This document shows, in pieces, positions 1-47,017 of a DNA stretch of 47,017 nucleotides. Position 1 is the first letter of the stretch. The number at the start of each line of letters is the position of its first letter. Origin of the DNA: a virus; IMG/VR virus record IMGVR_UViG_3300036760_000876, positions 1-47,017 of that record. The stretch is one strand, 5' to 3'. The position numbers were made by a program, and so were the translations under genes. The notes under the pieces were generated by a model. It was not told the origin of the DNA and did not search any database. It saw only the letters and a list, made by a program, of their open reading frames with translations.

Positions 1-1
1 T

Positions 2-724
2 GATTCCTTTTTACAGAAACTCTCTCTCTCGGAGATGGTTTCTCTCGATGCCCTTCTCTCAGCAATTATTATGAAAGCAATCAACCTCGATTCTTATCTC
101 CAAAAAACATTTACTGAACAGATCTCTATTGATTCTCTTCTGTCCAAGCTTGGATTAACAGAAAACGCATCAATCGATTCACTCTTATCAAAAATAATTT
201 CTCAGGAAATCTCTCTTGATGCCATTCTTATTCCAGGAGTAACCGAACGATTTAAGATACTTGTCATTGATGCATTTTTACAAAGTGCGGGATTAACCAG
301 AATCTCTTCAATCGATGCTCTTCTTCAAAAACTCTCTCTTTCAAAGTCGGCCTCGATGGATGCCTTAATTTCAGGGCTTAGATCCGTCAGCATGAGTTTG
401 GATTCCTATCTTCGGAAGGAAGGATTCTCCGTCACCCTGCTTGATGCAATCTTATTGCCAGCAGAGATATTGAGGAATATCTTCCTTGACGCCTTGCTTA
501 CAATTTCCAAAAGCGGCGTCTTATCTTTAGATGCAATTCTGATAATACCTTATAATACTCTGAAGATTTTCAGGATGTCGCCAATAAAGAGAATTTTTAA
601 CGTGTTGGGGAAGGAAAGGATTGTAGAGGCAAGCAGGAAGGAAAGGGTTTTTGACTCTTCTAAAAATACGAGAGTATTCGAATCTCACAAAAGGAAGCGA
701 AGTTTTGACAAGGAGGATTGCTGA
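2..724 (+). CDS. Repeat-rich phage structural protein, 5' end outside window
   Basis: The reading frame is open from base 2, so the start lies upstream; the internal ATG at 35 is not a convincing start. About thirteen 13-16-residue repeats fill most of the visible protein, each beginning with a variant of S-[LI]-D-[AS]-[LIY]-L (SLDALL, SIDSLL, SLDAIL). The last 45 residues switch to a basic 9-residue repeat (KERIVEASR, KERVFDSSK, NTRVFESHK, RKRSFDKED). Short R-x-[FY]-x-V type repeats occur in phage proteins encoded near capsid and connector genes, which fits the position directly upstream of the connector gene. It could be a head decoration or head-fibre protein; I do not recognise the family. 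The stop overlaps the next start as ATGA. Confidence 0.75.
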   Translation, partial: DSFLQKLSLSEMVSLDALLSAIIMKAINLDSYLQKTFTEQISIDSLLSKLGLTENASIDSLLSKIISQEISLDAILIPGVTERFKILVIDAFLQSAGLTRISSIDALLQKLSLSKSASMDALISGLRSVSMSLDSYLRKEGFSVTLLDAILLPAEILRNIFLDALLTISKSGVLSLDAILIIPYNTLKIFRMSPIKRIFNVLGKERIVEASRKERVFDSSKNTRVFESHKRKRSFDKEDC

Positions 725-1599
725 TGAGTCAGATGTCCGTTAATGTGAAGCAGCCCGGAGAAAAACTCCATCTCGCCGTGGATTTCACCAAGGGATTGGC
801 AACGGGAGATACGGTTACATCCACCTATGACATTGACGTATACGATCCTCTCGGGGCAGACAAAACGAGCACCATTCTTTCAAACGGGACAAAACAACTT
901 TCTGGTAATGTCTTGTCTGGTTTGTTTGTGGGAGGAACCAATGGGTATCGATACAAAATACATTTTTCCATGACCACAAACAATGGAGAACTGCTTGAGG
1001 AGGATATATATCTTCTCATTTGCGAGGGTCTTGCCATACAACTGATGCCGGATGTCAAGCTTGCTCTTGCTCCTGAGATGGCTACCGGGGATTTTGATGC
1101 GCTTTTGTATGGGTTGATCGAGGGCGTGATATCTGATGCGGAGGATGAGATCGGGGCGAAGATTCAGCCCGTAACCGATGAGATTGTATACCTGGATGGT
1201 GGAAAAAACACTCTCTATCTTCCTCACTTGAACATATCAAATGTGTCGGTCTGGCAGGATTCTAATAAAGAATTTGAGGATGAGGGTCTTCTTGATCCAG
1301 ACTATTATACTGTCTATTTAGAGAGGGGGAAGATTAAGAGAAATTCGGCATCCAAATTTTTATCAGGCAATCAGGTCATAAAGGTAAAGTACGATGGCGG
1401 ATATTCGATTTTGACCATACCACCGAATCTGAAGCAACGGGGACTTGTGAAGCAGATCGCCTATGAATTTAGAAGGCGAAAGGACATTGGTCTTTCATCA
1501 GTGACCTATCCTGATGGCTCAATCAGCAAATTCAGCATCACGGAATGGCTGCCAGACGTTTTGAGTGTGCTCGGAAAATTTAAGAGGATATTTCTATAA
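724..1599 (+). CDS. Head-tail connector fused to an N-terminal Ig-like phage domain
   Basis: AAGGAGG at 710-716 lies 7 bases before ATG 724, so this start is preferred over the upstream TTG at 718. Residues 1 to about 110 form a beta-rich domain (DFTKGLATGDTVTS followed by alternating short strands) resembling small Ig-like proteins found beside phage connector genes. Residues from about 140 on look like a head-tail connector of the HK97 gp6 type: a strand-rich middle with DYYTVYLERGKI, then a helical end with IPPNLKQRGLVKQIAYEFRR. Connectors of this kind form a ring between portal and tail. The position before the gp10-like gene supports the call. The two-domain fusion is unusual, since the parts are often separate genes. 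Confidence 0.6.
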   Translation: MSQMSVNVKQPGEKLHLAVDFTKGLATGDTVTSTYDIDVYDPLGADKTSTILSNGTKQLSGNVLSGLFVGGTNGYRYKIHFSMTTNNGELLEEDIYLLICEGLAIQLMPDVKLALAPEMATGDFDALLYGLIEGVISDAEDEIGAKIQPVTDEIVYLDGGKNTLYLPHLNISNVSVWQDSNKEFEDEGLLDPDYYTVYLERGKIKRNSASKFLSGNQVIKVKYDGGYSILTIPPNLKQRGLVKQIAYEFRRRKDIGLSSVTYPDGSISKFSITEWLPDVLSVLGKFKRIFL

Positions 1600-2300
1600 T
1601 GGCAAAACAGATCGAAGGCATCGAACAGGTAAATAGGGCTCTTGAGAATGTACCTAAGATACTCATTAAAAATGTAAAGGAGATAATAAGACTGCGCTCT
1701 ATCGAGATGCAGAGCTATATAAGAACCGAGCATCTTACTGGTGGGACAAGTGACACCCGGCTCAGGGTTAGAAGTGGGAGGCTAAGGGGGTCTGTCATTC
1801 CATTGAAAGTCGAGGTAAGAAATGATTCCGTCGATGGAGGGGTTTCGATAGGGACAAAATATGGGAGACCACATTTTGGGCCTAAAGGAGAAAAATTTAT
1901 AATCAGGGGAAAGAAGGGATGGCTGACAATCCCTATCGATAAGGCACATGGCGGAGTCTTTGATGAGGGATATGGGGGGCCGTTTCCATCAACGACAAAA
2001 GCTGGGGTAGGCAGGGGATCGGCCATGTTTGGTCCATGGGGAAATACATTTATCAAGAAAACGGACAAGGGGAATTTGATCATATTTGGGCAAATGAAAT
2101 CTTATTCCAGGGTAAAGGTCGGCGGGACTGCGGTAAAGGGACTTTCTATTATGAAGCTTGGAAAAAAAATTGTGCCATTATTCTTATTAAGAAAACAGGT
2201 TTCTATCCCAGCCCGTGTGGATCCAAAAACAATCTTAAATTGGATAGCTCCTAAACTGATTCAGGATTTGAAAGGGGAAGGAATAAAGGTGCCAAAATGA
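1599..2300 (+). CDS. Neck/tail-completion protein, HK97 gp10-like
   Basis: A 233-residue protein that begins in a TAATG overlap with the connector gene. The N-terminal helix (GIEQVNRALENVPKILIKNV) followed by RVRSGRLRGS and the VSIGTKYGRPHFGPKG segment match the pattern of the HK97 gp10 and minor tail Z-like families. These join the neck to the tail during assembly. It is larger than a typical gp10 (about 110-150 aa), with a Gly-rich middle and a basic C-terminal third of no clear assignment. It overlaps the next gene by four bases (ATGA), so translation is probably coupled. Confidence 0.65.
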   Translation: MAKQIEGIEQVNRALENVPKILIKNVKEIIRLRSIEMQSYIRTEHLTGGTSDTRLRVRSGRLRGSVIPLKVEVRNDSVDGGVSIGTKYGRPHFGPKGEKFIIRGKKGWLTIPIDKAHGGVFDEGYGGPFPSTTKAGVGRGSAMFGPWGNTFIKKTDKGNLIIFGQMKSYSRVKVGGTAVKGLSIMKLGKKIVPLFLLRKQVSIPARVDPKTILNWIAPKLIQDLKGEGIKVPK

Positions 2301-2749
2301 CTCTTGATAAGCCGGTAAAAGCATATCTTATGAGTGCGATCAAGACTGTAATAGAGGGGATTTCACAGATCGCACAGGTAAAGTATGGTGAGGACATTCC
2401 TACAGATCAGGATACGGCGTCTTATCCATTTGCATCGTTCTATGATGATCCTGAGAAGAAGGTGAGGAGAAACAGAATTGGAATCAAGTCTTTTGATCTG
2501 GGTATAGTAACATTTGTTAAAAAAGGAGTTTCAACCATCGATGAACAGATGGACTTGATAGATGCTGAATTAGAAATAGCTCTTGACAGAGATAAAAATG
2601 CTGATTTGAAAAAATATAGCATGAGCATAGAGCCTGAAAGCTCAAGTAAAATGACCTCGGATGATCAGGAAACAGGAATACTCCATTCTACGTTCAAAGT
2701 TGAATATGGGCACACATGGAAGAACGCTTATGAATTACCAGGTAATTGA
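2297..2749 (+). CDS. Tail terminator-like protein
   Basis: A 150-residue protein between the gp10-like neck gene and the tail tube gene, the position normally held by the tail terminator (lambda gpU type), which caps the tail tube before it joins the head. The N-terminal helix, the FASFYDD segment and the central strand (FDLGIVTFVKKG) fit an alpha/beta terminator fold. The call rests mainly on gene order and size. It is the last gene before a 187-base structured gap. Confidence 0.5.
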   Translation: MTLDKPVKAYLMSAIKTVIEGISQIAQVKYGEDIPTDQDTASYPFASFYDDPEKKVRRNRIGIKSFDLGIVTFVKKGVSTIDEQMDLIDAELEIALDRDKNADLKKYSMSIEPESSSKMTSDDQETGILHSTFKVEYGHTWKNAYELPGN

Positions 2750-2779
2750 GAAAGGGGGAATGTGGATCAAAACAGATAA

Positions 2780-2893
2780 TTAGCGTGAGCTAAAGATATC
2801 CCTGACGGTTGGCCACCAGAAGGGAGAAAACCCAACATTCAAATAAAGAAGGTCGCTTGCTGTGCACAGCGGTAAACGGCCTTTTTTGTTGGG
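2780..2893 (+). terminator. Structured leader with a probable intrinsic terminator before the tail tube gene
   Basis: This gap holds several hairpins. TTAGC-GTGA-GCTAA at 2780-2793 is a perfect 5-bp stem with a GNRA-type loop. At 2851-2887, GGTCG and CGGCC enclose the 12-bp palindrome GCTGTGCACAGC (2859-2870) and are followed by six T, as in an intrinsic terminator. CCCAAC (2831-2836) and GTTGGG (2888-2893) could form a longer alternative stem closing over the terminator. The element could tune transcription into the abundant tail tube gene. I do not recognise a named riboswitch or ribozyme. Confidence 0.5.
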
Positions 2894-2936
2894 CAAATCA
2901 AAGGCCAAAAAAAACTAAATAAGGAGGGAAAGCAAA

Positions 2937-3461
2937 ATGGATGAGGCACACAATGTAGCATTATATTTTCGCGGGACAGGGGTTTTAAGCTTTGACAGGT
3001 TCGATGAAGATGATCTGCCGACGGGCCTCCGGGACTTAGGGAATGCCATGGTCTTCACTCTTGGAGTTCCTATTGAGAAGAAGGAGCACAAGGAATACCG
3101 AAGCGCCACGCCCACGACGGACCTTGAGATCACGGCATCGAAGAAGCTCACGGGCAAGTTCACTCTCGATGAGTATGATGTCGAGAACTTGCGATTGTTT
3201 TTGTTTGCCAACACGGGGACATTCGCTATTGCTCCTCTGACATCAGGGGACATCAGGGGACAGCTCGATTTTGTGGGGGCCAATGACCAGGGGATAAAGT
3301 TTCACGTGCAACTCTGGATCATCAAGTTGTTTCCATCCGGAGATCTGGGAATGATCAGTGATGATTACGGTCAGATCCCGTTTGAGTTCACGGTCGAAGC
3401 CGATACGGTGGGGCATGCTAATTCTCCGTATGGCCTGATCACACCGATCGGGGAGTCATAA
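2937..3461 (+). CDS. Major tail (tube) protein
   Basis: A 174-residue protein with a strong AAGGAGGG site 9-10 bases before ATG 2937. It is beta-rich (LTGKFTLDEYDVENLRLFLF, VEADTVG), as expected for tail tube subunits that stack as hexameric rings. It sits between the terminator-like gene and the chaperone pair, which is the conserved place of the tube gene in long-tailed phages. No Ig-like C-terminal extension is visible. A structured leader precedes it, so it may have its own expression control. Confidence 0.65.
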   Translation: MDEAHNVALYFRGTGVLSFDRFDEDDLPTGLRDLGNAMVFTLGVPIEKKEHKEYRSATPTTDLEITASKKLTGKFTLDEYDVENLRLFLFANTGTFAIAPLTSGDIRGQLDFVGANDQGIKFHVQLWIIKLFPSGDLGMISDDYGQIPFEFTVEADTVGHANSPYGLITPIGES

Positions 3462-3465
3462 AATT

Positions 3466-3879
3466 ATGGTAGAAGAGACGGTTAAAAAAACAGACGCAGA
3501 GGTGTTGTTTCCCGGCAAGGAGGTCTATGGCTTCATGATTAAGCCATGGACCTATGATCAGTTTGTATTAGTGTTCCCATTGCTTGTCAGGCTCGGACTC
3601 GTTCTGAAAGAAAACGGAATTAGCTTAGACCAGTTGGATCATCTCGGTGATGGTGATACGGGGAAGATCATTTCATTGATAGAAAATCTGGTCCCGTTTA
3701 TCCCGGTCAAGGAGATCGTTTCAAAGACCGTTGGCGAATCATTGAATGGTGTTGGCGTCTGGGAGTTTGACAAGACGATAACGATCTTCCTTGTGATCAT
3801 GATCGAGAATGCCAGGAGGATAAAAAACTTCTTTGGCCTCGGACTGGAAGCGATAAGGACATTGAAGATGGCCAGTTGA
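3466..3879 (+). CDS. Tail assembly chaperone, zero-frame product (gpG-like)
   Basis: A 137-residue acidic, helical protein directly upstream of the tape measure gene, where siphoviruses encode the G/GT chaperone pair. Lambda gpG and gpGT bind the tape measure protein and recruit tube subunits. It starts 4 bases after the tail tube stop. The slippery heptamer A AAA AAC lies in frame at 3822-3828, 51 bases before the stop, so a fraction of ribosomes should shift to the -1 frame. Confidence 0.75.
   Translation: MVEETVKKTDAEVLFPGKEVYGFMIKPWTYDQFVLVFPLLVRLGLVLKENGISLDQLDHLGDGDTGKIISLIENLVPFIPVKEIVSKTVGESLNGVGVWEFDKTITIFLVIMIENARRIKNFFGLGLEAIRTLKMAS
3822..3828 (+). promoter_or_regulatory. -1 programmed frameshift site A AAA AAC
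   Basis: In the chaperone frame the codons are AT(A) AAA AAC, an X XXY YYZ heptamer of a classical strong class. The -1 frame is open from 3828 to the stop at 4164-4166. The downstream frame has no ATG near its beginning, only a TTG at 3876 without a ribosome-binding site, so frameshifting is the natural way to express it. Confidence 0.8.
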
Positions 3880-4166
3880 TCGGGGCCTTCGAGTTTTTGA
3901 TCAGCAGGGGGCACTCACTACGTGAGCTTAAAGGGTACTACACCATTGACCAGGTGTGGCAATTCTATGAGGAGGCGAAGGAAAACCTCAAGGCCGAACA
4001 GTTGCGAATTTCCATGGCAGTCCGTATCGGGTTCAATGCGAACAAGGGCCAATGGGCTCAGTACGTGAATGACATGAGCAAGAGGCCAAAGAGGAAAAGG
4101 CTCTTTAAAGTTGACTTCGAGAAGTTGAGGAAAATTCAGAGGAGGCTAACGAAACGTAATGGCTAA
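3828..4166 (+). CDS. Tail assembly chaperone T extension, made by -1 frameshift (gpGT-like)
   Basis: After slippage at 3822-3828, reading continues LLWPRTGSDKDIEDGQLIG and on to a basic, helical C-terminal part (EFLISRGHSLRELKGYY; KRPKRKRLFKVDFEKL). The predicted G-T fusion is 233 residues: 121 from the zero frame and 112 from the -1 frame. The T part ends 8 bases inside the tape measure gene. In lambda the T domain is thought to contact the tail tube protein. A free-standing translation from TTG 3876 is possible but has no visible ribosome-binding site. Confidence 0.75.
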   Translation, partial: LLWPRTGSDKDIEDGQLIGAFEFLISRGHSLRELKGYYTIDQVWQFYEEAKENLKAEQLRISMAVRIGFNANKGQWAQYVNDMSKRPKRKRLFKVDFEKLRKIQRRLTKRNG

Positions 4167-7100
4167 TGAACAAACTATAGGTAAGCTTGTTATCCGTTTG
4201 TCAGCGGAGTTATCGGATCTCCGGATAATGATTGGAGAGGGAAACAGGCAGATCAAGTCATTCGCTGATACCACCAAAACCCAACTTGCATCGAGTGGCG
4301 GTGCAGTGGCTTCCCTAAAGAGTCACTGGGTTGCTATCTCCGGGGCAATATTATCAGCCTATGGAGCATATAAACAATTTACTTCAGTAATCAATGAGAT
4401 CAAGGCTCTTGGTTCGGAGACTTACAAACTGCAAAAGGCAACTGGATTATCCGCAGAGGAAGCATCCGAACTTTTGGCTGTGGCCGACCAGATGGGAGTT
4501 AGCTACGAAGCCCTATCAAGAACGATAATTCTTCTGGCCCGTAGGATGGGAGGAGTAAGGGACATTGAAAATGATGTCATTGATGAGACGGGAAAAGCGG
4601 TTAATGTCTTCGAGAAATTTGGCATTGCGATAAAGGATAAGGTGACAGGGGCAGCCCTTCCGTTAGCTGAAGTTATGACACAGATAAGAGATAGGATTAG
4701 GGCTGCCGGGGATGAGAGTGAAAAGTTAAGGGTATTAGCCCAATTTACTCCCCGTGGTGCAGCCATGGAGATGATGTCATTTTTCACGTTGACAGAAGAA
4801 GGTTATCGGAAAATAGCCGAAGAGAGCAAAAAATATGGAATCATTTTGACGCAGACAAACGTAAATGCAGTCAGGCAATACATCATGGTACATAGAGATC
4901 TTGATGATGCCATCCAGGGTGTCAAACTTACATTGGGAAAAGAACTTCTTCCTGTCTTGACTCAATCCGCTCGGTCTTTGGGGGAAAATACCGCGGCAAT
5001 AAATAGATTCGTGAATGAGAATAGGACATTACTTACCCTGCCGTGGGGTTTGTTAAAGGAAGCAAAAGATAACTTTGCCCTTATCGGCACAACTATCGCA
5101 ATACTCGCAGCCCTGCGTTTCGGTCCAATAATTGTAGGTTGGGTCGGGGCATTGTTGACTATTCCAGCCGCAGCTGGCGGCGCATCAATAGCAATAGGTG
5201 TGTTAGCAACTGCACTTACATATCTTTTAGGTCTGAAGATTGGAGAGGACTTTGATAGGCTTATGTATTGGCTATCCGGGGGAAGAATTGATGTGTCTGG
5301 ACTAAATGCCTTACGAGAAAGTGAAAAAAGTACCGCAGAAATGGCCAGTTTTCTGGCGGGCAGACAGGAGGAGGTAAATAAAAAGCTTGCCACCCTTGGT
5401 TTTATCGGTCCGACTGCCATGAAGGACTTCAATGATACAGTTAAATCTGGTCTGTTAATCTACGACCAAGCAACGGGCTCATGGAAGAAGATGGTCAAAG
5501 CAATGGGGGGATTAGATCCGAAACAGATCCAGGCCATCGACGAAATGAAAAAGAAGGTTGAGGAGCTTGCAATCAAATTGCAAGAGATGGTTGATCCGGC
5601 TGGGGCGGCCCAGCGTGCTATTGAGCTATTCTGGAATGAGGCAGTTAAGAAAACGGGGAAAACAGCCACTCCCGAAATGTTGGATCTTCTCAATAAACTG
5701 AAGATCAAGATGATCGAGGTTTCCGAAACTGAAGATTTCAAGAAATGGGCGGAAGAGACTGGAAAGGCCATGGATTCCTTCAGGGAGAAGACAGAATCGA
5801 TGGCTATCGACCTAACGAAAGTAGTTGACCCGATTAAGGCGGCTGGCGATGAATTTAATTATGCGATCTACCAGTTGGTTAAGGGGATTAAGGTCGCCGG
5901 AATGGATATGTCTTCATGGAAGTGGGAGGATGTTCTCGGATACTGGATCAGTGATCCGTTACTCGGCGGCTTCATCAAGAATCTCAAAAATGCCTATGTG
6001 AATATTCAGGAGGCACAGGGAAAGCAGAAAATTCTTCAAACCGAAATACAGCGGTTAGAGTCGGAGAATGCGGAACAAACGCAGACAAATCTGACCATAC
6101 TTGATGCCGCCTACGATCAAGCAGCTATCACGATGGAACAATACTTTTCCCAGAAGCGGGCAATTCTCCAGGAGTCTACACAGAGTTCAATAGAAATCCT
6201 TAAGAGTGAGCGAGCAGAGATTGAGAAATGGTCCGCCTCCAAGGAAAATACCGCGAAGCTGATGGAGAACGAAACCAAGATAAGGGCCATTCAGCAAGAG
6301 GCGCAGCGCCAGGGCATCCAGTTGAATTCGGATGAGACAAAAAACCTGAAAGAATTGGAAAAGAGCAAGGCAGATTGGGCATCCAAGCTCGCTGAGGCCA
6401 AGGGCGATTGGGAGGGGGTCTGGAGTGCTCAGATAAAATCACTGGAGGCGGACAGGCAAATAGCGCTTGCAACCAGAGGGGTTGATGATGAGACCAGAAA
6501 GCTAATCAATGACTATCATGATTTGAAAGATGCCGAGGCGGAGGCCTACAAGAATCTTGATTTCCTCAAGCTGGCCGAAGTCGGGATGAAGGAATTTGGC
6601 ATGACCTCAAGAAGGGAATTGGCCGACACGTTCAAGAACTTCTTTCCCGACACCATCAAGTCCGTATCCTCTTCTTTGTGGCAGCCAATCACCGACGGCT
6701 TAAAGGGTGAACTTAAAACGGCCAAGGAATACTTCAAATCATTCTGTGATTCACTCATCGATATCTGGTCCAATGTCTTCAAGAAGATGGCGGAACAAAA
6801 GCTGACCGATCTGGTCACTCCAAAGGAGAAGGGCAAAGAGACTGGGGAAAATATCTTCAGCAAAATCGGTTTCTTTATCGGGTTAGGGAAAAAGAAAATA
6901 GAAACTGGGTCGGTCGCCGGTGCGGTTGCTACCGCGCCTGAGATTCCTTTCTCGCCTGATGAATTTGCACCGTTGACAGATACTTTCAAGGGACTGGATA
7001 CCGAACTTAAGAAAAAACCAAGTGACATTGAGGGCATGACCGGAGCTCTTACCAATGCCGACATTTCCCTTGGCAGCATTACGGAGACATTTCTAAGTCT

Positions 7101-7725
7101 TGGAGATGATACGACTGAATTCTGTAGCAGCCTGTCATCCAATTTCGGGGATATGTTTGGGGAGATAGGGAGTGGCATGGGGGAGTTTGCTGGCATTCTC
7201 GGTGATGAATTCAGTGGATTGTTCGAAGAACTTGGGAGTTTTTCAACAGAAGGAGGCGGGGGAGAAGGGGCCGGATGGGTTGGTCTTATCGCAGATCTAT
7301 TTTCGTTTTTCGATAAGGGTGGGCAAGTAACGACAGGTTCAGGGGCTAAAGACGACGTATCGGCACGGTTAACAAGGGGTGAGTATGTCCTTCAGAAGAA
7401 GGCTGTGGATTATTACGGTCCATCCGTGGCCCAAGCATTGAATGAGGGGCTTATCCCAAAGTCGGTATTTTTCAATGGTCCGTTCAGATCTCCGAGCAGT
7501 CCTGATTTTCTTTTCGCCACGGGCGGGCTTGTGAGTGGGGGAGGGATGGGCTCCGAAGGAGGCTCCAGGAGTAAGGTTGAGATCGATATAGACGTGTCCA
7601 TGGACAAATATCTGATTGCAGATATTACGAAGAAGAGCAGGCTCACGGATGATGAGGTAGATATAATCGTTACCAAAAAATACAAGCGGGGTGGATATAT
7701 CCGCGACACTCTGAAGGGAAAATGA
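4159..7725 (+). CDS. Tape measure protein
   Basis: At 1188 residues this is the third largest protein in the window, and it is encoded directly after the chaperone pair, as is standard. It is mostly helical, with long coiled-coil stretches (about residues 630-800). A hydrophobic Gly/Ala-rich segment at about 307-362 is typical of tape measure proteins, which form the tail core and help move DNA through the inner membrane. Near the C-terminus (about 1065-1087) is DDVSARLTRGEYVLQKKAV, a motif recurring in tape measure C-termini. At roughly 0.15 nm per residue, the length predicts a tail of about 175-180 nm. Confidence 0.9.
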   Translation: MANEQTIGKLVIRLSAELSDLRIMIGEGNRQIKSFADTTKTQLASSGGAVASLKSHWVAISGAILSAYGAYKQFTSVINEIKALGSETYKLQKATGLSAEEASELLAVADQMGVSYEALSRTIILLARRMGGVRDIENDVIDETGKAVNVFEKFGIAIKDKVTGAALPLAEVMTQIRDRIRAAGDESEKLRVLAQFTPRGAAMEMMSFFTLTEEGYRKIAEESKKYGIILTQTNVNAVRQYIMVHRDLDDAIQGVKLTLGKELLPVLTQSARSLGENTAAINRFVNENRTLLTLPWGLLKEAKDNFALIGTTIAILAALRFGPIIVGWVGALLTIPAAAGGASIAIGVLATALTYLLGLKIGEDFDRLMYWLSGGRIDVSGLNALRESEKSTAEMASFLAGRQEEVNKKLATLGFIGPTAMKDFNDTVKSGLLIYDQATGSWKKMVKAMGGLDPKQIQAIDEMKKKVEELAIKLQEMVDPAGAAQRAIELFWNEAVKKTGKTATPEMLDLLNKLKIKMIEVSETEDFKKWAEETGKAMDSFREKTESMAIDLTKVVDPIKAAGDEFNYAIYQLVKGIKVAGMDMSSWKWEDVLGYWISDPLLGGFIKNLKNAYVNIQEAQGKQKILQTEIQRLESENAEQTQTNLTILDAAYDQAAITMEQYFSQKRAILQESTQSSIEILKSERAEIEKWSASKENTAKLMENETKIRAIQQEAQRQGIQLNSDETKNLKELEKSKADWASKLAEAKGDWEGVWSAQIKSLEADRQIALATRGVDDETRKLINDYHDLKDAEAEAYKNLDFLKLAEVGMKEFGMTSRRELADTFKNFFPDTIKSVSSSLWQPITDGLKGELKTAKEYFKSFCDSLIDIWSNVFKKMAEQKLTDLVTPKEKGKETGENIFSKIGFFIGLGKKKIETGSVAGAVATAPEIPFSPDEFAPLTDTFKGLDTELKKKPSDIEGMTGALTNADISLGSITETFLSLGDDTTEFCSSLSSNFGDMFGEIGSGMGEFAGILGDEFSGLFEELGSFSTEGGGGEGAGWVGLIADLFSFFDKGGQVTTGSGAKDDVSARLTRGEYVLQKKAVDYYGPSVAQALNEGLIPKSVFFNGPFRSPSSPDFLFATGGLVSGGGMGSEGGSRSKVEIDIDVSMDKYLIADITKKSRLTDDEVDIIVTKKYKRGGYIRDTLKGK

Positions 7726-7726
7726 T

Positions 7727-8281
7727 ATGGCCACAGCATACTTTCCAATACTTTTTCCACAGGCAAATGAGGGGTATTCCTCTGATTGGCCCTTCGATGA
7801 GGTCAGGTTTTTGAAAGGCTACGCCCAGGTAACGTCCCAAGACTACAACATTAGGCGGTGGGGCGCTCAGTTCATGCTCCTCGATACTTTCAAAACTGGA
7901 AGAATGAAGGCCTGGAGCATATCAACTCCATTTGAGGTCGGAGATTATGTGAGGCCTTCAGATGGTGGGAACTATGCTCATATGTGCGCCATTGCAGGGA
8001 CAAGCGGTGGCAGTGAGCCAGATTGGGCTGAGACAGAGGAGCAGACGACAGCCGATGGGGGCGTGACATGGGTCTGTTTTCTCAATAACCAGATTACGGC
8101 AGTTATGAATTTCATTGATAGAAGAAAGGGAAGAGGTGGATCAAGCTTCTATGTCTGGATGCCGATTATATCGGTCTGGGTCCGATGCAGGTTCCCCGCC
8201 GATGGAGTCAAATTTACCCCTGTCGCATCAGGGGCATACAAGGCCGTATATGCTGAGATCGAATTTGAGGAGTTTCTCTAA
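7727..8281 (+). CDS. Minor tail protein with carbohydrate-binding-like insert
   Basis: A 184-residue protein between tape measure and gpL-like genes, the place of the distal tail (gpM-like) component. The N-terminal part (FPILFPQANEGYSSDW) and the C-terminal strands (GAYKAVYAEIEFEEFL) look like a tail-tip scaffold. The middle (about residues 70-118) has the recurring phage pattern GDYVRPSDG...AGTSGGSEPDW...DGGVTWVC, an exposed surface or sugar-binding module often inserted in tail proteins. It starts one base after the tape measure stop and ends in a TAATG overlap. Confidence 0.55.
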   Translation: MATAYFPILFPQANEGYSSDWPFDEVRFLKGYAQVTSQDYNIRRWGAQFMLLDTFKTGRMKAWSISTPFEVGDYVRPSDGGNYAHMCAIAGTSGGSEPDWAETEEQTTADGGVTWVCFLNNQITAVMNFIDRRKGRGGSSFYVWMPIISVWVRCRFPADGVKFTPVASGAYKAVYAEIEFEEFL

Positions 8282-9504
8282 TGCCAGAGATTTCGGATGA
8301 ACTTAAGATTGAAAAAAACAAGTTGGAGCAGCCCTTCCCCTGGATCGTGCTGGTCGAAATCGGGGCGGAGACACATGGGAATCTGCTCACACGATCAGAA
8401 GATTTTAGTAATGCCTCATGGTCGAAGACTCAGTGTTCCGTAACTGCCAACGATGCCCAAGCCCCTGATGAGAACACGACGGCGGATAAGATCACCACGT
8501 CGGGGGTAGCCGCAGAGATCACTCAGGATTACACAGTTTCAGATCCCGAATACAGGACATTCGTTTTTTCCGTATTTGCCAAATCAGGCACCCTCGATAT
8601 TGAATCCTCAGATTTCTCACTCAAACTGAGGCGAGACAATAATACCGATGAGGTGGTGCTAACCGGAGATGACATCCCATGGGTCAGATTCGCTAACGGA
8701 TGGTGTCTCGGCAGGGTGATTCACACCTTCTCATCATCAACGTCCGGGGACAATGTGAGGGTGATCATAGCGGCCACGGTGACAGGAAAAACATTTTATC
8801 TTTGGGGCGCTCAACTCGAAGAAAGATCAATCAAGGGAGTGGCAGATGCCACGCTTGCAAATTATCTTCTCAATGCTGCCGGGGGATTTTCAAAGCGATT
8901 CATCGGAAGCCGGGTATTGAACATCACGGACAATACGAGATCATCTGTGATCGAATACATTACATCTGGCAAGTTGAAACTCAATTCCGACATTTTTACG
9001 TCGGGTGAGGCATACTGTATTTACTATCCCGATGATGAAGTTGGCCTTTACGTTCCTACTACTACTGTAGCGGTTAGCACGTCCCTCTATCACGTCAGTA
9101 ACTACGTCAGGCACATCAAATGGAACAATTTTTGTTTCACTCCTTATCCCGTGAACATCGGGAGCTTCAAAATCAGTTCCAGGGGGGAGGTACCAGTAGT
9201 TGATGTTGAGGTCTCAAATCTTAACAAACTTTTCAAGGGATTCATGAAGCGCAACCGGGGACTGGTGGGCCAACAGGGGAATCTCTATCTCATCCATAAA
9301 AGTCATCTTGAATATGCTGAAAATATGATGGTGTCAGAATGTTTTGAGATTGTTGGAAGCTCCAATTCCGCGACGGTTGCGGCCTTCCAGCTTTCTCTTG
9401 GGATAGATGCTTTCGGGGTCACGGGACCCCAGGGGAAGTTCAGTCACGAGAATTGCCCGGCCATGCCAATTGTTTCCCCTCATGTGTCAATGGGGGTCAT
9501 ATGA
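8281..9504 (+). CDS. Minor tail protein, gpL-like, with an inserted CBM-like domain
   Basis: A 407-residue protein. Residues 34-185 form a jelly-roll-like module of a type common in phage tails, running from NLLTRSEDFSNASWSK to FYLWGAQLEE; such modules probably bind glycans. The surrounding parts (about 1-33 and 230-407) match the minor tail protein L position and pattern, with KFSHENCPAMP at the end. The Cys-rich C-terminus that binds a metal cluster in lambda gpL is reduced to one visible Cys, so that cluster is probably absent. It overlaps the next gene as ATGA. Confidence 0.55.
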   Translation: MPEISDELKIEKNKLEQPFPWIVLVEIGAETHGNLLTRSEDFSNASWSKTQCSVTANDAQAPDENTTADKITTSGVAAEITQDYTVSDPEYRTFVFSVFAKSGTLDIESSDFSLKLRRDNNTDEVVLTGDDIPWVRFANGWCLGRVIHTFSSSTSGDNVRVIIAATVTGKTFYLWGAQLEERSIKGVADATLANYLLNAAGGFSKRFIGSRVLNITDNTRSSVIEYITSGKLKLNSDIFTSGEAYCIYYPDDEVGLYVPTTTVAVSTSLYHVSNYVRHIKWNNFCFTPYPVNIGSFKISSRGEVPVVDVEVSNLNKLFKGFMKRNRGLVGQQGNLYLIHKSHLEYAENMMVSECFEIVGSSNSATVAAFQLSLGIDAFGVTGPQGKFSHENCPAMPIVSPHVSMGVI

Positions 9505-9860
9505 TTGATGTAAATGAGTTTGTCAAGAAATATCTGGGTCAGAAAGTCGGTGCCGGAATATCCCCATGTTTCAGGTGGGTCAAGAAATTTTATCATGACG
9601 AATTTGGTATCAAAATCCCATATGACTATTTGGAGATGCTGAAGGATTTTAGAAGTATAGAGGAGGCCAGTTTTGGAGATATTGTTGTGATGAAAGCTCT
9701 GCATGATCTTGTTCCAGACCACCTTGGTATTTATTTAGAAAGAGGGGAGTTTGCCCATTGTGGAGCTGGTTGCAATTCGGATGAAGTTGTTATAGGATCC
9801 GTCACTGATTTTTTATGGAAGACAAAGATAATGGGTTATCTGAGGCATAAATCGAGATGA
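9501..9860 (+). CDS. NlpC/P60-type tail peptidase (gpK-like)
   Basis: The start is set at ATG 9501 because it overlaps the previous stop (ATGA), giving 119 residues. Cys23 (SPCFRWVKKF) and His74 (PDHLGIYLERG) are placed as the catalytic Cys and His of NlpC/P60 peptidases, with His86 (EFAHCG) as a possible third polar residue. FGDIVVM before the His matches the GDLVxF strand of the family. In lambda-like phages this enzyme sits at the tail tip and opens peptidoglycan for DNA entry. The family's usual Asp-Cys is Pro-Cys here, so activity is likely but not certain. Confidence 0.65.
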   Translation: MIDVNEFVKKYLGQKVGAGISPCFRWVKKFYHDEFGIKIPYDYLEMLKDFRSIEEASFGDIVVMKALHDLVPDHLGIYLERGEFAHCGAGCNSDEVVIGSVTDFLWKTKIMGYLRHKSR

Positions 9861-12800
9861 TTACGCTAAAGGCTGCCATAGGAACTCATCAAGACGGGAC
9901 ACTTAAGTATGTAACGTTCAAGAAGGAGTTTGAACGTGGCAAGTCGCTATGCGATTATCTTCTTCCGGAATTTGAAAAGGTTGAGATCAACCGGGTCATT
10001 GTCGGGGGCCTCTCCATTCCTCCGCGCTCCATCGATGATCTTGTCAAAGGAAACCCTCCCTTATTTTTCAAAGGCGTAATCCCATATGATATGGAAGAGT
10101 ACATCATTGTTCCTGCGATAAGAATTGAAGTCGGAGCATTGTCTATTTGGGGTATTACCATTGCTGGGACGATGTATGGATTAACGACGACTGGTTGGCT
10201 TCTGGTCGCAATGATAGTTTTGTCTTTGGTTAGTTACATCCTCACACCTAAGCCTAATAAACCAACACAGGGAGGAAATTATACTGCTCCGACATCCGCC
10301 GGATGGAATGGAATACAGAATACCTATGGACCAGGAAAGACCATTCCAGTCATTTTTGGTGAGCATCGTGCGGGTGTCCACGTTGCATATTACAAAATTG
10401 AAATGGAGTACATGACCAATGCAAAAAAGAAAATCGACCTTTCCAGGACGCGCTCTTACGTCAAGATGATCGGCATTTTTGGCCGTGGTGAGATCAATGC
10501 AATTTCCTCATTGGAGATTAACAATGAGCCGATTAACAATTTCGGGGATGAGGTTAAATATACTCTCAGATACGGGGCTGCTGGGCAAACCGCCGTCCCC
10601 GGATTCGATGAAGTGGGGGTCTCGATCACGGCAGATACAGAAATTACGAGCACGCCCGCATCTTACACTACAACAGAGGGTACGGAAATCACCGCTGCGG
10701 AACTTCTTTTCGTTGCTCCTGGAGGGGTTGGAAAATTTAGTGAAGGGGCTATATATCCATTTAATTTACAGTACACAGTCACTTATCAGAGGATAGACAT
10801 TCCCAATCAGCCGGTTGTGGATATGGGGACTTTAGAGGCTACGGGACAGTCAACTGGGGTTTGCAGATGGAAGGTGAGAATAGACGATCTGACACCCGGA
10901 AGATACACATTTACGGTCACATATATTGGACCTGCATTCAATATTAATAGATTCGGGAAGTTTCGCCTGAGTTCCGTAACCGAAACCACAGAAACAGAGC
11001 CATGCGCATATGATGGTCTTGCTTATGTGGCCTTGGAGGCATTGGCAACGGAACATCTAAACGACCAGCCACCCACGGTAACTGGCCAGATTCAGGGTGT
11101 GAAGATTCCTGTTCTAGTCGATGATGAATGGGTGACGCAGTGGAGTAATAATAACTTCTTTATCGCCCGCGAAGTCATGCTGAACGATACATGGGGATTC
11201 GGTGCATGGATTCAGGAAGCTGCGATTGATGATGATACTCTGGAAATATGCGCAGCAGAGTGTGATGAACAGATCAATGGAGAGAATCGTCACACTTTCA
11301 ACCTGATATGGGACCAGGAAAAGGAGATGATGCCATTCGTCAATGAGATTTTATTCTCTGCTAAAGGGAAATGCCTCAAGTATGCAGGCAAATGGCGTTT
11401 CATCAGGCGAACACAGAAAAACCCGGTGCAGCTTTTCACTGCTGGAAATGTGGTGAGTTCAAGAATCGAGTATGTTGATGAGCTTACGCAGCAGAACGCT
11501 CTTGATGTCACATATCTGTCGGCAGTGAAAAAATATACCCCCGTATCATTCAGGCAGAGTCTTGAAATTATTCCGGTCAAGCCAAAAGATCAGACGTGCT
11601 ATGGAGTCACGATTGGAAACGAGGCGGCAAGGCTGGCCGAATTTGTACTCAATATATCGAAGTATGTGACCGAGTTTCTTCACCTTGAGGTTTCCATTGG
11701 CGGGGTTGCTTGCTGGCCAGGAAACCCGATCCTCTTCTCCGATGTAGTGCAGGGGGCAAGTCTTGCCGATGGAAGATTGTCTCAGGATTCTGCAAATGTT
11801 TCTGAAGTCTATCTCGATGAGAGTATTGAGATAGAAAGCGGAAAGACATATGGGGTGACAATGACTTTCAGTGGAGGAGAAAATCCAGATGTGATTGAAA
11901 CGAGGATTGTCTCCAATTCACCCGGGACTACTAATCATCTAACAGTGACTTCTCCGTTCTCACAGATTCCATTGCAAAATGATGTCTATGCATTTGGAGA
12001 GACTGATTTTGTGACAAAGAAATATTGGATCGATGATTTTGAGAGGAGCGGGGATCTCAAAATCAAACTGGTCTGCTCAGAGGACAATGATCATCTCTAT
12101 GAGGAAACCGCGACTGCCCCTGCGGAACTTGGGGATCCAATCACAAATTACAACGCCCCAACCGGCCCAATTCCAAACCTGAATGTGAGGGAAGAAACAA
12201 AGGTAGGTCTCGACGGAATGTGGTCTACAAACCTAAATATTTATTGGCCTATCCCAACGGTCAGCCCATCAGTCGGAATATACAGAGGAGCCAATCTCTA
12301 TTATGATAGCCCGGAAGTAACCATGATTCTTGCCACATTTGAGGAGGATGAGACATGGACTGGCGGTGAGGCAAACACTGAATTAATGGAATACAGAGAG
12401 AAGGAGGGCACGCAATCAAGAAAAATAACCTCTTATGGATCGTGGGAATATTCCGAGATGGAAGTTTCCCATGATCTTTCCGACATCATTAACTTCGCAA
12501 TGTGGTTTTATATTTTCTCTCTCGATTATTGCGCCTCATCTGGGGGTACTGCGAGGATGGAATTCTTTACTTCAACAAACAACTATTACTACTTGGATTG
12601 GGAGAAATCTGATCTTAATGATGGATGGAATTTGTTATTTACCCCGAGACTTGATGACGATGGTGGGGATACAATTTTTACAAAGGTTGGGAATCCGTCT
12701 TGGGCGAATATAACAAAATTGAAGGTCGCATTCAAAAGTTTGCCCGCTGGGGCGGGGAAGAAAGCCTCTTTTGATACCTGGAAATGCCTTGCTGCGGTAA

Positions 12801-13975
12801 ACTGGAAATTTTTGACCTATGTTGATGGCAATACCTACTACTGGCCCAATGCACCAGAAAATACATTCCTGATCCTGAAGGCCCAACCCATCAACACGGT
12901 AGGAATTGAGCAGACCGAAACCCCTGCCTATGCCATGATACAGACGAAGGGGAAGACAGACTATCCCCAGAAGATTTTGTTTAAGGATGCCTCATGTACT
13001 TTCACAAGGGATAAGCCTTATTTTGAATGGGGATACTCTCTTTTGGGCGCAGTCGCAGATGATGGCGGAATCCAGACGGATGAAACCGATGAATCGATGG
13101 ATGACGCCGATAATGATATGACTTTACTTCCTGCACTTCCGGCAGTGAACGATGCTTACTATTTCATCTTTCCATCTCCCAATGCTGGGAAAATGTGGAT
13201 TGATATCGGGACGGCGGGAGTTGGGACGTGGACGATTACATGGGAATACTATAATGGGGAAAGTTGGGTCAATGCTTTTACATATATAACGGATGGGACA
13301 AACGGGTTCAAAAATTCCGGTGTTAGGCAGATTTCGGTTAATAATGCTCCTGATGATTGGGCAATTAATACAATAGATGGGATAACTGGCTGGCCTTTGC
13401 GGGCGAGAGTTTCCGCCTTCACGTCGATCACGACCCAGCCAAAGGGGAATCAGGTATGGACCACGTTTATTGAGGTGGATTTTTCTTATTATGAACTTCG
13501 TTACGATACAAATTGGGGAGAGATTTCTGAAAATCTTATCAGAACTATGAGAACTGCGCAATATGAGTGGAAAGATTTCCTCGATTGGGCCTTAGAACGG
13601 GGGTTGACCGAGGAGCAGAAGAGAAGCGTAACGGTCTATATCAAGGCCAGAGACACATTCGGAAATTATTCTTTATCCCATGACTCGATTACTGTTACCA
13701 ATGTCGCACCGTCAATGGCCGGATTCGCGCCGACAGTGACTGGTATTATAAAGGGTCTTCAGGCCGATTGGTCCTTGTGGTCTGCACCGGATGATATCCT
13801 GAAATATAAGATCTATGCGTCAACAACGGTTCCATGTCCCATCGTGGACGGGAACCTGATTGATTCGGTAAGCTACAAGACTAAAAAATACACTATACCA
13901 AATCTTCCGATCGTGGAACATGACGTGAGAATAGTGCCCGTAGATTACATAGGGACAGGAACAGCGAGCAACTAA
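9857..13975 (+). CDS. Central tail hub/host-specificity protein (gpI-gpJ-like fusion)
   Basis: A 1372-residue protein beginning in an ATGA overlap with the peptidase gene. Residues 1-130 look like a tail assembly gpI-like part with a ubiquitin-like start and a hydrophobic segment at about 95-130. From about 158, GPGKTIPVIFGEHRAGVHV matches the conserved N-terminal motif of lambda gpJ-type hub proteins. The rest is beta-rich with fibronectin-like stretches near the end (for example LTEEQKRSVTVYIKARDTFGNYS-type strands at about 1250-1280). A CBM-like insert (EDETWTGGEANTELMEYR to FKSLPAGAGKKASFD) lies near 820-970. It should form the tail-tip hub holding the fibre encoded next. Confidence 0.8.
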   Translation: MITLKAAIGTHQDGTLKYVTFKKEFERGKSLCDYLLPEFEKVEINRVIVGGLSIPPRSIDDLVKGNPPLFFKGVIPYDMEEYIIVPAIRIEVGALSIWGITIAGTMYGLTTTGWLLVAMIVLSLVSYILTPKPNKPTQGGNYTAPTSAGWNGIQNTYGPGKTIPVIFGEHRAGVHVAYYKIEMEYMTNAKKKIDLSRTRSYVKMIGIFGRGEINAISSLEINNEPINNFGDEVKYTLRYGAAGQTAVPGFDEVGVSITADTEITSTPASYTTTEGTEITAAELLFVAPGGVGKFSEGAIYPFNLQYTVTYQRIDIPNQPVVDMGTLEATGQSTGVCRWKVRIDDLTPGRYTFTVTYIGPAFNINRFGKFRLSSVTETTETEPCAYDGLAYVALEALATEHLNDQPPTVTGQIQGVKIPVLVDDEWVTQWSNNNFFIAREVMLNDTWGFGAWIQEAAIDDDTLEICAAECDEQINGENRHTFNLIWDQEKEMMPFVNEILFSAKGKCLKYAGKWRFIRRTQKNPVQLFTAGNVVSSRIEYVDELTQQNALDVTYLSAVKKYTPVSFRQSLEIIPVKPKDQTCYGVTIGNEAARLAEFVLNISKYVTEFLHLEVSIGGVACWPGNPILFSDVVQGASLADGRLSQDSANVSEVYLDESIEIESGKTYGVTMTFSGGENPDVIETRIVSNSPGTTNHLTVTSPFSQIPLQNDVYAFGETDFVTKKYWIDDFERSGDLKIKLVCSEDNDHLYEETATAPAELGDPITNYNAPTGPIPNLNVREETKVGLDGMWSTNLNIYWPIPTVSPSVGIYRGANLYYDSPEVTMILATFEEDETWTGGEANTELMEYREKEGTQSRKITSYGSWEYSEMEVSHDLSDIINFAMWFYIFSLDYCASSGGTARMEFFTSTNNYYYLDWEKSDLNDGWNLLFTPRLDDDGGDTIFTKVGNPSWANITKLKVAFKSLPAGAGKKASFDTWKCLAAVNWKFLTYVDGNTYYWPNAPENTFLILKAQPINTVGIEQTETPAYAMIQTKGKTDYPQKILFKDASCTFTRDKPYFEWGYSLLGAVADDGGIQTDETDESMDDADNDMTLLPALPAVNDAYYFIFPSPNAGKMWIDIGTAGVGTWTITWEYYNGESWVNAFTYITDGTNGFKNSGVRQISVNNAPDDWAINTIDGITGWPLRARVSAFTSITTQPKGNQVWTTFIEVDFSYYELRYDTNWGEISENLIRTMRTAQYEWKDFLDWALERGLTEEQKRSVTVYIKARDTFGNYSLSHDSITVTNVAPSMAGFAPTVTGIIKGLQADWSLWSAPDDILKYKIYASTTVPCPIVDGNLIDSVSYKTKKYTIPNLPIVEHDVRIVPVDYIGTGTASN

Positions 13976-16900
13976 ATGGCGACAGGAACACCATTAAGAG
14001 TTCTGACAGCCGATATTCAAGACCTTGCAATTACGAATGCGAAGATTGGACTTCTCGCTGTCGATACCGCCCAGATTGCCAATCTTGCAGTTACGGAGGG
14101 AAAGATTGGGAACCTCGCCGTAACCAATGCGAAGATAAACGACCTCAATGCCACAAAGATTACCGCTGGGGATATCGCTACAGCCAGGATTCAGGTAAAT
14201 GCCGCCAATGCCGTGAATGCTGGGTCGGTTACAATTGAACCCGGAAAGATTCTTATTTCAGGATCTACTACTCTTTCGAACTGGCGGGATGGGTCGGACA
14301 ACACAAAAATCAATGGTGGCATGCTGGCTACCAATTCCATCAGTGCCAATATTCTTGTCATCGGATCGAGAAATGTAAGTTTTCAGGGGCTTGAGATCAG
14401 TGCGAATTATCCGGCAGCCAACACTCTGTATTGGAGTGCGGGGATCATTTCTTATATCAAGGATGATGGAACTACAGCCGATGCAACCATAACCTCGGGC
14501 AATCAATTGTGGTCATCTGGAACCTTATATCTCTACTGGGTGAAGGATGCAACGGTATTTTCCACCACGACGACCAGGGCCACTGCTTTTAGTTCGAACA
14601 ATCTCGTTCTTGCATCTTATCTCGGTGGGAATGATATGGTGGCCAATTACGGAAGGACGATCATTGACGGGTCTGACGTCCTGACCGGGACTATTACCGC
14701 GATCAAACTTAATGTCCTGGAGTTATCTGCCATCACAGCTAATCTCGGCTCGATTACGGCTGGTAAGATTGACATTGGGACTGGGGCCACATCTTACCAT
14801 TTCGATACATCTGGAAATTTATGGTTGGGTGCGGCTGCATTTGTCGATGGCTCATTTAGTGTCAGCAATGCCGGAGTTGTAAAAGCCAGAGCAGGGGATA
14901 TTGGAACATGGATTCTGACTGCCAATGGTTTAGCCGACAATGCCACGGAAGCAAATGCCAAAATTCTCCTTGACAAGACCAACACGCTCATCAGGGTTGG
15001 GGCAGTTGCGGCGGGATATATTCTGATCGACGGAAATAATCGTCTGATCAAGAGTTCAAATTATACTTCCGGCGCTTCTGGATTCCAGGCAGATTATGCT
15101 GGAAATCTCGAAGTCAATAACATCGACGCAAGAGGTTCCTTCCGTTGTTCAGTCTTTACCTATAGTTCAATACTTGCTTTCAATGGATCAGGGTGGTGGG
15201 TTCCAGCCTCTGGTAAACTCTATGCTGATTTTACCTCTGTTGATTCTCCAACGACTTTTAATATTGACATCGAAGATCCTGATGGGATGACCCATGCAGC
15301 CGCAGGGGCTCTTTGGGCGACCAATGACCAGATCAGGATCAAAGAGCCTGTCGGGACTGGAGTACAAGACCTGTGGGTAACGATCTCTTCCGTCTCTGAC
15401 CAGACCACCTTTTGGAGATTGGTAGTTGTTAAGAATTCTCCTGGAGCCGGTACGAATTACACCTTTACAAAAGGCGGGGCAGGCCTAAACTATAAACAGG
15501 GAAATAACGTCTATGGAAGCATATTGCTGACAGCGGATGCGACCTACTCCCCAAGAGTAAGCCTCTATACTCATCCGACATCCCCGTGGAATGGATTGAC
15601 TGAACGGCTGAGATTTGGCAATCTCAACGGGTTTCTCGGTTATACCGATAGTCTTTACGGTCTTGCTATCGGTGAGACAGATAGTTACTTTAAATACGAC
15701 CCGACCAATAAGTTGAGAATCAAGGGAACAATAACGATTACTAATCCCGGTGATATAAATACCAATACCTTGACCAACGGGGCCGGTTGGACAGACGATA
15801 CGACTGCCAACCTTAAGCGTAGAGTATTCGTTGCTGAGCCCACAACTCCTTACAATATTGGAGATTTATGGGCATCAGGAACTGTACTAAAAAAATGTAA
15901 AACAGAAAGATTAACTGGGGCATATCAAGCAGGAGATTGGGAATTAGCGACCGGATATACTGATGATGCCGTAGCGAATAGCAAGATAACAACATTTATT
16001 CAAGCTTCAATTCCCACCTCAATTTCAGCAGGTGATTTATGGATCGATAGTGATGATGGGAATAAACTTTATAGAGCGGTTATAGTGGGTGCAGATGAAA
16101 TAAAAGCAGGAGAATGGGTAGTTATTCCGACTGATTTTGCCAATATAAATGGCACAACTAAACCAGCCGACAATGCGACCGTGGGAGCCACTTGGGGGAC
16201 TAACCTCAACAGCATTCCCGCTACTCTCGGCACTCCCTCCGGGCAAGGACTTTTTCTAAGTGCAACCTATTTAGGATATTATGACAGCCCTAACTGGAAG
16301 ACCTATATGGATAGTTCTGGGAATTTCTATCTTGGTGGTGTCTCTGGGCCTTTACAGTGGGCTGCCGCAGCAAGCACATTATCTATTGGTAACTGGAGCT
16401 TTGATACCGTAAAGATATGGAAAGATGGAGCGACTGATGCCCTTTCTGCGGGTATGGCACCCGCTGATTATCCTTTTTATGCAGGTAAAAAATATGCGGA
16501 TAGAGCGAACGCATCCTTTAGGGTTACTCCCGATGGGGCTGTATTTGCTTCCTCTGCTACCATAACGGGTGCTCTCACAGCAGAAGCCGGTTCATCTATT
16601 GGGGCTGGGTATATATCTGCTGGGACAATCACCTCTAAGGCCATCACATTGGCTCTTACTCCTGGTGGCGGTGACGTCAAACTCCAGGCAGGGAAAACAG
16701 ACTTTGGTGATACGACTTCAGGTTTTATTCTTGGGATAGATGATAGTGATGGTGATAAACCCAAATTCGAGCTTGGAGATGTCACAACTTATTTTAACTT
16801 CGAACCTGGCAAGATGACTTACAAAGGAAGAATAATAAGTGTGAAAGCAGGATTTACAGAAGGCACTCCTGCTGCCGGTATTGGCGATGCCGTCCACTTT

Positions 16901-18088
16901 GAAACATCTGACGGAAAATATTATTTAGCGAATCCTTTAACCCGCAGAAATATTGTAGGGTTAAAGGATGGAGATGGAAATGTGATTCGGCTCGGACCAT
17001 GCGGCGGCCTCGCCGGGTTAACGGCTAACGCCATGTATTACCTAAAATGGCCTACTCTCGATTTAGGGGTGGATACGAATGTAACCTACGCTGGCAGTTT
17101 TGATGTTCGGCAAGACCTTGTGGACGAGTTTTCACAGGCTCAAAGTTTTCCAGGTCAGGTCGGCAAAGTGATAGCGGTGGTTGCTCTGCCTATGTATATA
17201 TATGGGACTGGTCCTACTTGCACTGGAGTTTATCTCACCTTAAAAAAAGCTGGAGCTGGCTTTAACGCCACTCTTGCAAGATCAGAAACCATTCCTATTG
17301 CCGATATACCCAATACATGGGTAGATATCAAAAATAATCTTACATATTTTAGATTTTTCGACCCTTATCCTCTGGAAGCTGCTACACAATACATGATTTG
17401 TGTATGTACCGATAGCAATATTGTCGATCCCGCAAATTATATACGGGTAAGAGGCCGGGCTTCTGGCAATGGTTATGCCGGAGGGGGAAGATACTATTCG
17501 ACAGGTGAAGCATATGGTATCCCCGAAGAATGGGAGTTTTGGGTTGATCCTGCCGATGGTTCCGATCTTTATATGCAAATCTGGTGGTTTGATGTGGATG
17601 CCCTTACTCCCAACATTACAATAGCTCACCCATTTGAGCATGTAGACGCCGATGTTACCTGCTACCATCCGATCATAAAGTTAGGAAGAGCTTCTTCGAC
17701 CACTGAATTAGATTTGAATATTGAACGGATGCAAACTATATCTTTTTACGAGGATTGGATTAATGAACTCGTTTACACTTCGGCGACCAGCGTGGAGATG
17801 ATTTACAATCACCTATCTACCATTACCACCTATGGAGTTGAACGCCTTCTCCTTTTATATAGAGCCAAAACGGGGAGTCTGACTCATACGCCAATCATCA
17901 AACCGTGCTGGAATTTCAATTCCACGGTCTTCGCTTGGGATTCCGTAACAACCTATTATCAGAATCAAAGGCCGTTTCGATCTTCTTTTATTTTTTCAGT
18001 AAATGGACGAGGTCAGTTGGGATTTGGCTTTAACCAAGATGCCGGTTATACAACAACAATCAAAGGAATTAGTATTTTGGGAGGATAA
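13976..18088 (+). CDS. Tail fibre / receptor-binding protein
   Basis: A 1370-residue protein whose ATG follows the hub stop directly. The N-terminus carries 10-12-residue repeats of the type NLAVTNAKIG / DLAITNAKIG and a later ITAGKIDIG, typical of trimeric fibre shafts attached to gpJ hubs. The middle has paired modules with GDLWASG...GDWELATGYTDD and GDLWIDSDDGNKLY, a pattern seen in many phage fibres. The C-terminal 300 residues (GVYLTLKKAGAGFNATLARS; IPEEWEFWVDP) look like a globular beta-sandwich and are the likely receptor-binding part. From about 15830 the codons become clearly more AT-rich, which suggests mosaic exchange of the distal fibre. Confidence 0.8.
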   Translation: MATGTPLRVLTADIQDLAITNAKIGLLAVDTAQIANLAVTEGKIGNLAVTNAKINDLNATKITAGDIATARIQVNAANAVNAGSVTIEPGKILISGSTTLSNWRDGSDNTKINGGMLATNSISANILVIGSRNVSFQGLEISANYPAANTLYWSAGIISYIKDDGTTADATITSGNQLWSSGTLYLYWVKDATVFSTTTTRATAFSSNNLVLASYLGGNDMVANYGRTIIDGSDVLTGTITAIKLNVLELSAITANLGSITAGKIDIGTGATSYHFDTSGNLWLGAAAFVDGSFSVSNAGVVKARAGDIGTWILTANGLADNATEANAKILLDKTNTLIRVGAVAAGYILIDGNNRLIKSSNYTSGASGFQADYAGNLEVNNIDARGSFRCSVFTYSSILAFNGSGWWVPASGKLYADFTSVDSPTTFNIDIEDPDGMTHAAAGALWATNDQIRIKEPVGTGVQDLWVTISSVSDQTTFWRLVVVKNSPGAGTNYTFTKGGAGLNYKQGNNVYGSILLTADATYSPRVSLYTHPTSPWNGLTERLRFGNLNGFLGYTDSLYGLAIGETDSYFKYDPTNKLRIKGTITITNPGDINTNTLTNGAGWTDDTTANLKRRVFVAEPTTPYNIGDLWASGTVLKKCKTERLTGAYQAGDWELATGYTDDAVANSKITTFIQASIPTSISAGDLWIDSDDGNKLYRAVIVGADEIKAGEWVVIPTDFANINGTTKPADNATVGATWGTNLNSIPATLGTPSGQGLFLSATYLGYYDSPNWKTYMDSSGNFYLGGVSGPLQWAAAASTLSIGNWSFDTVKIWKDGATDALSAGMAPADYPFYAGKKYADRANASFRVTPDGAVFASSATITGALTAEAGSSIGAGYISAGTITSKAITLALTPGGGDVKLQAGKTDFGDTTSGFILGIDDSDGDKPKFELGDVTTYFNFEPGKMTYKGRIISVKAGFTEGTPAAGIGDAVHFETSDGKYYLANPLTRRNIVGLKDGDGNVIRLGPCGGLAGLTANAMYYLKWPTLDLGVDTNVTYAGSFDVRQDLVDEFSQAQSFPGQVGKVIAVVALPMYIYGTGPTCTGVYLTLKKAGAGFNATLARSETIPIADIPNTWVDIKNNLTYFRFFDPYPLEAATQYMICVCTDSNIVDPANYIRVRGRASGNGYAGGGRYYSTGEAYGIPEEWEFWVDPADGSDLYMQIWWFDVDALTPNITIAHPFEHVDADVTCYHPIIKLGRASSTTELDLNIERMQTISFYEDWINELVYTSATSVEMIYNHLSTITTYGVERLLLLYRAKTGSLTHTPIIKPCWNFNSTVFAWDSVTTYYQNQRPFRSSFIFSVNGRGQLGFGFNQDAGYTTTIKGISILGG

Positions 18089-18098
18089 AAGGGGATTT

Positions 18099-18155
18099 AT
18101 GAATATGGAAAAAATGATTTATATCCGAACCCTGCCTCGTCTTTTAGGGAGATGA
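18099..18155 (+). CDS. Possible 18-residue leader peptide
   Basis: The frame from ATG 18099 encodes MNMEKMIYIRTLPRLLGR and stops one base before the ATG of the ParB-PAPS fusion gene. A purine-rich AAAAGGGG precedes it. It could couple translation to the next gene, or be chance; there is no family support. Confidence 0.25.
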   Translation: MNMEKMIYIRTLPRLLGR

Positions 18156-18156
18156 C

Positions 18157-19386
18157 ATGCAGAAGGAAATCAAATCCAAGATTCTGAAGACGGAACCGGT
18201 GAAATGGAAATCCCTTGAAATCATCCAGCCCAAAAATTTCAAGGAAATGTCGAAGGAATCCTATTCGAGGCTTAGGGAATCGTTGATAAAAAATGATTTT
18301 TGCCAGCCGATGAATGTTTGGCAGCACAACGGGAAGATACATTGTCTTGACGGACATCACCGGATCAAGGTCATGACTGAACTTGAAAAGGAGGGGTACA
18401 AGATACCTGAGAAGCTACCGGCAAATTTCATAAAGGTTCGGAATAGGAAGGAAGCTGCCAAGCTTATTCTGATTTACTCGAGCATATATGCAAATATTTT
18501 AGGAGATTCCCTTTATGAATTCATGTCCACTGAGGGCCTCTCTCTCGATGATATCAAGATGGACGTGGAATTGCCTGAGATCGACTTTGAGAAGTTTGAG
18601 ATGGAGTTCTTCGATAAATCTAACGGCGGTGGAGCGAATCAGGAGAATGAGGTCGAGCCCACATCCGAAAAAGAGTTTGATCTATTGGCCTTCGATTACT
18701 ATTATTTTGAGTTCTCTGGCGGAAAGGATAGCACGCTTGCCATGTTGAAGATGATCCCAATTTTGAAAGGAGCCAAAAAAGAATACGAGGCCGTGTTTGT
18801 CAATACAGGCGCGGAATTGCCCGATCTTCAATTTCATGTCATGCAGTTCTGCCTTAAACGAGAGATCCCCATTTCGATTTTGTCCCCGAAAGAGAGCATT
18901 GTTCATCATTACCTCAGAAAAAAGAAACTGCCGGATCCAATCTTCAGGGAGTGTATGCACGAATTCATTTACAAGCCGATTGATAACCATGTGGGCCAAT
19001 ATATCAAGGATGGAAAACGGGTGTTGGGGATCAGGGGCGGGCGTGGTGACCAGAAGACAACCAAGAGCAAGGCTGGAAAGCTCCAAGAGATAGAAAGAAA
19101 TGGGCTTAAATATCTACTTTATTCTCCTCTCTATGATTTGCCACAGGATCAATATGATGAGGAGTTAACCAAGATCGAGAAATGGGCAGGATATGAAAAA
19201 GGTTTTATTCGTACCGCTTGCTGGTTTTGTCCGTTTACTCATCCCGATCAGTGGGATGCACTCAAAGAAAATTATCCACTTGTATTCGGTTCACTCGTTG
19301 AAATGAACCAGATCTGCAAAATGCCGAACCACAAGGGGGACGGCAATTACAAACGCCACCAAGCTTATTTCAAAAAATATTGGTGA
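18157..19386 (+). CDS. ParB-like/PAPS-reductase-like fusion protein (IbrB-IbrA type)
   Basis: A 409-residue protein with AGGGAG about 5 bases before ATG 18157. Residues 18-75 are a ParB/sulfiredoxin-like domain with LDGHHR at 64-69. Residues 175-365 are an adenine-nucleotide alpha-hydrolase domain of the PAPS reductase/DndC class: the PP-loop SGGKDS at 187-192, VNTGAELPD at 215-223, and Cys266, Cys355-x2-Cys358 and Cys387 as possible metal-cluster ligands. In other mobile elements these two domains occur as adjacent genes (IbrB and IbrA, regulators in E. coli; DndC acts in DNA phosphorothioation). Here they are one protein. The substrate is unknown; ATP-dependent sulfur chemistry or nucleic-acid-linked regulation is the likely theme. 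It lies directly downstream of the fibre, a usual accessory-gene site. Confidence 0.75.
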   Translation: MQKEIKSKILKTEPVKWKSLEIIQPKNFKEMSKESYSRLRESLIKNDFCQPMNVWQHNGKIHCLDGHHRIKVMTELEKEGYKIPEKLPANFIKVRNRKEAAKLILIYSSIYANILGDSLYEFMSTEGLSLDDIKMDVELPEIDFEKFEMEFFDKSNGGGANQENEVEPTSEKEFDLLAFDYYYFEFSGGKDSTLAMLKMIPILKGAKKEYEAVFVNTGAELPDLQFHVMQFCLKREIPISILSPKESIVHHYLRKKKLPDPIFRECMHEFIYKPIDNHVGQYIKDGKRVLGIRGGRGDQKTTKSKAGKLQEIERNGLKYLLYSPLYDLPQDQYDEELTKIEKWAGYEKGFIRTACWFCPFTHPDQWDALKENYPLVFGSLVEMNQICKMPNHKGDGNYKRHQAYFKKYW

Positions 19387-19786
19387 ACTGGTATTCCTTA
19401 GAGGTCAAGAGTTTCCCGAGAACCCCGTTTCTTGCACAGGATGGGGAAAAATCACAGAGGATGATTTCATTGATCTTGTTCTCTCGGATGATTTCCAGAA
19501 CTCTTTCCGCACCCCGTAGAAAGAGATTTGTCAATTCCTTTCCGGTCACATTTTTTCTTTCCTTCTTGTCTGCGCAAGTCTCATAAATTCTGCCTTTGCG
19601 GGTTTTCACGGGTGGACGTGGACAGGGAAGTCCTCCAAGCATTTCCGGGCAAGCCTTGAATACTCTGCATTTTCCGGCTTGTTCATTTTTTAGTATTTGA
19701 CGAACCAATGTTGGTATATGGGCTTTTTTTGCGTGCCACCTACAGATGTCGCCGCACAAACAGGCTGAAACCAAAATTTTTTTCAT
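19370..19786 (-). CDS. TudS/DUF523 family protein, putative thiouracil desulfidase
   Basis: A 138-residue protein with GGAGG upstream of its ATG. Family signatures are present in order: VSACLCGDICR (Cys9, Cys11, Cys15), CPEMLGGLPCPRPP (Cys46), a GAERVLEI helix and SPSC at 114-117 (Cys117). DUF523 proteins studied so far bind a [4Fe-4S] cluster with three Cys and remove sulfur from thiouracil (TudS). The usual SPSCG is SPSCA here, and extra Cys at 11, 40, 55 and 111 are notable. The gene is convergent with and overlaps the ParB-PAPS gene by 17 bases, so the two may interfere or share a terminator-free boundary. Desulfidase activity is inferred from family only. Confidence 0.75.
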   Translation of the reverse strand: MKKILVSACLCGDICRWHAKKAHIPTLVRQILKNEQAGKCRVFKACPEMLGGLPCPRPPVKTRKGRIYETCADKKERKNVTGKELTNLFLRGAERVLEIIRENKINEIILCDFSPSCARNGVLGKLLTSKEYQFTNIF

Positions 19787-20142
19787 GACCTACCTCCCTT
19801 CTTTTTTTAAAGATTAAATCTGTATCTATATAAATGTCAAGTCTAATCAGTATGTTATAGATGCGTTAATTTGCAAATATTGGCGCGGCTTCAGATGTTT
19901 CAATAACACAAGGACCTTGAATATTAAGAACTGGCGAATGCATATACTGAAGTCTCAAATACTAAACAACCAAGTTTTAGCCCACTTTTTATCATCTTAC
20001 TCCAAACAACCCACTTTTTAATCTGATTGTGAAAAAATAGTTTTGTAATGATTTCAATAACATAGCATAGATTATACAAACCATATAAAATAACCCTTGA
20101 CAAGTAATATACATTATGATAGATTATAATCAAGAGGATGAG
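19787..20142. other. AT-rich divergent intergenic region
   Basis: No protein is supported here. The region separates the leftward TudS-like gene from the rightward accessory operon, so it should hold divergent promoters. CCCACTTTTTA occurs twice, at about 19981 and 20011, each preceded by a Cys/Ala-rich AACAA-type stretch, and could be a regulator site. Confidence 0.4.
20097..20125 (+). promoter_or_regulatory. Candidate sigma70 promoter of the accessory operon
   Basis: TTGACA at 20097-20102, a 17-base spacer and TAGATT at 20120-20125. The -35 is perfect and the -10 matches four of six. It lies 18 bases before the start of the 60-residue gene. Confidence 0.4.
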
Positions 20143-20325
20143 ATGAGAGCAAAAGAAATTAAAAAAGAGTTTGAAAGAGATGATCGAGAGGCGGGGATGG
20201 AAAAACTACTCCACCTCTCCTATGATGCGCTTGCTGACGGTGGGCGACATCACCGGGAACGGATCGCCCGGAAAGTAGTTGACCCGGAAATCGCCGCAAT
20301 TTTTGCGAGGCTGTATGCAAACTGA
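20143..20325 (+). CDS. Small charged protein of unknown function
   Basis: ATG 20143 is chosen because AGAGG lies 5 bases upstream; an in-frame ATG at 20116 has no such site. The 60-residue product is helical and highly charged (MRAKEIKKEFERDDREAGMEK), ending VVDPEIAAIFARLYAN. No family is recognised. It is first in the rightward accessory group. Confidence 0.5.
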   Translation: MRAKEIKKEFERDDREAGMEKLLHLSYDALADGGRHHRERIARKVVDPEIAAIFARLYAN

Positions 20326-20429
20326 AGTGGCTCCAGTTTTCGGGCAGGAAATGCCCCCAGATGGTGGAACATCCGGTCTGGAGCCGGAAACATTATAACC
20401 CAAAACCAAAAACGAAAGGAGAAGAAAGT

Positions 20430-21701
20430 ATGAAACCAGAAAAAAGAGCACAGCAAATCAAAGAAAAAATCAGCAAAATCGTAGCGGACAAATCACAGGT
20501 AATCGCGTCCTACCACGTGAGCGACAACTCCGTGCAGGCGGAATTGAGGTTGTGCGCAGAGTGGGAAATCAGCGTACTCGTGGATGAGATTAATTACCCA
20601 CGGGATCTCAATCCAGACCTACCCAACAAAGATCTCTGGCAGCAAATGTGTGATCTGGCTTGGGAGATCAAAAAAATCTCCACGCTGATAGAGCGCAGAG
20701 TACCGGAGGGCTACGGGTCGCAGATGATCCCCATTAATGCCCGGACCAAAACCGGACCGGAGAAACGAGCAGAGGCAAAAAACATCTGGCTGATCGAGAC
20801 CGGCAAACAGTTTTTGGCGAATTATAAAGCGGTCACCGGCAAAAAACACCTCGCCGAAATCCGGAGACAGATAACCGATCTCCAAACCCAACAGAAAAAC
20901 CTCCTCCCAAAACTCCGGGAATCCAACAGTCTCTACCTATCTGGCAAAAAAACCGAGAGGGATGAGTTGGCACAGAAAAACGCCGAGGCTATCAAATCCG
21001 GGAAATTTTGGGAGGCAGATAAGGACACCCTGAAAGGGTATTTCCACCCCCCATTTGATAAAAATTACCTGGCGGATGTTTCTGAAAAATGGAGGGCGGC
21101 ACTCTTTTTGGAATGTGAATCCATCTCCTATAAATGGGGAGATAGAAACTGGGGACATAAACTCGGAGGAACCGGACGAGGGTATCTCTGTGGGATCGAC
21201 AATAACGGTGATGAGTGGGGGCACCGGGTTGAGAATCTTCCTCAATCTCGGGATAATTATGATAATGCCGGACTCGATAGCACCGTTGAGGAGGCAATGG
21301 CAAATCTGTTTGAGATCACCCAAACCAATCTTGCCACCTGCCAGCGCCAGGGGGATTTGTTGTTTTGCCCGGAGGAGATCCCGGGGGAGAGGATTGTTTG
21401 CGAAAATTGTGGACAGACCTGGAATGGGGAATATTGGGACTGCAATCGGCGCTGTATCCATTGCGGCATGACCCCGCCATACATTAACGGCCCCAAAGCC
21501 CTCCCCGCCGTGGAGATCCACCCCGAAGAAAAATGGACCCCCCGAAAATCCCATGAGATCACGAGCCCCAGCCTCCAGCGGAATGGACCGTATTTTCGGG
21601 CGGACCATGAGATCATCGTATCCCATACGAGTCACCCGACCGTAATTCTTCCCGCCGGGGAATATCGGTTGTATTCTTTGAGGATTGCGGATGCAGATTG
21701 A
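20430..21701 (+). CDS. Zinc-ribbon protein of unknown function (423 aa)
   Basis: GGAGAAG lies 7-13 bases before ATG 20430; the earlier in-frame start is unsupported. The N-terminal half is helical (KISTLIERRVPEG; LQTQQKNLLPKLRES). The C-terminal part has RQGDLLFCPEEIP, then a zinc ribbon with Cys324-x2-Cys327 and a CNRRCIHCG pair near 337-347, then SHEITSPS and SHPTVILPAGEYRLYSLR. The RQGD...SHxI...HxxHxxIxLPxGxYxV pattern resembles a small protein family I have seen in actinobacterial and phage genomes, here interrupted by the ribbon. Its function is unknown to me. A 60-residue gene precedes it and a radical SAM operon follows. Confidence 0.6.
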   Translation: MKPEKRAQQIKEKISKIVADKSQVIASYHVSDNSVQAELRLCAEWEISVLVDEINYPRDLNPDLPNKDLWQQMCDLAWEIKKISTLIERRVPEGYGSQMIPINARTKTGPEKRAEAKNIWLIETGKQFLANYKAVTGKKHLAEIRRQITDLQTQQKNLLPKLRESNSLYLSGKKTERDELAQKNAEAIKSGKFWEADKDTLKGYFHPPFDKNYLADVSEKWRAALFLECESISYKWGDRNWGHKLGGTGRGYLCGIDNNGDEWGHRVENLPQSRDNYDNAGLDSTVEEAMANLFEITQTNLATCQRQGDLLFCPEEIPGERIVCENCGQTWNGEYWDCNRRCIHCGMTPPYINGPKALPAVEIHPEEKWTPRKSHEITSPSLQRNGPYFRADHEIIVSHTSHPTVILPAGEYRLYSLRIADAD

Positions 21702-21727
21702 GCAAGCAGTTTAATTATTGAGAAATC

Positions 21728-21756
21728 CCGGGCTGTCTCTCCGAGAGGTGGCCCGG
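21728..21756 (+). promoter_or_regulatory. Stem-loop in the leader of the radical SAM operon
   Basis: CCGGGC (21728-21733) pairs with GCCCGG (21751-21756), and inside it CTCT pairs with AGAG around a 3-base loop. No T-run follows, so it is not a simple terminator. It may be the structured 5' leader of the two-gene operon starting at 21820. Confidence 0.45.
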
Positions 21757-21819
21757 CTTATGAGATGGAAAGGAAGGGAACGAGTGAGATAAATCGAATC
21801 CAAAGCAAGGAGGAAAATC

Positions 21820-22248
21820 ATGGAAAAGAAAAGGATTGCACCACAAATCAGGGAAACGGCCACGGACTGGTATAAGGAGAATTTTTCAACCACAAACGCG
21901 GGGGTGGTCTTCATCCTGGAAAGCTTCCCGGAACTTTACAAACGGGTCATGCTGGAGATCAAGGAGAAAAAGTTTATCCGTGGCGAACTCCTGTTGATAA
22001 TAGACGTCTACAACGCCACGGCACTCACTCCCGGAATGCCTATGCTTGAGGCCCAGGTGTCGGACGGAATCGCATTGGACGGGCTGGATAAAAAATGGGA
22101 GATCAACGCGGAGGCGCTTATAAAAAAGGTAGAGTCATTGACCTCATTTCAGTCCACCGTCTTGGAGATTTGGGCCAATGGCTATTGGTATGCCCAGCAA
22201 GGAAAAGAGTTGCGCGACCTGGAAGAGTATGCTAAAGAATTACTATGA
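21820..22248 (+). CDS. Protein of unknown function, partner of the radical SAM gene
   Basis: A 142-residue soluble protein with AAGGAGG well placed before ATG 21820. It is helical (IRETATDWYKENF; LYKRVMLEIKEKKF) without recognisable motifs. It overlaps the radical SAM gene by ATGA, so the two are translationally coupled and probably work together, perhaps as a substrate or partner. ATAL/TPGMPMLEAQV at mid-length may be a surface loop. Confidence 0.6.
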   Translation: MEKKRIAPQIRETATDWYKENFSTTNAGVVFILESFPELYKRVMLEIKEKKFIRGELLLIIDVYNATALTPGMPMLEAQVSDGIALDGLDKKWEINAEALIKKVESLTSFQSTVLEIWANGYWYAQQGKELRDLEEYAKELL

Positions 22249-23033
22249 AACCAATCTATGAACCGGGAAATAAAGCCCGTGAATATTCACCCATGGCTCT
22301 TAATATCTACATAAATGGTTGCCCCCATAAGTGCCGTTATTGTTTTTCTCCGAGAGTTACTTTTAACTCAAATTATTTTTCTTCAACCCCCGAACCTCGC
22401 ACCAATCTCATTCTTCTCTTAGAGAAGCAATTAAAAAAAGAGACTATCAATGCCCAAGTTCTCCTCTCTTTTATCGGAGATCCCTACAACTCTGAGGAGA
22501 AGAAGCACCGAATAACCCGGCAGGTCTTGGAAATACTTCTTGCCAACAAAGTCCCGGTTGCTATACTCACAAAGGATGGCAAGAATTGTCTTGATGACAT
22601 CGATCTTTTCAAACGGTTCGACGGCCACATCAAAGTTGGGGCATCCCTGACATTCATCGAGAATAAAGATTCTCTCGAATGGGAACCCGGGGCATCTCTA
22701 CCTAATGAAAGATTTGATGCCTTAAAAGAACTCCATCGAAACGGAATTAAGACATGGGCCAGCTTAGAGCCTGTCATTGATCCAGAGCAAACCGTGAGGA
22801 TCATCGAAGAGACCCATGAATATGTCGATCATTACAAGGTCGGCAAGATAAACCATATGAAGGAGATCGAGGCAAGGGTTGACTGGCTCAAATTCTTGGA
22901 AGAGGTTGTAATATTTTTGAGACGGATTCAGAAACCATACTATATCAAGCATTCTCTTCAGATCCATAATAGATCAATCCAGTTCAGGCCGGAGGAGATT
23001 GACCAGGATCATTTATGTGTCCCGTCGTTTTGA
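22245..23033 (+). CDS. Radical SAM protein, SPL-like
   Basis: A 262-residue protein with the radical SAM cluster motif C26-x3-C30-x2-C33 in GCPHKCRYCF. LLSFIGDPYN at about 77-86 and WASLEPVIDP are typical of spore photoproduct lyase-like and phage-encoded radical SAM proteins. Such enzymes cleave S-adenosylmethionine to a radical and act on diverse substrates, including nucleic acids. It is shorter than SplB (about 340 aa), and the N-terminal MKPIYEPGNKAREYSPMALN is like stand-alone homologues. The substrate is unknown. It is the last gene before the attachment site. Confidence 0.8.
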   Translation: MKPIYEPGNKAREYSPMALNIYINGCPHKCRYCFSPRVTFNSNYFSSTPEPRTNLILLLEKQLKKETINAQVLLSFIGDPYNSEEKKHRITRQVLEILLANKVPVAILTKDGKNCLDDIDLFKRFDGHIKVGASLTFIENKDSLEWEPGASLPNERFDALKELHRNGIKTWASLEPVIDPEQTVRIIEETHEYVDHYKVGKINHMKEIEARVDWLKFLEEVVIFLRRIQKPYYIKHSLQIHNRSIQFRPEEIDQDHLCVPSF

Positions 23034-23544
23034 GGGCCCGCAAAATCTTTACCATAGCCAGAGTTTGAGAGGTAGAAGGTCTAATCCGAGATCGTTCTCA
23101 GATAATTCTTGACATCATTTCTGATGATATTAATATGGTAAGAATGGCTATATCTTGATTATAATGGCATCTAACATATTGTTAACACAAATAAAATTTT
23201 AGTAGACGCTGTCCTCTCACGTCGGTAACAGGGGTTCGAATCCCCTTGGGACCACCACCAAAAATCCATCAATAATATCGGCTAAATGCCCATAGGAAGC
23301 CTATTTGAGCCTCTTTCAAGTTCTCAAATTTCAAATCCTCGATTATGTCAGATTTTGGCAGATACTGGCCTGAATCTGAACCATTGGCTATGATGTGGCT
23401 ATACCTTGAAAATACCCGAAGCTAAAATCGGCGTTTTAAGGCCATTGATTTCCCAATTCCGGCCACCACTACCTCAGACATGGATGGAGGGGTGATCTCT
23501 TTAAATAGCCTATCCAGCGTTAAAACTATATAGGGAAACATGGC
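23034..23544. other. Attachment-site region without genes
   Basis: This 511-base stretch holds the tRNA-derived core (23204-23257) and no convincing ORF. A candidate promoter TTGACA (23109-23114), 16 bases, TAATAT (23131-23136) points rightward. To the right of the core, ATAGG/CCTAT pentamers recur at 23292, 23300, 23509, 23530 and 23544. Confidence 0.5.
23204..23257 (+). other. attP: attP core: 3' part of a tRNA-Glu(CUC) gene
   Basis: The sequence contains an anticodon loop CTCTCAC (CTC, Glu), the T arm AGGGGTTCGAATCCCCT at 23230-23246, the 3' acceptor strand TGGGACC (23247-23253), discriminator A and CCA (23255-23257). No matching 5' acceptor (GGTCCCA) or complete D arm precedes it, so it is not a whole tRNA. 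Temperate phages commonly carry the 3' end of their target tRNA as the recombination core. The integrase gene is 290 bases away. Confidence 0.8.
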
Positions 23545-23548
23545 CTAT
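23292..23548. repeat. Candidate integrase arm-type sites (ATAGG/CCTAT)
   Basis: ATAGG at 23292 and 23530 and CCTAT at 23300, 23509 and 23544 lie between the core and the integrase gene; the first pair forms ATAGG-AAG-CCTAT. Tyrosine integrases bind short repeated arm sites beside the core. The motif is short, so this is tentative. Confidence 0.3.
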
Positions 23549-24654
23549 CTATCTTTATGCCCGAAGTCCAGAATATCCTCTTCGATTCGGTCCGTGGGGA
23601 TGGCGTGGGTGTAGCGATCGGTAATGGCCAGGGAGAAATGACCGGCCCTCTCCTTGACAAGTTTGGTGGGCACCCCCTTTTCGAGCAGATAGGAAATGTA
23701 GGTATGCCTGAGGGAATGGAGAGTCAATGATTCGGAGAGGCCCAGGGCGCGGGATACCATCTTGAAGGCCCTGGAGATTGATTCTGGCCTGGTTACTGGA
23801 TCAAGAATATAACCCCGTTTGACACGTCTTTGGAGATCATTCATGAGGGATTTGTGTATGCCGACTATCCTGTGTTTCTGGCCCTTGCCCATGAGGTGAA
23901 TTTGTCTCAGGTGGAGTTTAATATTTTCTGGCCTCAAGGAGCATAATTCAGACCGTCTGAGCCCAGTGTAGATGAGAATCTGGATGATGAACTCAAAATC
24001 TCCATGGAGCCAGTGGCGATATTTCTTCATCCCTTCGAAGTAGAGTTTGATCTCATCAGGATAGAGACACCTCGGGATTCGAGATTTCGGCTCTCTGAGA
24101 AGTTTGAGGCTACGGGCCGGGTTTTCTTTGATCCATTTCTTGCTCACCGCAATATCAAGATATTTCCTGAGCGCCTTCAGGTCCTGGTTGATGGTTGACG
24201 GGGTGACGGTCCTTTTCCTGTCTGCTCGGTAGGTTTCGATTATCTCCGGAGTGATCTTTGCAACGGGGATCTCTTTGAAGTGATCCTCCAGAACATCCCC
24301 TTTGTATAGATTTGCCATATGCGAGTGCATCGATGGGGATTGGGCCTTCGATTGGGTTTCATAGTCCATCCGTAACTCTGAAAGAAAATGATCTTCTATC
24401 GGACCGACCTGATCAAAGAATAGGCGGGCCTCATCCCTGGTAACGATTCCCAAATTGATGGCCCTCATCAGGTCTTGCCGGGTGAGTTCGTTTCGGCGGG
24501 AAAGAGTCTCGATCTTCATCACATCGGGGAGGATTTCTTTAAGGATGGTCTTCGATTTCGAGGCCTTGTATTTCTCTTTGTTTGTAGCGTCTGGAAAGTA
24601 GAGCCGCCAGTAGATCCGGTGGCCAATGGAGGACATCTTTTGGATGGTAGCCAT
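23545..24654 (-). CDS. int: Tyrosine integrase
   Basis: A 369-residue protein with the complete tyrosine recombinase signature: Arg233 (TGLRRSEL), Lys257 in the beta hairpin (LMGKGQK), His313-x2-Arg316 (HSLRHTY), His339 (AGHFS) and Tyr348 (DRYTH). The core-binding SAM-like helices lie at about 105-185. It should recombine attP at 23204-23257 with a tRNA-Glu gene. It is the last gene of the leftward operon, starting 6 bases after the lipoprotein stop with no clear ribosome-binding site, so expression is probably coupled to the lysogeny operon. Confidence 0.95.
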   Translation of the reverse strand: MATIQKMSSIGHRIYWRLYFPDATNKEKYKASKSKTILKEILPDVMKIETLSRRNELTRQDLMRAINLGIVTRDEARLFFDQVGPIEDHFLSELRMDYETQSKAQSPSMHSHMANLYKGDVLEDHFKEIPVAKITPEIIETYRADRKRTVTPSTINQDLKALRKYLDIAVSKKWIKENPARSLKLLREPKSRIPRCLYPDEIKLYFEGMKKYRHWLHGDFEFIIQILIYTGLRRSELCSLRPENIKLHLRQIHLMGKGQKHRIVGIHKSLMNDLQRRVKRGYILDPVTRPESISRAFKMVSRALGLSESLTLHSLRHTYISYLLEKGVPTKLVKERAGHFSLAITDRYTHAIPTDRIEEDILDFGHKDR

Positions 24655-24660
24655 AGGTGA

Positions 24661-25131
24661 TTATTGCTGATATCGTTCTATTTCTTTCCACTCATAACCC
24701 TGACTTGCTATGCATTCATCAACATCTTCCTGTCTCTTGCGGGGTGCTTTCGAATAGCCCTTGGTTTCCATGCACCTTGCGACGGATAAGCCTCCCGTTG
24801 CTTCAACTGTGGCGGCTGCGGCTGTTAGTGCTATGCCCACAAAAGGTATGAAGAATCCCATGCTAAGCGCGTTTGAGATGTTTTTTTTGTACCGATCTCT
24901 TTCAATGCTTATATTTAAGCAAATATCATAATCTTTATGTGACTCTTCATCGGTAATGCTGTCCTTTATCCAATCAGGTCCATGACATTCTCGATAGATT
25001 TTTTGGATCTGTTCAGATGGAACTTCTTTTCCGTCCTTAAGTAAAACCCATCGCGTTTTGCTTTGAGTGTGAGTGCATCCAATGACTAAAGCTCCTAACA
25101 CCATTGCCACCACAATGATTCTTCCTATCAT
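24661..25131 (-). CDS. Putative lipoprotein, lysogenic conversion candidate
   Basis: The start at 25131 is chosen for GGAGGA 8 bases upstream. The product of 156 residues begins MIGRIIVVAMVLGALVIGC, a signal sequence ending in a lipobox (LVIGC) with Thr at +2, so it should be lipidated and go to a membrane. A second hydrophobic stretch (SMGFFIPFVGIALTAAAA) lies near 90-110. Several Cys occur in the mature part. It sits between repressor and integrase in the leftward operon, so it is likely made in the lysogen; superinfection exclusion or another surface change is possible. Confidence 0.6.
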   Translation of the reverse strand: MIGRIIVVAMVLGALVIGCTHTQSKTRWVLLKDGKEVPSEQIQKIYRECHGPDWIKDSITDEESHKDYDICLNISIERDRYKKNISNALSMGFFIPFVGIALTAAAATVEATGGLSVARCMETKGYSKAPRKRQEDVDECIASQGYEWKEIERYQQ

Positions 25132-25167
25132 TTCTGTCTCCTCCATTACCTTCATATTCCAATGGTT

Positions 25168-25365
25168 TCATATCTTCTTCTCCGGCAAATCGTCCGGCCC
25201 TGTCAATATTCTCACGGTTGTTGGCTCTTCCCCTTCCGGCTGAAGGCGGTATAGTGTCACGGACAGTTCGAATCTCATCCTCTCCGGGTTCCATCCGGTC
25301 CTGACCGTGGCGGCGATATTGGCATCTGAAAAATTGGGGGCATCTCCTTTAATGCTTTTCTTCAT
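25168..25365 (-). CDS. Small protein of unknown function
   Basis: A 65-residue protein (MKKSIKGDAPNFSDANIAATV..., ending GPDDLPEKKI) in the leftward operon between the exported protein and lipoprotein genes. Two short strands (RMRFELSVTLYRL; PTTVRILTG) suggest a small beta domain. The ribosome-binding site is weak. No family is recognised. Confidence 0.45.
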   Translation of the reverse strand: MKKSIKGDAPNFSDANIAATVRTGWNPERMRFELSVTLYRLQPEGEEPTTVRILTGPDDLPEKKI

Positions 25366-25430
25366 TTCAGTTCCATCTTAGATTATTCTTATTTATTAAA
25401 ATGGGGACCATGAATCTTTTCCTACAATCA

Positions 25431-26030
25431 TCACAATTTATTTTTTGTCTTTTCAACATCTTTTTCTTTTAATTTTTGAACTTCGCGCTTAATAGGGAGA
25501 TAACTATATACCAATGTTCCATTTATCCCTCTCTTTTCCATATCATCATACCATAGGGTGATTTCTATCATATTATTTATAGTCCACTCATAATGCATCC
25601 CGATTTTAGCATTCGGATTAATCTTCAATACAAGAGGTATTGTTTTATGTGGTTTCCCATATTTAGATATTAAGGATTTGAATAGAATATCAAAATTATT
25701 TGGGCATTCTAAGGTGTATTTTGGAAAATCAACAGATCCCTCATAAAACTTACCGGATTCCGAAAAATTGAATCTATACTGGGTGACTTTCACTTCTCCA
25801 ATTTTCCCCCAATCGCTTTTTTCAAAATCCGGCATGAAGGATATCCAGTCCTCAAAGTCAAGAAGATAAATATTCGGTATGGAATTGAGCATTTCTTTGA
25901 TCTTCTCTTTTATGGTTCCCCATTTCAAACCACAAAATCCATCCGGGGCTTTCTGTGCCCATGTAATATTCGAAAAGACTAATGTAGTAATTAGGAAAGC
26001 AATTATTGCTGTAATACTTCTTCTTCTCAT
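25431..26030 (-). CDS. Exported protein of unknown function
   Basis: ATG 26030 has GGAGG 8 bases upstream, better than the ATG at 26045. The 199-residue product starts with a signal peptide (MRRRSITAIIAFLITTLVF, cleavage after TWA/QKA), then GFCGLKWGTIKEKI, a motif seen in small periplasmic proteins of Desulfobacterota-like bacteria. The C-terminus is Lys-rich. It overlaps the preceding S24-domain gene by 4 bases. It is likely expressed from the repressor operon in lysogens. Confidence 0.6.
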   Translation of the reverse strand: MRRRSITAIIAFLITTLVFSNITWAQKAPDGFCGLKWGTIKEKIKEMLNSIPNIYLLDFEDWISFMPDFEKSDWGKIGEVKVTQYRFNFSESGKFYEGSVDFPKYTLECPNNFDILFKSLISKYGKPHKTIPLVLKINPNAKIGMHYEWTINNMIEITLWYDDMEKRGINGTLVYSYLPIKREVQKLKEKDVEKTKNKL

Positions 26031-26263
26031 CTCAATGACCTCCATATCCAGATACCCTTTCCTATGATCGGGTACGGATCATCTGGATCGATATTTTCAA
26101 CATCCTCGATCCCTGAGCTTATGATCAATATATTTCCCTTTCTTTCGACCTTTCTAATAATACTCCCATTCTCTTTTCTGATCGCGCAGATGGCCGTCCT
26201 TTTTATTTCCTTATCACTCCGGTCTATGCAAATCACATCGCCGATCTTTATAAATGGCTCCAT
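26027..26263 (-). CDS. Orphan S24 peptidase-like domain (repressor C-terminal half)
   Basis: A 78-residue protein starting MEPFIKIGDVICIDRSD and ending PIIGKGIWIWRSLR. It aligns by eye along its length with residues 172-252 of the repressor encoded at 26508-27266 (SMKPIMGPGDVVIIDRDD ... VIGRVIWCSKKL). It has no HTH. The codon just before ATG is AGC (Ser), so the S-M-x-P catalytic motif survives in DNA, but an in-frame TAA six codons upstream ends the frame. AAGGGAG lies about 3-9 bases upstream, so translation as a free domain is plausible. It may be a repressor remnant or a dimerising modulator. Confidence 0.6.
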   Translation of the reverse strand: MEPFIKIGDVICIDRSDKEIKRTAICAIRKENGSIIRKVERKGNILIISSGIEDVENIDPDDPYPIIGKGIWIWRSLR

Positions 26264-26447
26264 GCTTCTCCCTTTCTTGTTTTATGATGTTCTTATTAAG
26301 TGAATTTCTATCCCTATATACTCCCTTTCCATGCTGACGCAAAATTCCTTCCACTTTATCAAAGGGATCTGTTTGAGCATTTAAAATTGAATAGATTAAT
26401 TGAATAAAAATTCCTATTAAAATTGTAGCAATTATTCTTTTTCTCAT
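26214..26447 (-). CDS. Small exported protein of unknown function
   Basis: ATG 26447 (GAAGAG upstream) gives 77 residues; a GTG at 26507 directly after the repressor stop would add 20. It begins MRKRIIATILIGIFIQLIYS, a signal peptide or membrane anchor, followed by LNAQTDPFDKVEGILRQHGKG. Its 3' end overlaps the start of the S24-domain gene by 50 bases in another frame, which suggests a past deletion joined the two. Confidence 0.4.
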   Translation of the reverse strand: MRKRIIATILIGIFIQLIYSILNAQTDPFDKVEGILRQHGKGVYRDRNSLNKNIIKQEREKHGAIYKDRRCDLHRPE

Positions 26448-26507
26448 ATCATTCTCTTCGCTCCCAATAATCAACGGGTCCTTATCTTCCCATAACTCCG
26501 TTTTCAC

Positions 26508-27266
26508 TTAAAGTTTTTTACTACACCAAATGACACGGCCAATGACCGGATTTTCTATGTCATTGATATCAATAATTATAGGTTCATAATCCTTATTTTG
26601 TGAGATCAAAAAAAGATATCTGCCTTTCTGTTGAACCTTTTTTACGGTGCTGGCTTCATCAATTCGAACAGCGTAAATTGCGTCGGATACAATTTCAATT
26701 CTGTCATCTCTATCAATTATCACAACATCTCCTGGGCCCATGATCGGCTTCATACTATCGCCATCTGTTTCATCTATCCTAATGGAGATGAGATTCCTTT
26801 TCTTGCCAGTCACCTTTTGGTGAACAACGGCCCAATCCTCAACATATTCATCAACAATGATGCCAGAACCGATGGTTGCGGCAATCTTTCCAGAGACCAG
26901 AGGAACAGTTACAAAATCCTCATGATTGAGGCCGGGACCGGTAAGTTTAACAAGGTCGGCAAGCGTAAGTTTTGGAACGGGCGGTTTTTTAATATCGAAA
27001 AGAATGTAATCACATGACAAACCATACCGTTCATGGAGTTTGATCAATAGATTTATGGGAATCGATCTTCTGAAGTTTAAAATTTCCGATAGATTACTCT
27101 TTTGAATACCTGTTGTCTTGACGATATCTTCATTCGTTAGAGGTTTCTCTGCTTTGAATTGTTTAAGTCTTTCAATGGCTTGTTTCATTGGGTGAGGAAG
27201 AGACTTCTGACTTTTACCCTTATTATTCTTTGCTCCATTATTATTTTCTTTAAATACCTCAATCAT
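26508..27266 (-). CDS. CI/LexA-type phage repressor (HTH plus S24 peptidase)
   Basis: A 252-residue protein with GTAAGG about 8 bases before its ATG. An HTH lies at about 43-78 (TNEDIVKTTGIQKSNLSEIL), then a linker, then the S24 domain with nucleophile Ser171 (GDSMKP) and a Lys near 209-210 (STVKKVQQKG) as the dyad. Such repressors keep the lytic promoter off and are inactivated by RecA-assisted self-cleavage; the exact cleavage bond is not obvious here. The gene heads the leftward lysogeny operon and faces the operator/promoter at 27288-27338. Confidence 0.9.
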   Translation of the reverse strand: MIEVFKENNNGAKNNKGKSQKSLPHPMKQAIERLKQFKAEKPLTNEDIVKTTGIQKSNLSEILNFRRSIPINLLIKLHERYGLSCDYILFDIKKPPVPKLTLADLVKLTGPGLNHEDFVTVPLVSGKIAATIGSGIIVDEYVEDWAVVHQKVTGKKRNLISIRIDETDGDSMKPIMGPGDVVIIDRDDRIEIVSDAIYAVRIDEASTVKKVQQKGRYLFLISQNKDYEPIIIDINDIENPVIGRVIWCSKKL

Positions 27267-27287
27267 TTAGATACCTTACAAAGTATT

Positions 27288-27338
27288 TATCAAAATGATA
27301 AAAAAATACTTGACAAGTTGTTCTCAAAATGATATATA
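27288..27338 (+). promoter_or_regulatory. Early rightward promoter with two repressor operators
   Basis: TTGACA (27310-27315), 17 bases, TATATA (27333-27338) is a strong sigma70 promoter. TATCAAAATGATA (27288-27300), an inverted repeat, and TCTCAAAATGATA (27322-27334) are near-identical 13-bp sites 34 bases apart; the second covers the -10 start. This matches repressor control of a P-R type promoter. The first site also lies in the repressor's own upstream region, which suggests autoregulation. Confidence 0.75.
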
Positions 27339-27404
27339 CCTAAATCATGGCAATCCAAGATTCAAAAATTAACCGCTTACCAGCCCAAAAAGAGGTGAAA
27401 ACCC

Positions 27405-27590
27405 ATGTTTCAAATTTATCCCAAACTTCTAAACCAGGCTTTGATGGAAAAGGCAAATCAGATCTTCGATAAAATTTCTCCATCTCTTTCAGGCCTCCCT
27501 GTTCGGGACGTAACGGCAATCATGATGCATCTAACAGAGAAAGCGGCCAATATGTGTGTCTTCACTTCAGATGCTTCAAAAGACGGTTGA
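27405..27590 (+). CDS. Small early protein of unknown function
   Basis: A 61-residue protein with AGAGGTG before ATG 27405, the first well-supported gene right of the early promoter. It is helical (LLNQALMEKANQIFDKI; VRDVTAIMMHLTEKAANM). It has no HTH, so it is not an obvious Cro. Its last 29 bases overlap the convergent gene at 27562-27738. Confidence 0.5.
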   Translation: MFQIYPKLLNQALMEKANQIFDKISPSLSGLPVRDVTAIMMHLTEKAANMCVFTSDASKDG

Positions 27591-27738
27591 AGATTCTCTC
27601 TATATCCTCGGTTTCAATGCCTTCGTCCATGGAGGCATTTGGAGCCCTCAGCTTTTGGAGTTTGGTAATGGCGTCTTTTATGGCAACCGCTAACGTAAGA
27701 TTTGAGGCGACAATGGCTTTTGTATCGTTAGATAGCAT
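27562..27738 (-). CDS. Small leftward protein of unknown function
   Basis: AAAGGAGG lies 5 bases before ATG 27738, one of the best ribosome-binding sites in the window. The product is 58 residues (MLSNDTKAIVASNLTLAVA..., ending ERIFNRLLKHLK), helical, no known family. It is opposite to the early operon and converges on the 61-residue gene, so it may belong to a lysogeny or antisense control unit. The 192 bases upstream (27739-27930) are GC-rich and carry no supported gene. Confidence 0.55.
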   Translation of the reverse strand: MLSNDTKAIVASNLTLAVAIKDAITKLQKLRAPNASMDEGIETEDIERIFNRLLKHLK

Positions 27739-27930
27739 AAAAACCTCCTTTTTAGATTCGGCAGCGGACGGGACATTGGCGCCTCGGATTGCACAAATCC
27801 GGGGGCCAGCACAAGATGCCCCATCCGCCACCACAATCCAAGACGGGACGGAATCAAGGAGGCCAGGGGCTTATGGAACGACAGTCCCCGGATTGTTGAA
27901 CCGCCCCGTCGCTTTCTCAAAGGATAATTT

Positions 27931-28218
27931 ATGACACCTAAAGAAATCATCATCACCCTTAAGCTCTTTGACGTGACTCAAACCTCTATAGCCGATAGAC
28001 TCCATATCACAACCCCGGCTGTGAATAGCGTCATAAAACGGAAGCGTAACACTCCCCGCATCAGGCTTGCCATTGCCGAAGCGATAGGCCGCCAGGTCGA
28101 TCAGGTCTTCCCCCCAACCGAAGACAAAAAAGACGGAGATAAACAGATAAACCATATCAGAAACCCTCAGTCAATTCAAGAAAATTCTAAAGCTGAGGAT
28201 ACTGGGGTTACGGGTTAA
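27931..28218 (+). CDS. HTH transcriptional regulator (Nlp/Cro-like)
   Basis: AAAGGA lies 6 bases before ATG 27931. The 95-residue protein has an HTH at about 15-45 (VTQTSIADRLHITTPAVNSVIKRK) followed by RIRLAIAEAIGRQVDQVFPP. That ending is a typical C-terminus of Nlp/Ner-like or Cro-like regulators, with the pattern AIARALGxxVxxIWP. The Gln/Lys-rich tail is probably disordered. As an early regulator downstream of the repressor-controlled promoter it may be the Cro-like switch partner. Confidence 0.65.
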   Translation: MTPKEIIITLKLFDVTQTSIADRLHITTPAVNSVIKRKRNTPRIRLAIAEAIGRQVDQVFPPTEDKKDGDKQINHIRNPQSIQENSKAEDTGVTG

Positions 28219-28245
28219 ATACAATGAAATCTTTTTGGCATGGAT

Positions 28246-28290
28246 TTTAAGTCAATTTAACCCAATTGTACCTAATTTAAGGCGAGGCCA
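28246..28290 (+). repeat. 5-base-periodic tract, NNNAA type
   Basis: From 28246 the sequence reads as pentamers tttaa, gtcaa, tttaa, cccaa, ttgta, cctaa, tttaa, then ggcga, ggcca: six of the first seven end in AA. It lies between the HTH gene and the CII-like gene. It resembles the clearer tracts at 28896, 41341, 41661 and 42321. Confidence 0.5.
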
Positions 28291-28680
28291 ATGATTAAGG
28301 TAGCCACATCCGAGAAAGTTCTTCCCCTCTTTGAATATGCCAAAAAATTCGAGGACTTCGACACTTATGAAGATTTCGATTCCTACTTCATCCAATGCAT
28401 TCACACCTGCGGGATTAAAAAATCTGACATAGCGAAGGCAATGAATCTTTCAGAATCCGGGCTCTCTCTCAGAATGAATATGGTGGGTCTTGAGGGACCC
28501 CGGTTCAATACCAACCATATTCAGGCTTATATCGATTTCACTGGGGATTCCCGCCCATGGCAATATCTCAAATGGCGACAGGAGAGAACGGTGATTTCTC
28601 GGGAGGTAACTGTCCGACAGATGATAGGGCATCTGACCTCAGAGATTAAAAGACTGAGCAGTCTATTGGAGGAGAAATAA
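28291..28680 (+). CDS. CII-like phage regulator
   Basis: A 129-residue protein with an HTH at about 42-62 (GIKKSDIAKAMNLSESGLSLRMN) and FTGDSRPWQYLKWRQERTVISRE, resembling phage CII/regulatory proteins that assess cell state through a conserved recognition helix. The C-terminal helix (MIGHLTSEIKRLSSLLEEK) could multimerise. Its position after the Cro-like gene and before an excisionase-like gene fits a lysis-lysogeny control block. Family assignment is by pattern only. Confidence 0.5.
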   Translation: MIKVATSEKVLPLFEYAKKFEDFDTYEDFDSYFIQCIHTCGIKKSDIAKAMNLSESGLSLRMNMVGLEGPRFNTNHIQAYIDFTGDSRPWQYLKWRQERTVISREVTVRQMIGHLTSEIKRLSSLLEEK

Positions 28681-28696
28681 CAAGGAGGTAATTGAA

Positions 28697-28885
28697 ATGG
28701 CAGACAACATTTTGACCCGTGACGAGGTAGCGAAGAAACTCAAGGTATCCCAATCGTGGGTCTACAAGAAAGTAGCCGCCCGGATCATTCCTCATTTCAA
28801 CCTTGGTGGAACCCTCCGATTTTCTGAGAAGGAAATTGATAACTGGTTACAACTTCATCGTAGCCCTGGTCGCCAAAAAGTTTGA
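28697..28885 (+). CDS. Excisionase-type MerR-like DNA-binding protein
   Basis: CAAGGAGG lies 8 bases before ATG 28697. The 62-residue protein fits the helix-turn-helix 17 (excisionase) family: LTRDEVAKKLKVSQSWVYKKV, then GGTLRFSEKEIDNWL. Such proteins act as excisionases or as small transcription regulators. The integrase gene is 4 kb away in the opposite direction, so an excision role is possible but not shown. Confidence 0.7.
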   Translation: MADNILTRDEVAKKLKVSQSWVYKKVAARIIPHFNLGGTLRFSEKEIDNWLQLHRSPGRQKV

Positions 28886-28895
28886 AATATCGTGA

Positions 28896-28970
28896 GGCGA
28901 GGTTGGGCCTGGTAAGGTTCGATCAGGTCAGGCGTGGTGGGATGGGGCAAGGTCAGGTAAGGTACGGCAA
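28896..28970 (+). repeat. 5-base-periodic G-rich tract, GGYNN x 15
   Basis: Fifteen consecutive pentamers: position 1 is G in all, position 2 G in 13, position 3 a pyrimidine in all (ggcga, ggttg, ggcct, ggtaa and so on). It fills the gap between the excisionase-like gene and the 143-residue gene and ends just before an AAAGGAGG site. It does not encode an ORF. Confidence 0.85.
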
Positions 28971-28994
28971 ATTTAATTAAAGGAGGTAAAGAAG

Positions 28995-29426
28995 ATGAGC
29001 AAAAAGATTTTTAAGGCAGCGTCATTAAGCGATGAAAGGGCACAGAAATATGGGGAGTTCCTTTGGAAACTTAAGGAAGATAACGGAGAGGTCTTGAAGC
29101 CTTCCTTTGTTGTGAAAAAGGCGAAACCGAAATCTTCTCCCATCCATGACTTCTTTGAATGGGATGATAAGGTTGCCAGCCTAAAGTATAGGGAATGGCA
29201 AGCCAGGTATTTGTTAGGAGAAATTGAGGTCGTGGAGATCATTGATGACAAGGAGGAAAAGATCAGAGCGTTCCACAATCTTACCATCACAGATGCAGCC
29301 AATGTGGGTCTTCTAGTCTTCGAAGCGCTGGCAAAGGAAGATTGCCCGCTATGTGCGATGAAATCCAGATTGCAGAGGATGGTGGGAAAAATCGAATCCG
29401 AGTATGGGGCTGAGGCGAATAATTAA
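28995..29426 (+). CDS. Conserved phage protein of unknown function
   Basis: A 143-residue protein with AAAGGAGG before ATG 28995. The motif SPIHDFFEWDDKVASLKYREWQAR (residues 48-71 in part) is one I associate with early-region proteins of many phages, of unknown function. The C-terminal third has CPLCAMKSRLQRM with a CxxC that could bind metal. Confidence 0.55.
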   Translation: MSKKIFKAASLSDERAQKYGEFLWKLKEDNGEVLKPSFVVKKAKPKSSPIHDFFEWDDKVASLKYREWQARYLLGEIEVVEIIDDKEEKIRAFHNLTITDAANVGLLVFEALAKEDCPLCAMKSRLQRMVGKIESEYGAEANN

Positions 29427-29450
29427 ACCTTGGGGAGAAAGGAGAATCCT

Positions 29451-30005
29451 ATGAGATTTAAAAAGATCAAATATGACAAGGGCAAGATTCGTTTGGAATA
29501 TGAAGTCAAGAATAAAAATGGTGGTTGGGATGAATTTTCTCTCGCCTGTGCTGATGAACCCAAACCTGAATTTCAAGAAACTCTCCAGGCCCTAAAAGAA
29601 GATGTTATCGAAATGTGTGAACTGCCCGAAGACTATTTGAGTAGAATCCGGGTGACTGGAGTTTCTTTCAGTTATGGCGGGGATGATGAAATTATGGGTG
29701 CAACTGTTATTTCCCAAATGATCCTTCATCATTCCAATGTGGCCCTCAATCTTAATACTCCTCATAAGCCGTCGGCGCCATATTCAGAATCAGGCGATGA
29801 AACCCAACTGCTAAGCGATAACTGCATTGATCATCTCGGATGCCTGGAGAGAGAGGCCAAAGAGTATATCCAGGGCATCAGGGTTCAGGGGAATCTCTTT
29901 AATCTGAAGGCCGGAGAAAGCGTCACGATCTCTTCTCCAGGGCATAAGCCGGCTCCTATTGGTAGTAAGAAGAGAAATCGCAAGAAGATGGAGGCCCGGG
30001 TATGA
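29451..30005 (+). CDS. Phage protein of unknown function
   Basis: ATG 29451 has AAAGGAGA about 7 bases upstream; an in-frame start at 29430 has none. The 184-residue product has strands in the first third (KIRLEYEVKNKNGG) and SFSYGGDDEIMGATVISQM, then an acidic middle and a Lys/Arg-rich C-terminus (SKKRNRKKMEARV). No family is recognised. The SSB-like gene follows. It overlaps the 24-residue membrane peptide gene by ATGA. Confidence 0.5.
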   Translation: MRFKKIKYDKGKIRLEYEVKNKNGGWDEFSLACADEPKPEFQETLQALKEDVIEMCELPEDYLSRIRVTGVSFSYGGDDEIMGATVISQMILHHSNVALNLNTPHKPSAPYSESGDETQLLSDNCIDHLGCLEREAKEYIQGIRVQGNLFNLKAGESVTISSPGHKPAPIGSKKRNRKKMEARV

Positions 30006-30076
30006 GAAATATATTCTGGTTTACAGTCGGAGTTTTTATTGCCGTGATCCTTGGTGTTCTCATATCGAGGATTTGA
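30002..30076 (+). CDS. 24-residue single-span membrane peptide
   Basis: ATG 30002 overlaps the previous stop (ATGA). The product MRNIFWFTVGVFIAVILGVL plus ISRI is almost entirely a transmembrane helix with a positively charged N-terminus. Its short length makes chance possible, but the coupled start and hydrophobic content support a real small membrane protein. Confidence 0.45.
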   Translation: MRNIFWFTVGVFIAVILGVLISRI

Positions 30077-30125
30077 ACTACACCCATTGACGCCCCACCC
30101 CGGGGCAAAGAGAAAGGAGAGAGAG

Positions 30126-30722
30126 ATGGCACTAACAGCAAAAGACAAAGGCGGCGGAGATTTTACACCAATCCCAGAGGATCTTCACTTGGCGGTCTGT
30201 TACGGGATTTGGGATCTTGGGACACAATTTTCAGAACGGTGGGAAAAATCCGTTCACAAGGTTGTAATAGTCTGGGAGATTCCCGGATGCCGGGGAGAGT
30301 TCGAGAGAGACGGTCTGAAGGTTAACCTTCCGCGGGCAATCAGCAAACGGTACAGAATCAGTCTGCATAAAAAAGCAGATCTCAGAAAGGACTTGGAAAG
30401 CTGGCGAGGAAAGAAATTTACCGACGAAGAATTGAAAGGATTTGACCTCAAACGTCTTCTTGGTGCGCCCTGTCAAATACAGGTGTTGCACAATAAAGTT
30501 GACGACAAGTTGTTTGCCAACATCGCAGCCATTACAAAAGCCCCAGCCGGAACCAAACTCACACCTGAGAATCCCTTGAAGTTTTTCTCATTCGAAGATG
30601 GACCAGAAGTGCCAGAGGGAACCCCACAGTGGATCATGGATCTTATTCGGCATGCCGAGGAGTATAAGGGCGGCGGGGTTCATGAAGAGCACGATTCACC
30701 GGATTCCGATATTCCATTTTAA
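30126..30722 (+). CDS. Phage single-stranded DNA-binding-like protein
   Basis: ATG 30126 follows AAAGGAGAGAG. The 199-residue product contains HLAVCYGIWDLGTQ, KVVIVWEIPG, ISLHKKADLRKDLESWRGK and FDLKRLLGAPCQIQV, a pattern found in phage proteins next to recombination genes and thought to bind ssDNA. It ends in SPDSDIPF, an acidic tip matching the SSB C-terminal tail (DDDIPF) that docks many DNA repair proteins. It sits directly upstream of sbcD/sbcC-like genes. Confidence 0.65.
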   Translation: MALTAKDKGGGDFTPIPEDLHLAVCYGIWDLGTQFSERWEKSVHKVVIVWEIPGCRGEFERDGLKVNLPRAISKRYRISLHKKADLRKDLESWRGKKFTDEELKGFDLKRLLGAPCQIQVLHNKVDDKLFANIAAITKAPAGTKLTPENPLKFFSFEDGPEVPEGTPQWIMDLIRHAEEYKGGGVHEEHDSPDSDIPF

Positions 30723-30741
30723 AGAGAATGGAGGTGTAGTT

Positions 30742-31893
30742 ATGCAGGTGATTCATTTTGCTGATGCCCATCTGACCCAACGCGGAAATCTTGCAGGGAG
30801 ATTTGTCTTGGAGAATGGAATCAATATTACTTTACTGGATAAAATTAAAGCTCTCGAAAAAATCTGCGAATATGTAGAAACTGAAAATGTTGATCTGACA
30901 GTAATCGCTGGGGATCTCTTCGACAATGCTAATCCAGAGAATATTGCTATCCATGCCGCTGTGCAGATGATTGAAAGGCTGGCAGAAGTAGCCCCAGTTG
31001 TATTGATTCGAGGGAATCATGACGGAAAGACTTCAACTTCTTCAGCTCTTGCCCCATTTGGAATGCTGGCGAGACGTAACGGAATTTATGTTTTTGAACA
31101 GCCTGAAGTATTCTCCATAATTATCAAAGACACTAAGGTTCAGGTTTTCGCCCTTCCGTATCCAAGATGGTCTGATTTTACACAAGACTCACAGCTTAAA
31201 TCAATGTCCCCCGAGGAAATCTCGATTTACATTTCCAGCAAGATGGAAAAGACCATTTCTGGTTTCTCGGCCATGATCGAACGAAATGCGGTAAATTTGT
31301 TCGTTGGGCATTTCAGCGTTGATGGGTCCAACTATAGTAAGGAGCAGACGGTTCCACCTTTTGATATCACCATTCGCTGGGAATTTCTTGAGCCGTTCGA
31401 TCTTGTCTGTCTGGGTCATCTACATACACCACAACCCCTATATTCAGGATCAATTTCCCGTAACGGTTTTGGGGAACAGGATCAAAAAGTAGGTTTTAAG
31501 GTTTACGATATTGAGCCAGGAGGCAAGCCCACCGAGCAGTTTATTGAACTGCCAGCCCGTCAATACATCACCTTGTCAGTGGAGGACTTTCTCAATAATT
31601 CATCCTACCTGACACCGGAAATGGTGGTGAGGATCAAGGGGCAGGTCCCGAAATTCAAATATGACGAGGCGGTCCGCAAGATGAAGGCCCTGGATCTGCC
31701 TTTCCTGAAAAACGCCATCGAGGTTGAGAGTGAAACGGCTGACGGCGGCAATGGTGGGGATGTTTCTGAAGAACCCGGAATTGAGGAGGCGGTCAGGATG
31801 TGGGGAAAGGGCCGTGAAGGTGTGGACAAGTTCATAGAACGCCTTGTTGTGGCGGCCAAAGAGATTGAGAGCAAGACCAGTGAAGCGAGGTGA
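30742..31893 (+). CDS. SbcD/Mre11-like nuclease subunit
   Basis: GGAGG lies 7-8 bases before ATG 30742; an upstream in-frame start inside the SSB-like gene is not needed. The 383-residue protein has the metallophosphoesterase motifs in order: FADAHL (6-11), GDLFD, RGNHD, GHFSVDG and GHLHTPQ. Mre11-type subunits are Mn-dependent 3'-5' exo- and endonucleases. A cap-like region follows (about 240-330). With the following SbcC-like gene it forms the phage SbcCD complex, as T4 gp47/gp46, for recombination, host DNA degradation or replication. Confidence 0.85.
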   Translation: MQVIHFADAHLTQRGNLAGRFVLENGINITLLDKIKALEKICEYVETENVDLTVIAGDLFDNANPENIAIHAAVQMIERLAEVAPVVLIRGNHDGKTSTSSALAPFGMLARRNGIYVFEQPEVFSIIIKDTKVQVFALPYPRWSDFTQDSQLKSMSPEEISIYISSKMEKTISGFSAMIERNAVNLFVGHFSVDGSNYSKEQTVPPFDITIRWEFLEPFDLVCLGHLHTPQPLYSGSISRNGFGEQDQKVGFKVYDIEPGGKPTEQFIELPARQYITLSVEDFLNNSSYLTPEMVVRIKGQVPKFKYDEAVRKMKALDLPFLKNAIEVESETADGGNGGDVSEEPGIEEAVRMWGKGREGVDKFIERLVVAAKEIESKTSEAR

Positions 31894-31898
31894 TGACG

Positions 31899-34283
31899 AT
31901 GCGCGATTTAAAAATTCATGCCCAAAATTTTTTATCACATGAGGATACCGAGATTAAACTGGACGGCATTGATGCCGTCATTGTAACGGGAAAAAACGGA
32001 TCAGGAAAATCTACCTTGTTGGTTGATTGTCCATTGGTTGCTCTGTTCGGCAGGGGGAGGGCCGAATCAATAGGAGACTACATCAGGAATGGGAAAGACA
32101 TGATGATCGTAGAGTACGACTTTTCCATCCTGAATGACCAGAGATACCGGGTCACTCGCAAGCATAGCAGAAAGACGGCCAGGGGATCTTCAAGTCTACA
32201 GTTCAAAAGGATCGATGCGACTGGCAACGAGACCATGGACCTAACTGCCGGAAGCATCGATGAGACCCAGGAGATCATCGAAAAAACGATCGGAACCGAT
32301 CTCGATACTCTGATGCATACGAGTATCTACGAGCAGGAAGAGGCGGATTTCTTCTGCAAGGCCCGGCCATCGGAGAGGATGAAGTTGTTTTCTAAGGTTT
32401 GGGACCTTGAAAAATATTCTCGGTATGCACAGGCCGCCAGGGATATATGGCTCGGTAAGAAAGACAAGCCAGGCCTACAGGCGGAGATAGCGGCGATTGA
32501 TGCCAGAATCACTTCTGCGAAGCAGAGAATATCGGAGATCAAGGGGAAGGAAGGGGAACTGGAAAAACTCCGGTCCGATATCGAGAAGGAGATTCAAGGC
32601 GTGTCCTCTCTTGAAAAGAAAAGAGGAGACCTCCAAAAGAAACTCGGAGCATTTGAGAAGATCAATGAGAATCTAAAAAAATCCATAGATGACAAGGCCC
32701 GGGTTGAGCAGGAAATTAAAAATGTATCGGGCCAGCATAGTCAACTACTTTCCAAGATAGAGCGGTTTACGAAGATTTTCAATAACCAGGAGGTGGTCAG
32801 GGCCAAGGTAATTGAGGAGGAGGAGAAAACGAAAGCCTTATCTGACCTGGAAACTGAGTTGAAATCTCTTGATCAAACCATTGAAACGCTTCGCCAGGAA
32901 ATGGAGGTTACCAGGAAGGAATACCAGGGAAGGCTTGATGAGATAGAAATAGAGACTCATGCCATCGATGTCGATTTGTCAGATGCCAGAAAGAAAGAGA
33001 CGACCCTGCAGAAAGCCATGGGTGAGATAGGCCGTAGTGAGGAGCAACTCAAGCATCTATGCCTGGATGCCGACAAACTCAAAGGTATCGCCTGCCATCC
33101 AGATTTCGACCCGAACTTTATTAATGAGACCTGCCGGTTTATCAGGGACGCTATCGAGGCAAAACGGAGAATCCCCGAGTTCAAATTCGAAATCGCCGCT
33201 AAAAGGATGGAGATCGAGTCAAGCATGGCATCCTTGAAGGGACAGATAGGGCTATTTGAAGAGAAGAGGGCCTGGGGCATATCCTTAATCATGGAGATAA
33301 AGAAAAACCTGTCAGGGGCTATTTCTGCGAAAGAGGCAGATGAAAAAACTATGATCTCGGGCCGGAATGGCAAAAAAATCGAGATTGAAGGGATTAAAAC
33401 TGAACTACAGGAGATAAAGCGATATACCAAGCTTCTTCCAGAGATTGATCTTGCTGAAAAGGAATTGCCAAGCCTGAAAAAAGAGGGGGCTGACCTTTCT
33501 AAGAGATGCAATGAACTGGTTGCAACCAGGAACCAGATTGTAAAAGAGATTGGGGAATTAAACGAAAATCTAAGCGCTAAAGGGAAGTTGGACACTGAGT
33601 TGCAATTGGTTGCGATAAATCTGAACCAAGCAATCACAAGAAAGGACGAGCTGACCAAAAAGATAGGTTTCATCGAGGCGGAGCTTGCCCAGGGAGAGAC
33701 TCTTAAGACCCAAATAGAACAGGACGAGAAACAGATTGAACGGCTCGAGAGCGATAAGGCGCTCTATCAGATTCTTGAGGATGCCTTCAAGCAGATTCCC
33801 TATATGCTGGTTGCCCGTGGGATTGACGTAGTTGAGAGAATCGCCAATGAGATTCTTGGGATGATCAGCTCCGTGGGGTTGACAGTCCAAATTAAAACCG
33901 AGAAGGAGACTAAGACCACAAAAACTGTCAAGGATGAAATATATCTCTCCTTCGAAGACAATGAGGGTCACAAGGAATATAAGTTGCTTTCCCAGGGCGA
34001 AAAGGTTAGGGCGGCGGTAGCGCTGAGGCTTGCCATGAGCGAGGCCCAGGCCCATAGAAGAGGCGTCAGGATTGATAAACTCATAGCCGATGACGTGTTT
34101 GGGGCTCTCGACACTGAGGGGATTGAGGACATGAAAATAGCCATGCGGGAGTTGAAGAAAAGATTCAAATTTACGGCAATTCTGAGCCATATTGAATCCG
34201 TTCAGGATATATTTCCGACCCGGTTGATATTTTCAAAGGGACCAGGCGGGTCAAGGATCGAGGTTCAGGAGGATTATGCATAA
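31899..34283 (+). CDS. SbcC/Rad50-like ATPase
   Basis: Of the three possible starts (GTG 31890, ATG 31893, ATG 31899), 31899 has the best distance from GAGG (8 bases). The 794-residue protein has Walker A GKNGSGKST at 31-39, long antiparallel coiled coils (about 190-660), signature LSQGEK at about 697 and LIADDVFGALD at about 728-738. No CxxC zinc hook is visible in the middle; CLDADKLKGIACHPDFD carries spaced Cys instead. The Walker B acid pair is D-D rather than the usual D-E. It partners the SbcD-like nuclease upstream. Confidence 0.85.
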   Translation: MRDLKIHAQNFLSHEDTEIKLDGIDAVIVTGKNGSGKSTLLVDCPLVALFGRGRAESIGDYIRNGKDMMIVEYDFSILNDQRYRVTRKHSRKTARGSSSLQFKRIDATGNETMDLTAGSIDETQEIIEKTIGTDLDTLMHTSIYEQEEADFFCKARPSERMKLFSKVWDLEKYSRYAQAARDIWLGKKDKPGLQAEIAAIDARITSAKQRISEIKGKEGELEKLRSDIEKEIQGVSSLEKKRGDLQKKLGAFEKINENLKKSIDDKARVEQEIKNVSGQHSQLLSKIERFTKIFNNQEVVRAKVIEEEEKTKALSDLETELKSLDQTIETLRQEMEVTRKEYQGRLDEIEIETHAIDVDLSDARKKETTLQKAMGEIGRSEEQLKHLCLDADKLKGIACHPDFDPNFINETCRFIRDAIEAKRRIPEFKFEIAAKRMEIESSMASLKGQIGLFEEKRAWGISLIMEIKKNLSGAISAKEADEKTMISGRNGKKIEIEGIKTELQEIKRYTKLLPEIDLAEKELPSLKKEGADLSKRCNELVATRNQIVKEIGELNENLSAKGKLDTELQLVAINLNQAITRKDELTKKIGFIEAELAQGETLKTQIEQDEKQIERLESDKALYQILEDAFKQIPYMLVARGIDVVERIANEILGMISSVGLTVQIKTEKETKTTKTVKDEIYLSFEDNEGHKEYKLLSQGEKVRAAVALRLAMSEAQAHRRGVRIDKLIADDVFGALDTEGIEDMKIAMRELKKRFKFTAILSHIESVQDIFPTRLIFSKGPGGSRIEVQEDYA

Positions 34284-34618
34284 TGGATGACCTTAAACCC
34301 AATCTCTCTGCCTATCTAAAGACTTTTCATCGAGGCCAGGACAATGCCATTACGGTCCGGCATCTGGCCCATCATTTCCAGACATCTGAGAGGGAGATAA
34401 GGCTTACTCTCAGACAACTAAACATGGAGGAGGTCCCGGTGTTAACGTCTATCCACCCCCCTAATTATGGCGTTTACTGGGCCTCCTCCGAGGAGGAAGT
34501 GAATTCCTATCTTGCCAATCTCGGATCGAGGATGAAGGCCCTGTTGAATCGCATGGCGGCGATCAATCGGATCAAGGCGAAGGAATTTTTAAAAGGACAG
34601 ATGGAGATGTTTGGATGA
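34283..34618 (+). CDS. Winged-helix phage protein with clamp-binding-like tail
   Basis: A 111-residue protein starting in a TAATG overlap with the SbcC-like gene. The segment LKTFHRGQDNAITVRHLAHHFQTSEREIRLTLRQL is a winged-helix pattern common in phage early regions. It ends KGQMEMFG, close to the sliding-clamp binding motif QLxLF; relatives often end GQLSLF. It may bring a replication or regulatory factor to the host beta clamp. Confidence 0.6.
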   Translation: MDDLKPNLSAYLKTFHRGQDNAITVRHLAHHFQTSEREIRLTLRQLNMEEVPVLTSIHPPNYGVYWASSEEEVNSYLANLGSRMKALLNRMAAINRIKAKEFLKGQMEMFG

Positions 34619-35229
34619 CTGAAATTCCGATAGTATATCAATCTAAAAAACCAGTCAAATTTCCGATTACACCGGAGATCCATGCCGCGATAGAGAGGGT
34701 CTATCTTCGAGATAGTGGTAATGGTCAAGTGCGAGCTCTGGCAATCAGATTGAATTATCCTCGGTGGAAAATCTCCCGTTATGCCATTCGAATGGGATGG
34801 GTTCCGAAACAGAAAAAGGAACCGGATTGGACGGAGCGAGAAATCAAAATCCTTGAGCGAAGCGCTCGTTATTGCCCGGAGGTGATTCAGAAGAAACTTA
34901 AACAATATGGGTTCCAAAGATCCGCAACCGCGATCGTTCTGAAGAGGAAAAGACTTCGCCTTCTCCAAAATCTTGACGGAATGAGCGCTACGTCTTTGGC
35001 AAATTGTCTCGGGGTTGATGTTCATTTCGTCTTACGCGCCATTTATGGGGGACGGCTTAAGGCACAAAAAAGAGGCACGAGAAGGACTAAGGAGCAGGGC
35101 GGGGATATCTGGCATATCAAAGAAAAAGACATCCTGAAATATATTCTTTCGTGGCTCAATGAAATCGATATTAGAAAAGTCTCAAAGTGGTGGTTTGTCG
35201 ATCTTCTGATGGTAAGGAATTTAAGATGA
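34615..35229 (+). CDS. DNA-binding protein, Myb/SANT-like HTH
   Basis: A 204-residue protein starting in ATGA overlap. The middle TEREIKILERSARYCPEVIQKKLKQYGFQRSATAI (residues 72-106 in part) resembles a SANT/Myb or homeodomain-like HTH, with a second possible HTH at about 125-150 (MSATSLANCLGVDVHFVLRAI). Basic overall. Such proteins occur in phage early regions as regulators. It overlaps the next gene by ATGA. Confidence 0.5.
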   Translation: MTEIPIVYQSKKPVKFPITPEIHAAIERVYLRDSGNGQVRALAIRLNYPRWKISRYAIRMGWVPKQKKEPDWTEREIKILERSARYCPEVIQKKLKQYGFQRSATAIVLKRKRLRLLQNLDGMSATSLANCLGVDVHFVLRAIYGGRLKAQKRGTRRTKEQGGDIWHIKEKDILKYILSWLNEIDIRKVSKWWFVDLLMVRNLR

Positions 35230-36023
35230 AATGTCCTACCTGTGGAGGCCTAATCATCCATGAGCCAGCATCCTTATTCGGATCACATCCAGCCAGAGAT
35301 TATTGTTACATGTGCGGGCGGGAGGCACAGGTTGAAATTTCAGAGGATGAGAATATGGCAAATAATCTGAGTTACGAAAAGGAAGAAGAGGTAAAGAGTC
35401 TTTTAAAAACGGATTCAATCAGGGAAATCATCAAGAAAACAGGGGTATCGAAGAACTCGGTTACGCGGATTAGAAACGAGAATTTCACAGAGAAAGAAAG
35501 AGTAGAGATGAAGAAGCGGGCCAATGTGAAGGGCCGGAATAAAAGGGAATTGAAAAAAGAAGGGGGTGATAAAGAGATGGAAGAAATATTGACAAAGGAT
35601 TGTCGGAAGTGCGGGCCAAAGCCCATAGCTGAGTTTACAAAAAGTAAGGGTGCTTCGGACGGGTTTGACCCTCTTTGTCGAAAGTGTAAGTCCGATTATA
35701 GGTTGGAGCGGATCGGTGAGAAGACTAAGGGGAATATGGGTGATGGGCGGTTTAAGAAAATAAAGAAGAGCCGAGACTACAAGGCTGAGTATAAGAGAAG
35801 GGCGAGCAAGGCACCCCTAAAAATTCCATCCTCAGAGATTGCAAACCTACCCGACAATAACGACCTCCCCAAAAAATTGCTCGGTATTCTCCATAAGAAG
35901 GTCAAGGAGATCGGCGCTCTCATAGAAACCTTCGGGCTTCTCCAGAAGGAGGGGATCATCAGGAAGGATGCAGAGTTTCCGAGCCTGGCATCGCTGATGG
36001 ATGTGTATGGGATCGGTTCTTAA
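35226..36023 (+). CDS. Double zinc-finger DNA-binding protein
   Basis: ATG 35226 overlaps the previous stop, giving 265 residues. Zinc ribbon 1: CPTCGG at 3-8 with CYMCG near 28-32. An HTH-like segment (SIREIIKKTGVSKNSVTRI) follows. Zinc finger 2: CRKCGPKPIAEFTKSKGASD then CRKC. The basic central part (KRANVKGRNKRELKK; KAEYKRRASK) suggests nucleic-acid binding. HNH-associated and phage regulatory proteins often carry this second finger type. Confidence 0.55.
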   Translation: MKCPTCGGLIIHEPASLFGSHPARDYCYMCGREAQVEISEDENMANNLSYEKEEEVKSLLKTDSIREIIKKTGVSKNSVTRIRNENFTEKERVEMKKRANVKGRNKRELKKEGGDKEMEEILTKDCRKCGPKPIAEFTKSKGASDGFDPLCRKCKSDYRLERIGEKTKGNMGDGRFKKIKKSRDYKAEYKRRASKAPLKIPSSEIANLPDNNDLPKKLLGILHKKVKEIGALIETFGLLQKEGIIRKDAEFPSLASLMDVYGIGS

Positions 36024-36123
36024 AATATCTGTTTTTGGGGTAAAAATTTCAGTGAAAATTAGGAACGGAAGCCATGAGATACCAAAAAATTCTCTCTCTA
36101 CTCGAAATGTTGGGGATCTGACC

Positions 36124-36528
36124 ATGAATTCAGAAATGGCTAAGTCTCGACTTAACGAATACAAATGCTTTTTTTGTGGAACTCCTGCAGATAGGGTTGG
36201 GTTTTACCAGGAAACCTATCCGGCCGAGAAGGAGACAATTCAAAACCCTACCCTTTTTTGTGCCTCTTGTTGGGGGGATATGTCTAAGAGGAATCAAATA
36301 AGATCGACCCGAGGTGGCACTGAAGGAATCTACTGTAAATTATTTTTAACACTTGGAAAAATGACTACCAAAGAAATAGGTTTTTTAACTGGACGCAAGA
36401 ATTATCAGGTAAATCAACTTTCTTCTCGCGTGTGGAGAAAGATAGTCTTTAATATCCATTATCTCAATACTCCACCGAAGAGAAAGGCAACCAGTATTAA
36501 AGAGGAAAACCAACCAAATGCCCTATAA
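36124..36528 (+). CDS. Zinc-finger protein of unknown function
   Basis: The start is set at ATG 36124 (GGGG about 9 bases upstream); an earlier in-frame ATG at 36001 lies inside the previous gene and gives an unlikely N-terminus. The 134-residue product has CFFCGTPADR and CASCWGD, probably one zinc site, then a basic helical C-terminus with an HTH-like stretch (MTTKEIGFLTGRKNYQVNQL). From here the sequence is clearly AT-richer up to about 39660. Confidence 0.5.
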   Translation: MNSEMAKSRLNEYKCFFCGTPADRVGFYQETYPAEKETIQNPTLFCASCWGDMSKRNQIRSTRGGTEGIYCKLFLTLGKMTTKEIGFLTGRKNYQVNQLSSRVWRKIVFNIHYLNTPPKRKATSIKEENQPNAL

Positions 36529-37006
36529 AGATCCAGAAAAAGCTAAAGAACATAGAAAAGAATATTATTTAAAAAATCGAGAGCGTTTTATTAAACAGCA
36601 CAAACGGTACTATCAGCAGCATAAGGCAGAAGCCAACTATAAAAGTGGTGAATGGTACAAAAACCATCTTGAAAGTGCAAGAAAGGGAAGCATGAAGTAT
36701 TATCAGGTACATAAAAAAGAGTATCTTGATCGAGCATATAAACATAGAAAAAAGAAGATTGATTGGTTTTTAGCTTATTTAGGAACAGACAGACTTCATT
36801 GTGATAGGTGCCGATATGATAAATCATTGGCAGCAATCCAAATCCATCATACAAACCCCAAGGGAAAAAAGGGTCCTCGTGATCAATTCTCGGTATGGTT
36901 AAGACAATATAGTTTTGAACATTTTCAACAGAAGATCTTAGAGACTGATTTTCTCCTTCTCTGTGCTAATTGCCATGCTGAATATCACGCAGGACTTTGG
37001 AAATGA
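36518..37006 (+). CDS. HNH endonuclease
   Basis: A 162-residue protein. The N-terminal half is basic, repetitive and Tyr-rich (YKDPEKAKEHRKEYYLKNRE), as in free-standing phage homing HNH enzymes. The nuclease core has CDRCRYDKSLAAIQIHHTNP with the HH pair, then LLLCANCHAEYH with the Asn-x-x-His and second Cys pair. It overlaps the primase-helicase start by ATGA. Because the intein in that gene has a damaged endonuclease, this enzyme could be its mobility partner. Confidence 0.8.
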   Translation: MPYKDPEKAKEHRKEYYLKNRERFIKQHKRYYQQHKAEANYKSGEWYKNHLESARKGSMKYYQVHKKEYLDRAYKHRKKKIDWFLAYLGTDRLHCDRCRYDKSLAAIQIHHTNPKGKKGPRDQFSVWLRQYSFEHFQQKILETDFLLLCANCHAEYHAGLWK

Positions 37007-39666
37007 ATAAACTCTTGGAAGCGGCCTTACAATACGAAGCAAAAGGATTTTCTGTAATTCCGGCGGCAAAGGACAAAAAACCTTTGACTAAATGGGAACT
37101 CTATCAAAGCCGGAGAGCTACCCCCGGTGAAATCAAATCATGGTGGTCAAAAATGCCTGATGCAAATATCGGACTTGTAACTGGTGAAATTTCTAATCTT
37201 CTCGTAGTAGATACTGATACAGTAGTAGGAATAAATCGGATAAATGATGCAATACCTGATGGACTTTTGGTTCCTTGTGAGAGAACTCCTCGAGGAGGGA
37301 AACATTTCTTCTTCTCACACCAAGATGGATTCGTTAATAGAGCTAAGGTAGCTGAAGGCATTGATGTACGGACAAAAGGCGGGTTTATTATCGTAGCACC
37401 CTCAATCAATGGTAATGGAAGAGAATGGCAATGGATGGATGGCCTCAGCCTATTCGAAGTTAAAGTTCCATCAATTCCTGATGCAGTAAAAGAGATAATA
37501 AAAGCATTAAAGAAAGATCTTTATATAGGGGATGTAGACAAATCTGTAGACAGCGACCCAAAAACGTCTACAACTGTCTACATGTTTGAGGAAGGAAGAA
37601 GGGATGACGACCTATTTCATACCGCAAATTGTTTAGTAAAAGGTGGAGCAAAACCAATAGAGATTTCTCAAATATTACGAGTAATTACATCTTCGTGGGG
37701 AGAGCAAGATGAGAAGTGGATACGGACAAAAATAGATAGTGCCATGAAGCGTGCGGAACGAAAAGAACGAAATTTATCAGATGAGGTAAAAGACTGGGTC
37801 TGTCTACAAAGTGGCTACTTTTTGTCTACAGAGTGTCAACAGGGTCTACAACTGTCTACAAGAGAGGACAAGAAGAATCTTTCGATTATCTTAAAAAGAC
37901 TTTGCGATCAAAGAGTTATAGAAAGATACGGGGAAAAATCTGGGTCATTTCGCAAGATTGAGACCGACATTGAACTAATTAACTGGGAGAATGCAGACGA
38001 TTCAATTTTATCTCTTCAGTTCCCATTTGAGATCGAGCGCCTTGTCTCAATCATGCCTAAGAATATTTTAGTTATTGCTGGAATTCCGAATGCTGGGAAA
38101 GGGCACCCATATAGTACTCCTATTATGACTCCGGAAGGATGGAACAATATAGAGAATTTAAAAATAGGGGATACTGTGGCAGCCGGAGATGGTTCTTGGA
38201 CTAAACTTAATGGAGTTTTCCATCGTGGGCCACAACAAATATTTCGTGTTGAATTTTCTGATAAGACATGGATCGAGTGTGACTATGAACATTTATGGAG
38301 CGTACAAAGAGAACATGGGAGATCAAGGGTTAAAAAATGGGATATATTACCTACCTACGCTCTTTTGGCAAGACCATATTTTAGGTACACAGGGCGTTTG
38401 CAAATTCCACGGTCTGGAGTAGTCCATTTTCCAGAAAGAAAAGTACCGATTGATCCCTATACTCTTGGTGTGCTTCTTGGAGACGGATCTTTAAGCAGGA
38501 GTACCCCTAATATTACAACATTAGATTCAGAAATTATTAAACGGGTGAATCTACATCATGAAATTAGTAAAATAAAAAAGACCAATAAAAATAATAGATG
38601 TCCTTCCTATGGAGTTTTGGGGATTACGTCTTATCTTCGGGACTTGGGGTTGTTTGGGAAAAGATCATGGGAAAAACATATTCCTCTGGATTATCTGCTT
38701 AATAGTTACCAAAACCAAATTTTGATTCTCCGTGGACTTATGGACACGGGCGGAACAGTTTCTAAGACAGGGAAGAGTGTGAGTTTTACCAGTACCTCAC
38801 AAAGATTAGCGGAAGATGTCATTTTCTTAATCAGATCTTTGGGAGAAAAAGCTGTAATGGGGAAGGTTAGAAGAACTTATTTTAGGTATAACGGAGAGAA
38901 AAAAAGAGGAAGGGAGAGTTACACAATACATATTTCCATAAAGGGTTTTAATCCGTTCTTTCTTAATAGAAAAGCCGTAAGGGTGACTCCATTTAGAAAG
39001 CGGAATAATAAGGTAATTACGGCCATTGTACCAGTCGGAATAAAAGATTCCATTTGCCTATCTGTGGAACATCCCGATGGACTCTATATTGCCAAAGACT
39101 TTATTGTTACCCACAACACCGCCTTCCTCCTGAATTTTGCAAGAATGAATATGGATAAATGGCCAATCCTTTATTTTTCATCGGAAATGGATGGTCCTGA
39201 ATTGAAAGCAAGGCTAAAGAAATTTGAGGGACCACTCAAACAATGGAGGAAAGTGGGGTTCTATAAAAAGGAAGAGGATTTTGCCAATGCATTGAATCCA
39301 GATGGGGTAAATATCATCGATTTTTTGGAAATTACAGACAAGTTCTACCTGATAGCGGAAAGACTCCGAGAATACCACAAGAGATTGAATAAAGGAGTTT
39401 TGTTTGTTGCCATTCAGAAAGATCCTCAAAAGGAATATGGAAGAGGAGGAGGCCTCGGACTCGAGAAGCCACGACTTTATTTAACCATGGATCGTGGGAA
39501 AATGAAGATACTTAAGGGAAAGACATGGGCATCAGAGCAAAATCCAGAAGGAATGCAGACCGAGTTTAAAATAATACAGGGGGCAAAGTTTATCACACAG
39601 GATGATTGGAAATCTCCAGAATGGAAGCAAGAATATAAAAATAGTAGATTTGGGAATGATGACTAA
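37003..39666 (+). CDS. Primase-polymerase/helicase interrupted by an intein
   Basis: ATG 37003 overlaps the HNH stop. The 887-residue precursor has an N-terminal bifunctional primase/polymerase domain (about 1-165): GFSVIPAAKDKKPL, WWSKMPDANIGLVTG, LLVVDTD with the catalytic D-x-D, TPRGGKHFFF and GIDVRTKGGFIIVAPS. A linker and winged region follow (about 170-340). The RecA-like helicase begins with the Walker A strand AGIPNAGK, split after Lys366 by the intein (367-705), and resumes TAFLLNFARM, then ILYFSSEMDG and GVLFVAIQKD. After splicing the mature protein is 548 residues. It should prime and unwind DNA at the phage origin, which may lie in its own gene. Confidence 0.85.
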   Translation: MNKLLEAALQYEAKGFSVIPAAKDKKPLTKWELYQSRRATPGEIKSWWSKMPDANIGLVTGEISNLLVVDTDTVVGINRINDAIPDGLLVPCERTPRGGKHFFFSHQDGFVNRAKVAEGIDVRTKGGFIIVAPSINGNGREWQWMDGLSLFEVKVPSIPDAVKEIIKALKKDLYIGDVDKSVDSDPKTSTTVYMFEEGRRDDDLFHTANCLVKGGAKPIEISQILRVITSSWGEQDEKWIRTKIDSAMKRAERKERNLSDEVKDWVCLQSGYFLSTECQQGLQLSTREDKKNLSIILKRLCDQRVIERYGEKSGSFRKIETDIELINWENADDSILSLQFPFEIERLVSIMPKNILVIAGIPNAGKGHPYSTPIMTPEGWNNIENLKIGDTVAAGDGSWTKLNGVFHRGPQQIFRVEFSDKTWIECDYEHLWSVQREHGRSRVKKWDILPTYALLARPYFRYTGRLQIPRSGVVHFPERKVPIDPYTLGVLLGDGSLSRSTPNITTLDSEIIKRVNLHHEISKIKKTNKNNRCPSYGVLGITSYLRDLGLFGKRSWEKHIPLDYLLNSYQNQILILRGLMDTGGTVSKTGKSVSFTSTSQRLAEDVIFLIRSLGEKAVMGKVRRTYFRYNGEKKRGRESYTIHISIKGFNPFFLNRKAVRVTPFRKRNNKVITAIVPVGIKDSICLSVEHPDGLYIAKDFIVTHNTAFLLNFARMNMDKWPILYFSSEMDGPELKARLKKFEGPLKQWRKVGFYKKEEDFANALNPDGVNIIDFLEITDKFYLIAERLREYHKRLNKGVLFVAIQKDPQKEYGRGGGLGLEKPRLYLTMDRGKMKILKGKTWASEQNPEGMQTEFKIIQGAKFITQDDWKSPEWKQEYKNSRFGNDD
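37533..37582. repeat. Left iteron cluster, TGTNNACA x 4 (candidate origin)
   Basis: TGTAGACA at 37533-37540 and 37545-37552, then CGTCTACA at 37565-37572 and TGTCTACA at 37575-37582, within the primase-helicase linker region. The last two are 10 bases apart. The preceding 30 bases are AT-rich (ctttatata). It pairs with the cluster at 37801-37860. Confidence 0.65.
37801..37860. repeat. Right iteron cluster, TGTNNACA x 5 (candidate origin)
   Basis: TGTCTACA at 37801, 37823 and 37853, GGTCTACA at 37843 and the variant TGTCAACA at 37834. The starts at 37823, 37834, 37843 and 37853 are 9-11 bases apart, about one helical turn. The 16-base string gtctacaactgtctac occurs in both clusters (37566 and 37844). 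Lambda has its origin iterons inside the O replication gene in the same way. Confidence 0.7.
38101..39117 (+). mobile_element. Class 3 type intein with a decayed LAGLIDADG endonuclease
   Basis: This in-frame 339-residue insert splits the helicase P-loop (NAGK / T). It begins GHPYSTPIMTPEGW, with no Cys, Ser or Ala at position 1, and ends VTHN before Thr. The class 3 triad can be read: Trp66 (EHLWSV), Cys319 (SICLSVEHP) and Thr337 (VTHN). The endonuclease insert has motif 1 LGVLLGDGSL intact and motif 2 RGLMDTGGTV, where the usual catalytic Asp (DTDG) is Gly; one base (GAC to GGC) would explain it. The intein should splice but its own nuclease is probably impaired. Confidence 0.85.
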
Positions 39667-39681
39667 ACAAAGAGGCAAGAC

Positions 39682-39891
39682 ATGACAGACTTCAGAATTT
39701 TGAATGGATCCTCGAAGGTAACGCTGATTGAAAGCATAGATGGATGGACCAAGATCATTTGGAGAAATGGCAAGGGTAAATTGGTAGAGAAGGGTAATAT
39801 GAGGCGTAAGGACGCCCTGGCATTTTGTGAGAAGCATGGACTGGAAATAAACATTTCCCATCTTGCCGCCCGTGAGCGGACAAAAGAATAA
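39682..39891 (+). CDS. Small protein of unknown function
   Basis: A 69-residue protein with AGAGG before ATG 39682. Short strands (VTLIESIDGWTKIIWRNG) then a helix (RRKDALAFCEKHGL). No family is recognised. It lies between primase-helicase and transglycosylase genes. Confidence 0.5.
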   Translation: MTDFRILNGSSKVTLIESIDGWTKIIWRNGKGKLVEKGNMRRKDALAFCEKHGLEINISHLAARERTKE

Positions 39892-39906
39892 AAAAGGAGG
39901 ATGCCC

Positions 39907-40548
39907 ATGACTGATGACCTGAAACAAGAAACCGTGATAATGAAATCCGATCATCTAAAAATTGTTCGCAGGATAAAAAAGAGGGTGTGGATTGGGCATC
40001 TTGTCTGGGCTTTGGTGGTCTGCATCTTGCTGGTATCCCCATACATCCTCAAATTTGAACGGGACCTGTTTGCCGAAGCTTATAAGACAGCCAAGATGGA
40101 ATTCGATTCCGTGCTCATCAGGCAAGAACTTTTGGTGATGTTGAGATCGAAAACGCTCTCGATAGGCCAGGCCCTGGACATTGCCGATGTAGTGCTGTCC
40201 CAGAAGGATGTTCCGGTTCCGATCATTCTCGGGATCATCTCCCAGGAGAGCGACTTCAGGGCAGAGGCAATATCACCAAAGGGGGCCAGAGGGCTCATGG
40301 GGGTCATGCCCGCAACCTTCAAAAGCTATTCGGCCAATCCCTTCCTGAGCGGGCCACGGCAGATTCACGATCCAATTCTGAATATGAAGGCCGGGCTCTC
40401 ATATCTCGGAGACATGAAGCGGATTTATGGGACCTGGAGAATGGCATTGCGAAGCTATTTCGCGGGTTCACAAAACGCTAAAAATAAAGATTTTGATTGG
40501 TATGTCGATGCCGTAATAGAGAAATCAAAACGATATGAGAGGAGGTAA
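39907..40548 (+). CDS. Membrane-anchored lytic transglycosylase (SLT type)
   Basis: AAGGAGG ends 6 bases before ATG 39907, preferred over ATG 39901. The 213-residue protein has one membrane span at about 32-51 (LVWALVVCILLVSPYIL), then an SLT domain: catalytic Glu114 in SQESDFRAEA, then SPKGARGLMGVMPATF, and LSYLGDMKRIYG. The family motif GLMQ[LV]MP reads GLMGVMP here, losing a Gln usually conserved. In an early operon it may remodel peptidoglycan for lysis or serve superinfection control rather than entry. Confidence 0.75.
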   Translation: MTDDLKQETVIMKSDHLKIVRRIKKRVWIGHLVWALVVCILLVSPYILKFERDLFAEAYKTAKMEFDSVLIRQELLVMLRSKTLSIGQALDIADVVLSQKDVPVPIILGIISQESDFRAEAISPKGARGLMGVMPATFKSYSANPFLSGPRQIHDPILNMKAGLSYLGDMKRIYGTWRMALRSYFAGSQNAKNKDFDWYVDAVIEKSKRYERR

Positions 40549-40551
40549 ATC

Positions 40552-40776
40552 ATGGGAATGAAAACCAACATCAGGGAAGTGGCAGAAAGATATAGCTCCA
40601 TGACCATTCGTTTCGCACATGTTTATCCGAATGGGGTGGTCACAAACGTGGAACAAAACAAAAGAATCATCACAACAGATGTGGTGAAAGGGGAAGGGGA
40701 TCTTCAGAGATTGGTGGTCAAGGCTGTGAGGCAGTTGAGTAATGGGAAGGTTGGGAAAGATGATGGGGATGATTGA
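40552..40776 (+). CDS. Small protein of unknown function
   Basis: A 74-residue protein with GAGAGGAGG before ATG 40552, 3 bases after the transglycosylase stop. Two strands (MTIRFAHVYPNGVVTNV; RIITTDVVKG), a helix (LQRLVVKAVRQL) and an acidic tail. No family is recognised. Confidence 0.5.
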   Translation: MGMKTNIREVAERYSSMTIRFAHVYPNGVVTNVEQNKRIITTDVVKGEGDLQRLVVKAVRQLSNGKVGKDDGDD

Positions 40777-41059
40777 TCAGAAGGAATTGCTCTCCTATGT
40801 TTTGGTTCTCCCCTTTAAGCTACCAACGTGGAATCAACTTTTTGCCATGGATAGATGGCAAAGACAGGAGGTTACAAATTGGATAAGAAATTTCGTATCC
40901 ATATCCATTCAAAACGCAAAAGGCTTGCCGATCCGGATGGGATCAGCGGTAAGGCCGCGATTGACGGACTTAGAGAAGGCGGAATATTGCCGGATGATTC
41001 AGCCAAATTCGTCTCGGAAGTATCATTCTCGCAAGAGATTGGAGAAGATGAAACTTTAA
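40760..41059 (+). CDS. Overlapping frame of a RusA-like locus, N-terminal part
   Basis: The start is uncertain among ATG codons at 40760, 40763 and 40769. The frame encodes LPFKLPTWNQLFAMDRWQRQEVTNWI, a segment that recurs in phages and resembles the N-terminus of RusA-like resolvases (P-x-x-x-N followed by basic helices). The rest (YCRMIQPNSSRKYHSRKRLEKMKL) runs over the RusA-like frame at 40879-41079. Either it is a separate overlapping gene or its N-terminal part joins the other frame by a -1 shift. Confidence 0.45.
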   Translation: MMGMIDQKELLSYVLVLPFKLPTWNQLFAMDRWQRQEVTNWIRNFVSISIQNAKGLPIRMGSAVRPRLTDLEKAEYCRMIQPNSSRKYHSRKRLEKMKL

Positions 41060-41079
41060 TTCAAGTTTGGGAGGTCTGA
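40879..41079 (+). CDS. RusA-like Holliday junction resolvase, C-terminal part
   Basis: AGGAGG at 40866-40871 lies exactly 7 bases before TTG 40879 in this frame, so internal initiation would make 66 residues. It reads FRIHIHSKRKRLADPDGISGKAAIDGLREGGILPDDSAKFVSEV in pieces typical of RusA: D-P-D, K-x3-D-G-L, G-I-L-x-D-D with the catalytic Asp residues. An ATG at 40855 in frame follows a stop directly and lacks a ribosome-binding site. RusA enzymes cut Holliday junctions made during phage recombination. Whether the N-terminal half from the other frame is joined is open. Confidence 0.6.
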   Translation: MDKKFRIHIHSKRKRLADPDGISGKAAIDGLREGGILPDDSAKFVSEVSFSQEIGEDETLIQVWEV

Positions 41080-41080
41080 G

Positions 41081-41287
41081 ATGCTTTTTTCAATCGTTGT
41101 TTATCGGGAGTTTGGCAACAAGAGGAAGAAGATATTTTCAAGGGAAATTGCTGGCAGAGACGGAGTCCATGCCCTTGAGAAGGCGGCGGTAAGAATTATA
41201 CCCGGGAAGGTTGTGGAGATCCGGGCGATAGATCACCGGATTGAGAGGCCAGGAGTGTGCAGGGCGGAAAGGGATGGGGTGTTTTGA
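41081..41287 (+). CDS. Small protein of unknown function
   Basis: A 68-residue protein with GAGGT before ATG 41081, two bases after the RusA-like stop. It is basic (EFGNKRKKIFSREIAGRDG) and ends AERDGVF. Its last codons belong to a 22-base direct repeat that recurs at 42283-42304. No family is recognised. Confidence 0.5.
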   Translation: MLFSIVVYREFGNKRKKIFSREIAGRDGVHALEKAAVRIIPGKVVEIRAIDHRIERPGVCRAERDGVF

Positions 41288-41288
41288 G
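41267..41288 (+). repeat. 22-base direct repeat, left copy
   Basis: gaaagggatggggtgttttg plus ag at 41267-41288 recurs exactly at 42283-42304. This copy forms the end of the 68-residue gene. Together they bracket a two-gene segment. Confidence 0.8.
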
Positions 41289-41340
41289 CCCATTTAAATC
41301 TGAGAGGAGGTAAAAGGCGTCTAACAAATTATATTTTTTC

Positions 41341-41385
41341 TGTTAAATTTGGTTAGGTTCGATTAAATTCATTTAACTTTTTCTA
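41341..41385 (+). repeat. 5-base-periodic tract, NNTTN type, 8 of 9
   Basis: From 41341: tgtta, aattt, ggtta, ggttc, gatta, aattc, attta, acttt, ttcta; eight consecutive pentamers have TT at positions 3-4. It lies before an AGAGGAGG site and the 87-residue gene. Confidence 0.75.
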
Positions 41386-41398
41386 AGAGGAGGACATT

Positions 41399-41662
41399 AT
41401 GATCAGAGATTCAGAAAAATCAAGAAGGAATTGGGACGAAGCGAATAAAATGATTTTTGATGTGATCACTGAGAAAAGACCCTATACGGATTTGGCAAAG
41501 TTTGCTCTTCAGGCCGGGAACCTCCATGCCAAAATAGTGGCGAGTGAAGCCAATATGGAGACAAACCGCCTGGTTATGGGGAAGATGATTTACACTGATC
41601 CAGCGGAATTGAAAAAGTATGTGGAGAAATCTATGCCACAGATGATGATTGAGAAGAAATAA
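41399..41662 (+). CDS. Small protein of unknown function
   Basis: An 87-residue protein with AGGAGG before ATG 41399. Helical and charged (KSRRNWDEANKMIFDVI; LKKYVEKSMPQMMIEKK). No family is recognised. It is bracketed by 5-base-periodic tracts and is the first gene inside the 22-base direct repeats. Confidence 0.55.
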   Translation: MIRDSEKSRRNWDEANKMIFDVITEKRPYTDLAKFALQAGNLHAKIVASEANMETNRLVMGKMIYTDPAELKKYVEKSMPQMMIEKK

Positions 41663-41720
41663 CTTAATTTTGATTAAATTTGTTTTCATTGTCTTGGATT
41701 GATTTAAATTAAATCAAATT
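41661..41720 (+). repeat. 5-base-periodic tract, NNNTT x 12
   Basis: Twelve pentamers from 41661: eleven end in TT and one in TC (aactt, aattt, tgatt, aaatt, tgttt, tcatt, gtctt, ggatt, gattt, aaatt, aaatc, aaatt). It fills the gap between the 87- and 180-residue genes and is followed by AAAGGAGG. Confidence 0.85.
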
Positions 41721-41736
41721 CTCAAAAGGAGGTCTT

Positions 41737-42279
41737 ATGTATCAGGTAAAATATCGACTCAAAAGCATATCCCCGTATATTCAAAACAACCCAGCTTCCG
41801 AGATTGAGGGTGTGAAAACAGGATCGGGGAAAACTCGGATAGGAAAAAAAGAAATGAATCCTGATAAGACGGGCTACAAAAATGAAATCGGTTTTTATAT
41901 TCCTGCCCGTCAGATCAATGGCCTAAAATTTAGAGCCGGAATGAAGGTGAAACTCGGCAAAACGAATATCGCAAATTTTATGAAGGCTTGTGTCTTTTGT
42001 GACAGGCAAGAATTTCAGATGACCAGAAAGGGTAAGCCGATAGAACAAATAGAACAATATGATTTCGTCTATAACGATCCGATTATCCGCAAAGATGGGC
42101 AGATGGTTTTTAAACCTCGGGTAGCCTTCAATGAATGGGAAGCGGAGATCATCCTGAATGTCACCGAAGAGGCCATTCCAAAAGAGAAGATTTTGGAAGT
42201 TTTGATCGTCGGCGGTCTTTATATCGGTATTGGGGCCAGGAGGCCGGAGTATGGGAGATTTATGGTGGAAGAGATTTAA
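41737..42279 (+). CDS. RAMP-like phage protein, function unknown
   Basis: A 180-residue protein with AAAAGGAGG before ATG 41737. The N-terminus (VKYRLKSISPYIQNN) and the C-terminal part (LIVGGLYIGIGARRPEYGRFMV) match a phage family whose ending IGIGxxRPxxGGxYGRF recalls RAMP/ferredoxin-like RNA-binding folds. YIPARQINGLKFRAGMKVKL is the strand-helix region. Nucleic-acid binding is inferred only from this resemblance. It is the second gene inside the 22-base direct repeats. Confidence 0.5.
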   Translation: MYQVKYRLKSISPYIQNNPASEIEGVKTGSGKTRIGKKEMNPDKTGYKNEIGFYIPARQINGLKFRAGMKVKLGKTNIANFMKACVFCDRQEFQMTRKGKPIEQIEQYDFVYNDPIIRKDGQMVFKPRVAFNEWEAEIILNVTEEAIPKEKILEVLIVGGLYIGIGARRPEYGRFMVEEI

Positions 42280-42282
42280 GTA

Positions 42283-42304
42283 GAAAGGGATGGGGTGTTT
42301 TGAG
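42283..42304 (+). repeat. 22-base direct repeat, right copy
   Basis: An exact copy of 41267-41288, here non-coding, 3 bases after the 180-residue gene. It looks like a duplicated scrap of the 68-residue gene's 3' end. Confidence 0.8.
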
Positions 42305-42320
42305 TTGCAATTGATTGCAA

Positions 42321-42395
42321 GTTTGACTTTGATTAGATTAATTTATCTTCACTTTGATTCAATTATTTCTGATTACTTTAGATTAAATTAAATTC
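42321..42395 (+). repeat. 5-base-periodic tract, NNTTN x 15
   Basis: Fifteen consecutive pentamers from 42321, fourteen with TT at positions 3-4 (gtttg, acttt, gatta, gatta, attta, tcttc, acttt, gattc, aatta, tttct, gatta, cttta, gatta, aatta, aattc). It is the longest tract of this kind in the window and is followed at some distance by the 76-residue gene. Confidence 0.85.
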
Positions 42396-42433
42396 TCAAG
42401 TTGGTGCACTAAAAAGATTTTATGTGAGGCAAT

Positions 42434-42664
42434 ATGAATAATTTGGTCTTACGGCATTGGGGGATCCGAAACAAGAGTGATGGGGGATGGATGGGCTTCG
42501 ATAGTAATGACATATTTTGGACGACTTCACGAGTTGTTGCCGAAGCACAGCTCTCTCGCCTTCTCAATAATCGAGATTGGGAAGTTAGAGAATTCGAGCC
42601 GCCGGTGTCGTTATCTGCAGAACAGCCGGAAGGATGTAAAAGAAGGAAATGCTATGCACTATAG
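42434..42664 (+). CDS. Small protein of unknown function
   Basis: A 76-residue protein from ATG 42434 (GTGAGG upstream). The core reads GGWMGFDSNDIFWTTSRVVAEAQLSRLLNNRDWEVREFEPP, resembling small phage proteins with an aromatic N-terminal strand and a helix. No function is known. It ends in a Cys/Arg-rich tail. Confidence 0.5.
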   Translation: MNNLVLRHWGIRNKSDGGWMGFDSNDIFWTTSRVVAEAQLSRLLNNRDWEVREFEPPVSLSAEQPEGCKRRKCYAL

Positions 42665-42815
42665 GCAATCCCTTGAGGGTATCTAAGAGGCGTTACCTCC
42701 CGATATTGAGCGCCTTAGAGAGTTCCATGCTGACGTCAACCAAGTTGCGACAGAGATGGCCTTAGACATAAAACAACCCTGTGTGGGGCAAAAAGGGGAA
42801 AATCAAAATGGATAA
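42654..42815 (+). pseudogene. Small gene interrupted by an in-frame TAA
   Basis: AGAAGGA precedes ATG 42654. The frame reads MHYRQSLEGI, then TAA at 42684-42686, then EALPPDIERLREFHADVNQV and on to CVGQKGENQNG. The part after the stop looks protein-like and has no start of its own, so a 53-residue gene has probably been broken by a nonsense change. Confidence 0.35.
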
Positions 42816-42930
42816 AAAAAAGACATATCAAATTGGCAGATTTCTGAAAGCAATGAGAATGAGCTTTTTTAAATCTTCAAAGAAGAAAGCTCTCTCTCGA
42901 TGCTTTCTAAAACATGACCGGCATTCATGA
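42808..42930 (+). CDS. Short basic protein
   Basis: AAGGGGAA about 9 bases before ATG 42808. The 40-residue product (MDKKKTYQIGRFLKAMRMSF and on, ending LKHDRHS) is strongly basic. No family is recognised; the ORF could be chance. Apart from this and the broken gene, 42665-42997 shows nothing else convincing. Confidence 0.35.
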   Translation: MDKKKTYQIGRFLKAMRMSFFKSSKKKALSRCFLKHDRHS

Positions 42931-42997
42931 GAATATTAGGGTCAATGTTGAGAGATGGAAGTGATTGACGACAACTTCGAAGAGGAGATAGACTCTA

Positions 42998-43915
42998 ATG
43001 CGTTCTTATTTAACATGCCCAGAAAAAGGCAGTTTTAAGGTGGCGATTGACATTTGTCTCACCAGGTGCTCAAAAATGGCGGTTTGTGATGAGTTTGGAG
43101 AAATCCCAAGGGAAGAGGTCAAGGAAGCCATGAAGAGGCTGAAGATGCCCATTGAGGCCATCGTGGGGGGCAATATTGTAGCAGACTGTGATACTGGCGC
43201 TCCATTTCCGGCCAAAACAGAGAATGGGGGCACAGAATCGGAAGAGGTTTATCAGCGTCTTCTCATGCTGAAGACTGAGATCGAGGTCAAGTGGTTCGAG
43301 CTCGGTAAGGTTCTCCAGGTGATGTTTGAGAAACGGTACTATCTCGACTATGCCCCGAACTGGAAGGAATTCTGTTTGCAATGTCTCGATCTAAAGTGGA
43401 GAGCTGCCGACTATCTTCGTATTACCCGAATGAAGTGTGATGAGGTAGGAATCAAACAAGATGTGGCGGCACAGATCGGCTGGGCCAAATTAAAGGAAGT
43501 TGTGCCAGTAATTACCAAGGCCAATAAGGAACATTGGGTCAAGGAGTCCAGGAAGGAGGGGACTACCACGGCAAGTCTCAATACAAAAGTAAGACTTGCG
43601 ATGGGTAAAATCACCAGAGAGGAGGCGGAGAAAGTCCCATCAAAGCTCTTCTTTTCGGTCTATGAGGATCAGTTGGAAAACATTGAGAGGGCCCTTGAAC
43701 TTGCGAGAAGATTGACGGTATCGGATAGCCGTGGATATTGTCTTGAGATGATCTGTGCCGACTTCAGGGGAACTTACGAAAGCGAAGACGGGGATTTTTC
43801 AAAGGTCAAGATTATATCTGGATTATTAAGCCGGATCGAAGCGGTGATGAAGGTGAAATTTAAAGTAGAAGCGGTTGACGTTGAAACAGGAGAAATAATC
43901 TTTGAAATCCCCTAA
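42998..43915 (+). CDS. Phage early protein of unknown function (305 aa)
   Basis: A 305-residue protein with AGGAG about 12 bases before ATG 42998. The N-terminus has a possible metal site (CPEKGSFKVAIDICLTRCSKMAVC). The middle has helices (EVKWFELGKVLQVMFEKRYY; FCLQCLDLKWRAADYLRI) and WAKLKEVVPVI, a layout like DUF3102-type or ParB-associated helical proteins. The C-terminus ends VKFKVEAVDVETGEIIFEIP. A regulatory or DNA-binding role is possible. Confidence 0.5.
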   Translation: MRSYLTCPEKGSFKVAIDICLTRCSKMAVCDEFGEIPREEVKEAMKRLKMPIEAIVGGNIVADCDTGAPFPAKTENGGTESEEVYQRLLMLKTEIEVKWFELGKVLQVMFEKRYYLDYAPNWKEFCLQCLDLKWRAADYLRITRMKCDEVGIKQDVAAQIGWAKLKEVVPVITKANKEHWVKESRKEGTTTASLNTKVRLAMGKITREEAEKVPSKLFFSVYEDQLENIERALELARRLTVSDSRGYCLEMICADFRGTYESEDGDFSKVKIISGLLSRIEAVMKVKFKVEAVDVETGEIIFEIP

Positions 43916-44024
43916 ATATCTCTTGACATTTCTTGACCCAGTGGAGGAAAGCTTACCTAACGGTATGGCTGTCCTATCGACACCACTTCGTCAGGATGGG
44001 TATTTTATTTCTCGGGAGATCAGT

Positions 44025-44153
44025 ATGGTAAAGCTTTGCGAGAGTGGATGCGGGAATCTAACTCTACCAGCAAAATGGACAAACAGGAGAACTGGTTTAA
44101 TAAAACCAGTAGAGAGCATTGTATGGAGTTCTCGGGAGGAATCAAACCTATGA
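44025..44153 (+). CDS. Small Cys-rich protein coupled to an HNH gene
   Basis: CGGGAG lies 7 bases before ATG 44025. The 42-residue product MVKLCESGCGNLTLPAKWTN and on has CESGCG, the N-terminal finger often fused to phage HNH proteins (pattern CxCGCGxPTP). Here it is a separate ORF overlapping the HNH start by ATGA, so an ancestral HNH protein may have been split. Confidence 0.45.
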   Translation: MVKLCESGCGNLTLPAKWTNRRTGLIKPVESIVWSSREESNL

Positions 44154-44437
44154 CAGGATTTTTGTCCAAACCTCATAGGGTGAAACTTCAACTGGATGCC
44201 TATAAGGAACTAATCCAGAAAGTCTTTCAGAGAGACAGGTGGATGTGCAGGAATCCGACTTGTCAATCAATGCGTAATCTCACACCCCATCATCTTCAGA
44301 AACGGTCTCAATTGGGCGGGGATGAGATGGGAAATTTTTTAACATTATGTGTCATTTGCCATGAGGCGGTTGAGCGGAACGAGCTAAAGATTGAGGTGCT
44401 GGACTTGGTGGTGAAATTTAAAGGAGGTTCAAAGTGA
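44150..44437 (+). CDS. HNH endonuclease (short)
   Basis: GGGAGG lies about 9 bases before ATG 44150, preferred over ATG 44036. The 95-residue product has VFQRDRWMCRNPTCQ, LTPHHLQKRSQLGGDE and LTLCVICHEAV: the two Cys pairs and the His-His of an HNH domain. In phages such small HNH proteins act as homing nucleases or assist terminase and packaging. The gene lies among early small genes. Confidence 0.75.
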   Translation: MTGFLSKPHRVKLQLDAYKELIQKVFQRDRWMCRNPTCQSMRNLTPHHLQKRSQLGGDEMGNFLTLCVICHEAVERNELKIEVLDLVVKFKGGSK

Positions 44438-44697
44438 TTTTAGCGGAAGAAACTGTCATCCATGCAATTCTGAAGGAATACAACGAAGCGGTCCTGGCCA
44501 ACGGTTCATTTCATTCGGCTCATGAAGGAATCGCCGTTATCAAAGAAGAGTACGATGAGTTATGGGATGAGATCAAAAAGAAAGGAGAGGCACGGGATCA
44601 TGGAAAGATGTTCAAAGAGGCCATTCAGATTGCGGCAATGGGGATGAGGTTTGCCGTTGATATCTGCCTAGATGAACATGGGAAGGTGATACCATGA
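44434..44697 (+). CDS. MazG-like nucleotide pyrophosphohydrolase-type protein
   Basis: AAAGGAGG precedes the GTG start at 44434, overlapping the HNH stop. The 87-residue helical protein has HSAHEGIAVIKEEYDELWDEI, with EExxE-type acidic residues of the MazG-like NTP pyrophosphohydrolase family, and EAIQIAAMGMRFAVDI. Such phage proteins may adjust nucleotide pools. It ends in an ATGA overlap. Confidence 0.6.
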   Translation: MILAEETVIHAILKEYNEAVLANGSFHSAHEGIAVIKEEYDELWDEIKKKGEARDHGKMFKEAIQIAAMGMRFAVDICLDEHGKVIP

Positions 44698-45017
44698 TCG
44701 AGAAGATTGAGAAATGCTGGTGTTGTGGAAATTGGTTTGATGTGAAGGTTCTCCAAGCGGTTTTCGTATCTAGCCAAGGAGGGGATATTAAAAAGCCGAT
44801 CTGTGAGGGCTGTATTGAGGCGATAGAGAAGCGATCAAGGAAGCAGCAAAATAATCACAGAAGATCAAATCGAATACTATCTTGCCGTGGTCAATCGCTC
44901 ACCGTAGTGCTCGCCAGCACGGTAGTAGTGATTGGAAAAGAGCATACGCAACCCCAACCCCAAGAATCCGCCGATAGCGGAGACCCTGGACCCAGCGGCG
45001 ACCCGTGGGAGCCATAA
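44694..45017 (+). CDS. Zinc-finger protein with low-complexity tail
   Basis: A 107-residue protein starting in ATGA overlap. CWCCGNWF at 8-15 and CEGCIEAIEK at about 37-46 form a four-Cys zinc site. After about residue 52 the sequence becomes low-complexity (Arg/Asn, then Pro/Gly/Asp: QPQPQESADSGDPGPSGDP), unlike the first half, so a frameshift or an overlapping structured DNA element may underlie the tail. Confidence 0.5.
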   Translation: MIEKIEKCWCCGNWFDVKVLQAVFVSSQGGDIKKPICEGCIEAIEKRSRKQQNNHRRSNRILSCRGQSLTVVLASTVVVIGKEHTQPQPQESADSGDPGPSGDPWEP

Positions 45018-45028
45018 AAACTGGACCT

Positions 45029-45106
45029 AAACCGAAGTCACTAAGAGTGACCGGTATTCCCACCTCGGTCGGGGGTAAGGAATGGGCCGGACATAGTCAA
45101 TGGATG
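45029..45106 (+). other. Hairpin-rich GC segment
   Basis: GTCACT-AAG-AGTGAC at 45037-45051 is a perfect hairpin. ATTCC (45056-45060) pairs with GGAAT (45079-45083), with G/C-rich pairing inside. GTGCT-CGCC-AGCAC and TCCGC-CGATA-GCGGA lie just upstream in the coding tail at 44880-44990. No T-run marks a terminator. It may be a structured RNA or a regulatory element; no known family is recognised. Confidence 0.4.
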
Positions 45107-45137
45107 ACTTGCAATTGATTGCGGATGTAGAAGCAGG

Positions 45138-45308
45138 ATGGACAAAGCGCGCTTAACATGGATCATTTCAGGCCTCGATTTCAATACTCTCAACGAGAAG
45201 GAAGAACGTTTTGTTGAATCGGCTGAAAAGTATTTCAACAGCCATGGGGATCTTACTGAAGCTCAGGAGAACTGGTTAGAGGATATTTTTAAGGAGAAGA
45301 CGAGGTAA
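45138..45308 (+). CDS. Small conserved-looking helical protein (56 aa)
   Basis: ATG 45138 gives MDKARLTWIISGLDFNTLNE..., ending NWLEDIFKEKTR. The pattern (LNEKEERFVESAEKYF, then GDLTEAQENWLEDIFKEKT) is a compact helical unit seen in phage small proteins. The ribosome-binding site is weak (GAAG). The product is well formed and ends 18 bases before the next gene. Confidence 0.55.
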   Translation: MDKARLTWIISGLDFNTLNEKEERFVESAEKYFNSHGDLTEAQENWLEDIFKEKTR

Positions 45309-45326
45309 ACGGGGAGAAAGAATAAT

Positions 45327-45770
45327 ATGAAGAAAAGCAAAATCCTTTTTATGGAGACTACGCAGATTGATTCCTCACAGACCGTCGGAGAGATTCAGCA
45401 AGTATTGGGAAAATATGGGGCATCGGCAATTCTCACTGAATATAATAATGGAGAAGTTACCGCCGTATCTTTCAGGGTCAAATTCAATGCTCAAGACATC
45501 CCTTTTCGTCTTCCCTGCCGATGGGAAAAGATTTTGACCATATTGCAAGCAAGACGGAAAAGACGACCCTACAAACGAAGTATTGAAGTACAGGCTCGCC
45601 GTGTGGCATGGAGACAAGTTCTCCGATGGATTGAAGCGCAACTCGCTCTGGTAGATACCGAGATGGTTCAGATTCAAGAAGTTTTTATGCCCTATCTTCA
45701 GATGAATACGGGTCAAACACTTTATGAGAAATTGGAAGAAACCAAATTTAAAATGATTGAGCATAAATAA
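45327..45770 (+). CDS. Conserved phage protein of unknown function
   Basis: A 147-residue protein with GGGGAGAAAG before ATG 45327. The motifs TVGEIQQVLGKYGASAI, IPFRLPCRWE, ARRVAWRQVLRWIEAQLAL and EVFMPYLQMNTGQTLYE define a phage family that I associate with early regions; it has no established function. The middle is basic (RRKRRPYKRS), so nucleic-acid binding is possible. Confidence 0.6.
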   Translation: MKKSKILFMETTQIDSSQTVGEIQQVLGKYGASAILTEYNNGEVTAVSFRVKFNAQDIPFRLPCRWEKILTILQARRKRRPYKRSIEVQARRVAWRQVLRWIEAQLALVDTEMVQIQEVFMPYLQMNTGQTLYEKLEETKFKMIEHK

Positions 45771-45797
45771 CCATTAGGAGGGGAAGATGTTTAGAAA

Positions 45798-45941
45798 ATG
45801 TCATGTATTTTAATATGTAAGTGTTGTAGGACTTGGAGTATATGGATTAATGAAAATCCTTCGACAGAGGAGAAGAAGTTAGTAAATAAATTAAAAATCC
45901 AGCATTTAAAAGAGTGTAGCAGACAAGGTAACCAAGGGTGA
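45798..45941 (+). CDS. Small zinc-finger peptide
   Basis: The frame from ATG 45798 encodes 47 residues beginning MSCILICKCCRTWSIW, with C7-x2-C10 and, near the end, H36-x3-C40 (IQHLKECSRQ), a plausible zinc finger. AGGAGGGGAAG lies about 11 bases upstream but is closer to an ATG at 45787 that makes only 8 codons, so the true start or a shift between the two is uncertain. Confidence 0.4.
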   Translation: MSCILICKCCRTWSIWINENPSTEEKKLVNKLKIQHLKECSRQGNQG

Positions 45942-46001
45942 ATAGGATTTCCTTTTCCGCAGATGTACCATGGGATATGTAGAGAGAGGAGAGGACTAAA
46001 A

Positions 46002-46184
46002 ATGGACGAAATAATGATGGATAGAACCAGTTGGAAGGATTTGAAAGAGAATATAGATAAATATCTTAAAGAAAATGGATTTGTGGAAGATGAAGTAAAA
46101 ATTGGTATTATAGATCTTTCTCATCCAGGTAAAGACCATGAATTTTCTATTGATGTAGAGAATGGAAATTTGTGGGTGACATAA
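46002..46184 (+). CDS. Small acidic protein of unknown function
   Basis: AGGAGAGG lies about 8 bases before ATG 46002, preferred over ATG 45963. The 60-residue product (MDEIMMDRTSWKDLKENIDK and on, ending VENGNLWVT) is acidic with a helix then strands. No family is recognised. Confidence 0.5.
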   Translation: MDEIMMDRTSWKDLKENIDKYLKENGFVEDEVKIGIIDLSHPGKDHEFSIDVENGNLWVT

Positions 46185-46332
46185 ACGATTCAGGTATTAT
46201 AAATTTATCCAAGGAGCTGAAAATCATTATAGATTAAAAAGGTGGTCAATGATGGCGAAAGCCAATATAGCAGGTAGTCCATTTTGAGATATGGTAAATC
46301 CTGCCCATTGACCGCCAAATTGGGAAATTATT

Positions 46333-46557
46333 ATGGGAGATGCAAAAAGAAGGGGAATATTTGAGGAAAGAAAAGCTGGTGCAATAGCCAAGCAGAAAGT
46401 TAAGGCCGAACGAGAAGTAATAAGAAGGGCAGAAATAGAAGCCAGCAAAACTCCAGAACAGAAGTTAAAAGAGCATCATGCAATGATGGAAATAATGACA
46501 CTGTTGGGGATGGCAGGAGCATATGGGTTGCCAACCCTAAAGAGAGGAAAAAGATGA
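46333..46557 (+). CDS. Small helical protein of unknown function
   Basis: A 74-residue protein starting MGDAKRRGIFEERKAGAIAK, then a long charged helix, ending AGAYGLPTLKRGKR. MGDAKRRG-type starts occur in phage small proteins. No clear ribosome-binding site precedes it. No function is known. Confidence 0.5.
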   Translation: MGDAKRRGIFEERKAGAIAKQKVKAEREVIRRAEIEASKTPEQKLKEHHAMMEIMTLLGMAGAYGLPTLKRGKR

Positions 46558-46585
46558 TGATTAGGGTATTTCCGAGAAGGACACG

Positions 46586-46735
46586 ATGACCAAGAAAGGC
46601 TTAACCTTAAAACCCCAGAGCCCCCTATGTTTCAACACAAAGCTAAAACACGGATACTGCGGACCGTGTATGTGGAAATGGAAGTGCGGACGAGTGGAGA
46701 GGAGAAGAAAAAATGGCATTATCAAACTCTCATAA
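46586..46735 (+). CDS. Short Cys-containing protein
   Basis: GAGAAGG lies about 5-6 bases before ATG 46586. The 49-residue product contains LCFNTKLKHGYCGPCMWKWKC, with CGPC and further Cys suggesting a zinc site, and is basic. It overlaps the next ORF in another frame. Confidence 0.4.
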   Translation: MTKKGLTLKPQSPLCFNTKLKHGYCGPCMWKWKCGRVERRRKNGIIKLS

Positions 46736-46874
46736 GATCCCAGAGATCCAGAAACTTTTAAAGGAACTGAAAGAAGAAATAGACCTTGAAAGTTGTGAGA
46801 ATCACAATACTCAATATGCACTGGGGATTGATCACTGTATTGAGAAGATAAGGGAGATTATTGATAGTGTATAG
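46713..46874 (+). CDS. Small helical protein of unknown function
   Basis: GGAGAGGAG lies about 8 bases before ATG 46713. The 53-residue product (MALSNSHKIPEIQKLLKELK and on, ending CIEKIREIIDSV) is two amphipathic helices. No family is recognised. Confidence 0.5.
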   Translation: MALSNSHKIPEIQKLLKELKEEIDLESCENHNTQYALGIDHCIEKIREIIDSV

Positions 46875-46894
46875 TATTAATTAGAAGGGAAAAA

Positions 46895-47017
46895 ATGAAA
46901 TTTGACCTAATCGACCAAGCAAAAATTGAGGCGTACAGGTTTATCGCTAAGGCAAACAATGCAGAAAAAAGAGTACGAGCCGATAAGATGGCGCTCATTA
47001 CTGGATGTAAAGAAACC
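46895..47017 (+). CDS. N-terminal part of a protein cut by the window end
   Basis: AGAAGGGA precedes ATG 46895 and the frame is open to the last base (41 codons: MKFDLIDQAKIEAYRFIAKA and on). Helical and basic; the family cannot be judged from this much. Confidence 0.45.
   Translation, partial: MKFDLIDQAKIEAYRFIAKANNAEKRVRADKMALITGCKET

Follow-up and report, generated by a model that had tools for sequence, protein, structure and literature searches.

A ParB-like domain fused to a PP-loop ATPase domain, and a short protein of the DUF523/TudS family, are encoded next to one another in the 47,017-bp IMG/VR virus record IMGVR_UViG_3300036760_000876 (positions 1 to 47,017; the whole stretch is referred to here as the window). 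The two genes constitute a genuine module, apparently undescribed, that is present in dozens of distantly related bacterial and archaeal viruses. That the fusion and the DUF523 protein form a functional pair is close to certain. The module is interpreted as a system for the sulfur modification of a nucleic acid with a dedicated desulfidase partner, a reading to which, taken as a whole, we assign a probability of about one half; the target is most likely the virus's own DNA. The pairing is not mentioned in the available part of the open-access PMC text on DUF523, TudS and RudS, on phosphorothioation or on ParB folds.

The fusion gene occupies positions 18157..19386 of the plus strand (409 aa, ATG start) and the DUF523 gene positions 19370..19786 of the minus strand (138 aa, ATG start). 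The two ORFs are convergent, with a tail-to-tail overlap of 17 bp. Strong Shine–Dalgarno sequences lie upstream of both: AGGGAG at 18146..18151 (plus strand) for the fusion and AGGGAGG at 19793..19799 (plus-strand numbering, for the minus-strand gene) for DUF523. A large tail-type gene (13976-18088) lies upstream of the pair, and on the other side follow an unknown ORF and a radical-SAM gene and then an integrase and a CI-like repressor. The pair in the window, placed behind the tail gene and near the integrase and not adjoining a terminase, is in an accessory-gene location of a temperate phage.

The N-terminal half of the fusion is ParB-like. This ParB/Srx-type domain (about residues 11-140; 18187..18576, plus strand), delimited from profile matches, was matched in the PHROG profile search by phrog_498 (E=2.7e-7) and phrog_1033 (E=4.9e-6), and the profile of the ParB-half family matches solved ParB/Noc/Spo0J structures (best 6.9e-12). 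In the family alignment the G-H-x-R motif (G66-H67-x-R69 in the window protein; 18352-18363, plus strand) is mostly kept, with the Gly present in 26/27 and the Arg in 23/27 members. A match to phrog_498, which is annotated as DNA methyltransferase, was obtained with the ParB half of 26 of the 27 members (best 4.9e-45), and as judged from these alignments the half is of the type found on phage ParB–DNA methyltransferases. Phage ParB-N6/N4 DNA methyltransferase fusions (phrog_498; PMC12704722) carry an N-terminal ParB domain homologous to that of the module fusion and are often encoded in the same locus as the module or neighbouring it; a ParB-N6_N4_MTase gene adjoins it in loci L024, L035, L049, L065, L101 and L102. 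They differ from the module fusion in their second domain: the Pfam results for the fusion contain no methyltransferase domain, which is replaced by the PP-loop domain. The available part of a survey of ParB folds describes ParB-fold/methyltransferase fusions as enriched in phages and ParB folds as shown to bind ATP, CTP or GTP, and its main text, to the same extent, makes no mention of PAPS-type fusions (PMC12704722). A terminase was found inside the retrieved flanks of 31 of the 56 loci.

The two domain types of the fusion also occur in IbrA/IbrB, a phage pair of a PAPS-reductase-like and a ParB-like protein, a likeness by domain type alone. Unlike IbrA/IbrB, most module members are a single fused protein, and no DUF523 partner for IbrAB is reported in the papers found. 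At two loci (L002 and L030) the ParB and PP-loop halves are separate adjacent ORFs, in the manner of IbrB/IbrA.

The C-terminal half (PP-loop ATPase domain, about residues 177-400; 18685..19356, plus strand; profile and fold matches) matches phrog_424 (E=9e-17), which is annotated as phosphoadenosine phosphosulfate reductase, and SspD in PADLOC (5.4e-12); the Pfam PAPS_reduct match (6.5e-4) falls slightly below the cut-off. Profile matches among the 27 members were to SspD in 27, to BrxP in 25 and to DndC in seven. Residues S187, G188, G189, D191 and S192 of the SGGKDS motif (residues 187-192; 18715..18732, plus strand) are invariant in 27/27 aligned members and correspond to the ATP-binding SGGxDS form. 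Also invariant in this alignment are C266, G294, W343, G345, Y346, G349, R352, C355, C358 and P359; of these, Cys266 (18952..18954, plus strand) is candidate Fe–S ligand 1, and Cys355 and Cys358 of the RTACWFCP motif (19210..19233, plus strand) are candidate ligands 2 and 3. An earlier note on this DNA had described a ParB-like domain joined to a PP-loop domain with SGGKDS and a set of Cys residues; the profile matches bear this description out and its coordinates were exact. The AlphaFold model of the fusion, calculated with family members only as the alignment input, has a pLDDT of 88.5. In fold comparison the PP-loop half came closest to the assimilatory APS reductase 2goy; CysH, FAD synthetase, GMP synthetase and TtuA, a tRNA thiolase with a [4Fe-4S] cluster, ranked next.

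ECGxH, the C-terminal catalytic Cys motif of CysH, is absent in every family member scanned. A true PAPS reductase was rejected on this ground: the fusion is probably not such an enzyme, and the name 'PAPS reductase' used in the earlier note is a misnomer that is valid as a superfamily label and fails as an enzyme identity. The repertoire of PP-loop enzymes extends to the addition of amines, lysine or other groups, and sulfur is therefore not guaranteed for the fusion. The three invariant Cys residues and the SspD/DndC-like scores would fit an ATP-dependent, Fe–S-assisted thiolation, in which three Cys ligands would leave one iron of a putative [4Fe-4S] cluster open for sulfur. TudS likewise works with a three-Cys cluster in which one iron is open for sulfur. 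DndC is described as a three-Cys enzyme in this manner in the available part of PMC10853773. The module fusion shares the PP-loop SGGxDS domain with DndC, SspD and BrxP, and its Cys set could likewise hold a [4Fe-4S] cluster; in contrast to the Dnd and Ssp systems, its PP-loop domain is fused to ParB and paired with DUF523. Cysteine desulfurase, DndD/DndE, SspB/SspC and restriction genes were not found as shared neighbours of the module, and PADLOC identified no Dnd or Ssp partner in a set of ten window proteins from the vicinity of the pair. A multi-gene Dnd/Ssp system was rejected, as no third gene is shared.

The DUF523 protein of the window matches PF04463 (2-thiour_desulf) with an E value of 1.1e-23 and 84.2 bits against a curated cut-off of 34.7. 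It matches TudS (PDB entry 6z92) at 7.1e-9, and the family profile does so at 1.7e-28. The only significant structural matches of its AlphaFold model (pLDDT 97.0, again with family members only as the alignment input) were five TudS chains. The convergent DUF523/TudS neighbour noticed earlier is thus confirmed by Pfam and by TudS sequence and fold matches. In TudS, Cys10, Cys43 and Cys104 hold the cluster and Glu45, Ser101 and Ser103 are catalytic (PMC10611767). The corresponding residues of the window protein, all encoded on the minus strand, are Cys9 (TudS Cys10; 19760..19762), Cys46 and Glu48 of Cys46-Pro-Glu48 (Cys43 and Glu45; 19643..19651) and Ser114, Ser116 and Cys117 of Ser114-Pro-Ser116-Cys117 (Ser101, Ser103 and Cys104; 19436..19447). 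C9, C46, C117, E48 and S114 are invariant in 37/37 module DUF523 members; S116 is present in the window protein and is Ala in a few relatives. By sequence comparison, the window protein is homologous to TudS, and its desulfidase active site is intact.

The module DUF523 proteins share with TudS, a thiouracil/4-thio-UMP desulfidase, the fold, the three cluster Cys residues and the catalytic Glu and Ser, but differ from it in their linkage to the PP-loop fusion and in one loop. The ribose-clamping loop of TudS (~20 residues after SPSC, with an IYDG motif) is missing: the SPSC Cys is separated from the following G(I/V) motif by 3-7 residues in all 36 complete module members, and (W/Y)HG stands in place of YDG. 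Generic DUF523 proteins keep a loop of ~20 residues after SPSC. In docking, Tyr110 in the TudS loop clamps the nucleotide sugar (PMC10611767), and the loss of this clamp suggests that the substrate of the module proteins may be larger or differently presented. The DUF1722 domain, which together with TudS makes up RudS, is absent from the 138-aa window protein, which has no second domain, and a tRNA eraser of the RudS type was rejected on this basis. An extra Cys15 was considered as a unique marker of module DUF523 proteins and was also rejected, since generic DUF523 proteins (e.g. L110 and L112) share a Cys there.

Linkage of the two genes was assessed from both sides. The DUF523-seeded search of IMG/VR gave 18 contigs, in 16 of which a PP-loop gene is adjacent; one of the remaining two ends at the DUF523 gene and the other (3300048599_000246) has the fusion elsewhere on the contig. 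A single-sequence IMG/VR scan with the window fusion returned no relatives, its patterns being too specific, and the fusion alignment was used as the query for the PP-loop-seeded search. Of the 47 strong contigs from this search, 36 have DUF523 in the retrieved flank; nearly all of these DUF523 genes abut the PP-loop gene, mostly within a few dozen bases. Beyond the 36, one contig has DUF523 elsewhere and one has a DUF523 fragment by a degraded PP-loop domain. Weaker-scoring outgroup PAPS-reductase contigs, scanned as whole records, served as the control, and DUF523 was found in 0/19 of them (36/47 versus 0/19, Fisher p=3e-9; p=6e-10 after the removal of near-copies and truncated loci). The one weak-scoring contig that does carry DUF523 (L061) is a truncated family member and stands outside this control. 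Five contigs (L021, L029, L044, L052 and L065) have the ParB fusion and usable flanks but no DUF523; either DUF523 is therefore not strictly required or these records are incomplete.

In the scan of bacterial genomes 7/7 loci carry both genes, the end of the contig truncating one of the seven; the loci are from Planctomycetota, Phycisphaerae, Crocinitomicaceae, Akkermansia and Desulfarculus MAGs. Generic DUF523 genes in the same genomes (L113, L114 and L119) have no PP-loop neighbour. The cultured archaeal Methanoculleus virus Blf4 carries the fusion, DUF523 and a terminase in a row, with the module at MZ171369 1242-2942. Its two proteins are annotated as 'DNA modification methylase' (the fusion) and 'hypothetical protein', and the former label looks like a misannotation carried from the ParB half.

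Among the 38 PP-loop domains placed on a tree, 28 belong to convergent gene pairs, nine to tandem pairs and one to a divergent pair, and adjacency has been kept through at least six orientation changes that well-supported branches require. With the convergent orientation dominant, a shared operon is not the usual arrangement and co-transcription is unlikely. The distance matrix of one protein is correlated with that of the other (r=0.36, 0/5000 permutations); median identity is about 30% and 39% for the two proteins. A chance neighbourhood was rejected by the linkage statistics and the orientation changes. The earlier note had allowed for random association, which is not borne out: the two genes occur together in dozens of diverse viruses, and neither the control PAPS-reductase viruses nor the generic DUF523 loci show the combination. 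Terminases and other phage genes aside, the neighbourhoods have no third gene family in common.

A plasmid search returned only one weak match, to a Borrelia ParB region. The DUF523 genes in other phage-collection records (L107-L112; Listeria, Enterococcus, Acinetobacter and Pseudomonas) are of the generic type and have no PP-loop neighbour. The Acinetobacter gene sits among bacterial metabolic genes and the other such records are unannotated, unverified clones, and these records may therefore be host DNA. On contig 3300033145_000788 (L062; 98,976 bp) a degraded PP-loop domain of 184 aa, in which no SGGxDS was found, lies beside a 52-aa DUF523 remnant; here the fusion-type and DUF523 genes seem to be decaying together.

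In the mechanism that we propose, the PP-loop domain would adenylate the target at a carbonyl or phosphate oxygen at the expense of ATP; sulfur carried on a [4Fe-4S] cluster held by C266, C355 and C358 only would then take the place of this oxygen, with chemistry as in TtuA/TtcA-type or DndC/SspD-type enzymes. The sulfur would come from a host cysteine desulfurase, since none is encoded nearby. The ParB domain may bind NTP and act as a switch for loading the enzyme onto DNA, as in phage ParB–DNA methyltransferases. The short DUF523 protein would remove or handle the same sulfur as an eraser, a proofreader or a sulfide carrier, presumably with the mechanism of TudS and with a substrate that exceeds free 4-thio-UMP in size. 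That the same ParB carrier bears a PP-loop domain in place of a methyltransferase suggests a further route to viral DNA modification, and the SspD/BrxP/DndC-like scores and the desulfidase partner make sulfur the most economical modification. Of the thio-chemistry module suggested by the earlier note, the pairing stands on the linkage, and the sulfur chemistry is plausible, being supported by the invariant desulfidase residues and the phosphorothioation-type PP-loop scores. A narrower proposal, put forward tentatively and with the odds clearly against it, is a minimal writer/eraser pair in bacterial and archaeal viruses: ParB-guided thiolation of viral DNA by the Fe–S PP-loop enzyme would write a new mark with sulfur in the base or the backbone, and the short TudS protein would reverse it. 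To our knowledge, there is no earlier reversible DNA thio-modification module.

The alternative that survives best, although unlikely, is an ATP-dependent modification of viral DNA that does not involve sulfur (amination, amidation or other PP-loop chemistry), with DUF523 in an unrelated clean-up role. GMP synthetase, TilS and QueC have PP-loop folds and score in the profile and fold searches, and the ParB–methyltransferase parallel requires no sulfur, whereas the dedicated [4Fe-4S] desulfidase partner and the SspD/BrxP/DndC-type scores indicate sulfur. A role on RNA is slightly less probable again; here the fusion would thiolate, or DUF523 de-thiolate, host tRNA (s4U/s2U) and so tune translation or the UV/stringent response. 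The available part of PMC11417400 describes RudS, a TudS relative with DUF1722, as stripping s4U from tRNA and reports that viral RudS exist, and TtuA-type tRNA thiolases are among the fold matches. However, the pair has neither DUF1722 nor another RNA-binding domain, its ParB half belongs to the phage DNA methyltransferase type and the loci adjoin DNA-modification and packaging genes.

Counter-defence, in which the pair would neutralize a host phosphorothioate defence or toxic thionucleotides and viral DNA would not be modified, is improbable. The accessory position in the window, after tail genes and near the integrase and repressor, would suit such a role, and DUF523 can take sulfur off thionucleotides (PMC10611767). 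The PP-loop partner and its ParB–methyltransferase-like half are nevertheless left unexplained, and the neighbouring ParB–DNA-methyltransferase and terminase genes favour viral DNA as the target over a counter-thiolation role. Removal of phosphorothioate sulfur is, as far as we know, not part of TudS chemistry, which also counts against counter-defence. Auxiliary sulfur metabolism, with the fusion as a true PAPS/APS reductase (a cysH AMG) feeding sulfide and DUF523 recycling thiouracil, is highly improbable despite the phrog_424 annotation and the APS reductase as best fold match, given the absence of ECGxH in the members scanned, the ATP-binding SGGxDS form of the PP-loop and a ParB fusion for which assimilation offers no rationale.

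Genes labelled 'cysH/PAPS reductase' in viruses are frequently assigned to sulfur metabolism; for the clade of fusions, an enzyme of nucleic-acid modification that has an evident partner is the better interpretation, and the short DUF523 proteins gain a first genomic context. PP-loop-based nucleic-acid modification is a known kind of system. If sulfur modification of viral DNA, the reading preferred here, is correct in its chemistry, a reversible sulfur mark would join the known phage DNA modifications, and a reversible thio-mark on DNA would be categorically new. With Blf4, a two-gene case is available in culture in which viral DNA can be tested for sulfur-containing nucleosides; the pair is also present in Akkermansia genome loci.

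Several other genes of the window, all on the plus strand where coordinates with strand are given, were noted. An ORF of 446 aa (20361-21701, plus strand) contains a Cys-rich segment resembling a zinc ribbon and matches no Pfam or PHROG family significantly. The radical-SAM protein (22245-23033, plus strand; phrog_13321) resembles the PA0069 and rSAM mobile-pair-B families; its gene overlaps by 4 bp an ORF at 21820-22248 (142 aa, no family match), with which it may form a second two-gene accessory unit adjoining the module. Further along are a phage-encoded SbcD/SbcC-like pair (30598-34283, plus strand; phrog_100 and phrog_77) and an HNH-endonuclease-like protein (35187-36023, plus strand) with a weak match to a Lar-like restriction-alleviation family (phrog_5558, 4e-4).
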